Positions 1 to 28,048 of a stretch of 28,048 nucleotides of DNA are shown one piece after another (position 1 is the stretch's first letter; the number at the start of each line of letters is the position of its first letter). Origin of the DNA: a virus. The position numbers were made by a program, and so were the translations under genes. The notes beneath the pieces were generated by a model that searched no databases, was not told where the DNA came from, and saw nothing but the letters and a program-made list of their open reading frames with translations. Location: IMG/VR virus record IMGVR_UViG_3300042556_001502, positions 1 through 28,048 of that record; one strand, written 5' to 3'.

Positions 1-628
1 TGAAGCCTTCCTCAATGAGCGTGAGTGCGCGTACCGCCCCTATGGGCGTCATTCCGGCGATTCGTTCAGCGTCTGCGGGATTGGTGGCTAGGTGGTACGC
101 CAGCTTCGGCCCATTATCGCTTTCCATAATCGCTTGCTGCATGATCCTTGTCATCGGCACATCGGAACTTGCCACAACATCATGGAAATCCGGTATGTCG
201 GCGGCGGCTACCCGCTTGTTCCAGCCTTCGACGGTTTGATGCTGCGCCGCCTGCGCTTTTTCTTGCTGCTGCCTCTGCTCATGCTTCGAGAGAGTTTGCG
301 ATGCGATGTATTCCGCTTTCGCAGTCACATATTCATCGAAATTGTCGAACTTGTCAATAGTCGGCATTCCGGGGTCTGCGGGACGTGCCGGTTCTGCCTT
401 TGCAAGCCGTTCCTCAAGCCTGATGCGTTGCTCCCGTTCCGCCTGTAAATCCTTCTCGTATCTGCGGCGCTGCATGGCTGCATCGCGGTCGAACTTCTTT
501 TGGAGTTCTTCCGCTGTGGGCGGTGCAGGAGGCGTTTCGACAGCAGGCGTTTCTGGAGTCTCGGCAGTGGCAGGGACTACAGCGGCAACAGGTGCAACAG
601 GGACTTCGACTACGGCTTCTTCAGACAT
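1..628 (-). CDS. Scaffold-like head assembly protein, partial (3' end off the left edge)
   Basis: The reading frame is open from an ATG at 626-628 to the left window edge, giving 209 residues of a longer protein. The first 40 residues are a low-complexity stretch rich in Ala, Val, Pro, Glu and Thr. They are followed by a highly charged helical segment (about residues 40-85, rich in Arg, Glu, Lys and Gln) and a second Gln-rich helix around residues 115-135. A GAGGAAA ribosome site precedes the start. A charged, coiled-coil-prone protein downstream of the portal is where P22-like phages encode the scaffold that directs coat assembly; the coat gene would be expected next, to the left of the window. 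The function is inferred from position and composition, not from a recognised motif. Confidence 0.6.
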   Translation of the reverse strand, partial: MSEEAVVEVPVAPVAAVVPATAETPETPAVETPPAPPTAEELQKKFDRDAAMQRRRYEKDLQAEREQRIRLEERLAKAEPARPADPGMPTIDKFDNFDEYVTAKAEYIASQTLSKHEQRQQQEKAQAAQHQTVEGWNKRVAAADIPDFHDVVASSDVPMTRIMQQAIMESDNGPKLAYHLATNPADAERIAGMTPIGAVRALTLIEEGF

Positions 629-672
629 TTTGGTTTCCTCATGTGAGTGGTGTTACATTTGGTTACTTCCGT

Positions 673-1131
673 TCAAATAGTACAAGTTTCGTGTAGTTTC
701 CGTTTATGAAATAGATATACCGAATGCGCCTCGCTTGGTGTATCAAATATGCCTAAATACTTTTGCACCCCATTGATACAAATTACCGCGCTAAATTTAT
801 TTCTCATTCTACTAACGCCCAAAAAGCCAGTTGAATTGTGTGAGTGCGCTTTTCGTTGATTCATACTATTCCCAGACATTGACACCTCACGTAAGTTAGA
901 AATCCGGTTGTCATGCCTAATCCCGTTAATGTGGTCTAGGTGTCCTTTTGGAAATTCACCATAAACGTATAACCACGCCAAACGATGTGCTGAGTGCGTT
1001 TTTCCGTCAAAACCTATTCGGACGTAACCGTGAAGATTTTTGTTGCCAGCAGTTTTCCCGTTCTTATGTGTAAAAACTCCAGTGTCATCGTCGTAGTCCC
1101 ATTTTTCATGCGCTATATTTTGCGTAATCAT
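673..1131 (-). CDS. HNH homing endonuclease with AP2-like C-terminus (copy 1)
   Basis: This 152-residue protein is a free-standing HNH endonuclease of the type found as selfish inserts in phage genomes. The central HRLAWLYVYGEFP and LDHINGIRHDN motifs (about residues 49-76) give the HNH signature: the D-H of the metal site and the following N of the NRISNLR stretch. The last 50 residues, with TGFLGVSRMRNKF and LGIFDTPSEA, match the AP2-like DNA-binding module that often follows this HNH type. The start has an AGGGA ribosome site. The gene sits between a 117-residue protein and the scaffold-like gene, has its own upstream promoter and is more AT-rich than its neighbours, as expected for a mobile gene. 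A paralogue with the same ending (KRKLH...CTI) lies at 13850-14332. Confidence 0.88.
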   Translation of the reverse strand: MITQNIAHEKWDYDDDTGVFTHKNGKTAGNKNLHGYVRIGFDGKTHSAHRLAWLYVYGEFPKGHLDHINGIRHDNRISNLREVSMSGNSMNQRKAHSHNSTGFLGVSRMRNKFSAVICINGVQKYLGIFDTPSEAHSVYLFHKRKLHETCTI

Positions 1132-1219
1132 CTGTTTTCCCTATATGAGTGAGTGTGTCGGCTGCTTTAGTGATATAGGCACTAGAACAATTGCTTGGAC
1201 TCCTCCAACCGACAAAACT

Positions 1220-1247
1220 ATTATACGACTCAAAGATCAAACAACAA
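1220..1247 (-). promoter_or_regulatory. Leftward sigma70-like promoter
   Basis: On the minus strand TTGTTG (1242-1247) and a perfect TATAAT (1220-1225) are separated by 16 bases. The promoter overlaps the end of the 117-residue gene and would start transcription near 1213, upstream of the HNH gene and the scaffold-like gene. It would let the scaffold and coat genes be expressed separately from portal and terminase. Confidence 0.5.
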
Positions 1248-1583
1248 CATTGCTATTTGTGCATCTTCGTACTCCTGTTCCCGCCGCTCGTACTCTAGCA
1301 GGATCAGTTGTGCGTACATTTCTTTCCATGCTTGATGCTGAGAAGCAAGCCTTTCCCGTAACGCCTTCTCCGCTTGTGCTGCCTCAACATCCTTGTTCTG
1401 TACTGTCCGTTTTTCTGTGACTTCTGCAACGACCTCGATTACGGCTTCGACAATCTCTGGTTCTACTTCCTTGATATATCTACGGATCGGGCCATCTATA
1501 TAAGGGTATTCAGCATTCAATACTTTTGATGTATTTCCACCTGATGGAACTTTGTTACGCCACCAGAAATAGTCGAGAAGCAC
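1230..1583 (-). CDS. Hypothetical 117-residue protein with charged helix
   Basis: I do not recognise the family. The start is a GTG at 1581-1583 that directly abuts the TAA stop of the upstream 428-residue gene, with a GAGGAG ribosome site at good spacing, so the two genes are translationally coupled. The N-terminal 40 residues are mixed and aromatic (DYFWWRNK); residues about 40-105 form one long acidic and basic helix rich in Glu, Val, Ala and Gln, likely coiled coil. The setting between portal and scaffold genes suggests a small head or neck accessory, but this is inference only. Confidence 0.7.
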   Translation of the reverse strand: MLLDYFWWRNKVPSGGNTSKVLNAEYPYIDGPIRRYIKEVEPEIVEAVIEVVAEVTEKRTVQNKDVEAAQAEKALRERLASQHQAWKEMYAQLILLEYERREQEYEDAQIAMLLFDL

Positions 1584-2870
1584 TTATATCTCCTCGCCCC
1601 ATCCAAAAACCACATCACTTGCACCATTCACCGAATCGTTGGTCACGACGATATAATCCCCCCGTACCAAGTTCAGTTTCAAGTGATCCACCGAGAAGTC
1701 GTAAGTCGAACGTACAGCAGGTTCGACCGTCACGGCGTACAGGAACTCAAGGTTCGCCGCCGTTACCGCCGTGGCCCTGACAGCACCCGCGTTCATGTCG
1801 GTCGAGTCGGACTGCATGTAGGAGTACTTACCCCCATAGCCGGCCACCAGAGTTTCCCCTGTGATGTCACCAGCAGAACGGGTGCGCCATATCTTGAACG
1901 TACATTTCTTGGTGTTGTTGAACGACGATGTACGCAGGTGGATCGTCCTGGTATTCACCATCGTACCGATCACCAACGGGTTGTACAGCACCAACACCGG
2001 CTTGTCCGCGCCGTTGGTAGCCACTGCTGACGAGTACGCCGAACCATACTGCTCGTCGGTAGTTGTCCCGTTCTCCGAGGTCAGGTCAGCGCACCCTATA
2101 TGGAGCGCGCAGTTCGCCACCCCCGCGTCGGCAGTAGTTGCCTTGAATGCGAGCGGCAACGCCGGGTTGCTCATACTCAGTGCGGTAAGCGTCCCAAGGT
2201 TGCTGAACGTATGCACATGCACGTTGTTGATGAAGAACTTGTAGTTCCCCACGCCGCGCCACTGGTACTGAATATCGTAGATGTTGCCCTTCTGTACATC
2301 GAAGCCGCTCACCCCGGTTGTGGTGATGGGTTCTTCCTTTGTCTCGACCCCGATTGACCGCTGAACTGCGTACAACAGTCCATCAGACTTGAGCCGGAAG
2401 AACACCCCTGAACCTGTAGTCTGAACGCCCCACTCGCGGGTGCAGCCTGCTGCTGTTTTGTTCGGACACCACACCGCCGTCGAGAACAGAACCCCGCGAT
2501 TCGGTTGGTACGGAGGGCAAACACGGGACTCAAGTAGCAGCGTTGTCTTTCCTGCCGATGTGGTGAGAACCGCCGCACCGTCTGTGGATACGATGTTGGT
2601 CGAGGTATAGACCTGCGTCCCGCCCTCGTACATGAACCACATCTTCGCTGGGATGTCGAACGAGAACATGCCGTGGAACAGCGAGTATGGCAATGAAACT
2701 TTCTGGATGCCCCATGCGTCTTCGGTTAGGTCGCCCGTGCCTAGAGTACCGCCCCTTACCTCAACCCGTTGGCGCTGCACCTTCCCAACAGATGTGGTAA
2801 TTTCGGTGTTGTCGACATGAACGCTACCATACTCGTCAATCCCTGGAATTCTTACAAATGAGTCACTCAT
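1584..2870 (-). CDS. Probable virion structural protein (428 residues, beta-rich)
   Basis: This is a Gly, Thr, Ser and Val-rich protein with alternating hydrophobic strands over its whole length and no signal peptide or membrane segment. Residues about 140-270 resemble a jelly-roll or lectin-like sandwich (the WRGVGNYKFFINNVHVHTF stretch is typical of such folds), and the C-terminal 150 residues are again beta-rich. I do not recognise a named family. Its start overlaps the 3' end of the portal gene by eight bases and its stop abuts the GTG of the next gene, so it belongs to the head operon. A decoration, head-fibre or neck protein is the likeliest role. It sits between portal and scaffold, where P22 has no extra gene. 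Confidence 0.72.
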   Translation of the reverse strand: MSDSFVRIPGIDEYGSVHVDNTEITTSVGKVQRQRVEVRGGTLGTGDLTEDAWGIQKVSLPYSLFHGMFSFDIPAKMWFMYEGGTQVYTSTNIVSTDGAAVLTTSAGKTTLLLESRVCPPYQPNRGVLFSTAVWCPNKTAAGCTREWGVQTTGSGVFFRLKSDGLLYAVQRSIGVETKEEPITTTGVSGFDVQKGNIYDIQYQWRGVGNYKFFINNVHVHTFSNLGTLTALSMSNPALPLAFKATTADAGVANCALHIGCADLTSENGTTTDEQYGSAYSSAVATNGADKPVLVLYNPLVIGTMVNTRTIHLRTSSFNNTKKCTFKIWRTRSAGDITGETLVAGYGGKYSYMQSDSTDMNAGAVRATAVTAANLEFLYAVTVEPAVRSTYDFSVDHLKLNLVRGDYIVVTNDSVNGASDVVFGWGEEI

Positions 2871-5112
2871 TGCAAGGTTTCTCCATTGACTCCATCAGGT
2901 AACTACCGTCAGATTGTCGAACTGCGCGACCTGTCTTTGTCATTGCGCCTTTTCCATCGACTTGCACTGGAACCGTAATGTTGATCGGCTGCTGCATCGA
3001 AGCAACGGCTTGCAGTATTGACGCAACATCCATCTGCGGTTCGGCAGGTTCAGCGGGTTCAGTGGATTCCTGAGACTGTTGCGCCATCTCGGTAACACGC
3101 TGAACCGCATCCTGCTCTTGCAGTTGCAGATTCAACTTGGCAATCTGGTAATCCTTTGCCAGCGCATCCTGTTCGGACTTGATCGCTTCCTGCTGCGTGT
3201 CCATTGTCGCCATTTGCGCCTTCAGCGTTGCTTGTTGCGCGGCGACAGTGAGTTTCTGATTCTCTTGCCGCAACTTCTCAATCTCTCCAGAAGCGGCCTG
3301 CATCATCTGATCTTTCTGTTGAATTATCTGTTGCGCCTGCATCTTGACCTGAGCGACTTCAGGCGACGATTCCTTCTTCGCTTCTTCCGCAGCCAATACC
3401 GGAGGCGGAAGCAGCAACTTGGAACGTTCAGCAAACCGCTGCGCTTCCGGCCAGTCCTGCGCTTCCGCAATCAGGTCGCCGTGCGTCTGCCACATTGTCG
3501 GATCGGCTTGCGCGAGTGCAAGCATTCCGGCAGCAGATGCTTGCCGACTTGTCTGGTAGGAGGGGCCAACGTCAACCGCAACGTCATAGACGCCAACGCC
3601 TAGGTTGAATATCTGGTTCGGGCCTTGAGAAACAGCAGCCTTCGGTAGCGATGGATCAAGCTGTACTTGCTTCGCTTCTCCATCAATACCCAAGATTCTG
3701 ACAATCCGACGAGTATCAATAACCTTCGGCGCGGCGGAAATCAGATACCGGCCAGCGGAACGGATCGCCCTTGCAAGATTGTCGTGGTAGTGGAAACTGG
3801 ATACATCACCCTTGCGCGCTTGCTCCTGTTCCTGCACTCCGCTGGTGGCGTTTCCTTTTTTCCCAATCGACGCTGCGTACATGCCAAGCGAGGTCTGTAC
3901 CCCATGCTCGGCCTGCGACATGACTTGCGCAAAGCCGGATGGAACATCGGATGGGTTCTGGCGTTGCGGTGGCGGAACTTGTTTGCCGTCGAGACTGATC
4001 GGTCGGTAGTGCTGTACGCGGACTGATCGCGTACCGTCCCATTCATCCTCGAATCCAGCCGTTTGCCCTTCAGCGGCAACCCACGGAGCTTCTGGAGATT
4101 GTCCAACTCGCTCTGCAAATGCCGTCTGTGCGTAATCGTACAGGAGTTGAGCATCCTTCGACTTGTGGATCATCGACGTGCGGATTACCTTGCCGTCGAT
4201 GTTGTGGACATTGGCCCACACCGGGAATACAGGGATTCGGTCGCCGGGTTCTTCGCGGGGTTCTTCCAGATACTCCGCACCGTTGAACTTTGACCAGTAC
4301 AGGCACTTTTTCTTGACTTCCCGCGTTGCGATGATCGGCGGGACTTGGATTCCTTCTGCTACTGCCGACTGATATTCTTCGTCGTCGCAGATCGTGCCAT
4401 CTTCAAGCTGGTGGATCGTTTTCGGGACAAGTTTCAGTTCGTACAGTTCGGCAACCCTGATCTTTTCGCCGCACCAGTCGCCGTATTTGCTTCCTTCGCC
4501 TTCCCATGAGGTTGTTTCCTTGCCGGGATAGCGTTCCTCGTATTCTTCCTTCGGTATTTCCTCGCAAATCCAGACTTCCTTAGCATCCGATCCATCGACT
4601 TCGATATGCTCACCGAAATACACCGTCAGCGGATTGGAAATCGGAGCAAAACGGAAATCCTGATCGAATGTTCCGTCATGGAGATAGTCTTTCAGGATGC
4701 GGAAATACCCGAAACCGCCTCCAGTAGCGCATTCGAGCGCCAGGTCATAGCAGGTATCCGCGTTCGAGGCTTCCTGCCAGTGTCGACATAGGCCATCGTA
4801 AATCTTCGCGGTTTCGATGTCGGCAAAACTATCCACAGGCCGGACTTTGATCTGTGGGCGGTTCTGCCTTGAGTCGTTGATGACCTGCCGCTGGTATTGG
4901 GAGAGTTGATCTATCTCAAGGCACAAGCGTGGATTCGTAATGTCGCTTTCCCGAGATGTTCGGACACCTTCAGGCCAGTGGTCGACGTGCAGGAAGTGCA
5001 TGTCGTTCTTGTACCGCTTCCGGTCGTCGTTCCACATGTCCGCAACGCGGGTGAAACGCTCACGGAGAGTAGCAAACTCGTCTTTCTTGGTTTCTTTGGG
5101 CTTTGAGGCCAT
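2863..5112 (-). CDS. Portal protein, P22 gp1-like
   Basis: This 749-residue protein is close in size to the P22 portal (725 residues). The N-terminal half has typical features of that family: an early segment FLHVDHWPEGVRTSRE, the QYQRQVINDSRQNRPQIKV stretch near residue 90, and YDGLCRHWQEASNADTCYD. The portal forms the dodecameric ring at one capsid vertex through which DNA is packaged by the terminase and to which the tail attaches. Residues about 580-690 are a long Gln, Ala, Glu and Lys-rich coiled coil, consistent with the C-terminal helical barrel of P22-type portals. The start codon overlaps the TAA of the upstream gene (TAATG) behind an AGGA site. The position directly after terminase agrees with the call. 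Confidence 0.92.
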   Translation of the reverse strand: MASKPKETKKDEFATLRERFTRVADMWNDDRKRYKNDMHFLHVDHWPEGVRTSRESDITNPRLCLEIDQLSQYQRQVINDSRQNRPQIKVRPVDSFADIETAKIYDGLCRHWQEASNADTCYDLALECATGGGFGYFRILKDYLHDGTFDQDFRFAPISNPLTVYFGEHIEVDGSDAKEVWICEEIPKEEYEERYPGKETTSWEGEGSKYGDWCGEKIRVAELYELKLVPKTIHQLEDGTICDDEEYQSAVAEGIQVPPIIATREVKKKCLYWSKFNGAEYLEEPREEPGDRIPVFPVWANVHNIDGKVIRTSMIHKSKDAQLLYDYAQTAFAERVGQSPEAPWVAAEGQTAGFEDEWDGTRSVRVQHYRPISLDGKQVPPPQRQNPSDVPSGFAQVMSQAEHGVQTSLGMYAASIGKKGNATSGVQEQEQARKGDVSSFHYHDNLARAIRSAGRYLISAAPKVIDTRRIVRILGIDGEAKQVQLDPSLPKAAVSQGPNQIFNLGVGVYDVAVDVGPSYQTSRQASAAGMLALAQADPTMWQTHGDLIAEAQDWPEAQRFAERSKLLLPPPVLAAEEAKKESSPEVAQVKMQAQQIIQQKDQMMQAASGEIEKLRQENQKLTVAAQQATLKAQMATMDTQQEAIKSEQDALAKDYQIAKLNLQLQEQDAVQRVTEMAQQSQESTEPAEPAEPQMDVASILQAVASMQQPINITVPVQVDGKGAMTKTGRAVRQSDGSYLMESMEKPCNE

Positions 5113-6089
5113 TAGTCTATCCTCGGATTCATCAGGTCGCTCAGGGGGCGATATTCATTTGGATTCCAAGGCTTCTGCCCTGTTGGAACTCCATTGCGCT
5201 CAAGGATGCGGATCATTTCGGGGTCGAAGACGACGAAGTTTGAGCTTCCTTGACCGGCAGAGCGTGAGCCGCCGTCTAGGTAGCGGATGCCGGGGATGCC
5301 GTTAGCAAACAAGTCAGACGTAACTTCGTCAGGTTGCGCCCCACGATAACTAGAAACCATCTCTTTCCCTGTTTTGTCGAACTTATCAGGGTCTAGTTTC
5401 ATAATTTTTCGATAGTTATCAAGAGACACGCCATGCTGTCTTGCTATGATGGATTGGACAGCTTCACTTTGCTGACTCAGCGGCTTATCCCAATCAAGCA
5501 TTCTTGCTACTGCTTCGTCGGGGATGTCGGTTTTGTAGAGGATTCCGTTTTCCTCTCGGCTTGCCATAAGGTCATTTGACCATTTCACATCATCCTGATA
5601 TTCCTTCAGGCGCTTCTCAAGAAACTCCTTACTTACCGGTTGGCCACGCGTGTTATTCGGCCACGGAGTTGATCCGTTCAACCATCCTGTTATTTGGTCA
5701 ATATCTGTCTGCGCGCCCTTTGCGGTGCTTCTTGCGCGATACAGTTCAGGGGCTTTGGCGTTAGATATTGCTTCCTTGTATTCAGTAGCAACAACAGGAC
5801 TCTCTGCCAAATACAACCCATGCCCATAAGCCTGCGTCCCTTCTCCCGTTCCAATCTTGCCTAGGCTGAACTTGTCGAACTTGTGCGGTGATCCGTGATA
5901 TGCGATATGACCAACACCACCACCAATGAAATTCATCGGGTCTTCCCCGTATTCCTTCACTGTCTGCGGAATGTTTGCCGCCGTCATGGATAGGTAATCA
6001 GCGGGATTATTGACCAAATCAGACAGATTCCTGCCGACAACTCGGCGCTTGTTGTCCATCCAACTCAACAGGTCGGCTAGTGCGGGCAT
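5112..6089 (-). CDS. ADP-ribosyltransferase-like protein (ART-PolyVal type) in the head operon
   Basis: The 325-residue protein contains the core of phage polyvalent-protein ADP-ribosyltransferases: AYHGSPHKFDKF (His65), a Gly-rich turn, then YGHGLYLAE (Tyr93) followed by ATEY. A second conserved block near the C-terminus (residues about 265-298) includes GIPGIRYLDGGSR and NFVVFDPEMIRILERNG. This is the H-Y-(E/D) arrangement used to bind NAD; the third catalytic acidic residue cannot be fixed by eye. The N-terminal 60 residues are helical and may be a capsid-association segment. In other phages such domains are packaged in the virion and injected to modify host proteins; that role here is inferred from its place between terminase and portal. 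Translation is coupled to both neighbours. Confidence 0.78.
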   Translation of the reverse strand: MPALADLLSWMDNKRRVVGRNLSDLVNNPADYLSMTAANIPQTVKEYGEDPMNFIGGGVGHIAYHGSPHKFDKFSLGKIGTGEGTQAYGHGLYLAESPVVATEYKEAISNAKAPELYRARSTAKGAQTDIDQITGWLNGSTPWPNNTRGQPVSKEFLEKRLKEYQDDVKWSNDLMASREENGILYKTDIPDEAVARMLDWDKPLSQQSEAVQSIIARQHGVSLDNYRKIMKLDPDKFDKTGKEMVSSYRGAQPDEVTSDLFANGIPGIRYLDGGSRSAGQGSSNFVVFDPEMIRILERNGVPTGQKPWNPNEYRPLSDLMNPRID

Positions 6090-6090
6090 C

Positions 6091-6135
6091 TCAGCACTTC
6101 TTGGGTGGTTTTACAGGCTTCTTCTGCTTTGCCAT
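6091..6135 (-). CDS. Tiny basic peptide (14 residues) leading the ART-portal operon
   Basis: An ATG at 6133-6135, preceded by AGGAAAG, opens a 14-residue frame MAKQKKPVKPPKKC that stops one base before the ATG of the ADP-ribosyltransferase gene (TGAGATG). It lies about 20 bases downstream of the predicted start of a strong leftward promoter. Half of its residues are Lys. It may be a translation-coupling leader or a genuine small basic virion peptide; nothing in the sequence decides between these. Confidence 0.45.
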   Translation of the reverse strand: MAKQKKPVKPPKKC

Positions 6136-6162
6136 AGCACTTTCCTATCAATGGTTCGCGGA

Positions 6163-6190
6163 ATCATATTCTATACAGCGCCAATGTCAA
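6163..6190 (-). promoter_or_regulatory. Strong leftward sigma70-like promoter for ART and portal genes
   Basis: On the minus strand a perfect TTGACA (6185-6190) lies 16 bases from TATGAT (6163-6168). It starts immediately after the terminase stop codon and would initiate near 6156, about 20 bases before the 14-residue leader frame. It allows head genes to be transcribed independently of the terminase. Confidence 0.65.
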
Positions 6191-6192
6191 TA

Positions 6193-7722
6193 CTACCGCC
6201 AGCCACGATGCACAACATGCACTTCCGGACGAACGCGAGTTTCCTCTTCCTTCGGCCAAACCAGCTTCAAATCCGGTTCCAGCAGACGCGCCAATGAATC
6301 GGCCATGTCGTCATGCACCCCGACAGGAAACGGCATGTATTCCTGTTCAATAAACGTATGCACCAGATCAACGGTGACTTTTTCGTAGTTGGTCACATGC
6401 AGCGTTTTCGGCAGGTAGAACTTCCCCTGCTCGAATACCGGAATCAACCGGCCAATCCGATCCACCTTACTCGTCTGTCCGCCGACTTCCGTTATGTCGA
6501 ACCGATACTGCTGCTTTTCCTGCTCGGTCTTGATATGCTCGATGTCCGCCATCGCTCCGTACTTTTCATAGCGAACCTGCAACGGCTTCCATTTCCGATG
6601 CAGCGCGAACAGTCTTTCCGTCCGTTCCGTCAGCGATAGCCGATCCCTAACAATGTCCAGCGCGTAGTAGTTCCCGTCCGTACCAAGGCCGACAACCCAC
6701 ATTGCCGTGTAGTCGCTGCCTTTTTTCTTTGAGGATGCCGCGTCAATCAGGATGTAGTTGTTCGTCTTTGTCGGCGCAGTCGAGTAGTACCGTAGCCACT
6801 CGCGCTTGAATCCCTTGAGGGAGTCGGCTTTAGGATTCAACAATATCTGTGCAGCGAACGTATGCGGCCCCATGTCGCGGCGTTTCTCAAGGATGGATTC
6901 CTTCGTCCAGAATACCGGATCACCGTATTCCGTCCCATCAACCGTCCCTGGATGCTCACGCGGAACCGCTGTCCCTCGATCAATCACCGTCTTGTAGGCA
7001 TCGTTGAAGTGCCATCGCGTTCCGGCAAACCTGCGTACAAATACCTCATTACTCAGGTTGTAACTCTGCTCCAGCGCCTTCATGGTCTTATCAATCATTT
7101 CAGGCGTCGTCACGGAACCTTCAACAACAATGTCATCGTACAGAAGCACCTTGAAGTGCTTTGAAGTTGGCTGGCCATCCACCAATCCCCACGCCTCAAT
7201 CGTTGCTTCCGGTGGATTCGACTTGCGCCGCACAATCAGGCCGTCATCTTCCGACCATTTCGGACTCTGCCGCGTATCCATTCCCCACAGAATATCCGGG
7301 AATGCCTTGTGCAATACCTTGTTCCCCTCGAATTCACGCATGATCTGCCGCAGGAACGCCTTCGCAATCGGGCGCGTATGGCTGAATATCCCGAAAGTAA
7401 TCTCAGGATCATTCAATATATCCTGTATCGTTTTCCCGAAAGTTATGGTGCTCGATTTCCCATGTCCCCGCGCCCACAAATCTACGCGGCCATTCGGATC
7501 GGCCTCAACCTCTCGCACTCTGGCAAACACCCACGGATGTAGCATATCCACCCGTCCGCACACCCTTACCAACAAGTAGAATAAATCCTTCTGGCACAGT
7601 TCCCTGATAACCCCGTCCAGACTCCCCCTCGCCGAGCCTTCCTTCTCCAACGCATCCCAAAACTTGATTACATCGCCCATCGGCAATGCCCGCATCTTGG
7701 TAATGTCGTCGGCGCTTAGCAT
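6193..7722 (-). CDS. Terminase large subunit (TerL)
   Basis: This 509-residue protein is the ATP-driven DNA packaging motor. It has a Walker A motif WARGHGKSS (about residues 83-91), a Walker B LLYDDIV (about 193-199) and a C-terminal RNase H-like nuclease domain whose acidic residues appear in YILIDAASSKKKGSDYTAM (Asp327, Asp337) and VHDDMADSLARL (about residue 470). The length is normal for the family. The start overlaps the end of the RNA ligase gene by seven bases. It works with TerS, which selects the DNA, and docks on the portal to fill the capsid and cut the concatemer. Confidence 0.96.
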   Translation of the reverse strand: MLSADDITKMRALPMGDVIKFWDALEKEGSARGSLDGVIRELCQKDLFYLLVRVCGRVDMLHPWVFARVREVEADPNGRVDLWARGHGKSSTITFGKTIQDILNDPEITFGIFSHTRPIAKAFLRQIMREFEGNKVLHKAFPDILWGMDTRQSPKWSEDDGLIVRRKSNPPEATIEAWGLVDGQPTSKHFKVLLYDDIVVEGSVTTPEMIDKTMKALEQSYNLSNEVFVRRFAGTRWHFNDAYKTVIDRGTAVPREHPGTVDGTEYGDPVFWTKESILEKRRDMGPHTFAAQILLNPKADSLKGFKREWLRYYSTAPTKTNNYILIDAASSKKKGSDYTAMWVVGLGTDGNYYALDIVRDRLSLTERTERLFALHRKWKPLQVRYEKYGAMADIEHIKTEQEKQQYRFDITEVGGQTSKVDRIGRLIPVFEQGKFYLPKTLHVTNYEKVTVDLVHTFIEQEYMPFPVGVHDDMADSLARLLEPDLKLVWPKEEETRVRPEVHVVHRGWR

Positions 7723-8312
7723 AAGGTATTCATCGCCTTTGGCATTTCATCTTTGTCGAGAGTTTTCTTAAATCCAACATTCCCAGCGGTATGGAATACC
7801 ACCACGCCCTCGGGGTTCGTGTACCCCGGAGCAGCGGTGCTTCCTTGCTCGCGCATTGACTCCAGAATCGCTGTCACCATCGCCGTATCGAATTCCCCGT
7901 GCCACAGCACCGGAACCAACCAGCAGCACGCCGGCGCTTGTTGCTGAAACTTCACAATACGAGGGTCGCCAGTAATGATCTGCTTTGGCTCTTGGTCTGC
8001 CGAACACCACCGCTGCACGTTGAACAAGCTGAACCGCTTTTCCTTGAGTCCGTAGCCGCGATTGATACCGCAACCCCACCACTCTCCGAAGTGCTGACCC
8101 GGCCCGAGTTTCATCAGATCATCCCGGTTTTCGTAAGCCCACTTTGCAAATCCGTGGTTGTCCTGTTCCGGCGTAATCCAGCGGGTCCGGCTACCAACAA
8201 GGAACTCGCCATCTTCCCCGATAAAAATGCAGGCGTTTGTGCCGTCGATCTTCTCGGAAATTATTACGTCACGCGAAAGCCGCGCCATCTTTGGGAATCC
8301 TTGAAATTCCAT
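7716..8312 (-). CDS. RNA ligase (T4 Rnl2-like nucleotidyltransferase core)
   Basis: The 198-residue protein shows the ordered motifs of covalent nucleotidyltransferases: motif I SEKIDGTNA with the adenylated Lys21, motif III HFGEWWG (residues 74-80), motif IV NPEGVVVF (166-173) and motif V VGFKKTL (179-185). It should seal RNA ends, as RNA_ligase-family enzymes do. A TTG two codons upstream is possible, but the ATG at 8310-8312 sits seven bases after a perfect AGGAGG and is preferred. It has no separate C-terminal domain, so it is a minimal ligase. Its location between the small and large terminase genes, coupled to both, is unusual; phage RNA ligases usually repair tRNA cut by host defences. 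Confidence 0.9.
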   Translation of the reverse strand: MEFQGFPKMARLSRDVIISEKIDGTNACIFIGEDGEFLVGSRTRWITPEQDNHGFAKWAYENRDDLMKLGPGQHFGEWWGCGINRGYGLKEKRFSLFNVQRWCSADQEPKQIITGDPRIVKFQQQAPACCWLVPVLWHGEFDTAMVTAILESMREQGSTAAPGYTNPEGVVVFHTAGNVGFKKTLDKDEMPKAMNTLC

Positions 8313-8314
8313 AA

Positions 8315-8884
8315 TCAAACCTCCTCAACGTTGCAGGCGTCAATAACAACAGGGTACATCCTGGAATTTTTTTGCGCCGCCAAATTTTCGGAGACCTCTT
8401 TTTCGGATTCGGTAGTCGACTCGTTTGCCTGCATGGGCACTGTCTCCACCACCCGCATCTTCTCCAGCAGCATCGACGCAAATCCACCCAACGCCTGATC
8501 CATCGTCAGCCCCTCCAGCGCCACCACCTGCTTCTGCTCTCCCCACTTAACCCGATTCAGCTTCCCCGCCTTCTTGTCGTAGTGCTCACTCCTCAACCTC
8601 GCCAGCGGCACTTCCTCCAGCCCGCAATCCCGAACCTCCCTCAGCGCCTCATACGCCAACCCGTCCGCGAAGCACCGATCCGCCAACTCCCACTCCGCCA
8701 TCCTCTCCGGCTTGTCCTCCAACCACTTCCTCAGCACCAACCACGGCATCCCCATGCTCAACGCAATGTCCCTCGGATCATCCCCGATAGCTATCCGCGT
8801 CATTACTCGCGCTAACACCCCCTCCTCGCCATCCTCGGCAATCAGGGAGTCCAGCCGCGACCAGCCTTCAGTTCGTGCGTTCAT
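8315..8884 (-). CDS. Terminase small subunit (TerS)
   Basis: The 189-residue protein has an N-terminal helix-turn-helix region (residues about 24-50, VMTRIAIGDDPRDIALSMGMPWLVLRKWL in outline), a middle helical oligomerisation segment (about 55-100) containing LREVRDCGLEEV, and a charged C-terminus. That is the layout of phage small terminases, which recognise the packaging site and hand DNA to TerL. It is first in the leftward packaging operon and its stop lies two bases from the RNA ligase start. The ribosome site is weak (AAGTAAG). The long non-coding region just upstream could hold the packaging site. Confidence 0.82.
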   Translation of the reverse strand: MNARTEGWSRLDSLIAEDGEEGVLARVMTRIAIGDDPRDIALSMGMPWLVLRKWLEDKPERMAEWELADRCFADGLAYEALREVRDCGLEEVPLARLRSEHYDKKAGKLNRVKWGEQKQVVALEGLTMDQALGGFASMLLEKMRVVETVPMQANESTTESEKEVSENLAAQKNSRMYPVVIDACNVEEV

Positions 8885-8960
8885 AACTTACTTTAGCAGA
8901 AAAATTTGGCGGACGTAAGGGAGAGGGTTAGTTACACATAACACAGGCCGGGTATGACCT

Positions 8961-9000
8961 TGCCTACCCCCCCCTACCCACCCCCCCCCTCGATCCTCCC
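8961..9000 (-). repeat. G-run tract, potential G-quadruplex in the TerS leader
   Basis: Read on the minus strand the tract has runs of four, nine, three and eight G separated by short linkers. In plus-strand terms there is C8 at 8967-8974 and C9 at 8981-8989. It lies about 80-115 bases upstream of the TerS start on the strand matching its mRNA. Confidence 0.6.
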
Positions 9001-9249
9001 CTGCGCGCAAAAGCTCCACGCTCCGCACGCTCGCCCAGGTAGATGCACCGATGACCTACAGCATGGCGTGGTTAGCAGGTATCCGCGACCGGGTAGGTGC
9101 ATCGGACTGGATGCGCGCCAGCTTGCAGGCCGATGCCACTCCGATGCCATAGCGCGCCCAGGGTGCGGCGATTACTGGGGAGGTGGATAGTGGGCGCCTA
9201 CATGTAGGTCTATCTGGAGACACGCGACCTTGCATCGAGCTGGATAGGT

Positions 9250-9445
9250 TTGCGGATAACTCACACAATGCGTACAGTGCATCATGTTGCGGATAATCAG
9301 TACATTCGTACAGAAAACAGGCATGTTCCGATTGATGTACGGATGTACGCATTTAGTCCTTTTTCCACAAAGTTTTAAACGCGCACCCATGCGCGGAGGG
9401 ACTTTAGGGAAAACGACTCTAATCCGTACAATCCGTACATGTACT
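9250..9445. repeat. Cluster of GTAC-centred octamers with paired TTGCGGATAA repeats
   Basis: Octamers of the form TNCGTACA occur at 9269-9276, 9305-9312, 9423-9430 and 9432-9439. Inverted copies TGTACGGA and TGTACGCA stand back to back at 9336-9351. The decamer TTGCGGATAA occurs exactly at 9250-9259 and 9287-9296, each eight or nine bases before a TNCGTACA octamer, making a composite direct repeat of about 27 bases with a 36-37 base period. The arrangement is iteron- or operator-like. No protein in the window can be assigned to it. Confidence 0.65.
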
Positions 9446-9550
9446 GATTTGCAGTTTGTGCAAGCCGTTGATTCAATGCAGGTTAAGCCTTTGCTAATAT
9501 ACTCTGCCAATGTTGCTCGACAAATAGTTGTGCTTAACTGCAAATAATGC

Positions 9551-9579
9551 TTGACAATCGTTAGCGACAGACATACACT
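9551..9579 (+). promoter_or_regulatory. Rightward sigma70-like promoter for the small early genes
   Basis: A perfect TTGACA (9551-9556) is followed after exactly 17 bases by TACACT (9574-9579). Transcription would begin near 9586, about 40 bases before the first gene of the small-gene operon. It is one of the best sigma70 matches in the window. Confidence 0.75.
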
Positions 9580-9624
9580 GCGATTGTGACATCAAATAAC
9601 GCAGCATTGAACAGGGGAATTGAC

Positions 9625-9816
9625 ATGACCAAGACAGATTATGAATTAGGGCGCAGTGACGGCTATTGCTGCATTGAGCCGCGCTATCCGAACAACGTCA
9701 ACTATATGACAGGGCATAAGTCGGGAGAACGTCGCGCAGAGAATGAATGGCGCGACAATCAATCGGATTCTGTTACCGGCACCAATGACGCTAACTTCGA
9801 TTGCCACTACTGCTAA
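9625..9816 (+). CDS. Hypothetical 63-residue protein
   Basis: The ATG at 9625 has an AGGGGAA ribosome site; an in-frame GTG at 9586 coincides with the predicted transcription start and is rejected. The protein (MTKTDYELGRSDGYCC...) is polar, rich in Asn, Asp and Tyr, and ends in CHYC. With its two cysteine pairs (CC near residue 16, C..C at the end) it might bind a metal, though no known motif is complete. I do not recognise the family. It is the first gene of the early small-gene operon. Confidence 0.72.
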   Translation: MTKTDYELGRSDGYCCIEPRYPNNVNYMTGHKSGERRAENEWRDNQSDSVTGTNDANFDCHYC

Positions 9817-9829
9817 GACCCTAGCGGCC

Positions 9830-9846
9830 AGCTCCCTCTGGGAGCT
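9830..9846 (+). other. Hairpin in the 5' part of the early operon
   Basis: AGCTCCC (9830-9836) and GGGAGCT (9840-9846) form a seven-base perfect stem with a three-base loop. It is followed by TTCC rather than a T-run, so it may be a weak attenuator or an RNA-stability element rather than a full terminator. It sits between the first and second small genes. Confidence 0.5.
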
Positions 9847-9908
9847 TTCCGGTAGCGTTTAACCGTCAAGCCGGCACGGGATAAAGCCGGCACAGTAAGG
9901 GGTACGAA

Positions 9909-10238
9909 ATGAAACAGACAATTGACAGTGGCGACTTCCGTAGGGCTTTCCGGGACTATGATCGCACCGAGAACTTCACTCATGAAGGGCTTGACCTGCT
10001 ATTTGACTACTTTGAAGGGATTGAGCAGGATACCGGAGAAGAAATCGAGCTTGACGTAATCGCCATATGTTGCGAATACAACGAGGATACGTTTCTTGAC
10101 GTGGCGCGAAACTACAGCATTGATATTGCCGACTGTGACGACGACGACGAAATCCGTGATACGGTTCTCGACTACCTTAACGAGAATACGTCCGTTGTCG
10201 GCAATACAGACTATTCCGTTGTCTACGCCTGCTTCTAA
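9909..10238 (+). CDS. Acidic 109-residue conserved phage protein
   Basis: A strongly acidic protein (many Asp and Glu, including a run CDDDDE) with a hydrophobic EEIELDVIAICCEY segment in the middle. Small proteins with this segment are common in proteobacterial phages, but I know of no assigned function. The charge pattern resembles DNA mimics such as anti-restriction proteins; that is only a compositional analogy. The ribosome site is AAGGGG. Confidence 0.8.
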   Translation: MKQTIDSGDFRRAFRDYDRTENFTHEGLDLLFDYFEGIEQDTGEEIELDVIAICCEYNEDTFLDVARNYSIDIADCDDDDEIRDTVLDYLNENTSVVGNTDYSVVYACF

Positions 10239-10248
10239 GGGGATTGCC

Positions 10249-10413
10249 ATGAATTCAAATTTACGCGATTTAATCGACCAGGCCAAGAAACTTGGCTGGT
10301 GCATTGCAGTAAAACCACGCCTCAAAATCTGCATACTTCACGGGTATGCGAAGTATTCGTTTGATACGGTTGTCCCGGTCCTGGAATCACTTATTGCAAA
10401 AGGGAGGTATTAA
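10249..10413 (+). CDS. Hypothetical 54-residue basic protein
   Basis: The ATG at 10249 has an AGGGG ribosome site and starts a frame of 54 residues with an amphipathic N-terminal helix (LRDLIDQAKKLGWC) and a mixed C-terminus. I do not recognise the family. It lies ten bases after the acidic gene and one base before the next start, consistent with an operon. Confidence 0.65.
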   Translation: MNSNLRDLIDQAKKLGWCIAVKPRLKICILHGYAKYSFDTVVPVLESLIAKGRY

Positions 10414-10414
10414 C

Positions 10415-10576
10415 ATGACTACTCTATCACCAATCGCCATCGCCGCCGCCCGTGCCGCACGCAATCCACAATGGGGACGGTTTGCTTGTCTGCGCTACTG
10501 CCAGCTTCGCGGTGTTCCGCATTCGATATATACACTGGCACGCGTGCTGGCTGCTGCTGAAAGGGCCGGGCTATGA
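10415..10576 (+). CDS. Hypothetical 53-residue Ala/Arg-rich protein
   Basis: The ATG at 10415 is preceded by GGGAGG at good spacing. The protein is rich in Ala and Arg, has AARAARNPQWGRF near residue 10 and LARVLAAAERAGL at the end, and is probably helical. No family recognised. Its stop overlaps the next ATG (ATGA). Confidence 0.6.
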   Translation: MTTLSPIAIAAARAARNPQWGRFACLRYCQLRGVPHSIYTLARVLAAAERAGL

Positions 10577-10689
10577 CAATCGACCGCACCATAACTGGAA
10601 TCGAGGGCCGCATCGGGCGGATATGCTTTACCTGTAACCTATTCTGCCCGTCGCCGCTTGTCCCGCTGATCCGCATATGGAGAATCTGA
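10573..10689 (+). CDS. Hypothetical 38-residue peptide
   Basis: This short frame begins with an ATGA overlap on the previous stop codon and ends with IRIWRI. It has two cysteines spaced CFTC and another at CP, and a hydrophobic C-terminal half. Its existence rests on translational coupling and tight packing; the composition is not decisive. Confidence 0.4.
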   Translation: MTIDRTITGIEGRIGRICFTCNLFCPSPLVPLIRIWRI

Positions 10690-10691
10690 CC

Positions 10692-10745
10692 ATGCACGCA
10701 ATCGCCGCGATCGTCGCATTGATCGTTATTATCTTGAGAGGATAA
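10692..10745 (+). CDS. Tiny membrane peptide (17 residues)
   Basis: An ATG two bases after the previous stop, with a GGAGAA ribosome site at good spacing, encodes MHAIAAIVALIVIILRG. The peptide is almost wholly a single hydrophobic helix with a C-terminal Arg, so if made it should insert in the cytoplasmic membrane. The next gene starts two bases after its stop, so it could also act only as a coupling leader. Confidence 0.5.
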   Translation: MHAIAAIVALIVIILRG

Positions 10746-10747
10746 AC

Positions 10748-10930
10748 ATGACACCAAGCCAGCAATATATCAATCTGTACGCGGCAGATATCCGCGCTCA
10801 TACATCACACTTCAAGGCCGGGGTTTCGATTGATCCTGAAGGCTACGCTGCACGAATCATCGAAGGCTTGCCGGATGCCGATGTGAATCGAATGCTTGCC
10901 GATCTGAAGGCGGAAATAAAGGCTATATAA
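10748..10930 (+). CDS. Hypothetical 60-residue protein
   Basis: The ATG at 10748 follows GAGAGGATAAAC. The protein has YINLYAADIRAHTSHF at the N-terminus and an amphipathic acidic C-terminal helix (VNRMLADLKAEIKAI). No family recognised. Its TAA overlaps the next ATG by one base. Confidence 0.65.
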   Translation: MTPSQQYINLYAADIRAHTSHFKAGVSIDPEGYAARIIEGLPDADVNRMLADLKAEIKAI

Positions 10931-11034
10931 TGATCCGCTATTCACACCACGTCATCGCATGGGGCAAGGCGTTCGCGGAATGTATCAGCGAAGGGCGAAC
11001 CCTATCCTGCATTGCCACTAGGCAAGAAATCTAG
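10930..11034 (+). CDS. Hypothetical 34-residue peptide, last gene of the early operon
   Basis: The frame starts inside the preceding stop codon (TAATG), ends with TAG at 11032-11034 and is followed at once by the operon terminator. It has two cysteines and no recognisable motif. Confidence 0.45.
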   Translation: MIRYSHHVIAWGKAFAECISEGRTLSCIATRQEI

Positions 11035-11053
11035 TAATCTCTGAATCTCCCCT

Positions 11054-11108
11054 GCCGGCTGCAATGCCGGCTTTGCCCCCTCGCTGATTACTCGCAGGGG
11101 GCTTTTTT
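11054..11108 (+). terminator. Tandem hairpins with T-run ending the early operon
   Basis: A first hairpin pairs GCCGGC (11054-11059) with GCCGGC (11066-11071). A second pairs GCCCCCT (11075-11081) with AGGGGGC (11096-11102) and is followed by six T (11103-11108), a canonical intrinsic terminator for the rightward small genes. The second hairpin overlaps the last codons of the convergent gene at 11088-11330, so it may also slow leftward transcription. Confidence 0.85.
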
Positions 11109-11330
11109 ATTGTGCGCCTCGCAAACGTCTTTAGCACGGTCCGCGCTCTCAAGCCCTTGCCCGAGTATCTCCCGTGAGCATTGCGGGCCGTATAGGGCCG
11201 TGTAGCGGGGGCCAGGGTACTTGATGATAAGGTAGGGTTCGCAGCGTAGCGTTATAAGCCCAATGCGCTTCCAGTCAAGGCTAGAATTCACGCTCTGCCC
11301 ATGCGCCAGGTTCGGCAGGTTTGGCATCAA
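11088..11330 (-). CDS. Hypothetical 80-residue protein at the end of the replication operon
   Basis: The frame overlaps the 3' end of the primase gene by 50 bases if the ATG at 11328-11330 (behind AGGA) is used; a GTG at 11289-11291 would give 67 residues and a smaller overlap. The C-terminal half (ILGQGLESADRAKDVCEAHNKK) resembles the GLESADxAKxxCExH ending seen in many small phage proteins of unknown function, which supports it being real. Its last codons lie in the arm of the convergent terminator. Confidence 0.6.
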   Translation of the reverse strand: MMPNLPNLAHGQSVNSSLDWKRIGLITLRCEPYLIIKYPGPRYTALYGPQCSREILGQGLESADRAKDVCEAHNKKAPCE

Positions 11331-13848
11331 TTCCTATGATCGCCTTTGCATTGCCCTTGCGCCCTTTTGTATTGAAGCCTCTTGACTCCATACGCATCGA
11401 GAACCGTTTTTTACTAACTATGCCCTCGCCGGCCTTGTCGACGTAATCCGCGTATGACTTATAGGCATCGCCGGTAATGTATTTCAAGTCTTTGCCGAGT
11501 TCACAGCAATCCGTTATCCATTGGCCTAACGTATCCTCGTTATCAAGATATTCTTGAGTTGCTTCTTTTACGCTGGCGGGCTTTTGTAATCCTGATTTCT
11601 GCCACTCCAGGCACCCGGCAACAGCCCAGGCCATAATCGCCGGCCATTCTTTCTCAAGCAATTCAGGCAAACCATATATGCGCTCGACTTCTGGTATGGA
11701 TTCAGGGAATTCAACGAAGTGCATCCTTCGCCGTATTTCCTCGCCGGTATTCTTGAATGCAGGGCGGAAATTACCATTGATGACCAGCTTGAATTCTGGC
11801 GTGAAGGTGAATTGCTTTTCGTACAGGCGTCGGGCGGATACCGTGTCGCGTCCGGTAATCAGCTTGAGCAAGGCTTCATTCCACCGTGCGCCCTCGTCCG
11901 GTTCGCTGGTTCGCACCATACGCGCCCCGGCAAGGCAGGCTAACTCTTCGGTGTGCCGTTCGTGCTTCGACTCCATGAGCATCTCGATTTTCGCCGTCGC
12001 GCAATATCCGCCATCGTCGGCTTTTCCGAGCATCCCGCCTAAGCAGTCTATGAATTTGCTCTTACCGGAATTCCCTGCACCATGCACAAACAGGAATCCT
12101 TCCTCTTGGCATGATCCAGTCAGGATATAGCCAGCCCATCGCTGATAGTAGGCGCGCATTTCTGGGTCGCCTTTGGTGCAGCGGTCTAATACCTTGTCCC
12201 AATGCGGCATTGGCCCAGGCTTAGGCGACACAGCAGTCTGCCGAGTAATCAAATCTCCGCGCTCTGGAGGTCGGAGTATTCCGGTTTTAAGATCAAGCGT
12301 CCCGTCTGGCGTACCGAGCAACCACGGATTGCTATCCCATTCCTCCGGCAATCTAGCATGGCGTGGGAAGCTGCCGGCCAGGTCGCGCACATTGGCAATG
12401 TTGCGTTTAGCGCATAACGATCTAATTGCCGATTGCGATAGTGCCTTTGCTTCCATCCAGTGTGTTGCGCGGCACATCTCGTCGGCAATGATGCTAGTAA
12501 CACTATTGGTGCGGTCGACTTTCCATCGTGAGCCGTCCCATTGACACCATTGATTCCATGCCAGCGTATAGCACCAATCGCTTCCCTCGTTGTTACTCCA
12601 GTGCTTTGCGAGTGCGAGTTCAGAGAATTCAGGCGGGAGCAATTCCTTGGTTTCAATCGCCGTATGCCTTGCAACCTTCGCCGGCTTTATCGCAGGCGCA
12701 TCGGCTATTTCTGTCGGCTGCACGTCAATGGTTAGAGGTATATGCTGCGGCTCTATCTCGTCGTCTATGGGTGGCAGATCGTATTCAGACCAGTCCTCCA
12801 TTGGGAGCGGATTCATCGGCTCAGGCTCGCCGGCTTGCGCGGATTGCATAGTTTTTTTTTCCTCCTCAAGCCGTTGCTTTTCGAGTTCCGCGCTGGTGAG
12901 TCTGGAAACTCTCGGCGCTGCCCATGCCATCAAATCGTCTTTGCTCATGCCGTCGCGCAAGGCATCGGCAACATCCCACTTGTTCGGCTGGTCGGACGTA
13001 TCGAGGATGGACACTTTACACCCGATTGCTAAAAGGTACGCGGCAACCTTACGCATGGCCGATTCTCCTGCACCGGATATGTCTGCGTCAGGTATAAGCA
13101 GCACGTCGCGCCCTGCCAGTGGCGACCAATCAACACCGGCTATCGAGTTCGCGCCTCCAGGCCAAGCAATGCCGACGCGCTTTGTCCAGTATTGGCGCGA
13201 GGCATCGGCAGCTTTCTCGCCTTCGCTGATAACTACGCCTGCATCGGGCCGCGCAGCCAACAAATCAAGCCCATACAGCGGACGCCTGCCATGAGTCCAT
13301 GCCCGCATTGCCCATGCAGGTGTTTTGTTTATGCTGTATGAGCCGAATGTCCAGGGGCGATAGTCCTTGTCGCCGTCGGGTTTGACGTACCGCGCAACGT
13401 ATCCGAGACACTTGCCATCGGCATCGTTGTATCGCCACGTTGCAACGGGATCGCCGTTGTCCTTGACGTGCATGTTGGGCATGGCTTCGGGGGCTGTCGT
13501 GTGCTGCCACACGTTAGCCTTGATCGGGGCTTCGGCTTTTATGCGCGTGTCGTCGCGCTGGAATCCGTTGACCTTGAGTTTGGCAATGGCTTGCTTTTCG
13601 TCGCAGCAGTCCATCTCCATTACCACGTCAATGACTGTGCCGCCGCGACCGCAACTCTTGCAGTGGGCGCGCATCAAACCGTCTTTCTTGTCTACATATA
13701 CCTGCATGGATGGCTTGGTTTCATCGTGCCATATGCAGAGAGCATCGTATTCCTGCCCCCTAGCTTTTAACTCAACTCCATAATTTGTTAATAACGCAAC
13801 CATATCGACTGATCGCTTAAGAGCATCAAGGTCTATATTCTCTTTCAT
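11281..13848 (-). CDS. Primase-helicase (CHC2 zinc finger, Toprim, D5/SF3 helicase)
   Basis: This 855-residue protein combines primase and replicative helicase activity. An N-terminal zinc finger is formed by Cys38, His41, Cys63 and Cys66. A Toprim domain follows, with VVISEGEKAAD (Glu209) and LLIPDADISG (Asp254, Asp256), for RNA primer synthesis. After a linker of about 80 residues rich in Pro and Glu comes a D5_N-like segment, then an SF3-type helicase with Walker A HGAGNSGKS (about 589-597) and a downstream arginine-rich sensor region. The layout matches phage D5-family primase-helicases. It is transcribed leftward from the Cro-like promoter together with the HNH endonuclease immediately upstream. 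Confidence 0.93.
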   Translation of the reverse strand: MKENIDLDALKRSVDMVALLTNYGVELKARGQEYDALCIWHDETKPSMQVYVDKKDGLMRAHCKSCGRGGTVIDVVMEMDCCDEKQAIAKLKVNGFQRDDTRIKAEAPIKANVWQHTTAPEAMPNMHVKDNGDPVATWRYNDADGKCLGYVARYVKPDGDKDYRPWTFGSYSINKTPAWAMRAWTHGRRPLYGLDLLAARPDAGVVISEGEKAADASRQYWTKRVGIAWPGGANSIAGVDWSPLAGRDVLLIPDADISGAGESAMRKVAAYLLAIGCKVSILDTSDQPNKWDVADALRDGMSKDDLMAWAAPRVSRLTSAELEKQRLEEEKKTMQSAQAGEPEPMNPLPMEDWSEYDLPPIDDEIEPQHIPLTIDVQPTEIADAPAIKPAKVARHTAIETKELLPPEFSELALAKHWSNNEGSDWCYTLAWNQWCQWDGSRWKVDRTNSVTSIIADEMCRATHWMEAKALSQSAIRSLCAKRNIANVRDLAGSFPRHARLPEEWDSNPWLLGTPDGTLDLKTGILRPPERGDLITRQTAVSPKPGPMPHWDKVLDRCTKGDPEMRAYYQRWAGYILTGSCQEEGFLFVHGAGNSGKSKFIDCLGGMLGKADDGGYCATAKIEMLMESKHERHTEELACLAGARMVRTSEPDEGARWNEALLKLITGRDTVSARRLYEKQFTFTPEFKLVINGNFRPAFKNTGEEIRRRMHFVEFPESIPEVERIYGLPELLEKEWPAIMAWAVAGCLEWQKSGLQKPASVKEATQEYLDNEDTLGQWITDCCELGKDLKYITGDAYKSYADYVDKAGEGIVSKKRFSMRMESRGFNTKGRKGNAKAIIGIDAKPAEPGAWAEREF

Positions 13849-13849
13849 T

Positions 13850-14332
13850 TTATATAGTGCACGCTGTGTGAAGTTTTCTCTTTGCCGAAATATATGCAGC
13901 GTGAGCCAATTCTGGAGTTGGGTATTTTCCTAAGTGAATATTTTTACCATTAACCCTTATTGATGCTCTCCATCTTCCATCAAGTAACGACACTCCGAGC
14001 AATCCAATTTTATTGTCACTTTGCGCTTTTCTCTGGTTTTGCCCGTTTTCAGAATATGTTACAGCGCGCAAATTCAATAGCCTATTGTCATTTCTTATGC
14101 AATTTATGTGGTCTATCTGGTTTGATGGAAAATGCCCATAAACATAAAGCCAAACCAATCTATGAGCCATGTACTCAACGTCATCTATTTTTATTCTGAT
14201 ATACCCGGTACTTGTTTTTCCTCCTGCAACACTTCCTACTCTTGCACTGCCTGGGCGAGTAACTTTTCTGGTAAACAATCCGGTTAATGGGTTGTATTCC
14301 AATAATTCTTTAACCCTTGCTTGAGTAGTCAT
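13850..14332 (-). CDS. HNH homing endonuclease with AP2-like C-terminus (copy 2)
   Basis: The 160-residue protein is a paralogue of the HNH protein at 673-1131: both contain HRL.WLYVYG.FP, then DHIN.IR.DNR, then N.QRKA, and end KRKLH..CTI. The AP2-like module (LLGVSLLDGRWRA, HLGKYPTPELAHAAY) follows the HNH motif. It starts within an ATGA overlap on the Cro-like gene and its stop is one base from the primase start, so it has been inserted cleanly at a gene junction. AT-richer than the primase, consistent with mobility. Confidence 0.88.
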   Translation of the reverse strand: MTTQARVKELLEYNPLTGLFTRKVTRPGSARVGSVAGGKTSTGYIRIKIDDVEYMAHRLVWLYVYGHFPSNQIDHINCIRNDNRLLNLRAVTYSENGQNQRKAQSDNKIGLLGVSLLDGRWRASIRVNGKNIHLGKYPTPELAHAAYISAKRKLHTACTI

Positions 14333-14511
14333 TTCTTCTCCTTCCTCGCAACCAGTTTCCCGTTAGTAACGGCCTCGATGATGCGCTGCGCCTTGTAGGG
14401 GATTTTGTTTGCGTTGATCCAGTTGCGGATTGATGGTTCCGTATATCCGAGAGCAACAGCGGCAGCTAGATTACTCCCGCCGTAATGTTCTAGCAATTGT
14501 TTAGGTGTCAT
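14329..14511 (-). CDS. Cro/YdaS-like helix-turn-helix regulator
   Basis: Sixty residues from an ATG at 14509-14511 behind AGGAG at ideal spacing; a frame extending 31 residues upstream would cross the promoter and is rejected. The LLEHYGGSNLAAAVALGYTE-PSIRNWIN pattern is a helix-turn-helix followed by KIPYKAQRIIEAVTNGKL, the ending typical of Cro/YdaS-type proteins that bind small palindromic operators. It is first in the leftward replication operon and lies next to a face-to-face promoter pair with a perfect palindrome, its probable target. Confidence 0.82.
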   Translation of the reverse strand: MTPKQLLEHYGGSNLAAAVALGYTEPSIRNWINANKIPYKAQRIIEAVTNGKLVARKEKK

Positions 14512-14559
14512 GGTGTCTCCTGTTGGTGAAAGAATCTTCAAACGAACTTCAAATTCTTG

Positions 14560-14587
14560 TTGACATGGCGAATGATATGGGTACAAT
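14560..14587 (+). promoter_or_regulatory. Rightward promoter of the cassette/recombination operon
   Basis: TTGACA (14560-14565) and TACAAT (14582-14587) are separated by 16 bases. Transcription would start near 14594, about 28 bases before the first gene. It overlaps the leftward promoter and the operator palindrome, so only one direction can be used at a time. Confidence 0.8.
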
Positions 14588-14600
14588 TCGTAATTGTCAA
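14572..14600 (-). promoter_or_regulatory. Leftward promoter of the Cro-like/primase operon
   Basis: On the minus strand TTGACA (14595-14600) and TATCAT (14572-14577) are separated by 17 bases. The start would be near 14565, leaving a leader of about 54 bases before the Cro-like gene. Two CTTCAAA direct repeats (14536-14542 and 14547-14553, 11 bases apart) lie in that leader. Confidence 0.78.
14583..14597. promoter_or_regulatory. Perfect operator palindrome ACAATT-CGT-AATTGT
   Basis: The 15-base inverted repeat covers the -10 of the rightward promoter and reaches the -35 of the leftward one. A dimeric helix-turn-helix protein bound here would block both. The adjacent Cro-like gene is the obvious candidate binder. 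Confidence 0.72.
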
Positions 14601-14621
14601 TCACAAAAAAGGATCAGCACC

Positions 14622-14813
14622 ATGAAAAGCCGCATCTACCGAGTCACCGAAATCGCCACCAACAAAGTCCGCATCATCGAGGCCACATCTGTCGCCCATG
14701 CCATGAAGCACGTTGCCGAGACTACGCATACTTGCGTGGTGAGCAATGGCGTGGATGCGGTGAAGCTGATTGCCGATGGGGTTAAGTTTGAGTCGGCGGT
14801 TAAGGGTGGATAA
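14622..14813 (+). CDS. Small conserved phage protein (63 residues)
   Basis: The ATG at 14622 follows AAAGGATCAGCACC and is 28 bases from the predicted transcription start. The RIYRVTEIATNKVRIIEATS opening, with a following helix AHAMKHVAETT, resembles a family of small proteobacterial phage proteins of unknown function. Its TAA stop forms the left core (TAAC) of the first attC-like site. Confidence 0.72.
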   Translation: MKSRIYRVTEIATNKVRIIEATSVAHAMKHVAETTHTCVVSNGVDAVKLIADGVKFESAVKGG

Positions 14814-14874
14814 CGTTTGAATTCACCGGCTCGCCGGACTTATCGGCGAGTCCGCGTGGAATGATGGGTTAGCC
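14808..14874 (-). repeat. attC-like site A1
   Basis: Outer cores GGATAAC (14808-14814) and GTTAGCC (14868-14874) bracket an imperfect inverted repeat. Plus-strand left arm TTCACCGGCTCGCCG pairs fully with the right arm CGGCGAG-T-CCG-C-GTG-G-AA once the three bases set off by hyphens (T, C, G) are looped out. Unpaired T and G on the 3' arm are the signature of the recombinogenic (bottom) strand of integron attC sites, so the canonical orientation is the minus strand. Confidence 0.72.
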
Positions 14875-14913
14875 GGCTGCCCACGAAGTCCGGCGACACG
14901 AAAAGGAACAAAG

Positions 14914-15072
14914 ATGAACCCGAACCAACGCAAGAGCACCGAGACACAGAAGCAATACAAGGAACGGCGGCGCGAGCAGAACAACGCAGCAAAAGGACGC
15001 ACCGGCCGCGTGCTCTGGAACTCGGCCCAGCGCGGCACTTACATCTGCGCAAGGGATGGCGAACTTTCGTGA
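14914..15072 (+). CDS. Hypothetical 52-residue basic cassette protein
   Basis: The ATG at 14914 has an AAAGGAACAAAG ribosome site. The protein has a very basic helical N-terminal half (KQYKERRREQNNAAKGR) and a polar C-terminal half with a single Cys. No family recognised. It is the only gene between sites A1 and A2, one gene per interval as in integron cassettes. Confidence 0.65.
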   Translation: MNPNQRKSTETQKQYKERRREQNNAAKGRTGRVLWNSAQRGTYICARDGELS

Positions 15073-15112
15073 GCATTCAAACGAGCCGTCACTGGTCGTC
15101 ATGGCTGGTGAC

Positions 15113-15181
15113 GGCTAACGTACAAGCTGAGGGGGCTGCGCACGACTTATCGCGCAGCTCCCTTCGAGCGCCGGGTTAGCC
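15113..15181 (-). repeat. attC-like site A2
   Basis: Cores GGCTAAC (15113-15119) and GTTAGCC (15175-15181) are perfect inverted repeats of each other. Left arm GCTGAGGGGGCTGCGC pairs with right arm GCGCAGC-T-CCCTTC-G-AGC with one wobble pair; T and G are unpaired, six bases apart. A further hairpin CCGTCAC/GTGACGG (15086-15114) immediately precedes it. Confidence 0.72.
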
Positions 15182-15198
15182 GGCAGAGAGGATGTGAA

Positions 15199-15486
15199 GT
15201 GAGTGAATTCAGGCGCGAACCAAGATACGTGGTTTTCAAGATCAAGGATGTATTCGACTACTTGAGCGACGAGCAAATAGCGGTGATTGAGCAGATCGGG
15301 CAGCGCATAGCCAAAGGTCGAGCCGAGGCTGGCAAAGCCCCGTTCAACGCTGTGGTGGTTGAGCAAGACTGGCCTGAGTTTGAGCCGACATGGTCGGCCA
15401 TCGAAGCGAGGATGACGGCTAACGTGGAGGTCACCGGCACTGCGGCGGCCTTATCGCCGAAGGGTCCGCGTGGACCGCAGGGTTAG
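15199..15486 (+). CDS. Conserved small phage/cassette protein (95 residues) with attC-encoded tail
   Basis: A GTG start at 15199 lies seven bases after GAGAGG. Residues 1-72 (with EPRYVVFKIKDV, LSDEQIAVIEQI and a VVVEQDWPEFEPTW block) look like a compact alpha/beta protein of a type seen in proteobacterial phages with unknown role. The last 22 residues or so (ANVEVTGTAAALSPKGPRG) are encoded by site A3: translation runs through the whole site and stops at the TAG of the right core GTTAG. The tail is therefore a by-product of the recombination site. Confidence 0.75.
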   Translation: MSEFRREPRYVVFKIKDVFDYLSDEQIAVIEQIGQRIAKGRAEAGKAPFNAVVVEQDWPEFEPTWSAIEARMTANVEVTGTAAALSPKGPRGPQG

Positions 15487-15488
15487 AA
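15417..15488 (-). repeat. attC-like site A3
   Basis: Cores GGCTAAC (15417-15423) and GTTAGAA (15482-15488). Left arm GGTCACCGGC pairs with right arm G-T-CCG-C-GTG-G-ACC when T, C and G are looped out; inner arms TGCGGCG and CGCCGAA pair less well. The spacing of unpaired bases is the same as in A1, A6 and A8. Confidence 0.72.
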
Positions 15489-15501
15489 CTCAGGGGACAA
15501 G

Positions 15502-15624
15502 ATGCTACGAATTTTCCTGATCGGCCTGACGCTGGCGCATACGCGGCCCGAACCGCCAAATGCGGCGCCATGCAACAGCGCCGAGACACAACGGCCCAAG
15601 CGGGCGCCAAGCGGATACGGTTAG
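15502..15624 (+). CDS. Hypothetical 40-residue peptide with hydrophobic N-terminus
   Basis: The ATG at 15502 has an AGGGGACAAG ribosome site. MLRIFLIGLTLAHTRP reads like a short signal or membrane segment, followed by a Pro, Ala and Arg-rich polar tail ending SGYG. No family recognised. It overlaps in another frame with a possible second frame (15570-15812). Confidence 0.5.
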   Translation: MLRIFLIGLTLAHTRPEPPNAAPCNSAETQRPKRAPSGYG

Positions 15625-15812
15625 TTACCGGGGACGCGGTTGTTTCGGGACGCCGCGCCCCCGCCAGCAAACCCCACGACATAGAGCCGGTGGCCCGGCA
15701 ACGGATGCGGGGCCACCCACTGTATGAAGAGGATGAAAACGACATGATGAGTTCTAACGACCCGAATTCAGGGGCCGCACGCGGCCCTATCGCGGGCGGT
15801 CCCTTGGAATGA
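15570..15812 (+). CDS. Doubtful 80-residue frame ending in attC-like site A4
   Basis: This frame overlaps the 3' part of the 40-residue gene and continues to a TGA inside site A4, so its tail (SSNDPNSGAARGPIAGGPLE) is attC-encoded like that of the genes at 15199 and 16412. The first ATG has no ribosome site; internal ATGs at 15743 or 15746 have a GAGG upstream. It may be a true gene with a hidden start, the downstream part of a frameshifted gene, or chance. The cassette would otherwise have a 130-base 3' stretch with no function. Confidence 0.3.
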   Translation: MQQRRDTTAQAGAKRIRLVTGDAVVSGRRAPASKPHDIEPVARQRMRGHPLYEEDENDMMSSNDPNSGAARGPIAGGPLE

Positions 15813-15822
15813 GTTGTTATGC
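15752..15822 (-). repeat. attC-like site A4
   Basis: Cores TTCTAAC (15752-15758) and GTTATGC (15816-15822). Left arm ATTCAGGGGCCGC pairs with right arm GCGG-T-CCCTTG-G-AAT with one mismatch; T and G are unpaired, six bases apart. Read on the minus strand it begins GGCATAACAACTCATTC and ends GGGTCGTTAGAA, close to textbook attC ends. Confidence 0.75.
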
Positions 15823-15827
15823 CGCAC

Positions 15828-15856
15828 TTGACTTGTGACATGTCACGCGCTATAGT
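15828..15856 (+). promoter_or_regulatory. Cassette-borne rightward promoter with palindrome in its spacer
   Basis: TTGACT (15828-15833) and TATAGT (15851-15856) are 17 bases apart. The spacer contains the perfect 12-base palindrome GTGACATGTCAC (15835-15846), a good operator candidate. It starts six bases after site A4 and would initiate about 16 bases before the next ribosome site. Confidence 0.75.
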
Positions 15857-15879
15857 GGTATTACACACAGGAGAATGCC

Positions 15880-16152
15880 ATGACAAACCGATTCAAAGAC
15901 CCGACGATGCGAGCCAACTATGAAGGCGCGGTGAAGGCTTACGAAATGCAGCACCGCGACCTGTTCTGGAACGGACAGCGGCGCGGCAAGGATGGCGTTA
16001 CCCACGGCAGTTCGCTGTCGACGTTTTTCTGGCGAGGATTTGACAATGTTGGAGCGATTGGCAACGGTGGAAAGTGGGATGCGGAAAGCAAGCGCACGCT
16101 GGTCTATGCCTACTACCGCGCCGGCCAAGACTGCGCGAAGGCGGCGAAATGA
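15880..16152 (+). CDS. Conserved 90-residue cassette protein
   Basis: The ATG at 15880 follows an AGGAG site, and the gene has its own promoter. The protein contains FWRGFDN (residues about 50-56) and ends YAYYRAGQDCAKAAK; Trp, Gly and Arg-rich with a likely C-terminal helix. Similar proteins (FWRGFDN plus YRAGQ) occur in proteobacterial phages; function unknown. It is translationally coupled (ATGA) to the next gene. Confidence 0.75.
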   Translation: MTNRFKDPTMRANYEGAVKAYEMQHRDLFWNGQRRGKDGVTHGSSLSTFFWRGFDNVGAIGNGGKWDAESKRTLVYAYYRAGQDCAKAAK

Positions 16153-16310
16153 CCGCCACGCCAGCAGCACAACGCAAGGCCGAGGAACGGGAGCGCAAGC
16201 GCGAGGCCGGACTGGTGCCGGTGCAAGAGTGGGTGCATCGGGACGACGCCGAGCGGCTGCGGAAATACGCGGCCAAGCTGCGTAAGGCGAGAGCGCGCAG
16301 TGAGGCATAA
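16149..16310 (+). CDS. Small basic protein, ribbon-helix-helix-like (53 residues)
   Basis: Starts with an ATGA overlap. The layout AAQRKAEERERKREAGLVPVQEWVHRDDAERLRKYAAKL is a basic helix, a short strand (LVPVQEWV) and a helical tail, as in small phage proteins thought to have ribbon-helix-helix folds. It could be the regulator that binds the palindrome in the promoter just upstream; that link is inference. Its TAA stop forms the left core of site A5. Confidence 0.65.
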   Translation: MTATPAAQRKAEERERKREAGLVPVQEWVHRDDAERLRKYAAKLRKARARSEA

Positions 16311-16388
16311 CGTGCTAGCTGACCGGCGCGAGCCGATAGGCGAAGCGTCCAATGAGCGAAGCGAATGTGGTCGAGCGGCGGGTTAGAG
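16305..16388 (-). repeat. attC-like site A5 (long loop)
   Basis: Cores GCATAAC (16305-16311) and GTTAGAG (16382-16388). Outer arm GCTGACC pairs with GGTC-G-AGC, the G being unpaired. The inner part is longer and less regular than in the other sites, with repeated GCGAAGCG strings, so this is the least canonical member. Confidence 0.6.
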
Positions 16389-16411
16389 CGCCGAAACTTA
16401 CGGAGAAAGAC

Positions 16412-16684
16412 ATGCACCCAAGAGACATGTTTCTGGCAGAAAGTGGATCGCTGGTGCTGGACAGCACAGACCAAGAGTTTGCGCTGGAATGGTACAGGCG
16501 CGGAGTAATGGCGGCACGACCACCAGACGTTCTGTTTGATGGGTTCGCGGTGCTGCAAGCTCTCGACAGCAAAGCCAAGGTACGAACCAGCGCGGAGAAC
16601 GTGAGCGATGTACTGGATGCGGTCGTGAGACTCATGCGCTCTAACGCAAAAGTCACCGGCGCCGAAGGCGTCCGCGTGGACTGA
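16412..16684 (+). CDS. Hypothetical 90-residue cassette protein with attC-encoded tail
   Basis: The ATG at 16412 has a CGGAGAAAGAC ribosome site; an upstream ATG at 16352 lies inside site A5 and is rejected. The protein has a mixed alpha/beta body (FALEWYRRGVMAARPPDVLF) and a C-terminal helix. Its last 14 residues, SNAKVTGAEGVRVD, are encoded by the arms of site A6. No family recognised. Confidence 0.68.
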   Translation: MHPRDMFLAESGSLVLDSTDQEFALEWYRRGVMAARPPDVLFDGFAVLQALDSKAKVRTSAENVSDVLDAVVRLMRSNAKVTGAEGVRVD

Positions 16685-16694
16685 CGGGTTAGCC
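16639..16694 (-). repeat. attC-like site A6 (shortest)
   Basis: Cores CTCTAAC (16639-16645) and GTTAGCC (16688-16694), only 56 bases overall. Left arm AGTCACCGGCGCC pairs perfectly with right arm GGCG-T-CCG-C-GTG-G-ACT once T, C and G are looped out. This is the cleanest structure of the series. Confidence 0.75.
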
Positions 16695-16718
16695 CTTCGG
16701 CATAAACAGGAGAAAGAA

Positions 16719-17084
16719 ATGAGCGAAACAGTAGACGCAATCTCGCAAGAATTCCCAGGTTTCTTTGTGATCGCCGCTATCACGCGAGCAAAGGCGCTCG
16801 GAGACAAGATCAACAGCAACCCGGTAGAAGTGACGCTTCTCGTTAACGGCGTTGAACTTCCGTTTGTAGAAACGATGAACGACATATACCAACGCATGGA
16901 GCGCCAGATTGACGAGCAGGCGCGAGAAGTCGCCGAGAAGATGGTGACGGAAGCGGGCCTCGATGGTGTGGCCGATGCTCTGCGCGAGGTGGAATGGAAG
17001 GTCAAAGACGCGCTCAGTAAGGTGGGGGCTAACGTCAGTTCTACAGCACCCACGCCAGAATATACCGACACCAAATCCGACTAA
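16719..17084 (+). CDS. Hypothetical 121-residue protein
   Basis: The ATG at 16719 follows an AGGAGAAAGAA site. The protein begins with an amphipathic helix, then a beta-rich portion PVEVTLLVNGVELPFVET, then a long charged helix (residues about 60-105) with heptad-like spacing. The tail GANVSSTAP starts with the string produced by an attC left core (GGCTAAC, 17027-17033), but no right half follows, so the site looks truncated. No family recognised. Confidence 0.7.
   Translation: MSETVDAISQEFPGFFVIAAITRAKALGDKINSNPVEVTLLVNGVELPFVETMNDIYQRMERQIDEQAREVAEKMVTEAGLDGVADALREVEWKVKDALSKVGANVSSTAPTPEYTDTKSD
17027..17047 (-). repeat. Half attC-like site (left core only)
   Basis: GGCTAACGTCAG matches the left half of the attC-like elements and sits at the gene end as in the others. 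I found no GTTA core with pairing arms in the following 200 bases. Probably a decayed site. Confidence 0.4.
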
Positions 17085-17226
17085 GCCGAACAGAATCAAC
17101 CAGATGACCTACTAAACGAAACGTGAAACCCTGCAAGGAAGCAACACGCTCCCAAAGCAGAAATTTAATTGCAAGTTGTAAGTTTCGTGTAAGTTTCAGA
17201 TGGAGAATGCAAGTTAAGGAGGCAAC

Positions 17227-17412
17227 ATGAAGCCAGTAAAGCAGTTTGAAGGAACGGTGTTTAAGCAGCATCCGGCGCAAAGTGAGAATGCGCTGTTCTC
17301 CGTAGTAGGGCATGTATTCGGCAGTCACGACGAGTGCTGGACGCAAGCTAAAGCGATCACGAAATTTCCTGTGATCCAGTTCAAGGAAGTCCATCATGGG
17401 ACGCAGTGCTGA
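17227..17412 (+). CDS. Hypothetical 61-residue protein
   Basis: The ATG at 17227 has a near-perfect AAGGAGG site. The protein (KQFEGTVFKQHPAQSENALF...) is polar with one VVGHVFGS hydrophobic strand. No family recognised. The 142 bases upstream hold no gene; they contain short GTTTC/GAAAC repeats (17118-17129, 17180-17197). It overlaps the next gene by 17 bases. Confidence 0.68.
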   Translation: MKPVKQFEGTVFKQHPAQSENALFSVVGHVFGSHDECWTQAKAITKFPVIQFKEVHHGTQC

Positions 17413-17617
17413 AATGTGGCAGGACGCGCAAGAGGCAGCAGAGCAGCAAGAGGACACGCTGGCCGAGGAACTCTGGCAGCTTGGTTGCGCGATGAATGCG
17501 GCGCGGGTTGCAGAGATTGAGGCCGACATGCCAGCGCACAAGCGCGGCGGGTACACCGAGCGGCTGTACGAGATTGCCGACATGCAGCGCAAGGCTCGAA
17601 GGGAGAATGGGGTATGA
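17396..17617 (+). CDS. Hypothetical 73-residue charged helical protein
   Basis: An ATG at 17396 with a GGAAG site starts an almost wholly helical, Glu and Ala-rich protein (MWQDAQEAAEQQEDTLAEEL) ending in a basic YEIADMQRKARRENGV. No family recognised. Its stop overlaps the next ATG (ATGA). Confidence 0.65.
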   Translation: MGRSAEMWQDAQEAAEQQEDTLAEELWQLGCAMNAARVAEIEADMPAHKRGGYTERLYEIADMQRKARRENGV

Positions 17618-17814
17618 GCGCAAATCACGAAACACTTTGCTGGAAGTGCAACAAGGTATTCGGCGTTGCCGAGTTGCATTGCCCCCGGTGCGGTGCGACG
17701 AATGGGCTTGTGGACTTTGTGCAAGCTGCCCATGAGGTCGCCTCGCAAGACACCGGCTATACAGACTACACCATGCGGCAGGGCGAGATGGGTTCGCCGG
17801 ATCGGAGTCGGTGA
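17614..17814 (+). CDS. Zinc-ribbon protein (66 residues)
   Basis: Residues 9-26 contain CWKC and CPRC, a four-cysteine zinc ribbon, followed by an acidic and polar tail. Such small ribbons bind nucleic acid or act as partners in protein complexes; no specific role can be given. It is coupled by overlap to both neighbours. Confidence 0.72.
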   Translation: MSANHETLCWKCNKVFGVAELHCPRCGATNGLVDFVQAAHEVASQDTGYTDYTMRQGEMGSPDRSR

Positions 17815-18329
17815 TGAACAATCTCCCCGCCCTGTACGTTATCGCGCAGGAATACCGCCAGCAAGCCGAGCAGTTAGCCGACATGGATTTGGACGAGCAG
17901 ACGTTGAAGGATTCGCTTGAGTCAATTCAGTGGCCGGTCGAGGAAAAGGCCCGTGCCGTCGCTGCCGTGATTGGAAACATGGATTACGCCAACGAGATGT
18001 TGGCCGACTTCATCAAGCGTAAGCAGGAGCAATTGAAATCGGCGAAGGCGCGTGAGGAACATCTGCGCGAGTACCTGCTGCACAACATGCAGGCCACAGG
18101 AATCTCGGAAATCAAGGCCAACGATGGTTCTCTGACTATCTCCATTCGCAAGAACCCGCCTTCTGTCGTGGTAGATGACGAGGACACGCTGAAGTTCGCG
18201 CATCCTGAGTTTGTTAAAACAGTCACCACCGAATCGCTGGATAAGTCTGGAATCAGTGCAGCACTAAAAGCAGGTCAAATCGTAGAAGGCGCGCATCTGG
18301 TTCAGGCCGAGCGCGTAACCATCAAGTGA
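17814..18329 (+). CDS. Gp157-like phage protein (siphovirus Gp157 family)
   Basis: The 171-residue protein starts at the ATG in TGATG at 17814 with GGAG six bases upstream; a GTG one codon earlier is less likely. It has the family's helical N-terminal half (EEKARAVAAVIGNMDYANEMLADFI), a coiled-coil KRKQEQLKSAKAREEHLREYL, and the C-terminal beta part with LTISIRKNPPSVVV and a GISAALKAGQIVEGAHL ending. Gp157 proteins often precede single-strand annealing proteins and SSB in phage operons; their exact role is unclear. Confidence 0.88.
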   Translation: MNNLPALYVIAQEYRQQAEQLADMDLDEQTLKDSLESIQWPVEEKARAVAAVIGNMDYANEMLADFIKRKQEQLKSAKAREEHLREYLLHNMQATGISEIKANDGSLTISIRKNPPSVVVDDEDTLKFAHPEFVKTVTTESLDKSGISAALKAGQIVEGAHLVQAERVTIK

Positions 18330-18336
18330 GGATGTA

Positions 18337-19077
18337 ATGAACAAATCAGACACCATCGGCCAACTCGCCCTCGCGCTATCCAAGGCACAGGGACAGATGA
18401 AGTTCGCGGCCAAGGACGCAGCAAATCCATTCTTTAAGTCAAAATACGCCGACCTTGCCAGCGTGATCGAGGCCATCAAGGTTCCGCTTTCGGCCAACGG
18501 CATTGCCTTCGTGCAGGCTACCGACTTCGAGGATTCCGCTGTGATCGTGGAAACCATCCTGTTGCACGAATCCGGCGAATGGATCAGCGGCAAGCTGCGT
18601 ATGCAGCCGACAAAGAACGACCCGCAGGGGGTTGGTTCAGCAGTCACCTATGCCAAGCGTTATGGCTTGCAGGCCATCGCAGGCGTACCGTCCGACGACG
18701 ACGACGGCAACGCAGCAACGCACCAGTCTGCACCGGCTGCAAAGCCCGCACCCGCCAAACCCATGCCCGCCAAGGTCAAGGAAGCCGCAGCCGCGCTCAA
18801 GCCACACGCCAAGGGAACCATCAGCGGCGATCCGAGCGAGGGCGATCTGACAGGCATTGGCGAACCACCACCGGCAACCGACAAGCCCGATGGCGCTACC
18901 TTGGGCCAAGTCATAAACGCATTCGCCACGAAGCTGAACATGACCGCGCCGATGATCGAGGCCGAGTACAACAAGCCGATGGCCGAATGGACGAATGCTG
19001 ATGTTGCCGAGGCGCGGGAACTGTTCAAGCACCTGCTTGCTGAACGCAAGGCGATGGCTGGCGACGGGGAGGTTTGA
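18337..19077 (+). CDS. erf: ERF-family single-strand annealing protein
   Basis: The 246-residue protein has the hallmark N-terminal ERF region: KSKYADLASVIEAIKVPLSANGIAF, then LLHESGEWISGKLRM and QGVGSAVTYAKRYGLQAIAGV, ending with DDDDGN. ERF proteins anneal complementary single strands during phage recombination and, in P22, help circularise the genome. A Pro and Ala-rich linker (about 125-165) leads to a C-terminal helical domain of about 60 residues that probably binds partners such as SSB. It lies between Gp157-like and SSB genes. Ribosome site GAGG. Confidence 0.93.
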   Translation: MNKSDTIGQLALALSKAQGQMKFAAKDAANPFFKSKYADLASVIEAIKVPLSANGIAFVQATDFEDSAVIVETILLHESGEWISGKLRMQPTKNDPQGVGSAVTYAKRYGLQAIAGVPSDDDDGNAATHQSAPAAKPAPAKPMPAKVKEAAAALKPHAKGTISGDPSEGDLTGIGEPPPATDKPDGATLGQVINAFATKLNMTAPMIEAEYNKPMAEWTNADVAEARELFKHLLAERKAMAGDGEV

Positions 19078-19078
19078 G

Positions 19079-19927
19079 ATGACTATCACCGCAATGAACT
19101 ATGCAGCGCAGGCTGAAAGGGGATTTAGGGAGTTAGCTCCAATGGCTGTAAATCGCCAAACAGAATCAATCCTATGCTCTATGGCAGATGGGATAAAAAA
19201 CGCTGTGCATTTTTCACTTCCAGACGGAGGGAAGATATTTGATGATTACTTGAAAGGTATCCGAGGTATTGAAATACATATCCCATTCAAGGAAATTACT
19301 ATTGAGTTTTTTTCTAAAGACCCATTGAGTGAATCAAATTACAGAAAGGTTTTGATAATTGCTCAAGAGGACGAAGACTCGATCAATGTTATGGGATGTG
19401 TTTCGTCTAAGGCAAGCAACGGTGATTGGTATCTTGTTCCTTACGGAATTTCCATTCCAATATTGTGGGATTCTGATATGGGGACTACAGATGACGGTGA
19501 GGTTGGATTCAAATGCACTCCGTTTACTCCGTTTTTAGATGATTTTCAAAAAATAACCAAAGACGAAGAATCTGAACATTGCAAGCAAGCTATTGTTTTT
19601 GTCCCATATGTTATGGAATTGATTGAAGCACTATCATGTATTAACGTAAGAACAGAAATAAGATCACCTGTCGACAAATCAAAGAATGCCAGAAGGATCA
19701 AAGATGGGAAGCTCCCGATATACGAAACAAGGATTCTCACGGTAGATACTTCCGCGCATCACAACGAAAAACTTGGAATGACCGTGACTGACCGAGCATC
19801 AGTTCGCCAGCACCTTCGTCGTGGTCATATTCGTCGCCATCCTACTGCCGGAAACATTTGGGTTCAGTCCTGTGTTGTTGGATACTCTGAACTCGGCGTA
19901 ATCAACAAATCCTACGAGGTACATTGA
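19079..19927 (+). CDS. Conserved hypothetical phage protein (282 residues)
   Basis: The ATG at 19079 has a GGGGAGG site and lies one base after the ERF stop. The body is mixed alpha/beta with a long acidic stretch (DEESEHCKQ) and ends with VRQHLRRGHIRRHPTAGNIWVQSCVVG, a block that recurs in phage proteins of unknown function and looks like a nucleic-acid-binding end. It is distinctly more AT-rich than its neighbours, a sign of separate acquisition. No enzyme motif is visible. Confidence 0.8.
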   Translation: MTITAMNYAAQAERGFRELAPMAVNRQTESILCSMADGIKNAVHFSLPDGGKIFDDYLKGIRGIEIHIPFKEITIEFFSKDPLSESNYRKVLIIAQEDEDSINVMGCVSSKASNGDWYLVPYGISIPILWDSDMGTTDDGEVGFKCTPFTPFLDDFQKITKDEESEHCKQAIVFVPYVMELIEALSCINVRTEIRSPVDKSKNARRIKDGKLPIYETRILTVDTSAHHNEKLGMTVTDRASVRQHLRRGHIRRHPTAGNIWVQSCVVGYSELGVINKSYEVH

Positions 19928-19928
19928 C

Positions 19929-20177
19929 ATGAACACCATCGCAATCAATGACGAAGAACTCGAAGTCGAAGAATATGACGAATTTGACGGAGATGACGAC
20001 GAGCAAGGCTACTGCCACCACTGTTCCGGCAGCGGCGAAGGCTCCCATGACGGCGCTATCTGCGGATACTGCAAAGGAAGCGGAGTCGAGCGCGACGACA
20101 GCGGACGCGAGGACTACGAGGCCGACAGAGCCGACCAGATCAACGATGACCGGAAACTTGCGGGAGAGTTGGAATGA
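19929..20177 (+). CDS. Acidic protein with two DnaJ-type CxxCxGxG motifs
   Basis: The 82-residue protein begins with 30 very acidic residues, then has CHHCSGSG and CGYCKGSG, two copies of the cysteine-rich zinc motif of DnaJ, separated by 15 residues, then a charged tail. Isolated CxxCxGxG pairs occur in many small phage proteins. It might bind zinc and an unfolded or nucleic-acid partner; this is a motif-level guess. ATGA overlap with the next gene. Confidence 0.78.
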   Translation: MNTIAINDEELEVEEYDEFDGDDDEQGYCHHCSGSGEGSHDGAICGYCKGSGVERDDSGREDYEADRADQINDDRKLAGELE

Positions 20178-20407
20178 TTAACGCCATCTCCCGCGAAGCA
20201 GCCAACAAGCTGCAAAACAAAATCCTCTCGGCCAATGTTCCGATTGCGGTATTCGTCCTGTACGGATCGTGGTCGGCAACGAAGGTAACGACGGCGAGCT
20301 TTGCAGATCAATGCCGTAAGACGCCGGAGCGACTGATGGGCGTCTATACCCTGGATGCAAGTTTGCAAGAGATGGCCGAGGATTTTGCCGAGGCCGGAGT
20401 TAAATAA
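20174..20407 (+). CDS. Hypothetical 77-residue protein
   Basis: Coupled to the preceding gene by an ATGA overlap. It has an N-terminal helix, a hydrophobic strand IAVFVLYGSW, and a C-terminal acidic helix (LQEMAEDFAEAGVK). No family recognised; its place just before SSB suggests membership of the recombination operon. Confidence 0.7.
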   Translation: MINAISREAANKLQNKILSANVPIAVFVLYGSWSATKVTTASFADQCRKTPERLMGVYTLDASLQEMAEDFAEAGVK

Positions 20408-20418
20408 AAGGAGCAACA

Positions 20419-20823
20419 ATGAACAACTGGTCATTCACAGGCAATCTAGGGCACTCGGCAGAAACCAAATTTGTTGGCGAGTCGAGCGTTACTGAATTCA
20501 ACGTCGCCGTCAAGTCAGGATATGGCAACAAGGCAGCGACAACGTGGGCGAAATGCGCCATGTGGGGCGACCGTGGCGAGAAGGTTGCCGAGTTCCTGAA
20601 GAAAGGCCAGCTTGTCGGCATTACCGGAGAACTGACTCTACGCGAATACACCAAGAAGGACGGCACCAGCGGCGCATCGTTGGAGGTTCGCGTTACGGAT
20701 ATGACGCTGTTGGGGAAGAAGGATGATGCGCCCGCACAGGAATACGAGCCGAAGCAGGAGAACAAGCCTGGCGCGAATGTGCCGGCGAGTGAGTACGACG
20801 ACGGGGACGGGGAACCATTCTGA
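20419..20823 (+). CDS. ssb: Single-stranded DNA-binding protein
   Basis: The 134-residue protein has the OB-fold pattern of bacterial SSB: WSFTGNLGHSAETKFV, VTEFNVAV, WAKCAMWGDRGEKVAEFLKKGQLVGITGEL and the LEVRVTDMTLLG strand. A disordered linker ends with an acidic tip DDGDGEPF, similar to the DDDIPF tail through which SSB recruits partners. The first residues match phage-type rather than host-type SSB. The ribosome site is AAAAGGAG. It would protect single strands made during replication and ERF-mediated annealing. Confidence 0.95.
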   Translation: MNNWSFTGNLGHSAETKFVGESSVTEFNVAVKSGYGNKAATTWAKCAMWGDRGEKVAEFLKKGQLVGITGELTLREYTKKDGTSGASLEVRVTDMTLLGKKDDAPAQEYEPKQENKPGANVPASEYDDGDGEPF

Positions 20824-20824
20824 T

Positions 20825-21010
20825 ATGGACGACTTCGCCCAAGTCGCCTCCGATCAGCAAGCCGAGATCGTGTGCCTCAACAATGAACTCGCCCGAACGC
20901 TTGCGGTGCTGAAAGGACTGGCTGAGGCGTTTGAAATCGAGTGCGACCATTTTTGTAAGCAACCTGTAAGGAATGCAGCGTATCGTGCAGCTATGGAAGC
21001 ACTTAAATGA
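20825..21010 (+). CDS. Hypothetical 61-residue helical protein
   Basis: The ATG lies one base after the SSB stop. The protein is almost all helix (VASDQQAEIVCLNNELARTLAVLKGLAEAFE), with heptad-like Leu spacing, so likely a small coiled coil. No family recognised. It overlaps the next start by four bases. Confidence 0.65.
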   Translation: MDDFAQVASDQQAEIVCLNNELARTLAVLKGLAEAFEIECDHFCKQPVRNAAYRAAMEALK

Positions 21011-21369
21011 TCCAACTCAAACTCAACCACTGGCTAGGCGAGGACCGCCCAACGCCGATGCTGCAAGCAATGGACAAGCTCACCGGAGCACCGGAGTACC
21101 AAGTCCGCGTCCGCAGCAGTATCGGAGACTTCACGCGGCACGTTTGCGAAGTGGAGTTAGTCCATCCAGACAAGCCGTCCATACACGCTATGGCGGATAC
21201 GATGACGGGGAGTTTCTACAAGGACGGGCAATGCCTGTCGGGGGATTTGCGATTTGTCGGCAAACCGCGCAAGACGGGCCGCACAGTGCAATCGTGGGTG
21301 ACGCGGCAGAAGCAGGGTCAGCAGATTGTGGCGCTGTCGAATACTGTGGTGACGGAGGTTACGGAGTGA
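21007..21369 (+). CDS. Hypothetical 120-residue protein
   Basis: Starts in an ATGA overlap. The protein is alpha/beta with HWLGEDRPTPMLQ at the N-terminus and a beta-rich TGRTVQSWVTRQKQGQQIVAL end. No family recognised. It directly precedes, with a one-base overlap, the DNA methyltransferase. Confidence 0.7.
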   Translation: MIQLKLNHWLGEDRPTPMLQAMDKLTGAPEYQVRVRSSIGDFTRHVCEVELVHPDKPSIHAMADTMTGSFYKDGQCLSGDLRFVGKPRKTGRTVQSWVTRQKQGQQIVALSNTVVTEVTE

Positions 21370-22376
21370 TGGCTGAGAAAGTGACAATCGGGAATTGCAC
21401 GTTCGCATTGCACGGACATGACCTGTTTGGCGAAGTAGTGAAGCCGAAAGCAAGCGGGCCGGTAGCCGAACGGTTCACGCTGCCACCAATGACGATTCTT
21501 GACGCACGTACTGGTGAGTGGCAGGAGCGAAAACGCGCGTGGACTTCGCTCGGAATTTCTGGTGAAATTGGCCGTGATTCTGCCTTGTTGTACGGAAACG
21601 GCGCTGATTCGATGGACCACTACCGGCGCAAGGAAGGACTACGCGAAACCTCGACCGACATGAACACCAGCATATTTGACCCGACGCTGTGCGAGTTGGC
21701 AGTTCTCTGGTTCAGCCCTGAAGGTGGTCAAGTGGTTGACCCGTTCGCAGGCGGCAGCGTGAGAGGCATCGTGGCCGGGTGTTTGGGCCGACAGTATTGG
21801 GGTTGTGACTTGCGGCCAGAACAGATTGCCGCAAACCAAGTACAGGCGGAAGACATAGCGCCAACGGTGCGCCCGGTTTGGGTCTGCGGGGATAGCATGG
21901 ATACACTGACCGATGCTCCTGAAGCTGATTTCATTTTTTCATGCCCGCCTTATGGGGATTTGGAAAAGTACAGTGATGATCCGCGAGACTTGAGCGCGAT
22001 GGATTGGCACGCCTTTGTTGCTGCATATAAGCGGATCATTCTGCGCGCCGTGGGCAAGATGAAGACAGACACATTTGCGTGTTTCGTGGTAGGCGACTTC
22101 CGCGACGGAAAAGGGTTCTACCGGAACTTCGTTAGTGAAACCATCGACGGATTTGAACAGTCCGGCGCGAGACTTTACAACGAAGCGATTCTTGCGACTC
22201 CTGTAGGCACTGCCGCTATGCGCGTGACAAAGCAGTTTGAAACCAGCCGCAAAATGGCAAAGACGCACCAAAATGTTCTGGTGTTTTGTAAGGGCGATCC
22301 ACGCAAGGCAACGGCAAAATGCAACGCAAAAGTCGGCGCTGGCGATACGGCGATTCAAGAGGATTGGACAAAATGA
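21369..22376 (+). CDS. DNA methyltransferase (N4-cytosine/N6-adenine type)
   Basis: The ATG at 21369 overlaps the preceding TGA by one base; a longer frame upstream is only the shadow of the neighbouring gene. The 335-residue enzyme has motif I VVDPFAGGSVRG (residues 122-133) for S-adenosylmethionine, an acidic CDLRP (Asp147), and catalytic motif IV SCPPYGD (191-197), an (S/D)PPY-type site for amino methylation of adenine or cytosine. Motif I precedes motif IV, unlike beta-class enzymes. No cognate restriction gene is seen, so it is probably an orphan that protects phage DNA. Confidence 0.92.
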   Translation: MAEKVTIGNCTFALHGHDLFGEVVKPKASGPVAERFTLPPMTILDARTGEWQERKRAWTSLGISGEIGRDSALLYGNGADSMDHYRRKEGLRETSTDMNTSIFDPTLCELAVLWFSPEGGQVVDPFAGGSVRGIVAGCLGRQYWGCDLRPEQIAANQVQAEDIAPTVRPVWVCGDSMDTLTDAPEADFIFSCPPYGDLEKYSDDPRDLSAMDWHAFVAAYKRIILRAVGKMKTDTFACFVVGDFRDGKGFYRNFVSETIDGFEQSGARLYNEAILATPVGTAAMRVTKQFETSRKMAKTHQNVLVFCKGDPRKATAKCNAKVGAGDTAIQEDWTK

Positions 22377-22888
22377 AGCCCAAGCGCCCAACGCTCAATG
22401 AAACCATCCGCGCCAACGAGAAGGCTTTACGCGGCCTTTGCTTTGCGGCAGGCAAGCCAATGCCGGAAGGATTCGATACGCCCGCCAAAGAGGTTAAAAC
22501 ACGGTCTGTAGTTAATCCTAGTGATCCACATGAACTGGAAGCATCAGTTATGCGCGAGGTTGCTGGTGTTCTGGCAAAGCACCCAAAAGTACTTTTTGCC
22601 ATCAGGCAAAATTCAGGATCAATGGAAGTTGAATCCAATGGCAAGAAAATGCCGATATGGTTCTACCGTTGGGCTAGAAGCAGAGAGAGTATGACCCTCC
22701 CTGACTACTGGGGACTTCTTACTGACGGCAGGATGTTTGCACTTGAATGCAAGCGTAGGAACTGGACAAAGCCGACAGGAGAGCGAGAGGGAAAGCAGTT
22801 AGCGTTTTTGCTTACTGTAAGGTATGCAAGAGGTATTGGTGAATTTGTAACTTGCGGAGAGGATGCCATCAAATGCCTGTCAATGTAA
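22373..22888 (+). CDS. PD-(D/E)XK nuclease, VRR-NUC-like
   Basis: The 171-residue protein starts in an ATGA overlap on the methyltransferase. Glu56, Asp111 (PDYWGLL), the ECK at 125-127 and Gln142 give the PD-(D/E)XK nuclease pattern, with a VRR-NUC-like layout in which a small endonuclease resolves branched DNA. The C-terminal end is probably altered: the last residues overlap the inserted HNH gene and an older version of the end is preserved downstream (23568-23642). Confidence 0.8.
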   Translation: MKPKRPTLNETIRANEKALRGLCFAAGKPMPEGFDTPAKEVKTRSVVNPSDPHELEASVMREVAGVLAKHPKVLFAIRQNSGSMEVESNGKKMPIWFYRWARSRESMTLPDYWGLLTDGRMFALECKRRNWTKPTGEREGKQLAFLLTVRYARGIGEFVTCGEDAIKCLSM

Positions 22889-23571
22889 CCTGCATTACTT
22901 GTGGGAAAGTGTTTGGTGTTCCACCAAGCAAATTACCTGCTAAGTATTGCTCTCAAAACTGTATGCCGAAAGATGGATCAAATAATCCAAATTGGAAAGG
23001 TGGATTAATTGAGTTCAAGTGCCTAATTTGCGGTACTTCATTTGGCCGAAAGAAAAGCCATCTTAAGAAAAACCCAAAGTATTGTTCTTGGAAATGTATG
23101 CACGAATCAAAGCGCGGCCAAAAGAAGAATTTTACCTATGCGACCGTACCTAAGAAATGTGTGATCTGTGGAACAATCAAAATGGTTAAACAAAGTCATG
23201 CAGATATAGAAGGTACTTACTGTTCTGCTGATTGCATGGCGAATGGATATAAAGAAAGATTAAAAGGTGAATCAAACCCAAATTATCGACATGGCAAAGC
23301 ACATATTGGTGGATACTTTTCTGGCCTTAGAAAAATAGCGGATGGAATCTACTCAAAAGCTCATATAGCCGCTTTGTTGATATTGCAAAAGGGACGATGT
23401 ATTGGTTGCGGAGAAAAGATGACTAAGCCAACGGTAGATCACATTATTCCCATTGTTAAAGGAGGAACACACTGGCCGAGTAATATTCAGTTGCTTTGCA
23501 AAAGTTGTAACTCTAGGAAGCACGCAAAAGACCCTATTCAATGGGCTAACGAACTTGGTAGGTTGTTATGA
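22873..23571 (+). CDS. HNH homing endonuclease with three zinc fingers (copy 3)
   Basis: The 232-residue protein has three N-terminal cysteine modules, each C-x2-C followed by C-x3-C (residues about 7-30, 50-75 and 96-121), then a linker GESNPNYRHG and a classical HNH nuclease: C176-x2-C179, D189-H190, N204 and C209-x2-C212 followed by NSRKH. The zinc fingers should set DNA specificity. It is unlike the other two HNH genes in the window. A TTG upstream is possible but the ATG at 22873 is preferred. AT-rich, and inserted into the end of the nuclease gene. Confidence 0.9.
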   Translation: MPVNVTCITCGKVFGVPPSKLPAKYCSQNCMPKDGSNNPNWKGGLIEFKCLICGTSFGRKKSHLKKNPKYCSWKCMHESKRGQKKNFTYATVPKKCVICGTIKMVKQSHADIEGTYCSADCMANGYKERLKGESNPNYRHGKAHIGGYFSGLRKIADGIYSKAHIAALLILQKGRCIGCGEKMTKPTVDHIIPIVKGGTHWPSNIQLLCKSCNSRKHAKDPIQWANELGRLL

Positions 23572-23642
23572 GACTTTTTGCCTTCGGTGCTGAAGATGCC
23601 ATCAGTAAACTGTTGAAATTACGCAATGGAGAGTGCAAATGA
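23568..23642 (+). pseudogene. Displaced C-terminal fragment of the PD-(D/E)XK nuclease gene
   Basis: The 24-residue frame starting in an ATGA overlap contains FAFGAEDAISKLLK, which parallels the end of the nuclease (FVTCGEDAIKCL). The base string GATGCCATCA is shared at 22862-22871 and 23595-23604. It is best read as the original 3' end of the nuclease gene separated from its body by the HNH insert, possibly still translated. Confidence 0.6.
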
Positions 23643-23845
23643 ACCAAAACCGTAAGCCGTTTCACGCTGATCTTGTTGTTTTCTTTGTCTGCTGGTCTGT
23701 CGCGTGTTTCTTCGCGGGTAAGTGGATGGGGGAAGAACAGATGGCCGAGAAGATCAAGCCTTGTTATGAGCCGAAGAAACAGAATCTCGACATGACCAAG
23801 ATTCAACAAAAACGCTTCATCAATTACTGGAAGTCGCAATCGTGA
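23639..23845 (+). CDS. Small membrane protein (68 residues)
   Basis: The ATG at 23639 has a GGAGAG site. Residues about 10-28 (ADLVVFFVCWSVACFFAGKW) form one transmembrane helix, followed by a polar, Lys-rich cytoplasmic or periplasmic tail. No family recognised. It overlaps the next gene by four bases (GTGA). Confidence 0.7.
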   Translation: MNQNRKPFHADLVVFFVCWSVACFFAGKWMGEEQMAEKIKPCYEPKKQNLDMTKIQQKRFINYWKSQS

Positions 23846-23994
23846 AACACTTTTACGCTTTCATGCTCTGGTGGTCGCGGGTTGATCTTGCCATTGCCAA
23901 AAGCACAGGAAGGAACCCGGCGAATATCGAACAGCTTCAAAAGGAGGAATCAAGATGGCAACACGAACTGTTGATGGTGGAGTTGAACACATGA
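23842..23994 (+). CDS. Hypothetical 50-residue protein
   Basis: A GTG at 23842 overlaps the previous stop (GTGA). The protein starts with an aromatic segment (HFYAFMLWWSRVDL) and ends with an acidic helix. No family recognised. The next, out-of-frame gene starts inside it. Confidence 0.5.
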   Translation: MKHFYAFMLWWSRVDLAIAKSTGRNPANIEQLQKEESRWQHELLMVELNT

Positions 23995-24035
23995 GCGCCG
24001 GGTTGTGCGGAAAAACCTACGGAGCGAAGACATGA
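23955..24035 (+). CDS. Hypothetical 26-residue peptide
   Basis: The ATG at 23955 has AAAGGAGG, one of the strongest ribosome sites in the window, and the frame ends in an ATGA overlap with the next gene. It overlaps the previous gene in another frame. It is either a small peptide or a leader that feeds ribosomes to the zinc-ribbon gene. Confidence 0.45.
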   Translation: MATRTVDGGVEHMSAGLCGKTYGAKT

Positions 24036-24445
24036 GCCTGTTTTGTGATTCTGGATACGACCATGACGGCGCGGACTGGTGGTGGTATCAGCCGTCCGAC
24101 GATGCACCGCTGACCACGAAGCGCAGCCGAAAATGCTGCTCTTGCGGTGAGAAAGTCGGCGTTGGCGACACGGCGCGAAAGGTTGCGCGCTACCGGCCCG
24201 CGACAGAGTTTGAAGAAATGCGGGGTATCGCCAGCGACGAAGTGCCTATAGCCGACTGGTATCTGTGCGAGACGTGCGGCGATCTGGCGGACTCACTTTC
24301 GGAGCTTGGATTTTGCTACCACCTCGGCAACGGCGAAAGCCTGAAGCAACAAATAGCCGACTACCGGCGCGACGAGGGAACGCCGATCTTGACGCACAAC
24401 GCTAACGTAACCGGCCTTGCGCCGGCACAGGAGACAACGAAATGA
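24032..24445 (+). CDS. Zinc-ribbon protein (137 residues) with attC-encoded tail
   Basis: The ATG at 24032 follows GGAG. CCSCGEKV and CETCGDLA (about residues 35 and 82) supply a four-cysteine zinc site in a layout common in phage accessory proteins. The last 16 residues, HNANVTGLAPAQETTK, are encoded by site A7. Function unknown. Confidence 0.74.
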   Translation: MSLFCDSGYDHDGADWWWYQPSDDAPLTTKRSRKCCSCGEKVGVGDTARKVARYRPATEFEEMRGIASDEVPIADWYLCETCGDLADSLSELGFCYHLGNGESLKQQIADYRRDEGTPILTHNANVTGLAPAQETTK

Positions 24446-24487
24446 CAACACCTATTGCGCAAGGTCCGGTTGACGTAAATGTTAGGG
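24400..24487 (-). repeat. attC-like site A7
   Basis: Cores CGCTAAC (24400-24406) and GTTAGGG (24481-24487). Left arm GTAACCGGCCTTGCGC pairs without error with right arm GCGCAAGG-T-CCGGTT-G-AC once T and G, six bases apart, are looped out. The long loop holds the stop codon of one gene and the ribosome site and start of the next. Confidence 0.75.
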
Positions 24488-24741
24488 GCGATGAACTCTA
24501 CATATGCGCAACGGACTACGAGCATGAACTCGGCGAGGCCGCTGGTGGAGCGCCGCTGTATGCGAGCGTGGCCGATCTAAAGGCTTCACGGAAATGTGTG
24601 GCTGAGTGCGGGATAGTGGCGGTGCGCGTTGAGTTTCTGCGCATGGTTGAGCCGGGGATGCCCTACAGCGAACGCGGCAAGAAAACCCATAACGCAAAGT
24701 TAACCGGCGTGCCGCCCACAGACGCCACAAAGGAGGAATGA
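24442..24741 (+). CDS. Hypothetical 99-residue protein, starting and ending in attC-like sites
   Basis: The ATG overlaps the preceding stop (ATGA) and lies in the loop of site A7, with an AGGAG site. The first 15 residues (MTTPIAQGPVDVNVR) come from the site's right arm. The end NAKLTGVPPTDATKEE comes from the left arm of site A8. The middle is acidic alpha/beta (ELYICATDYEHELGEA). No family recognised. Confidence 0.68.
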   Translation: MTTPIAQGPVDVNVRGDELYICATDYEHELGEAAGGAPLYASVADLKASRKCVAECGIVAVRVEFLRMVEPGMPYSERGKKTHNAKLTGVPPTDATKEE

Positions 24742-24808
24742 CGTGGAACAAGCACAGAGCAACAACGAAGCATCGAGCGGCACGTCCGCGTTGGACGACA
24801 TGTTAGAG
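24687..24808 (-). repeat. attC-like site A8
   Basis: Cores CCATAAC (24687-24693) and GTTAGAG (24802-24808). Left arm GTTAACCGGCGTGCC pairs with right arm GGCACG-T-CCG-C-GTT-G-GAC, with T, C and G looped out exactly as in A1, A3 and A6. The loop includes an AGGAGG and the GTG start of the next gene. At 122 bases it is the longest of the series, which is within the known attC size range. Confidence 0.7.
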
Positions 24809-25021
24809 ATGCGCCGCCAGCCACCGGCACAGATGCAACAGGAAGCGGTGGACGCTATGACCCGAATGGCGGCCACCATCGAGAAACCGAAGACGCCTGA
24901 CGAATCTGTGTGGCTGAGCATTTACTGCGCGGTAGCCAACTGCTTCAACAGCGAGAAAGCAACGGCTGCGAGTTGGGCCGACGAAGGGTTGCGGGAGTTT
25001 CGCAAGAGGTTCCGCCTGTGA
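24743..25021 (+). CDS. Hypothetical 92-residue protein, start in an attC-like loop
   Basis: A GTG at 24743 follows a perfect AGGAGG. The first 20 residues or so are encoded by site A8. The rest has a Gln, Met-rich helix (MQQEAVDAMTRMAATIEK) and a C-terminal aromatic part (WADEGLREFRKRFRL). No family recognised. Confidence 0.68.
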   Translation: MEQAQSNNEASSGTSALDDMLEMRRQPPAQMQQEAVDAMTRMAATIEKPKTPDESVWLSIYCAVANCFNSEKATAASWADEGLREFRKRFRL

Positions 25022-25037
25022 TCTCTAACTTAAAGTA

Positions 25038-25053
25038 GACGACATTTGTCGTC
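25038..25053. promoter_or_regulatory. Perfect palindrome GACGAC-ATTT-GTCGTC
   Basis: A six-base stem with a four-base spacer stands in an 88-base AT-rich gap in an otherwise tightly packed operon. It could be an operator or a processing hairpin. I see no convincing promoter next to it. Confidence 0.5.
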
Positions 25054-25109
25054 ATAAAAAACAATTGCGACAAAGCGAGTAAATCAGTCAGTTATTAAGG
25101 AGAGTGAAG

Positions 25110-25142
25110 ATGGGCAAAGAAATCGAAAAGAGTAAGACGTGA
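25110..25142 (+). CDS. Ten-residue leader peptide
   Basis: An ATG behind AAGGAGAG opens MGKEIEKSKT, whose stop overlaps the GTG of the next gene (GTGA). The strong ribosome site and minute length suggest a coupling leader for the weakly initiated next gene. Confidence 0.4.
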   Translation: MGKEIEKSKT

Positions 25143-25303
25143 ACCGTTCTTACAGTTGTCGCTATGAATCAACCATCGTGCTAAAAGAACTCAACCAGAA
25201 GCGCAGCAAACGATTTCCACCGTGGCGCATTGTGGGCCGGATCAACGAGATTCACAAAGGCGGTAAGCGTCTGTGGATCGACTTTAGGAGTGGATTGAAA
25301 TGA
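25139..25303 (+). CDS. Hypothetical 54-residue basic protein
   Basis: A GTG start overlaps the leader stop. The protein is basic (KELNQKRSKRFPPWRIVGRI) and ends LWIDFRSGLK, with a beta-like centre; a small nucleic-acid binder is possible. No family recognised. ATGA overlap with the next gene. Confidence 0.55.
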   Translation: MNRSYSCRYESTIVLKELNQKRSKRFPPWRIVGRINEIHKGGKRLWIDFRSGLK

Positions 25304-25494
25304 CTCCAGATGAAAGAATTGATGCGGCGCTAGACTCGGTGCTTCAAGAAGTAGGTTCATCGCTCAAACAGCACACTGAACAGAAAACGCTCGACGCTAT
25401 GCGTAATGCGATGCGGGAAGTAATGAGCAAGTCTTACATCGCCGGATCAAACGATAATTTCGCCGCGATGAAGAAGTCTAGGCTTATTTGGTAA
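25300..25494 (+). CDS. Hypothetical 64-residue protein, end of the rightward operon
   Basis: Coupled by an ATGA overlap. It is a mainly helical protein (RIDAALDSVLQEVGSSLKQHTE) with a polar tail. Its stop lies two bases from the stop of the convergent spanin gene, with no terminator between them. Confidence 0.65.
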   Translation: MTPDERIDAALDSVLQEVGSSLKQHTEQKTLDAMRNAMREVMSKSYIAGSNDNFAAMKKSRLIW

Positions 25495-25496
25495 GG

Positions 25497-25949
25497 CTAC
25501 TTGACCGGAAACCCTATCCCGCGAATCCATGATTGAATGCCGATTATTGTGGCTGCGTCTTCGGCTGCGTCTTGGATAAATCCTTCGGTGCATCCAATAG
25601 AAACTGGTTCCTTGGAGGATTCATGTACTCCTTCGGGAAGTCCGGCAATCGGGCGCACTCCACAGCTACCGGAATGTGGTGGCAAGCTGGCAAGGTAGTT
25701 AGCAACAGCATTGGAACGAGCAGTAGCAATCTTTTTGGGAATAGCATCTTTGATCTCCTTGGTAACTTTCGCGTGTTCAGTTTCGATCCGCTTCTTCTCC
25801 ATCTCAGCCGCTTTACCTAGCGCAGCAACTTCAATCTTGTAGGCATTGAAAGCACGAACATCCTCCCGCCAGAGTTTATAGAACAGGCCGGTTGATGCGA
25901 TCAGCAGGCCGATCAGAACCCACCTCCAGTTTGCAAGCAAGAAAGTCAT
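25497..25949 (-). CDS. Rz: Inner-membrane spanin (Rz-like)
   Basis: The 150-residue protein has an N-terminal membrane anchor (WRWVLIGLLIASTGLFYKLW) followed by a periplasmic helical stretch rich in Ala, Lys and Glu (about residues 35-75) and a cysteine-containing C-terminus. This is the i-spanin layout: the protein spans the periplasm and joins with the outer-membrane lipoprotein to fuse the membranes in the last step of lysis. A second lysis gene, Rz1-like, lies wholly inside it in another frame. The start overlaps the holin-like gene. Confidence 0.85.
   Translation of the reverse strand: MTFLLANWRWVLIGLLIASTGLFYKLWREDVRAFNAYKIEVAALGKAAEMEKKRIETEHAKVTKEIKDAIPKKIATARSNAVANYLASLPPHSGSCGVRPIAGLPEGVHESSKEPVSIGCTEGFIQDAAEDAATIIGIQSWIRGIGFPVK
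25544..25747 (-). CDS. Rz1: Outer-membrane spanin lipoprotein (Rz1-like), nested in Rz
   Basis: The ATG at 25745-25747 has an AAGGAGATCAAAG ribosome site inside the Rz gene. The 67-residue product has a lipoprotein signal (KRLLLLVPMLLLTTLPAC) with lipobox LPAC, Cys22 being the modified residue, and a short Pro-rich mature part ending KTQPKTQPQ. The nested arrangement in the +1 frame is diagnostic of Rz/Rz1 pairs and shows the host has an outer membrane. Confidence 0.88.
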   Translation of the reverse strand: MLFPKRLLLLVPMLLLTTLPACHHIPVAVECARLPDFPKEYMNPPRNQFLLDAPKDLSKTQPKTQPQ

Positions 25950-26185
25950 CTTTCATCCTTCGCGGAAATGTACGCCTTGAAAACTGCTGTCTGTAGATAT
26001 GTTATTGGAGCGGTCACGGCGGCAATGATTGCAGCCGCTTCCAAGCCGCTGGTTAAACTGGTGGCACTCGCATATGCCGCCGCCCATTCAAAGGCTCTGT
26101 AGGTCATCCAGAGGGTCACAAATAGCACTGTCGAGCGTCTTATCGCCAGCTTGCGTTCCCACTCTAAGATGTCCGACAGGATCAC
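25946..26185 (-). CDS. Holin candidate (79 residues, two membrane helices)
   Basis: After a charged N-terminus the protein has two hydrophobic segments, about residues 19-35 (TVLFVTLWMTYRAFEWA) and 48-69 (GLEAAAIIAAVTAPITYLQTA), and a polar tail AYISAKDER. The size, topology and place between endolysin and spanin genes fit a class II holin that forms lesions in the inner membrane at lysis time. ATGA overlaps join it to both neighbours. Confidence 0.7.
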   Translation of the reverse strand: MILSDILEWERKLAIRRSTVLFVTLWMTYRAFEWAAAYASATSLTSGLEAAAIIAAVTAPITYLQTAVFKAYISAKDER

Positions 26186-26595
26186 GAAACCTCCAGCCAG
26201 ACTTCTTCGTTTCTCTGCTCTGCGGCTTGCAAAGTGACATACAGCCTGTCATTCACTCCCTTGCAGTTGGCGATCCCTGTGGCAGTACGAGTCTGGCCCA
26301 GAAGAGGGCACCCAAGAGTGTCATGCTCAGTGTTCCCACCGTGAATGCGAACGCCAGAGAATCCGGGTACGTCATGGACTTCGGGCATGACTCGACCGAA
26401 ACGCTTTGATGGAGTGAGCGTGACTCTGTACCGCCCTCTTGGAATGGCCGAGTCGCCATAGACCTTCTCCCCGCCTGCTTCTAGGTAACGATCCTTGTCC
26501 TCAAGCGTTTCGCCAAAGAACAGTTTGTCGACAAAAAACTTCCCATAGTTGTGCTTTTGGGCAGGATCGTCGTCGCGGATAAGTTCGAGGATCAT
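26182..26595 (-). CDS. Endolysin candidate, DUF5675-like with an L,D-transpeptidase-like motif
   Basis: Using the ATG at 26593-26595, which overlaps the upstream stop (ATGA), gives 137 residues; an ATG nine bases earlier is also possible. The GVRIHGGNTEHDTLGCPLLG block (His85, Cys96) is the hallmark of the DUF5675 family, and its H-x(n)-GC arrangement resembles L,D-transpeptidase active sites. The family often sits in phage lysis modules, and the neighbours (holin and spanins) support a role in cell-wall cutting. The enzyme activity has not been assigned by sequence alone. Confidence 0.72.
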   Translation of the reverse strand: MILELIRDDDPAQKHNYGKFFVDKLFFGETLEDKDRYLEAGGEKVYGDSAIPRGRYRVTLTPSKRFGRVMPEVHDVPGFSGVRIHGGNTEHDTLGCPLLGQTRTATGIANCKGVNDRLYVTLQAAEQRNEEVWLEVS

Positions 26596-26765
26596 TTGTG
26601 CCATCCATTAGCGGCAAGGACAAAGTAACACCCCGCTGCGATAAGCATTGCAATAAATCCGTGGAATGACCACTTACCGAAAGATGCGTATTTCTCGTCA
26701 AGCCATTCATGCAAGGCTTCTTTGATGATGGCCTTCGATTCGTCTTTGCTTAATGGATCAACCAT
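26592..26765 (-). CDS. Small membrane protein (57 residues), second holin-like gene
   Basis: The ATG at 26763-26765 follows AAGGAAG. A charged acidic helix (residues 1-30) precedes one transmembrane helix (FHGFIAMLIAAGCYFVLAA). A longer frame upstream lacks a ribosome site. It could be an antiholin or a holin partner; position is the only evidence. Confidence 0.65.
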   Translation of the reverse strand: MVDPLSKDESKAIIKEALHEWLDEKYASFGKWSFHGFIAMLIAAGCYFVLAANGWHK

Positions 26766-26805
26766 GATTCTTCCTTCCTGCCTTCTATGAGGCAGATGCG
26801 TTAGA

Positions 26806-27123
26806 TTACCTACAGTGTCCGCCCAACTCGAAGCTATCGAGAAGGTTGAAACACAGCCACTTTGCAACACTGGTTCTCCACCCCGCGCCTTCTGACTTGT
26901 AGCGACTCAGGCGTTGAGTGAACATGTATTCTTCTGGCAAATCCATGAAGATGAATGTCGCAATGAATACGTTGAAGATTACATCCATGAACACGGCCAG
27001 AAGTGCGGCGGGTGCCAGTAGAATCTTCGCTGTCAGCGGAAGTGTTTTCCATACCGCCTTTGCCGCCATCGTCACGACGAACAGCAGGTAGAAGGCGTAG
27101 ATGTAGAGCGCGAGGTAGATCAT
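26806..27123 (-). CDS. Conserved phage membrane protein (105 residues)
   Basis: Two hydrophobic segments (about residues 3-24 and 32-59) are followed by a polar C-terminus with EYMFTQRLSRYKSEGAGW and NLLDSFELGGHC, a pattern recurring in phage proteins near the lysis genes. The function is unknown; it may be a holin-related or membrane-sensing protein. Its stop is followed at once by TCTAACG, which resembles the left core of an attC-like site. Confidence 0.75.
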   Translation of the reverse strand: MIYLALYIYAFYLLFVVTMAAKAVWKTLPLTAKILLAPAALLAVFMDVIFNVFIATFIFMDLPEEYMFTQRLSRYKSEGAGWRTSVAKWLCFNLLDSFELGGHCR

Positions 27124-27290
27124 TGCAGCGCGGCCAGTTGCTCATCCGTAGGGCGCGGAAGCGTCGGGTGGTTCCATTCCTTGATGTAATCACCAAGCCC
27201 GTCACTGTCGTTCTGAAGGAGAGCGAACTTCGGCAGGTCACTCGCAGACAAACTTGGGTGGATTAAAATTATTTTCTCGACGAGATTCAT
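27120..27290 (-). CDS. XkdW-like tail accessory protein (56 residues)
   Basis: The ATG at 27288-27290 follows GGGGTTAAAG. The ILIHPSLSASDLPKFALLQND and W-N-x-PTLPRPTDEQLAAL pattern resembles XkdW-type proteins found beside tail fibre genes. It lies two bases after the fibre stop and overlaps the next gene (ATGA). The role is probably in fibre assembly or structure, inferred from position. Confidence 0.65.
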   Translation of the reverse strand: MNLVEKIILIHPSLSASDLPKFALLQNDSDGLGDYIKEWNHPTLPRPTDEQLAALQ

Positions 27291-27292
27291 CT

Positions 27293-28048
27293 TTAACCCC
27301 TAATAAAGACGCCGCTGAAGAACGTGGAATGGGCGCCACTACTTGTGAAGAAATAGAGCAATGCGCCAGTTCCATCGATCGTTCCATATATTTCAACGTA
27401 GTCAGTTGATCCGTTTAGATAGACCAGAGCCGAGATCGATGGAGTCTCGTAGCCGTTGCTACTAAGTCCAGTGAATTCAGATGTGCGATAAGCGGAGCCG
27501 TTTTTATAGATGTGAATCTTTGTCGCCGTCGTTGATGTGTCGGATGCCATCGATATACCAGCACTAATTTGGTAGTAACCGGCAGTTGTAGGCGTAAAAG
27601 TCGACGTCGCAAAATTGCCTGCTGTGTCGTATTCTTCAGTGCCAAATACAACTTTGGTTGCGACGCCAGTCGTGGGGTTTTGCGTTGACGAAGATGTTGC
27701 GGAGAATGCTGGGCCAATGGTTGCCGCTGCCGTAGGAGGCACATTCAACACCACCCAATCAGTCCCGTCATACTCAACGTCAGAAATCCAGTTGATCGGA
27801 ACCTGCGTCGAGGTGACCGCCTGCTTCGTTCCGGTGGAGTCATAATATTTCAGGTTCTTGGCGGTATGCCCGGAAACGGCAAGCGTCGGAGTAGCACCGG
27901 ATGCAGCGTTGAACGTGACTCGGAAGCGTTGCCCGGTAGCGTTTGCGGTACTCGCTGGCGTCGGCGTCAGGGTGTAGGCGGTATCGGTTCCGCCCGTAGT
28001 CCAAGGTGCATAGCTCGCCTGATTACCCAACGACGTGAGCGCAGCCTT
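27293..28048 (-). CDS. Tail fibre-like protein with C1q-like C-terminal domain, partial (5' end off the right edge)
   Basis: The frame is open to the right window edge; the TTG at 28028-28030 is not needed as a start. At least 251 residues remain. The N-terminal visible part is a Thr, Ala and Gly-rich beta structure with TLAVSGHTAKNLKYYD and YDGTDWVVLNV. From about residue 110 the pattern of FGTEEYDTAGNF, TTAGYYQISAGI and IHIYKNGSAY is that of a C1q/TNF-like jelly roll, a trimeric receptor-binding or fibre-tip fold in phages. It is the first gene of the visible late cluster at this end. Confidence 0.82.
   Translation of the reverse strand, partial: KAALTSLGNQASYAPWTTGGTDTAYTLTPTPASTANATGQRFRVTFNAASGATPTLAVSGHTAKNLKYYDSTGTKQAVTSTQVPINWISDVEYDGTDWVVLNVPPTAAATIGPAFSATSSSTQNPTTGVATKVVFGTEEYDTAGNFATSTFTPTTAGYYQISAGISMASDTSTTATKIHIYKNGSAYRTSEFTGLSSNGYETPSISALVYLNGSTDYVEIYGTIDGTGALLYFFTSSGAHSTFFSGVFIRG

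Follow-up and report, generated by a model that had tools for sequence, protein, structure and literature searches.

attC sites and cassettes in the phage operon

The window, that is, the whole stretch of 28,048 nucleotides analysed here, carries a phage early operon in which small cassettes are separated by integron attC sites (Table 1). The first array extends from a fixed phage gene, whose family F6 is common to the window, G022, G425, G006, G007 and G008, to an attI-like site; a second array consists of two attCs. An earlier note on this DNA had read the six elements of the first array (14808-16694) as attC sites. The covariance model R1, built solely from bacterial attCs (28 sites, all from intI-linked arrays), matched every one of them on the minus strand (E 3e-11 to 4e-4), bearing out that identification, and added the two sites of the second array, B1 and B2, which the note had overlooked. 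By their R1 scores, all eight sites fit the attC pattern of R''/R' core boxes (RYYYAAC ... GTTRRRY) and L''/L' arms with extrahelical bases. Across the phage contigs (361 kb), R1 matches at E <= 0.5 were such arrays or single attCs, and 12 of the 28 related records had no R1 match. The model also recovers the attCs of phages TJE1 and PH101, in which Qi et al. (PMC9892861) assayed attC sites with IntI1. Rfam held no matching family for the window elements. Near attC matches occur in a Sulfuriferula genome with intI and on a Serpentinimonas plasmid; the Serpentinimonas and Shewanella plasmid matches were set aside as lone attC-like sites with no annotated integron integrase in view.

Table 1. 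Features of the two arrays and their surroundings, in window coordinates.
Feature	Position	Strand	Remarks
Divergent transcription-regulator-like gene, family F32 (backbone)	14329-14511	-	phrog_409 match on longer ORF 14329-14604
Sigma-70-like promoter	14560-14587	+	TTGACA-16-TACAAT, 11/12, consensus match only; upstream of first gene and array
First operon gene (63 aa), backbone family F6	14622-14813	+	stop codon inside first core box
attC A1	14808-14874	- (top strand = minus)	R1 48.8 bits, E 2.1e-10
Cassette 1 gene (52 aa)	14914-15072	+	no assigned function; unit 14814-15118
attC A2	15113-15181	-	R1 52.3 bits, E 2.7e-11
Cassette 2 gene (95 aa)	15199-15486	+	phrog_7810, E 6e-22, unknown function; unit 15119-15422
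attC A3	15417-15488	-	R1 51.5 bits, E 4.4e-11
Cassette 3	15423-15757		84.8% match to G017 19417-19762
attC A4	15752-15822	-	R1 37.2 bits, E 1.9e-7
Cassette 4, two overlapping genes (15880-16152, 16149-16310)	15880-16310	+	unit 15758-16310
attC A5	16305-16388	-	R1 24.2 bits, E 4.2e-4; long loop; weakest member
Cassette 5 gene as called	16352-16684	+	start codon within A5; alternative ATG 16412; unit 16311-16644
attC A6	16639-16694	-	R1 32.7 bits, E 2.8e-6
Cassette 6 gene (121 aa)	16719-17084	+	unit 16645-17032
First array edge	17027-17053	-	exact last-core-box copy, then attI-like motif (weaker match); PWM rank 14/2657
attC B1	24394-24487	-	R1 31.8 bits, E 4.7e-6
Cassette gene (99 aa)	24442-24741	+	starts in B1 loop, ends within B2; unit 24400-24692
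attC B2	24687-24808	-	R1 27.1 bits, E 7.8e-5
Cassette gene (92 aa)	24743-25021	+	unit 24693-25028
Second array edge, attI-like site GTCGTCTACTTTAA-GTTAGAG	25023-25049	-	bacterial attI PWM rank 4/2657

Folded as single-stranded DNA, five of the six first-array elements are more stable on the plus strand than shuffled sequences (z -1.9 to -3.4), A5 being the exception (z +0.3), and in all six the plus strand has a lower folding energy than the minus strand, as should be the case for the bottom strand of an attC. The earlier note had seen an unpaired G and an unpaired T on the plus strand, and these too are expected of a bottom strand. The plus strand of the window is the attC bottom strand, and the cassette genes, all of which are on the plus strand, are therefore antisense to their attCs.

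A cassette consists of an attC together with what follows it in the direction of the gene strand, one or two genes per unit. The sites are separated by small cassettes, as had been proposed. Genes were called in the present analysis, save for those of published phages. In the second array, gene 24032-24445 stops and gene 24442-24741 starts (ATGA) within the B1 loop, and the following gene begins in the B2 loop (GTG 24743). A promoter-like match lies inside the cassette 4 unit (15828-15856), and the reading frame of cassette 6 runs on beyond the array edge. Pfam assigned no function to the window's own cassette genes.

Core boxes and array edges

The attC sites behave as cassette junctions. In 96 of 133 neighbours, the outer box of one attC and the box of the following site are reverse complements, against 12-19% by chance. 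Full matches between the right box of one attC and the left box of the next numbered 40/58 in the first set (random 11.5%) and 56/75 in an independent second set (random 18.6%), while the controls were low: an attC's own two boxes were complementary in 14/82 and 25/97 cases, and boxes of the opposite cassette unit in 8/58 and 15/75, in the first and second set, respectively. Within the window, complementarity is complete in the first array (5/5); the second array has no full neighbour-box match, two of the three variable bases agreeing.

We scored 2657 GTTRRR-type sites in 15 phage contigs with a position weight matrix (PWM) of 11 bacterial attIs from which the box had been excluded. The seven best sites are all array edges, and in the second set 9 of 16 array edges score above 8; array-free relatives reach at most 4.4. 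Array ends often bear a motif that, judged by this matrix, matches bacterial attI sites. Some edges show no attI resemblance (G022, G013 and several arrays of the second set), and the 'empty site' expected in the array-free relatives L015 and L016 showed no attI motif. At the window's array edges a putative attI adjoins the first cassette, as in a complete integron. The earlier note had described a CALIN-like array: the presence of at least two attCs without intI agrees with this, but since the arrays end in attI-like sites they are more than a CALIN.

Reversed polarity of phage arrays

The sense orientation of gene and attC that marks bacterial cassettes does not hold in the phage arrays. Bacterial integrons gave 191 sense and 15 antisense gene-attC pairs, counted in longer regions as those with 1.5 kb flanks are too short to show arrays, whereas phage records gave 6 sense and 329 antisense pairs. 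The latter divide into 162 antisense and 1 sense in the first phage set, and 167 antisense and 5 sense in the second, a count that omits two intI-bearing records, L029 and L178 (the latter a bacterial integron); four of these sense pairs belong to L174. Of the 35 IMG/VR records that have arrays but no integrase (L029 removed, L186/L188 merged), 34 show the reversed polarity. Sense-orientation exceptions among phages are TJE1 and L174; of the published phages, R1 places TJE1 in sense and both H101 and MW202573 in antisense. In the bacterial integron L116, the gene of one antisense cassette has 60% identity, across 58 aa, with a gene from a phage cassette.

Exchange of cassettes between phages

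Between the fixed backbone genes F6 and F7/F8, content is hypervariable. Array contents differ in all related phages save near-identical strains, with the backbone conserved, and the possibility raised earlier, that relatives have the elements in fixed places and the genes unchanged, does not apply. Several limits of this variation are exact. Up to the first core box, G007 and G008 share 99.2% identity (3,074 bp), and beyond the start of the attI-like site they share 98.6% (6,430 bp); between these flanks lie unrelated cassettes, with 10 versus 5 attCs, and the swap is bounded precisely by the first core box on one side and the attI-like site on the other. Similarity of G006 to G008 stops at the same base. 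The F35 cassette common to the window and G022 ends at core boxes, and cassette 3 is shared core box to core box with the otherwise unrelated phage G017. The array swap is seen in metagenomic assemblies; an assembly artefact is made less likely by the fact that only the 7-bp box is shared at the swap junction. Phages gain, lose and exchange cassettes with one another at the crossover of the core site, RYYYAA^C on the gene strand, equivalent to G^TTRRRY on the attC top strand. Breakpoints exactly at this crossover are an indirect hint that IntI may recombine such sites.

It is unlikely, in our judgement, that the sites are genuine but inert remnants of captured cassettes, with homologous recombination using attC as short homology to generate the variation. 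Genes for Erf and Gam homologues beside the array would fit such a process, as would phage-phage similarities that are in some cases confined to attC, and G006 and G007 diverge at a clear breakpoint 6 nt past attC, off the crossover, so that homologous recombination probably also acts on the arrays. Yet a number of breakpoints coincide with the 7-bp core box, homology ending there, and neighbour-box complementarity, which decay or homologous exchange within attC would erase, is intact. Captured bacterial arrays should, moreover, be sense, whereas the phage arrays are antisense, and the attI-like edges have been retained. Far less probable still are hairpins with another role (mRNA stability, translation control or termination) that resemble attC by convergence: regular spacing before genes and start codons in some loops would suit them, but they predict neither the covariance-model match, the conserved core boxes and neighbour-box complementarity, nor the cassette boundaries and attI-like edges, and the array region shows no terminator excess. 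The least credible reading is that bacterial integrons were wrongly classed as viral contigs: the IMG/VR records L178/G624, in which sense cassettes accompany a complete intI, and L029/G015, with intI, illustrate such cases, but for the window the structural genes already exclude this (portal and terminase are encoded there, as are primase, Gam, Erf and SSB), relatives retain the same phage backbone on either side of the array, and the published phage genomes H101 and MW202573 have the same reversed layout.

A proposed mechanism and its implications

Consistent with the earlier reading that no integron integrase is visible, PF00589 is absent from the window record, a fragment of a genome for which relatives point to about 40 kb, so that this search covers the fragment only. 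PF00589 is also absent from 18 of 19 phage records, including the relatives G022, G006 and G007 (37-40 kb), and the integron integrase model TIGR02249 gave nothing above cut-off except in records carrying a bacterial-type intI. As no integron integrase was found, we infer that the arrays are best explained by a host IntI recombining them in trans. Integron-bearing genomes are frequent in the relevant host groups (88/201 and 81/200); a portal search for integrated relatives returned distant homologues only (33-38%).

We regard it as very probable that the window carries two integrase-less integron cassette arrays with attI-like edges, set in reversed polarity in a phage operon and recombined in trans by the IntI of an integron-bearing host. 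This enzyme would act on the folded bottom strand, which is the phage coding strand, and would also use the phage attI-like site. New cassettes would enter at attI, that is, at the promoter-distal, 3' end of the array, while the cassettes would be read from a phage promoter, entering from the side opposite attI; with this arrangement, cassette genes must be antisense to be expressed. In bacteria, Pc reads away from attI, and the phage layout is the mirror image. By cassette exchange, phages could swap small accessory genes; those identified in related arrays encode an N6/N4 DNA methyltransferase, MazG, RNA ligase and a possible Lar-like restriction-alleviation protein. With moderate confidence, we propose that many phages have an attI and reversed cassette arrays, which their operon reads towards attI, and that these cassettes form a gene pool, partly for counter-defence, that host integrases exchange between unrelated phages, with bacterial integrons as a possible silent relay, to which the antisense cassette of L116 would point.

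The earlier note put it too strongly in saying that phage genomes do not normally have such arrays, as phage CALINs were published in 2023. Qi et al. (PMC9892861) describe attC clusters without intI, the point of likeness with the window, in phages TJE1, PH101/H101, P12002L and MW202573, and IntI1 recombined five of six assayed phage attCs into attI1; in its accessible text, the study does not report antisense genes, attI sites in these virulent-phage arrays or the exchange of cassettes among related phages. To judge from the papers that could be searched, the array swap, the attI-like sites and the reversed polarity appear to be new. With a CALIN the window shares at least two attCs within 4 kb and no intI, in an incomplete record; the phage arrays differ from one in that they end in attI-like sites, were exchanged recently and would be transcribed, as part of a phage operon, starting at the distal end. 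The sedentary chromosomal integrons and cassette arrays of Betaproteobacteria have the same attC sequence family and the same attI motif, but the window lacks intI and its genes point towards attI, whereas the bacterial ones point away. Phage morons and variable early-gene regions likewise place variable small genes between conserved backbone genes; in the arrays described here, each gene forms a unit that has a recombination site of its own and precisely defined ends.

If this is true, isolated phage CALINs become a general mechanism of accessory-gene reassortment, anti-restriction genes included, in which a host enzyme recombines at a dedicated site and leaves the operon undisrupted. Reversed polarity would explain why the genes are expressed in the phage and silent in a host integron, and the model predicts the recombination base, the strand and the order of cassette acquisition.

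attC sites in a phage genome

Because the window, a complete IMG/VR record of 28,048 bp, encodes a portal protein, large terminase, primase, Gam, Erf and SSB, it is that of a phage. It is a genome fragment; judging from records that overlap it or are related to it, the full genome is ~40 kb. It also carries two HNH endonuclease genes of one family (phrog_99; 673-1131 and 13850-14332 (-)), one of which sits as an insertion between primase and regulator. At the DNA level, the second resembles HNH genes known from T5-like phages.

For an attC model, TIGR02249 integron integrases were searched in bacterial families around genomes holding a near copy of a window attC, the regions adjoining intI were fetched, and 28 attCs, selected by structure only and oriented by the intI gene, were aligned and modelled. 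The model found 164 sites in 27 intI loci, by our reading all but one in the orientation predicted from intI, and also recovered the attC clusters already described in phages TJE1, H101/PH101 and MW202573. All six elements of the first array, described as attC-like in the earlier note, were matched. Every match in the window lies on the minus strand and, folded as DNA, the plus strand of the six elements is better than the minus, in agreement with an attC bottom strand. The window elements are integron attCs. The earlier note had missed a second array (24394-25049), which consists of two attCs with start codons in their loops and closes with a strong attI-like site.

Attachment sites and published phage clusters (CALINs, attC clusters lacking an integrase)
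Feature	Record	Position	Strand	Sequence or gene polarity	Basis
Further attC, B1	window	24394-24487	-		attC model
Further attC, B2	window	24687-24808	-		attC model
attI motif, bacterial integron	L107			GTGTCTACTTTTA-GTTAGGC	
attI motif, bacterial integron	L114			GGGTCTACTTATA-GTTAGCC	
attI-like motif, second array end	window	25023-25049		GTCGTCTACTTTAA-GTTAGAG	
attI-like motif, phage	G426			GGGTCTACTTCAC-GTTAGCC	
CALIN, Pseudoalteromonas phage H101	L165	26529-27987		genes antisense	deposited annotation
CALIN, MW202573	L167	2069-3738		genes antisense	deposited annotation

Polarity and unit of the cassettes

With our own gene caller (hexamers and ribosome-binding site), every cassette gene of the window lies on the plus strand, antisense to its attC. 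In 15 phage records, the window included, with 82 sites in all, 162 gene-attC relations were antisense and one sense; in one of these phages, G017, arrays stand on two divergent operons and attC orientation switches with the operon. Against bias from relatives, IMG/VR was scanned on both strands with two more attC patterns, and the new records were modelled and counted, leaving out two that bear intI (L178, with a full gene, and L029). The tally of this second set was 167 antisense to 5 sense, four of the latter from L174. Counted by record over both sets, some records being fragments or near duplicates, it was 34 to 1 (L174). Bacterial integrons, with a similar gene caller, gave 191 sense and 15 antisense. 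Annotations deposited for published phages fit this result: genes are antisense to attC in H101 and MW202573, and sense in TJE1.

Among the IMG/VR records found that lack an integrase, L174 (G620) alone has sense cassettes; it encodes a phage tail protein. The integrase-bearing L178 (G624) and L029 (G015), the latter matched alongside a Desulfobulbaceae MAG contig, probably represent host DNA or span the boundary of a provirus.

In a screen of 10,705 phage genomes, Qi et al. 2023 (PMC9892861) described 17 CALINs, and they demonstrated that IntI1 acts on phage attCs; the antisense genes of the H101 and MW202573 clusters are not remarked on in the part of the paper's text covered here. In the open-licence literature we found no report of reversed polarity, virulent-phage attI sites or inter-phage cassette swapping, which is not proof of novelty.

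Integron cassette integration splits the core box at G^TT, which predicts a match between an attC's outer box and the one that closes the same cassette at its other end. Comparing the three variable bases on the gene strand, right box of one attC against left box of the next, we found exact reverse complements in 40 of 58 neighbouring pairs (random pairs, 11.5%), including 5/5 in the first window array. The two boxes of a single attC matched in 14/82 and the opposite assignment in 8/58; the second set gave 56/75 against 18.6% at random. This fixes the cassette unit as an attC plus the gene downstream of it on the gene strand.

For 14 of 74 cassette genes the called start codon falls inside the attC. 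This is plainest in the second window array, where ATGA in the B1 loop is the stop of one gene and the start of the next, so that the attC encodes an end of each protein. The window cassette genes are small, one belonging to phage family phrog_7810; related arrays encode N6/N4 DNA methyltransferases (several phages), an RNA ligase, MazG and, below threshold, a Lar-like protein, functions consistent with counter-defence. G017 (37.9 kb) holds four related DNA methyltransferase genes (family F3), most as separate cassettes. An antisense cassette also occurs in a bacterial integron with intI (L116, 14207-14404 (+)); its gene matches phrog_12588 and, over 58 aa, shares 60% identity with a cassette gene of phage G014 (5236-5637). 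Judged by sequence, this is a phage-type cassette within a bacterial integron.

Array edges and exchange between phages

The box of an array's final attC appears once more, in exact copy, beyond that attC, since the last cassette must end with it. After this copy most arrays show a motif that also stands ahead of the first cassette in bacterial integrons. When 2657 candidate sites in phage contigs were ranked with a weight matrix from 11 bacterial attI sites, box excluded, array edges took ranks 1-7 and the first window array edge (17027-17053) rank 14; in the second set, 9 of 16 edges scored above 8. Array-free relatives showed no comparable site by this matrix, and the edges of G022, G013 and others did not match the motif. 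Nor did array edges of published phages of other hosts, which would be expected were attI to track the integrase of the host.

The window and phages G022/G425, G006, G007 and G008 have in common the primase, the first gene (F6), and F7, F8 and beyond; the F6-F7 interval varies, except in near-same strains and for single shared cassettes. G007 and G008 are 99.2% identical across 3,074 bp ending at the first core box and 98.6% across 6,430 bp that begin with the core box of the attI-like edge, with 10 versus 5 attCs and different genes in between. The otherwise unrelated G017 carries the window's cassette 3 (84.8%), with core boxes as its limits on both sides, and a cassette gene (F35) shared by the second window array and the first array of G022 ends at the core box in both. 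What is shared at these ends is the 7-bp box alone, too short for an assembly join. As a counter-example, divergence between G006 and G007 begins 6 nt past an attC.

Proposed mechanism

That no integron integrase is visible, as the earlier note had stated, holds for the window record, from which, as from its relatives of 37-40 kb, a tyrosine recombinase is absent; only G013 has one, and the phage records of the polarity count held no integron integrase above cut-off. About 40% of sampled genomes of related bacterial groups carry an integron integrase. As the simplest mechanism, we infer that a host IntI would act in trans on the folded attC bottom strand and the phage attI-like site. New cassettes would be added to the array at its end distal to the promoter and be read from a phage promoter, for which the promoter-like site at 14560-14587 is a candidate. 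Distal entry combined with such reading would require genes antisense to attC.

The IMG/VR record L182, whose identifier has the form used for isolate genomes, carries a reversed nine-attC array with an attI-like edge; it is possibly an isolate's prophage and would then offer a path to a cultured host.
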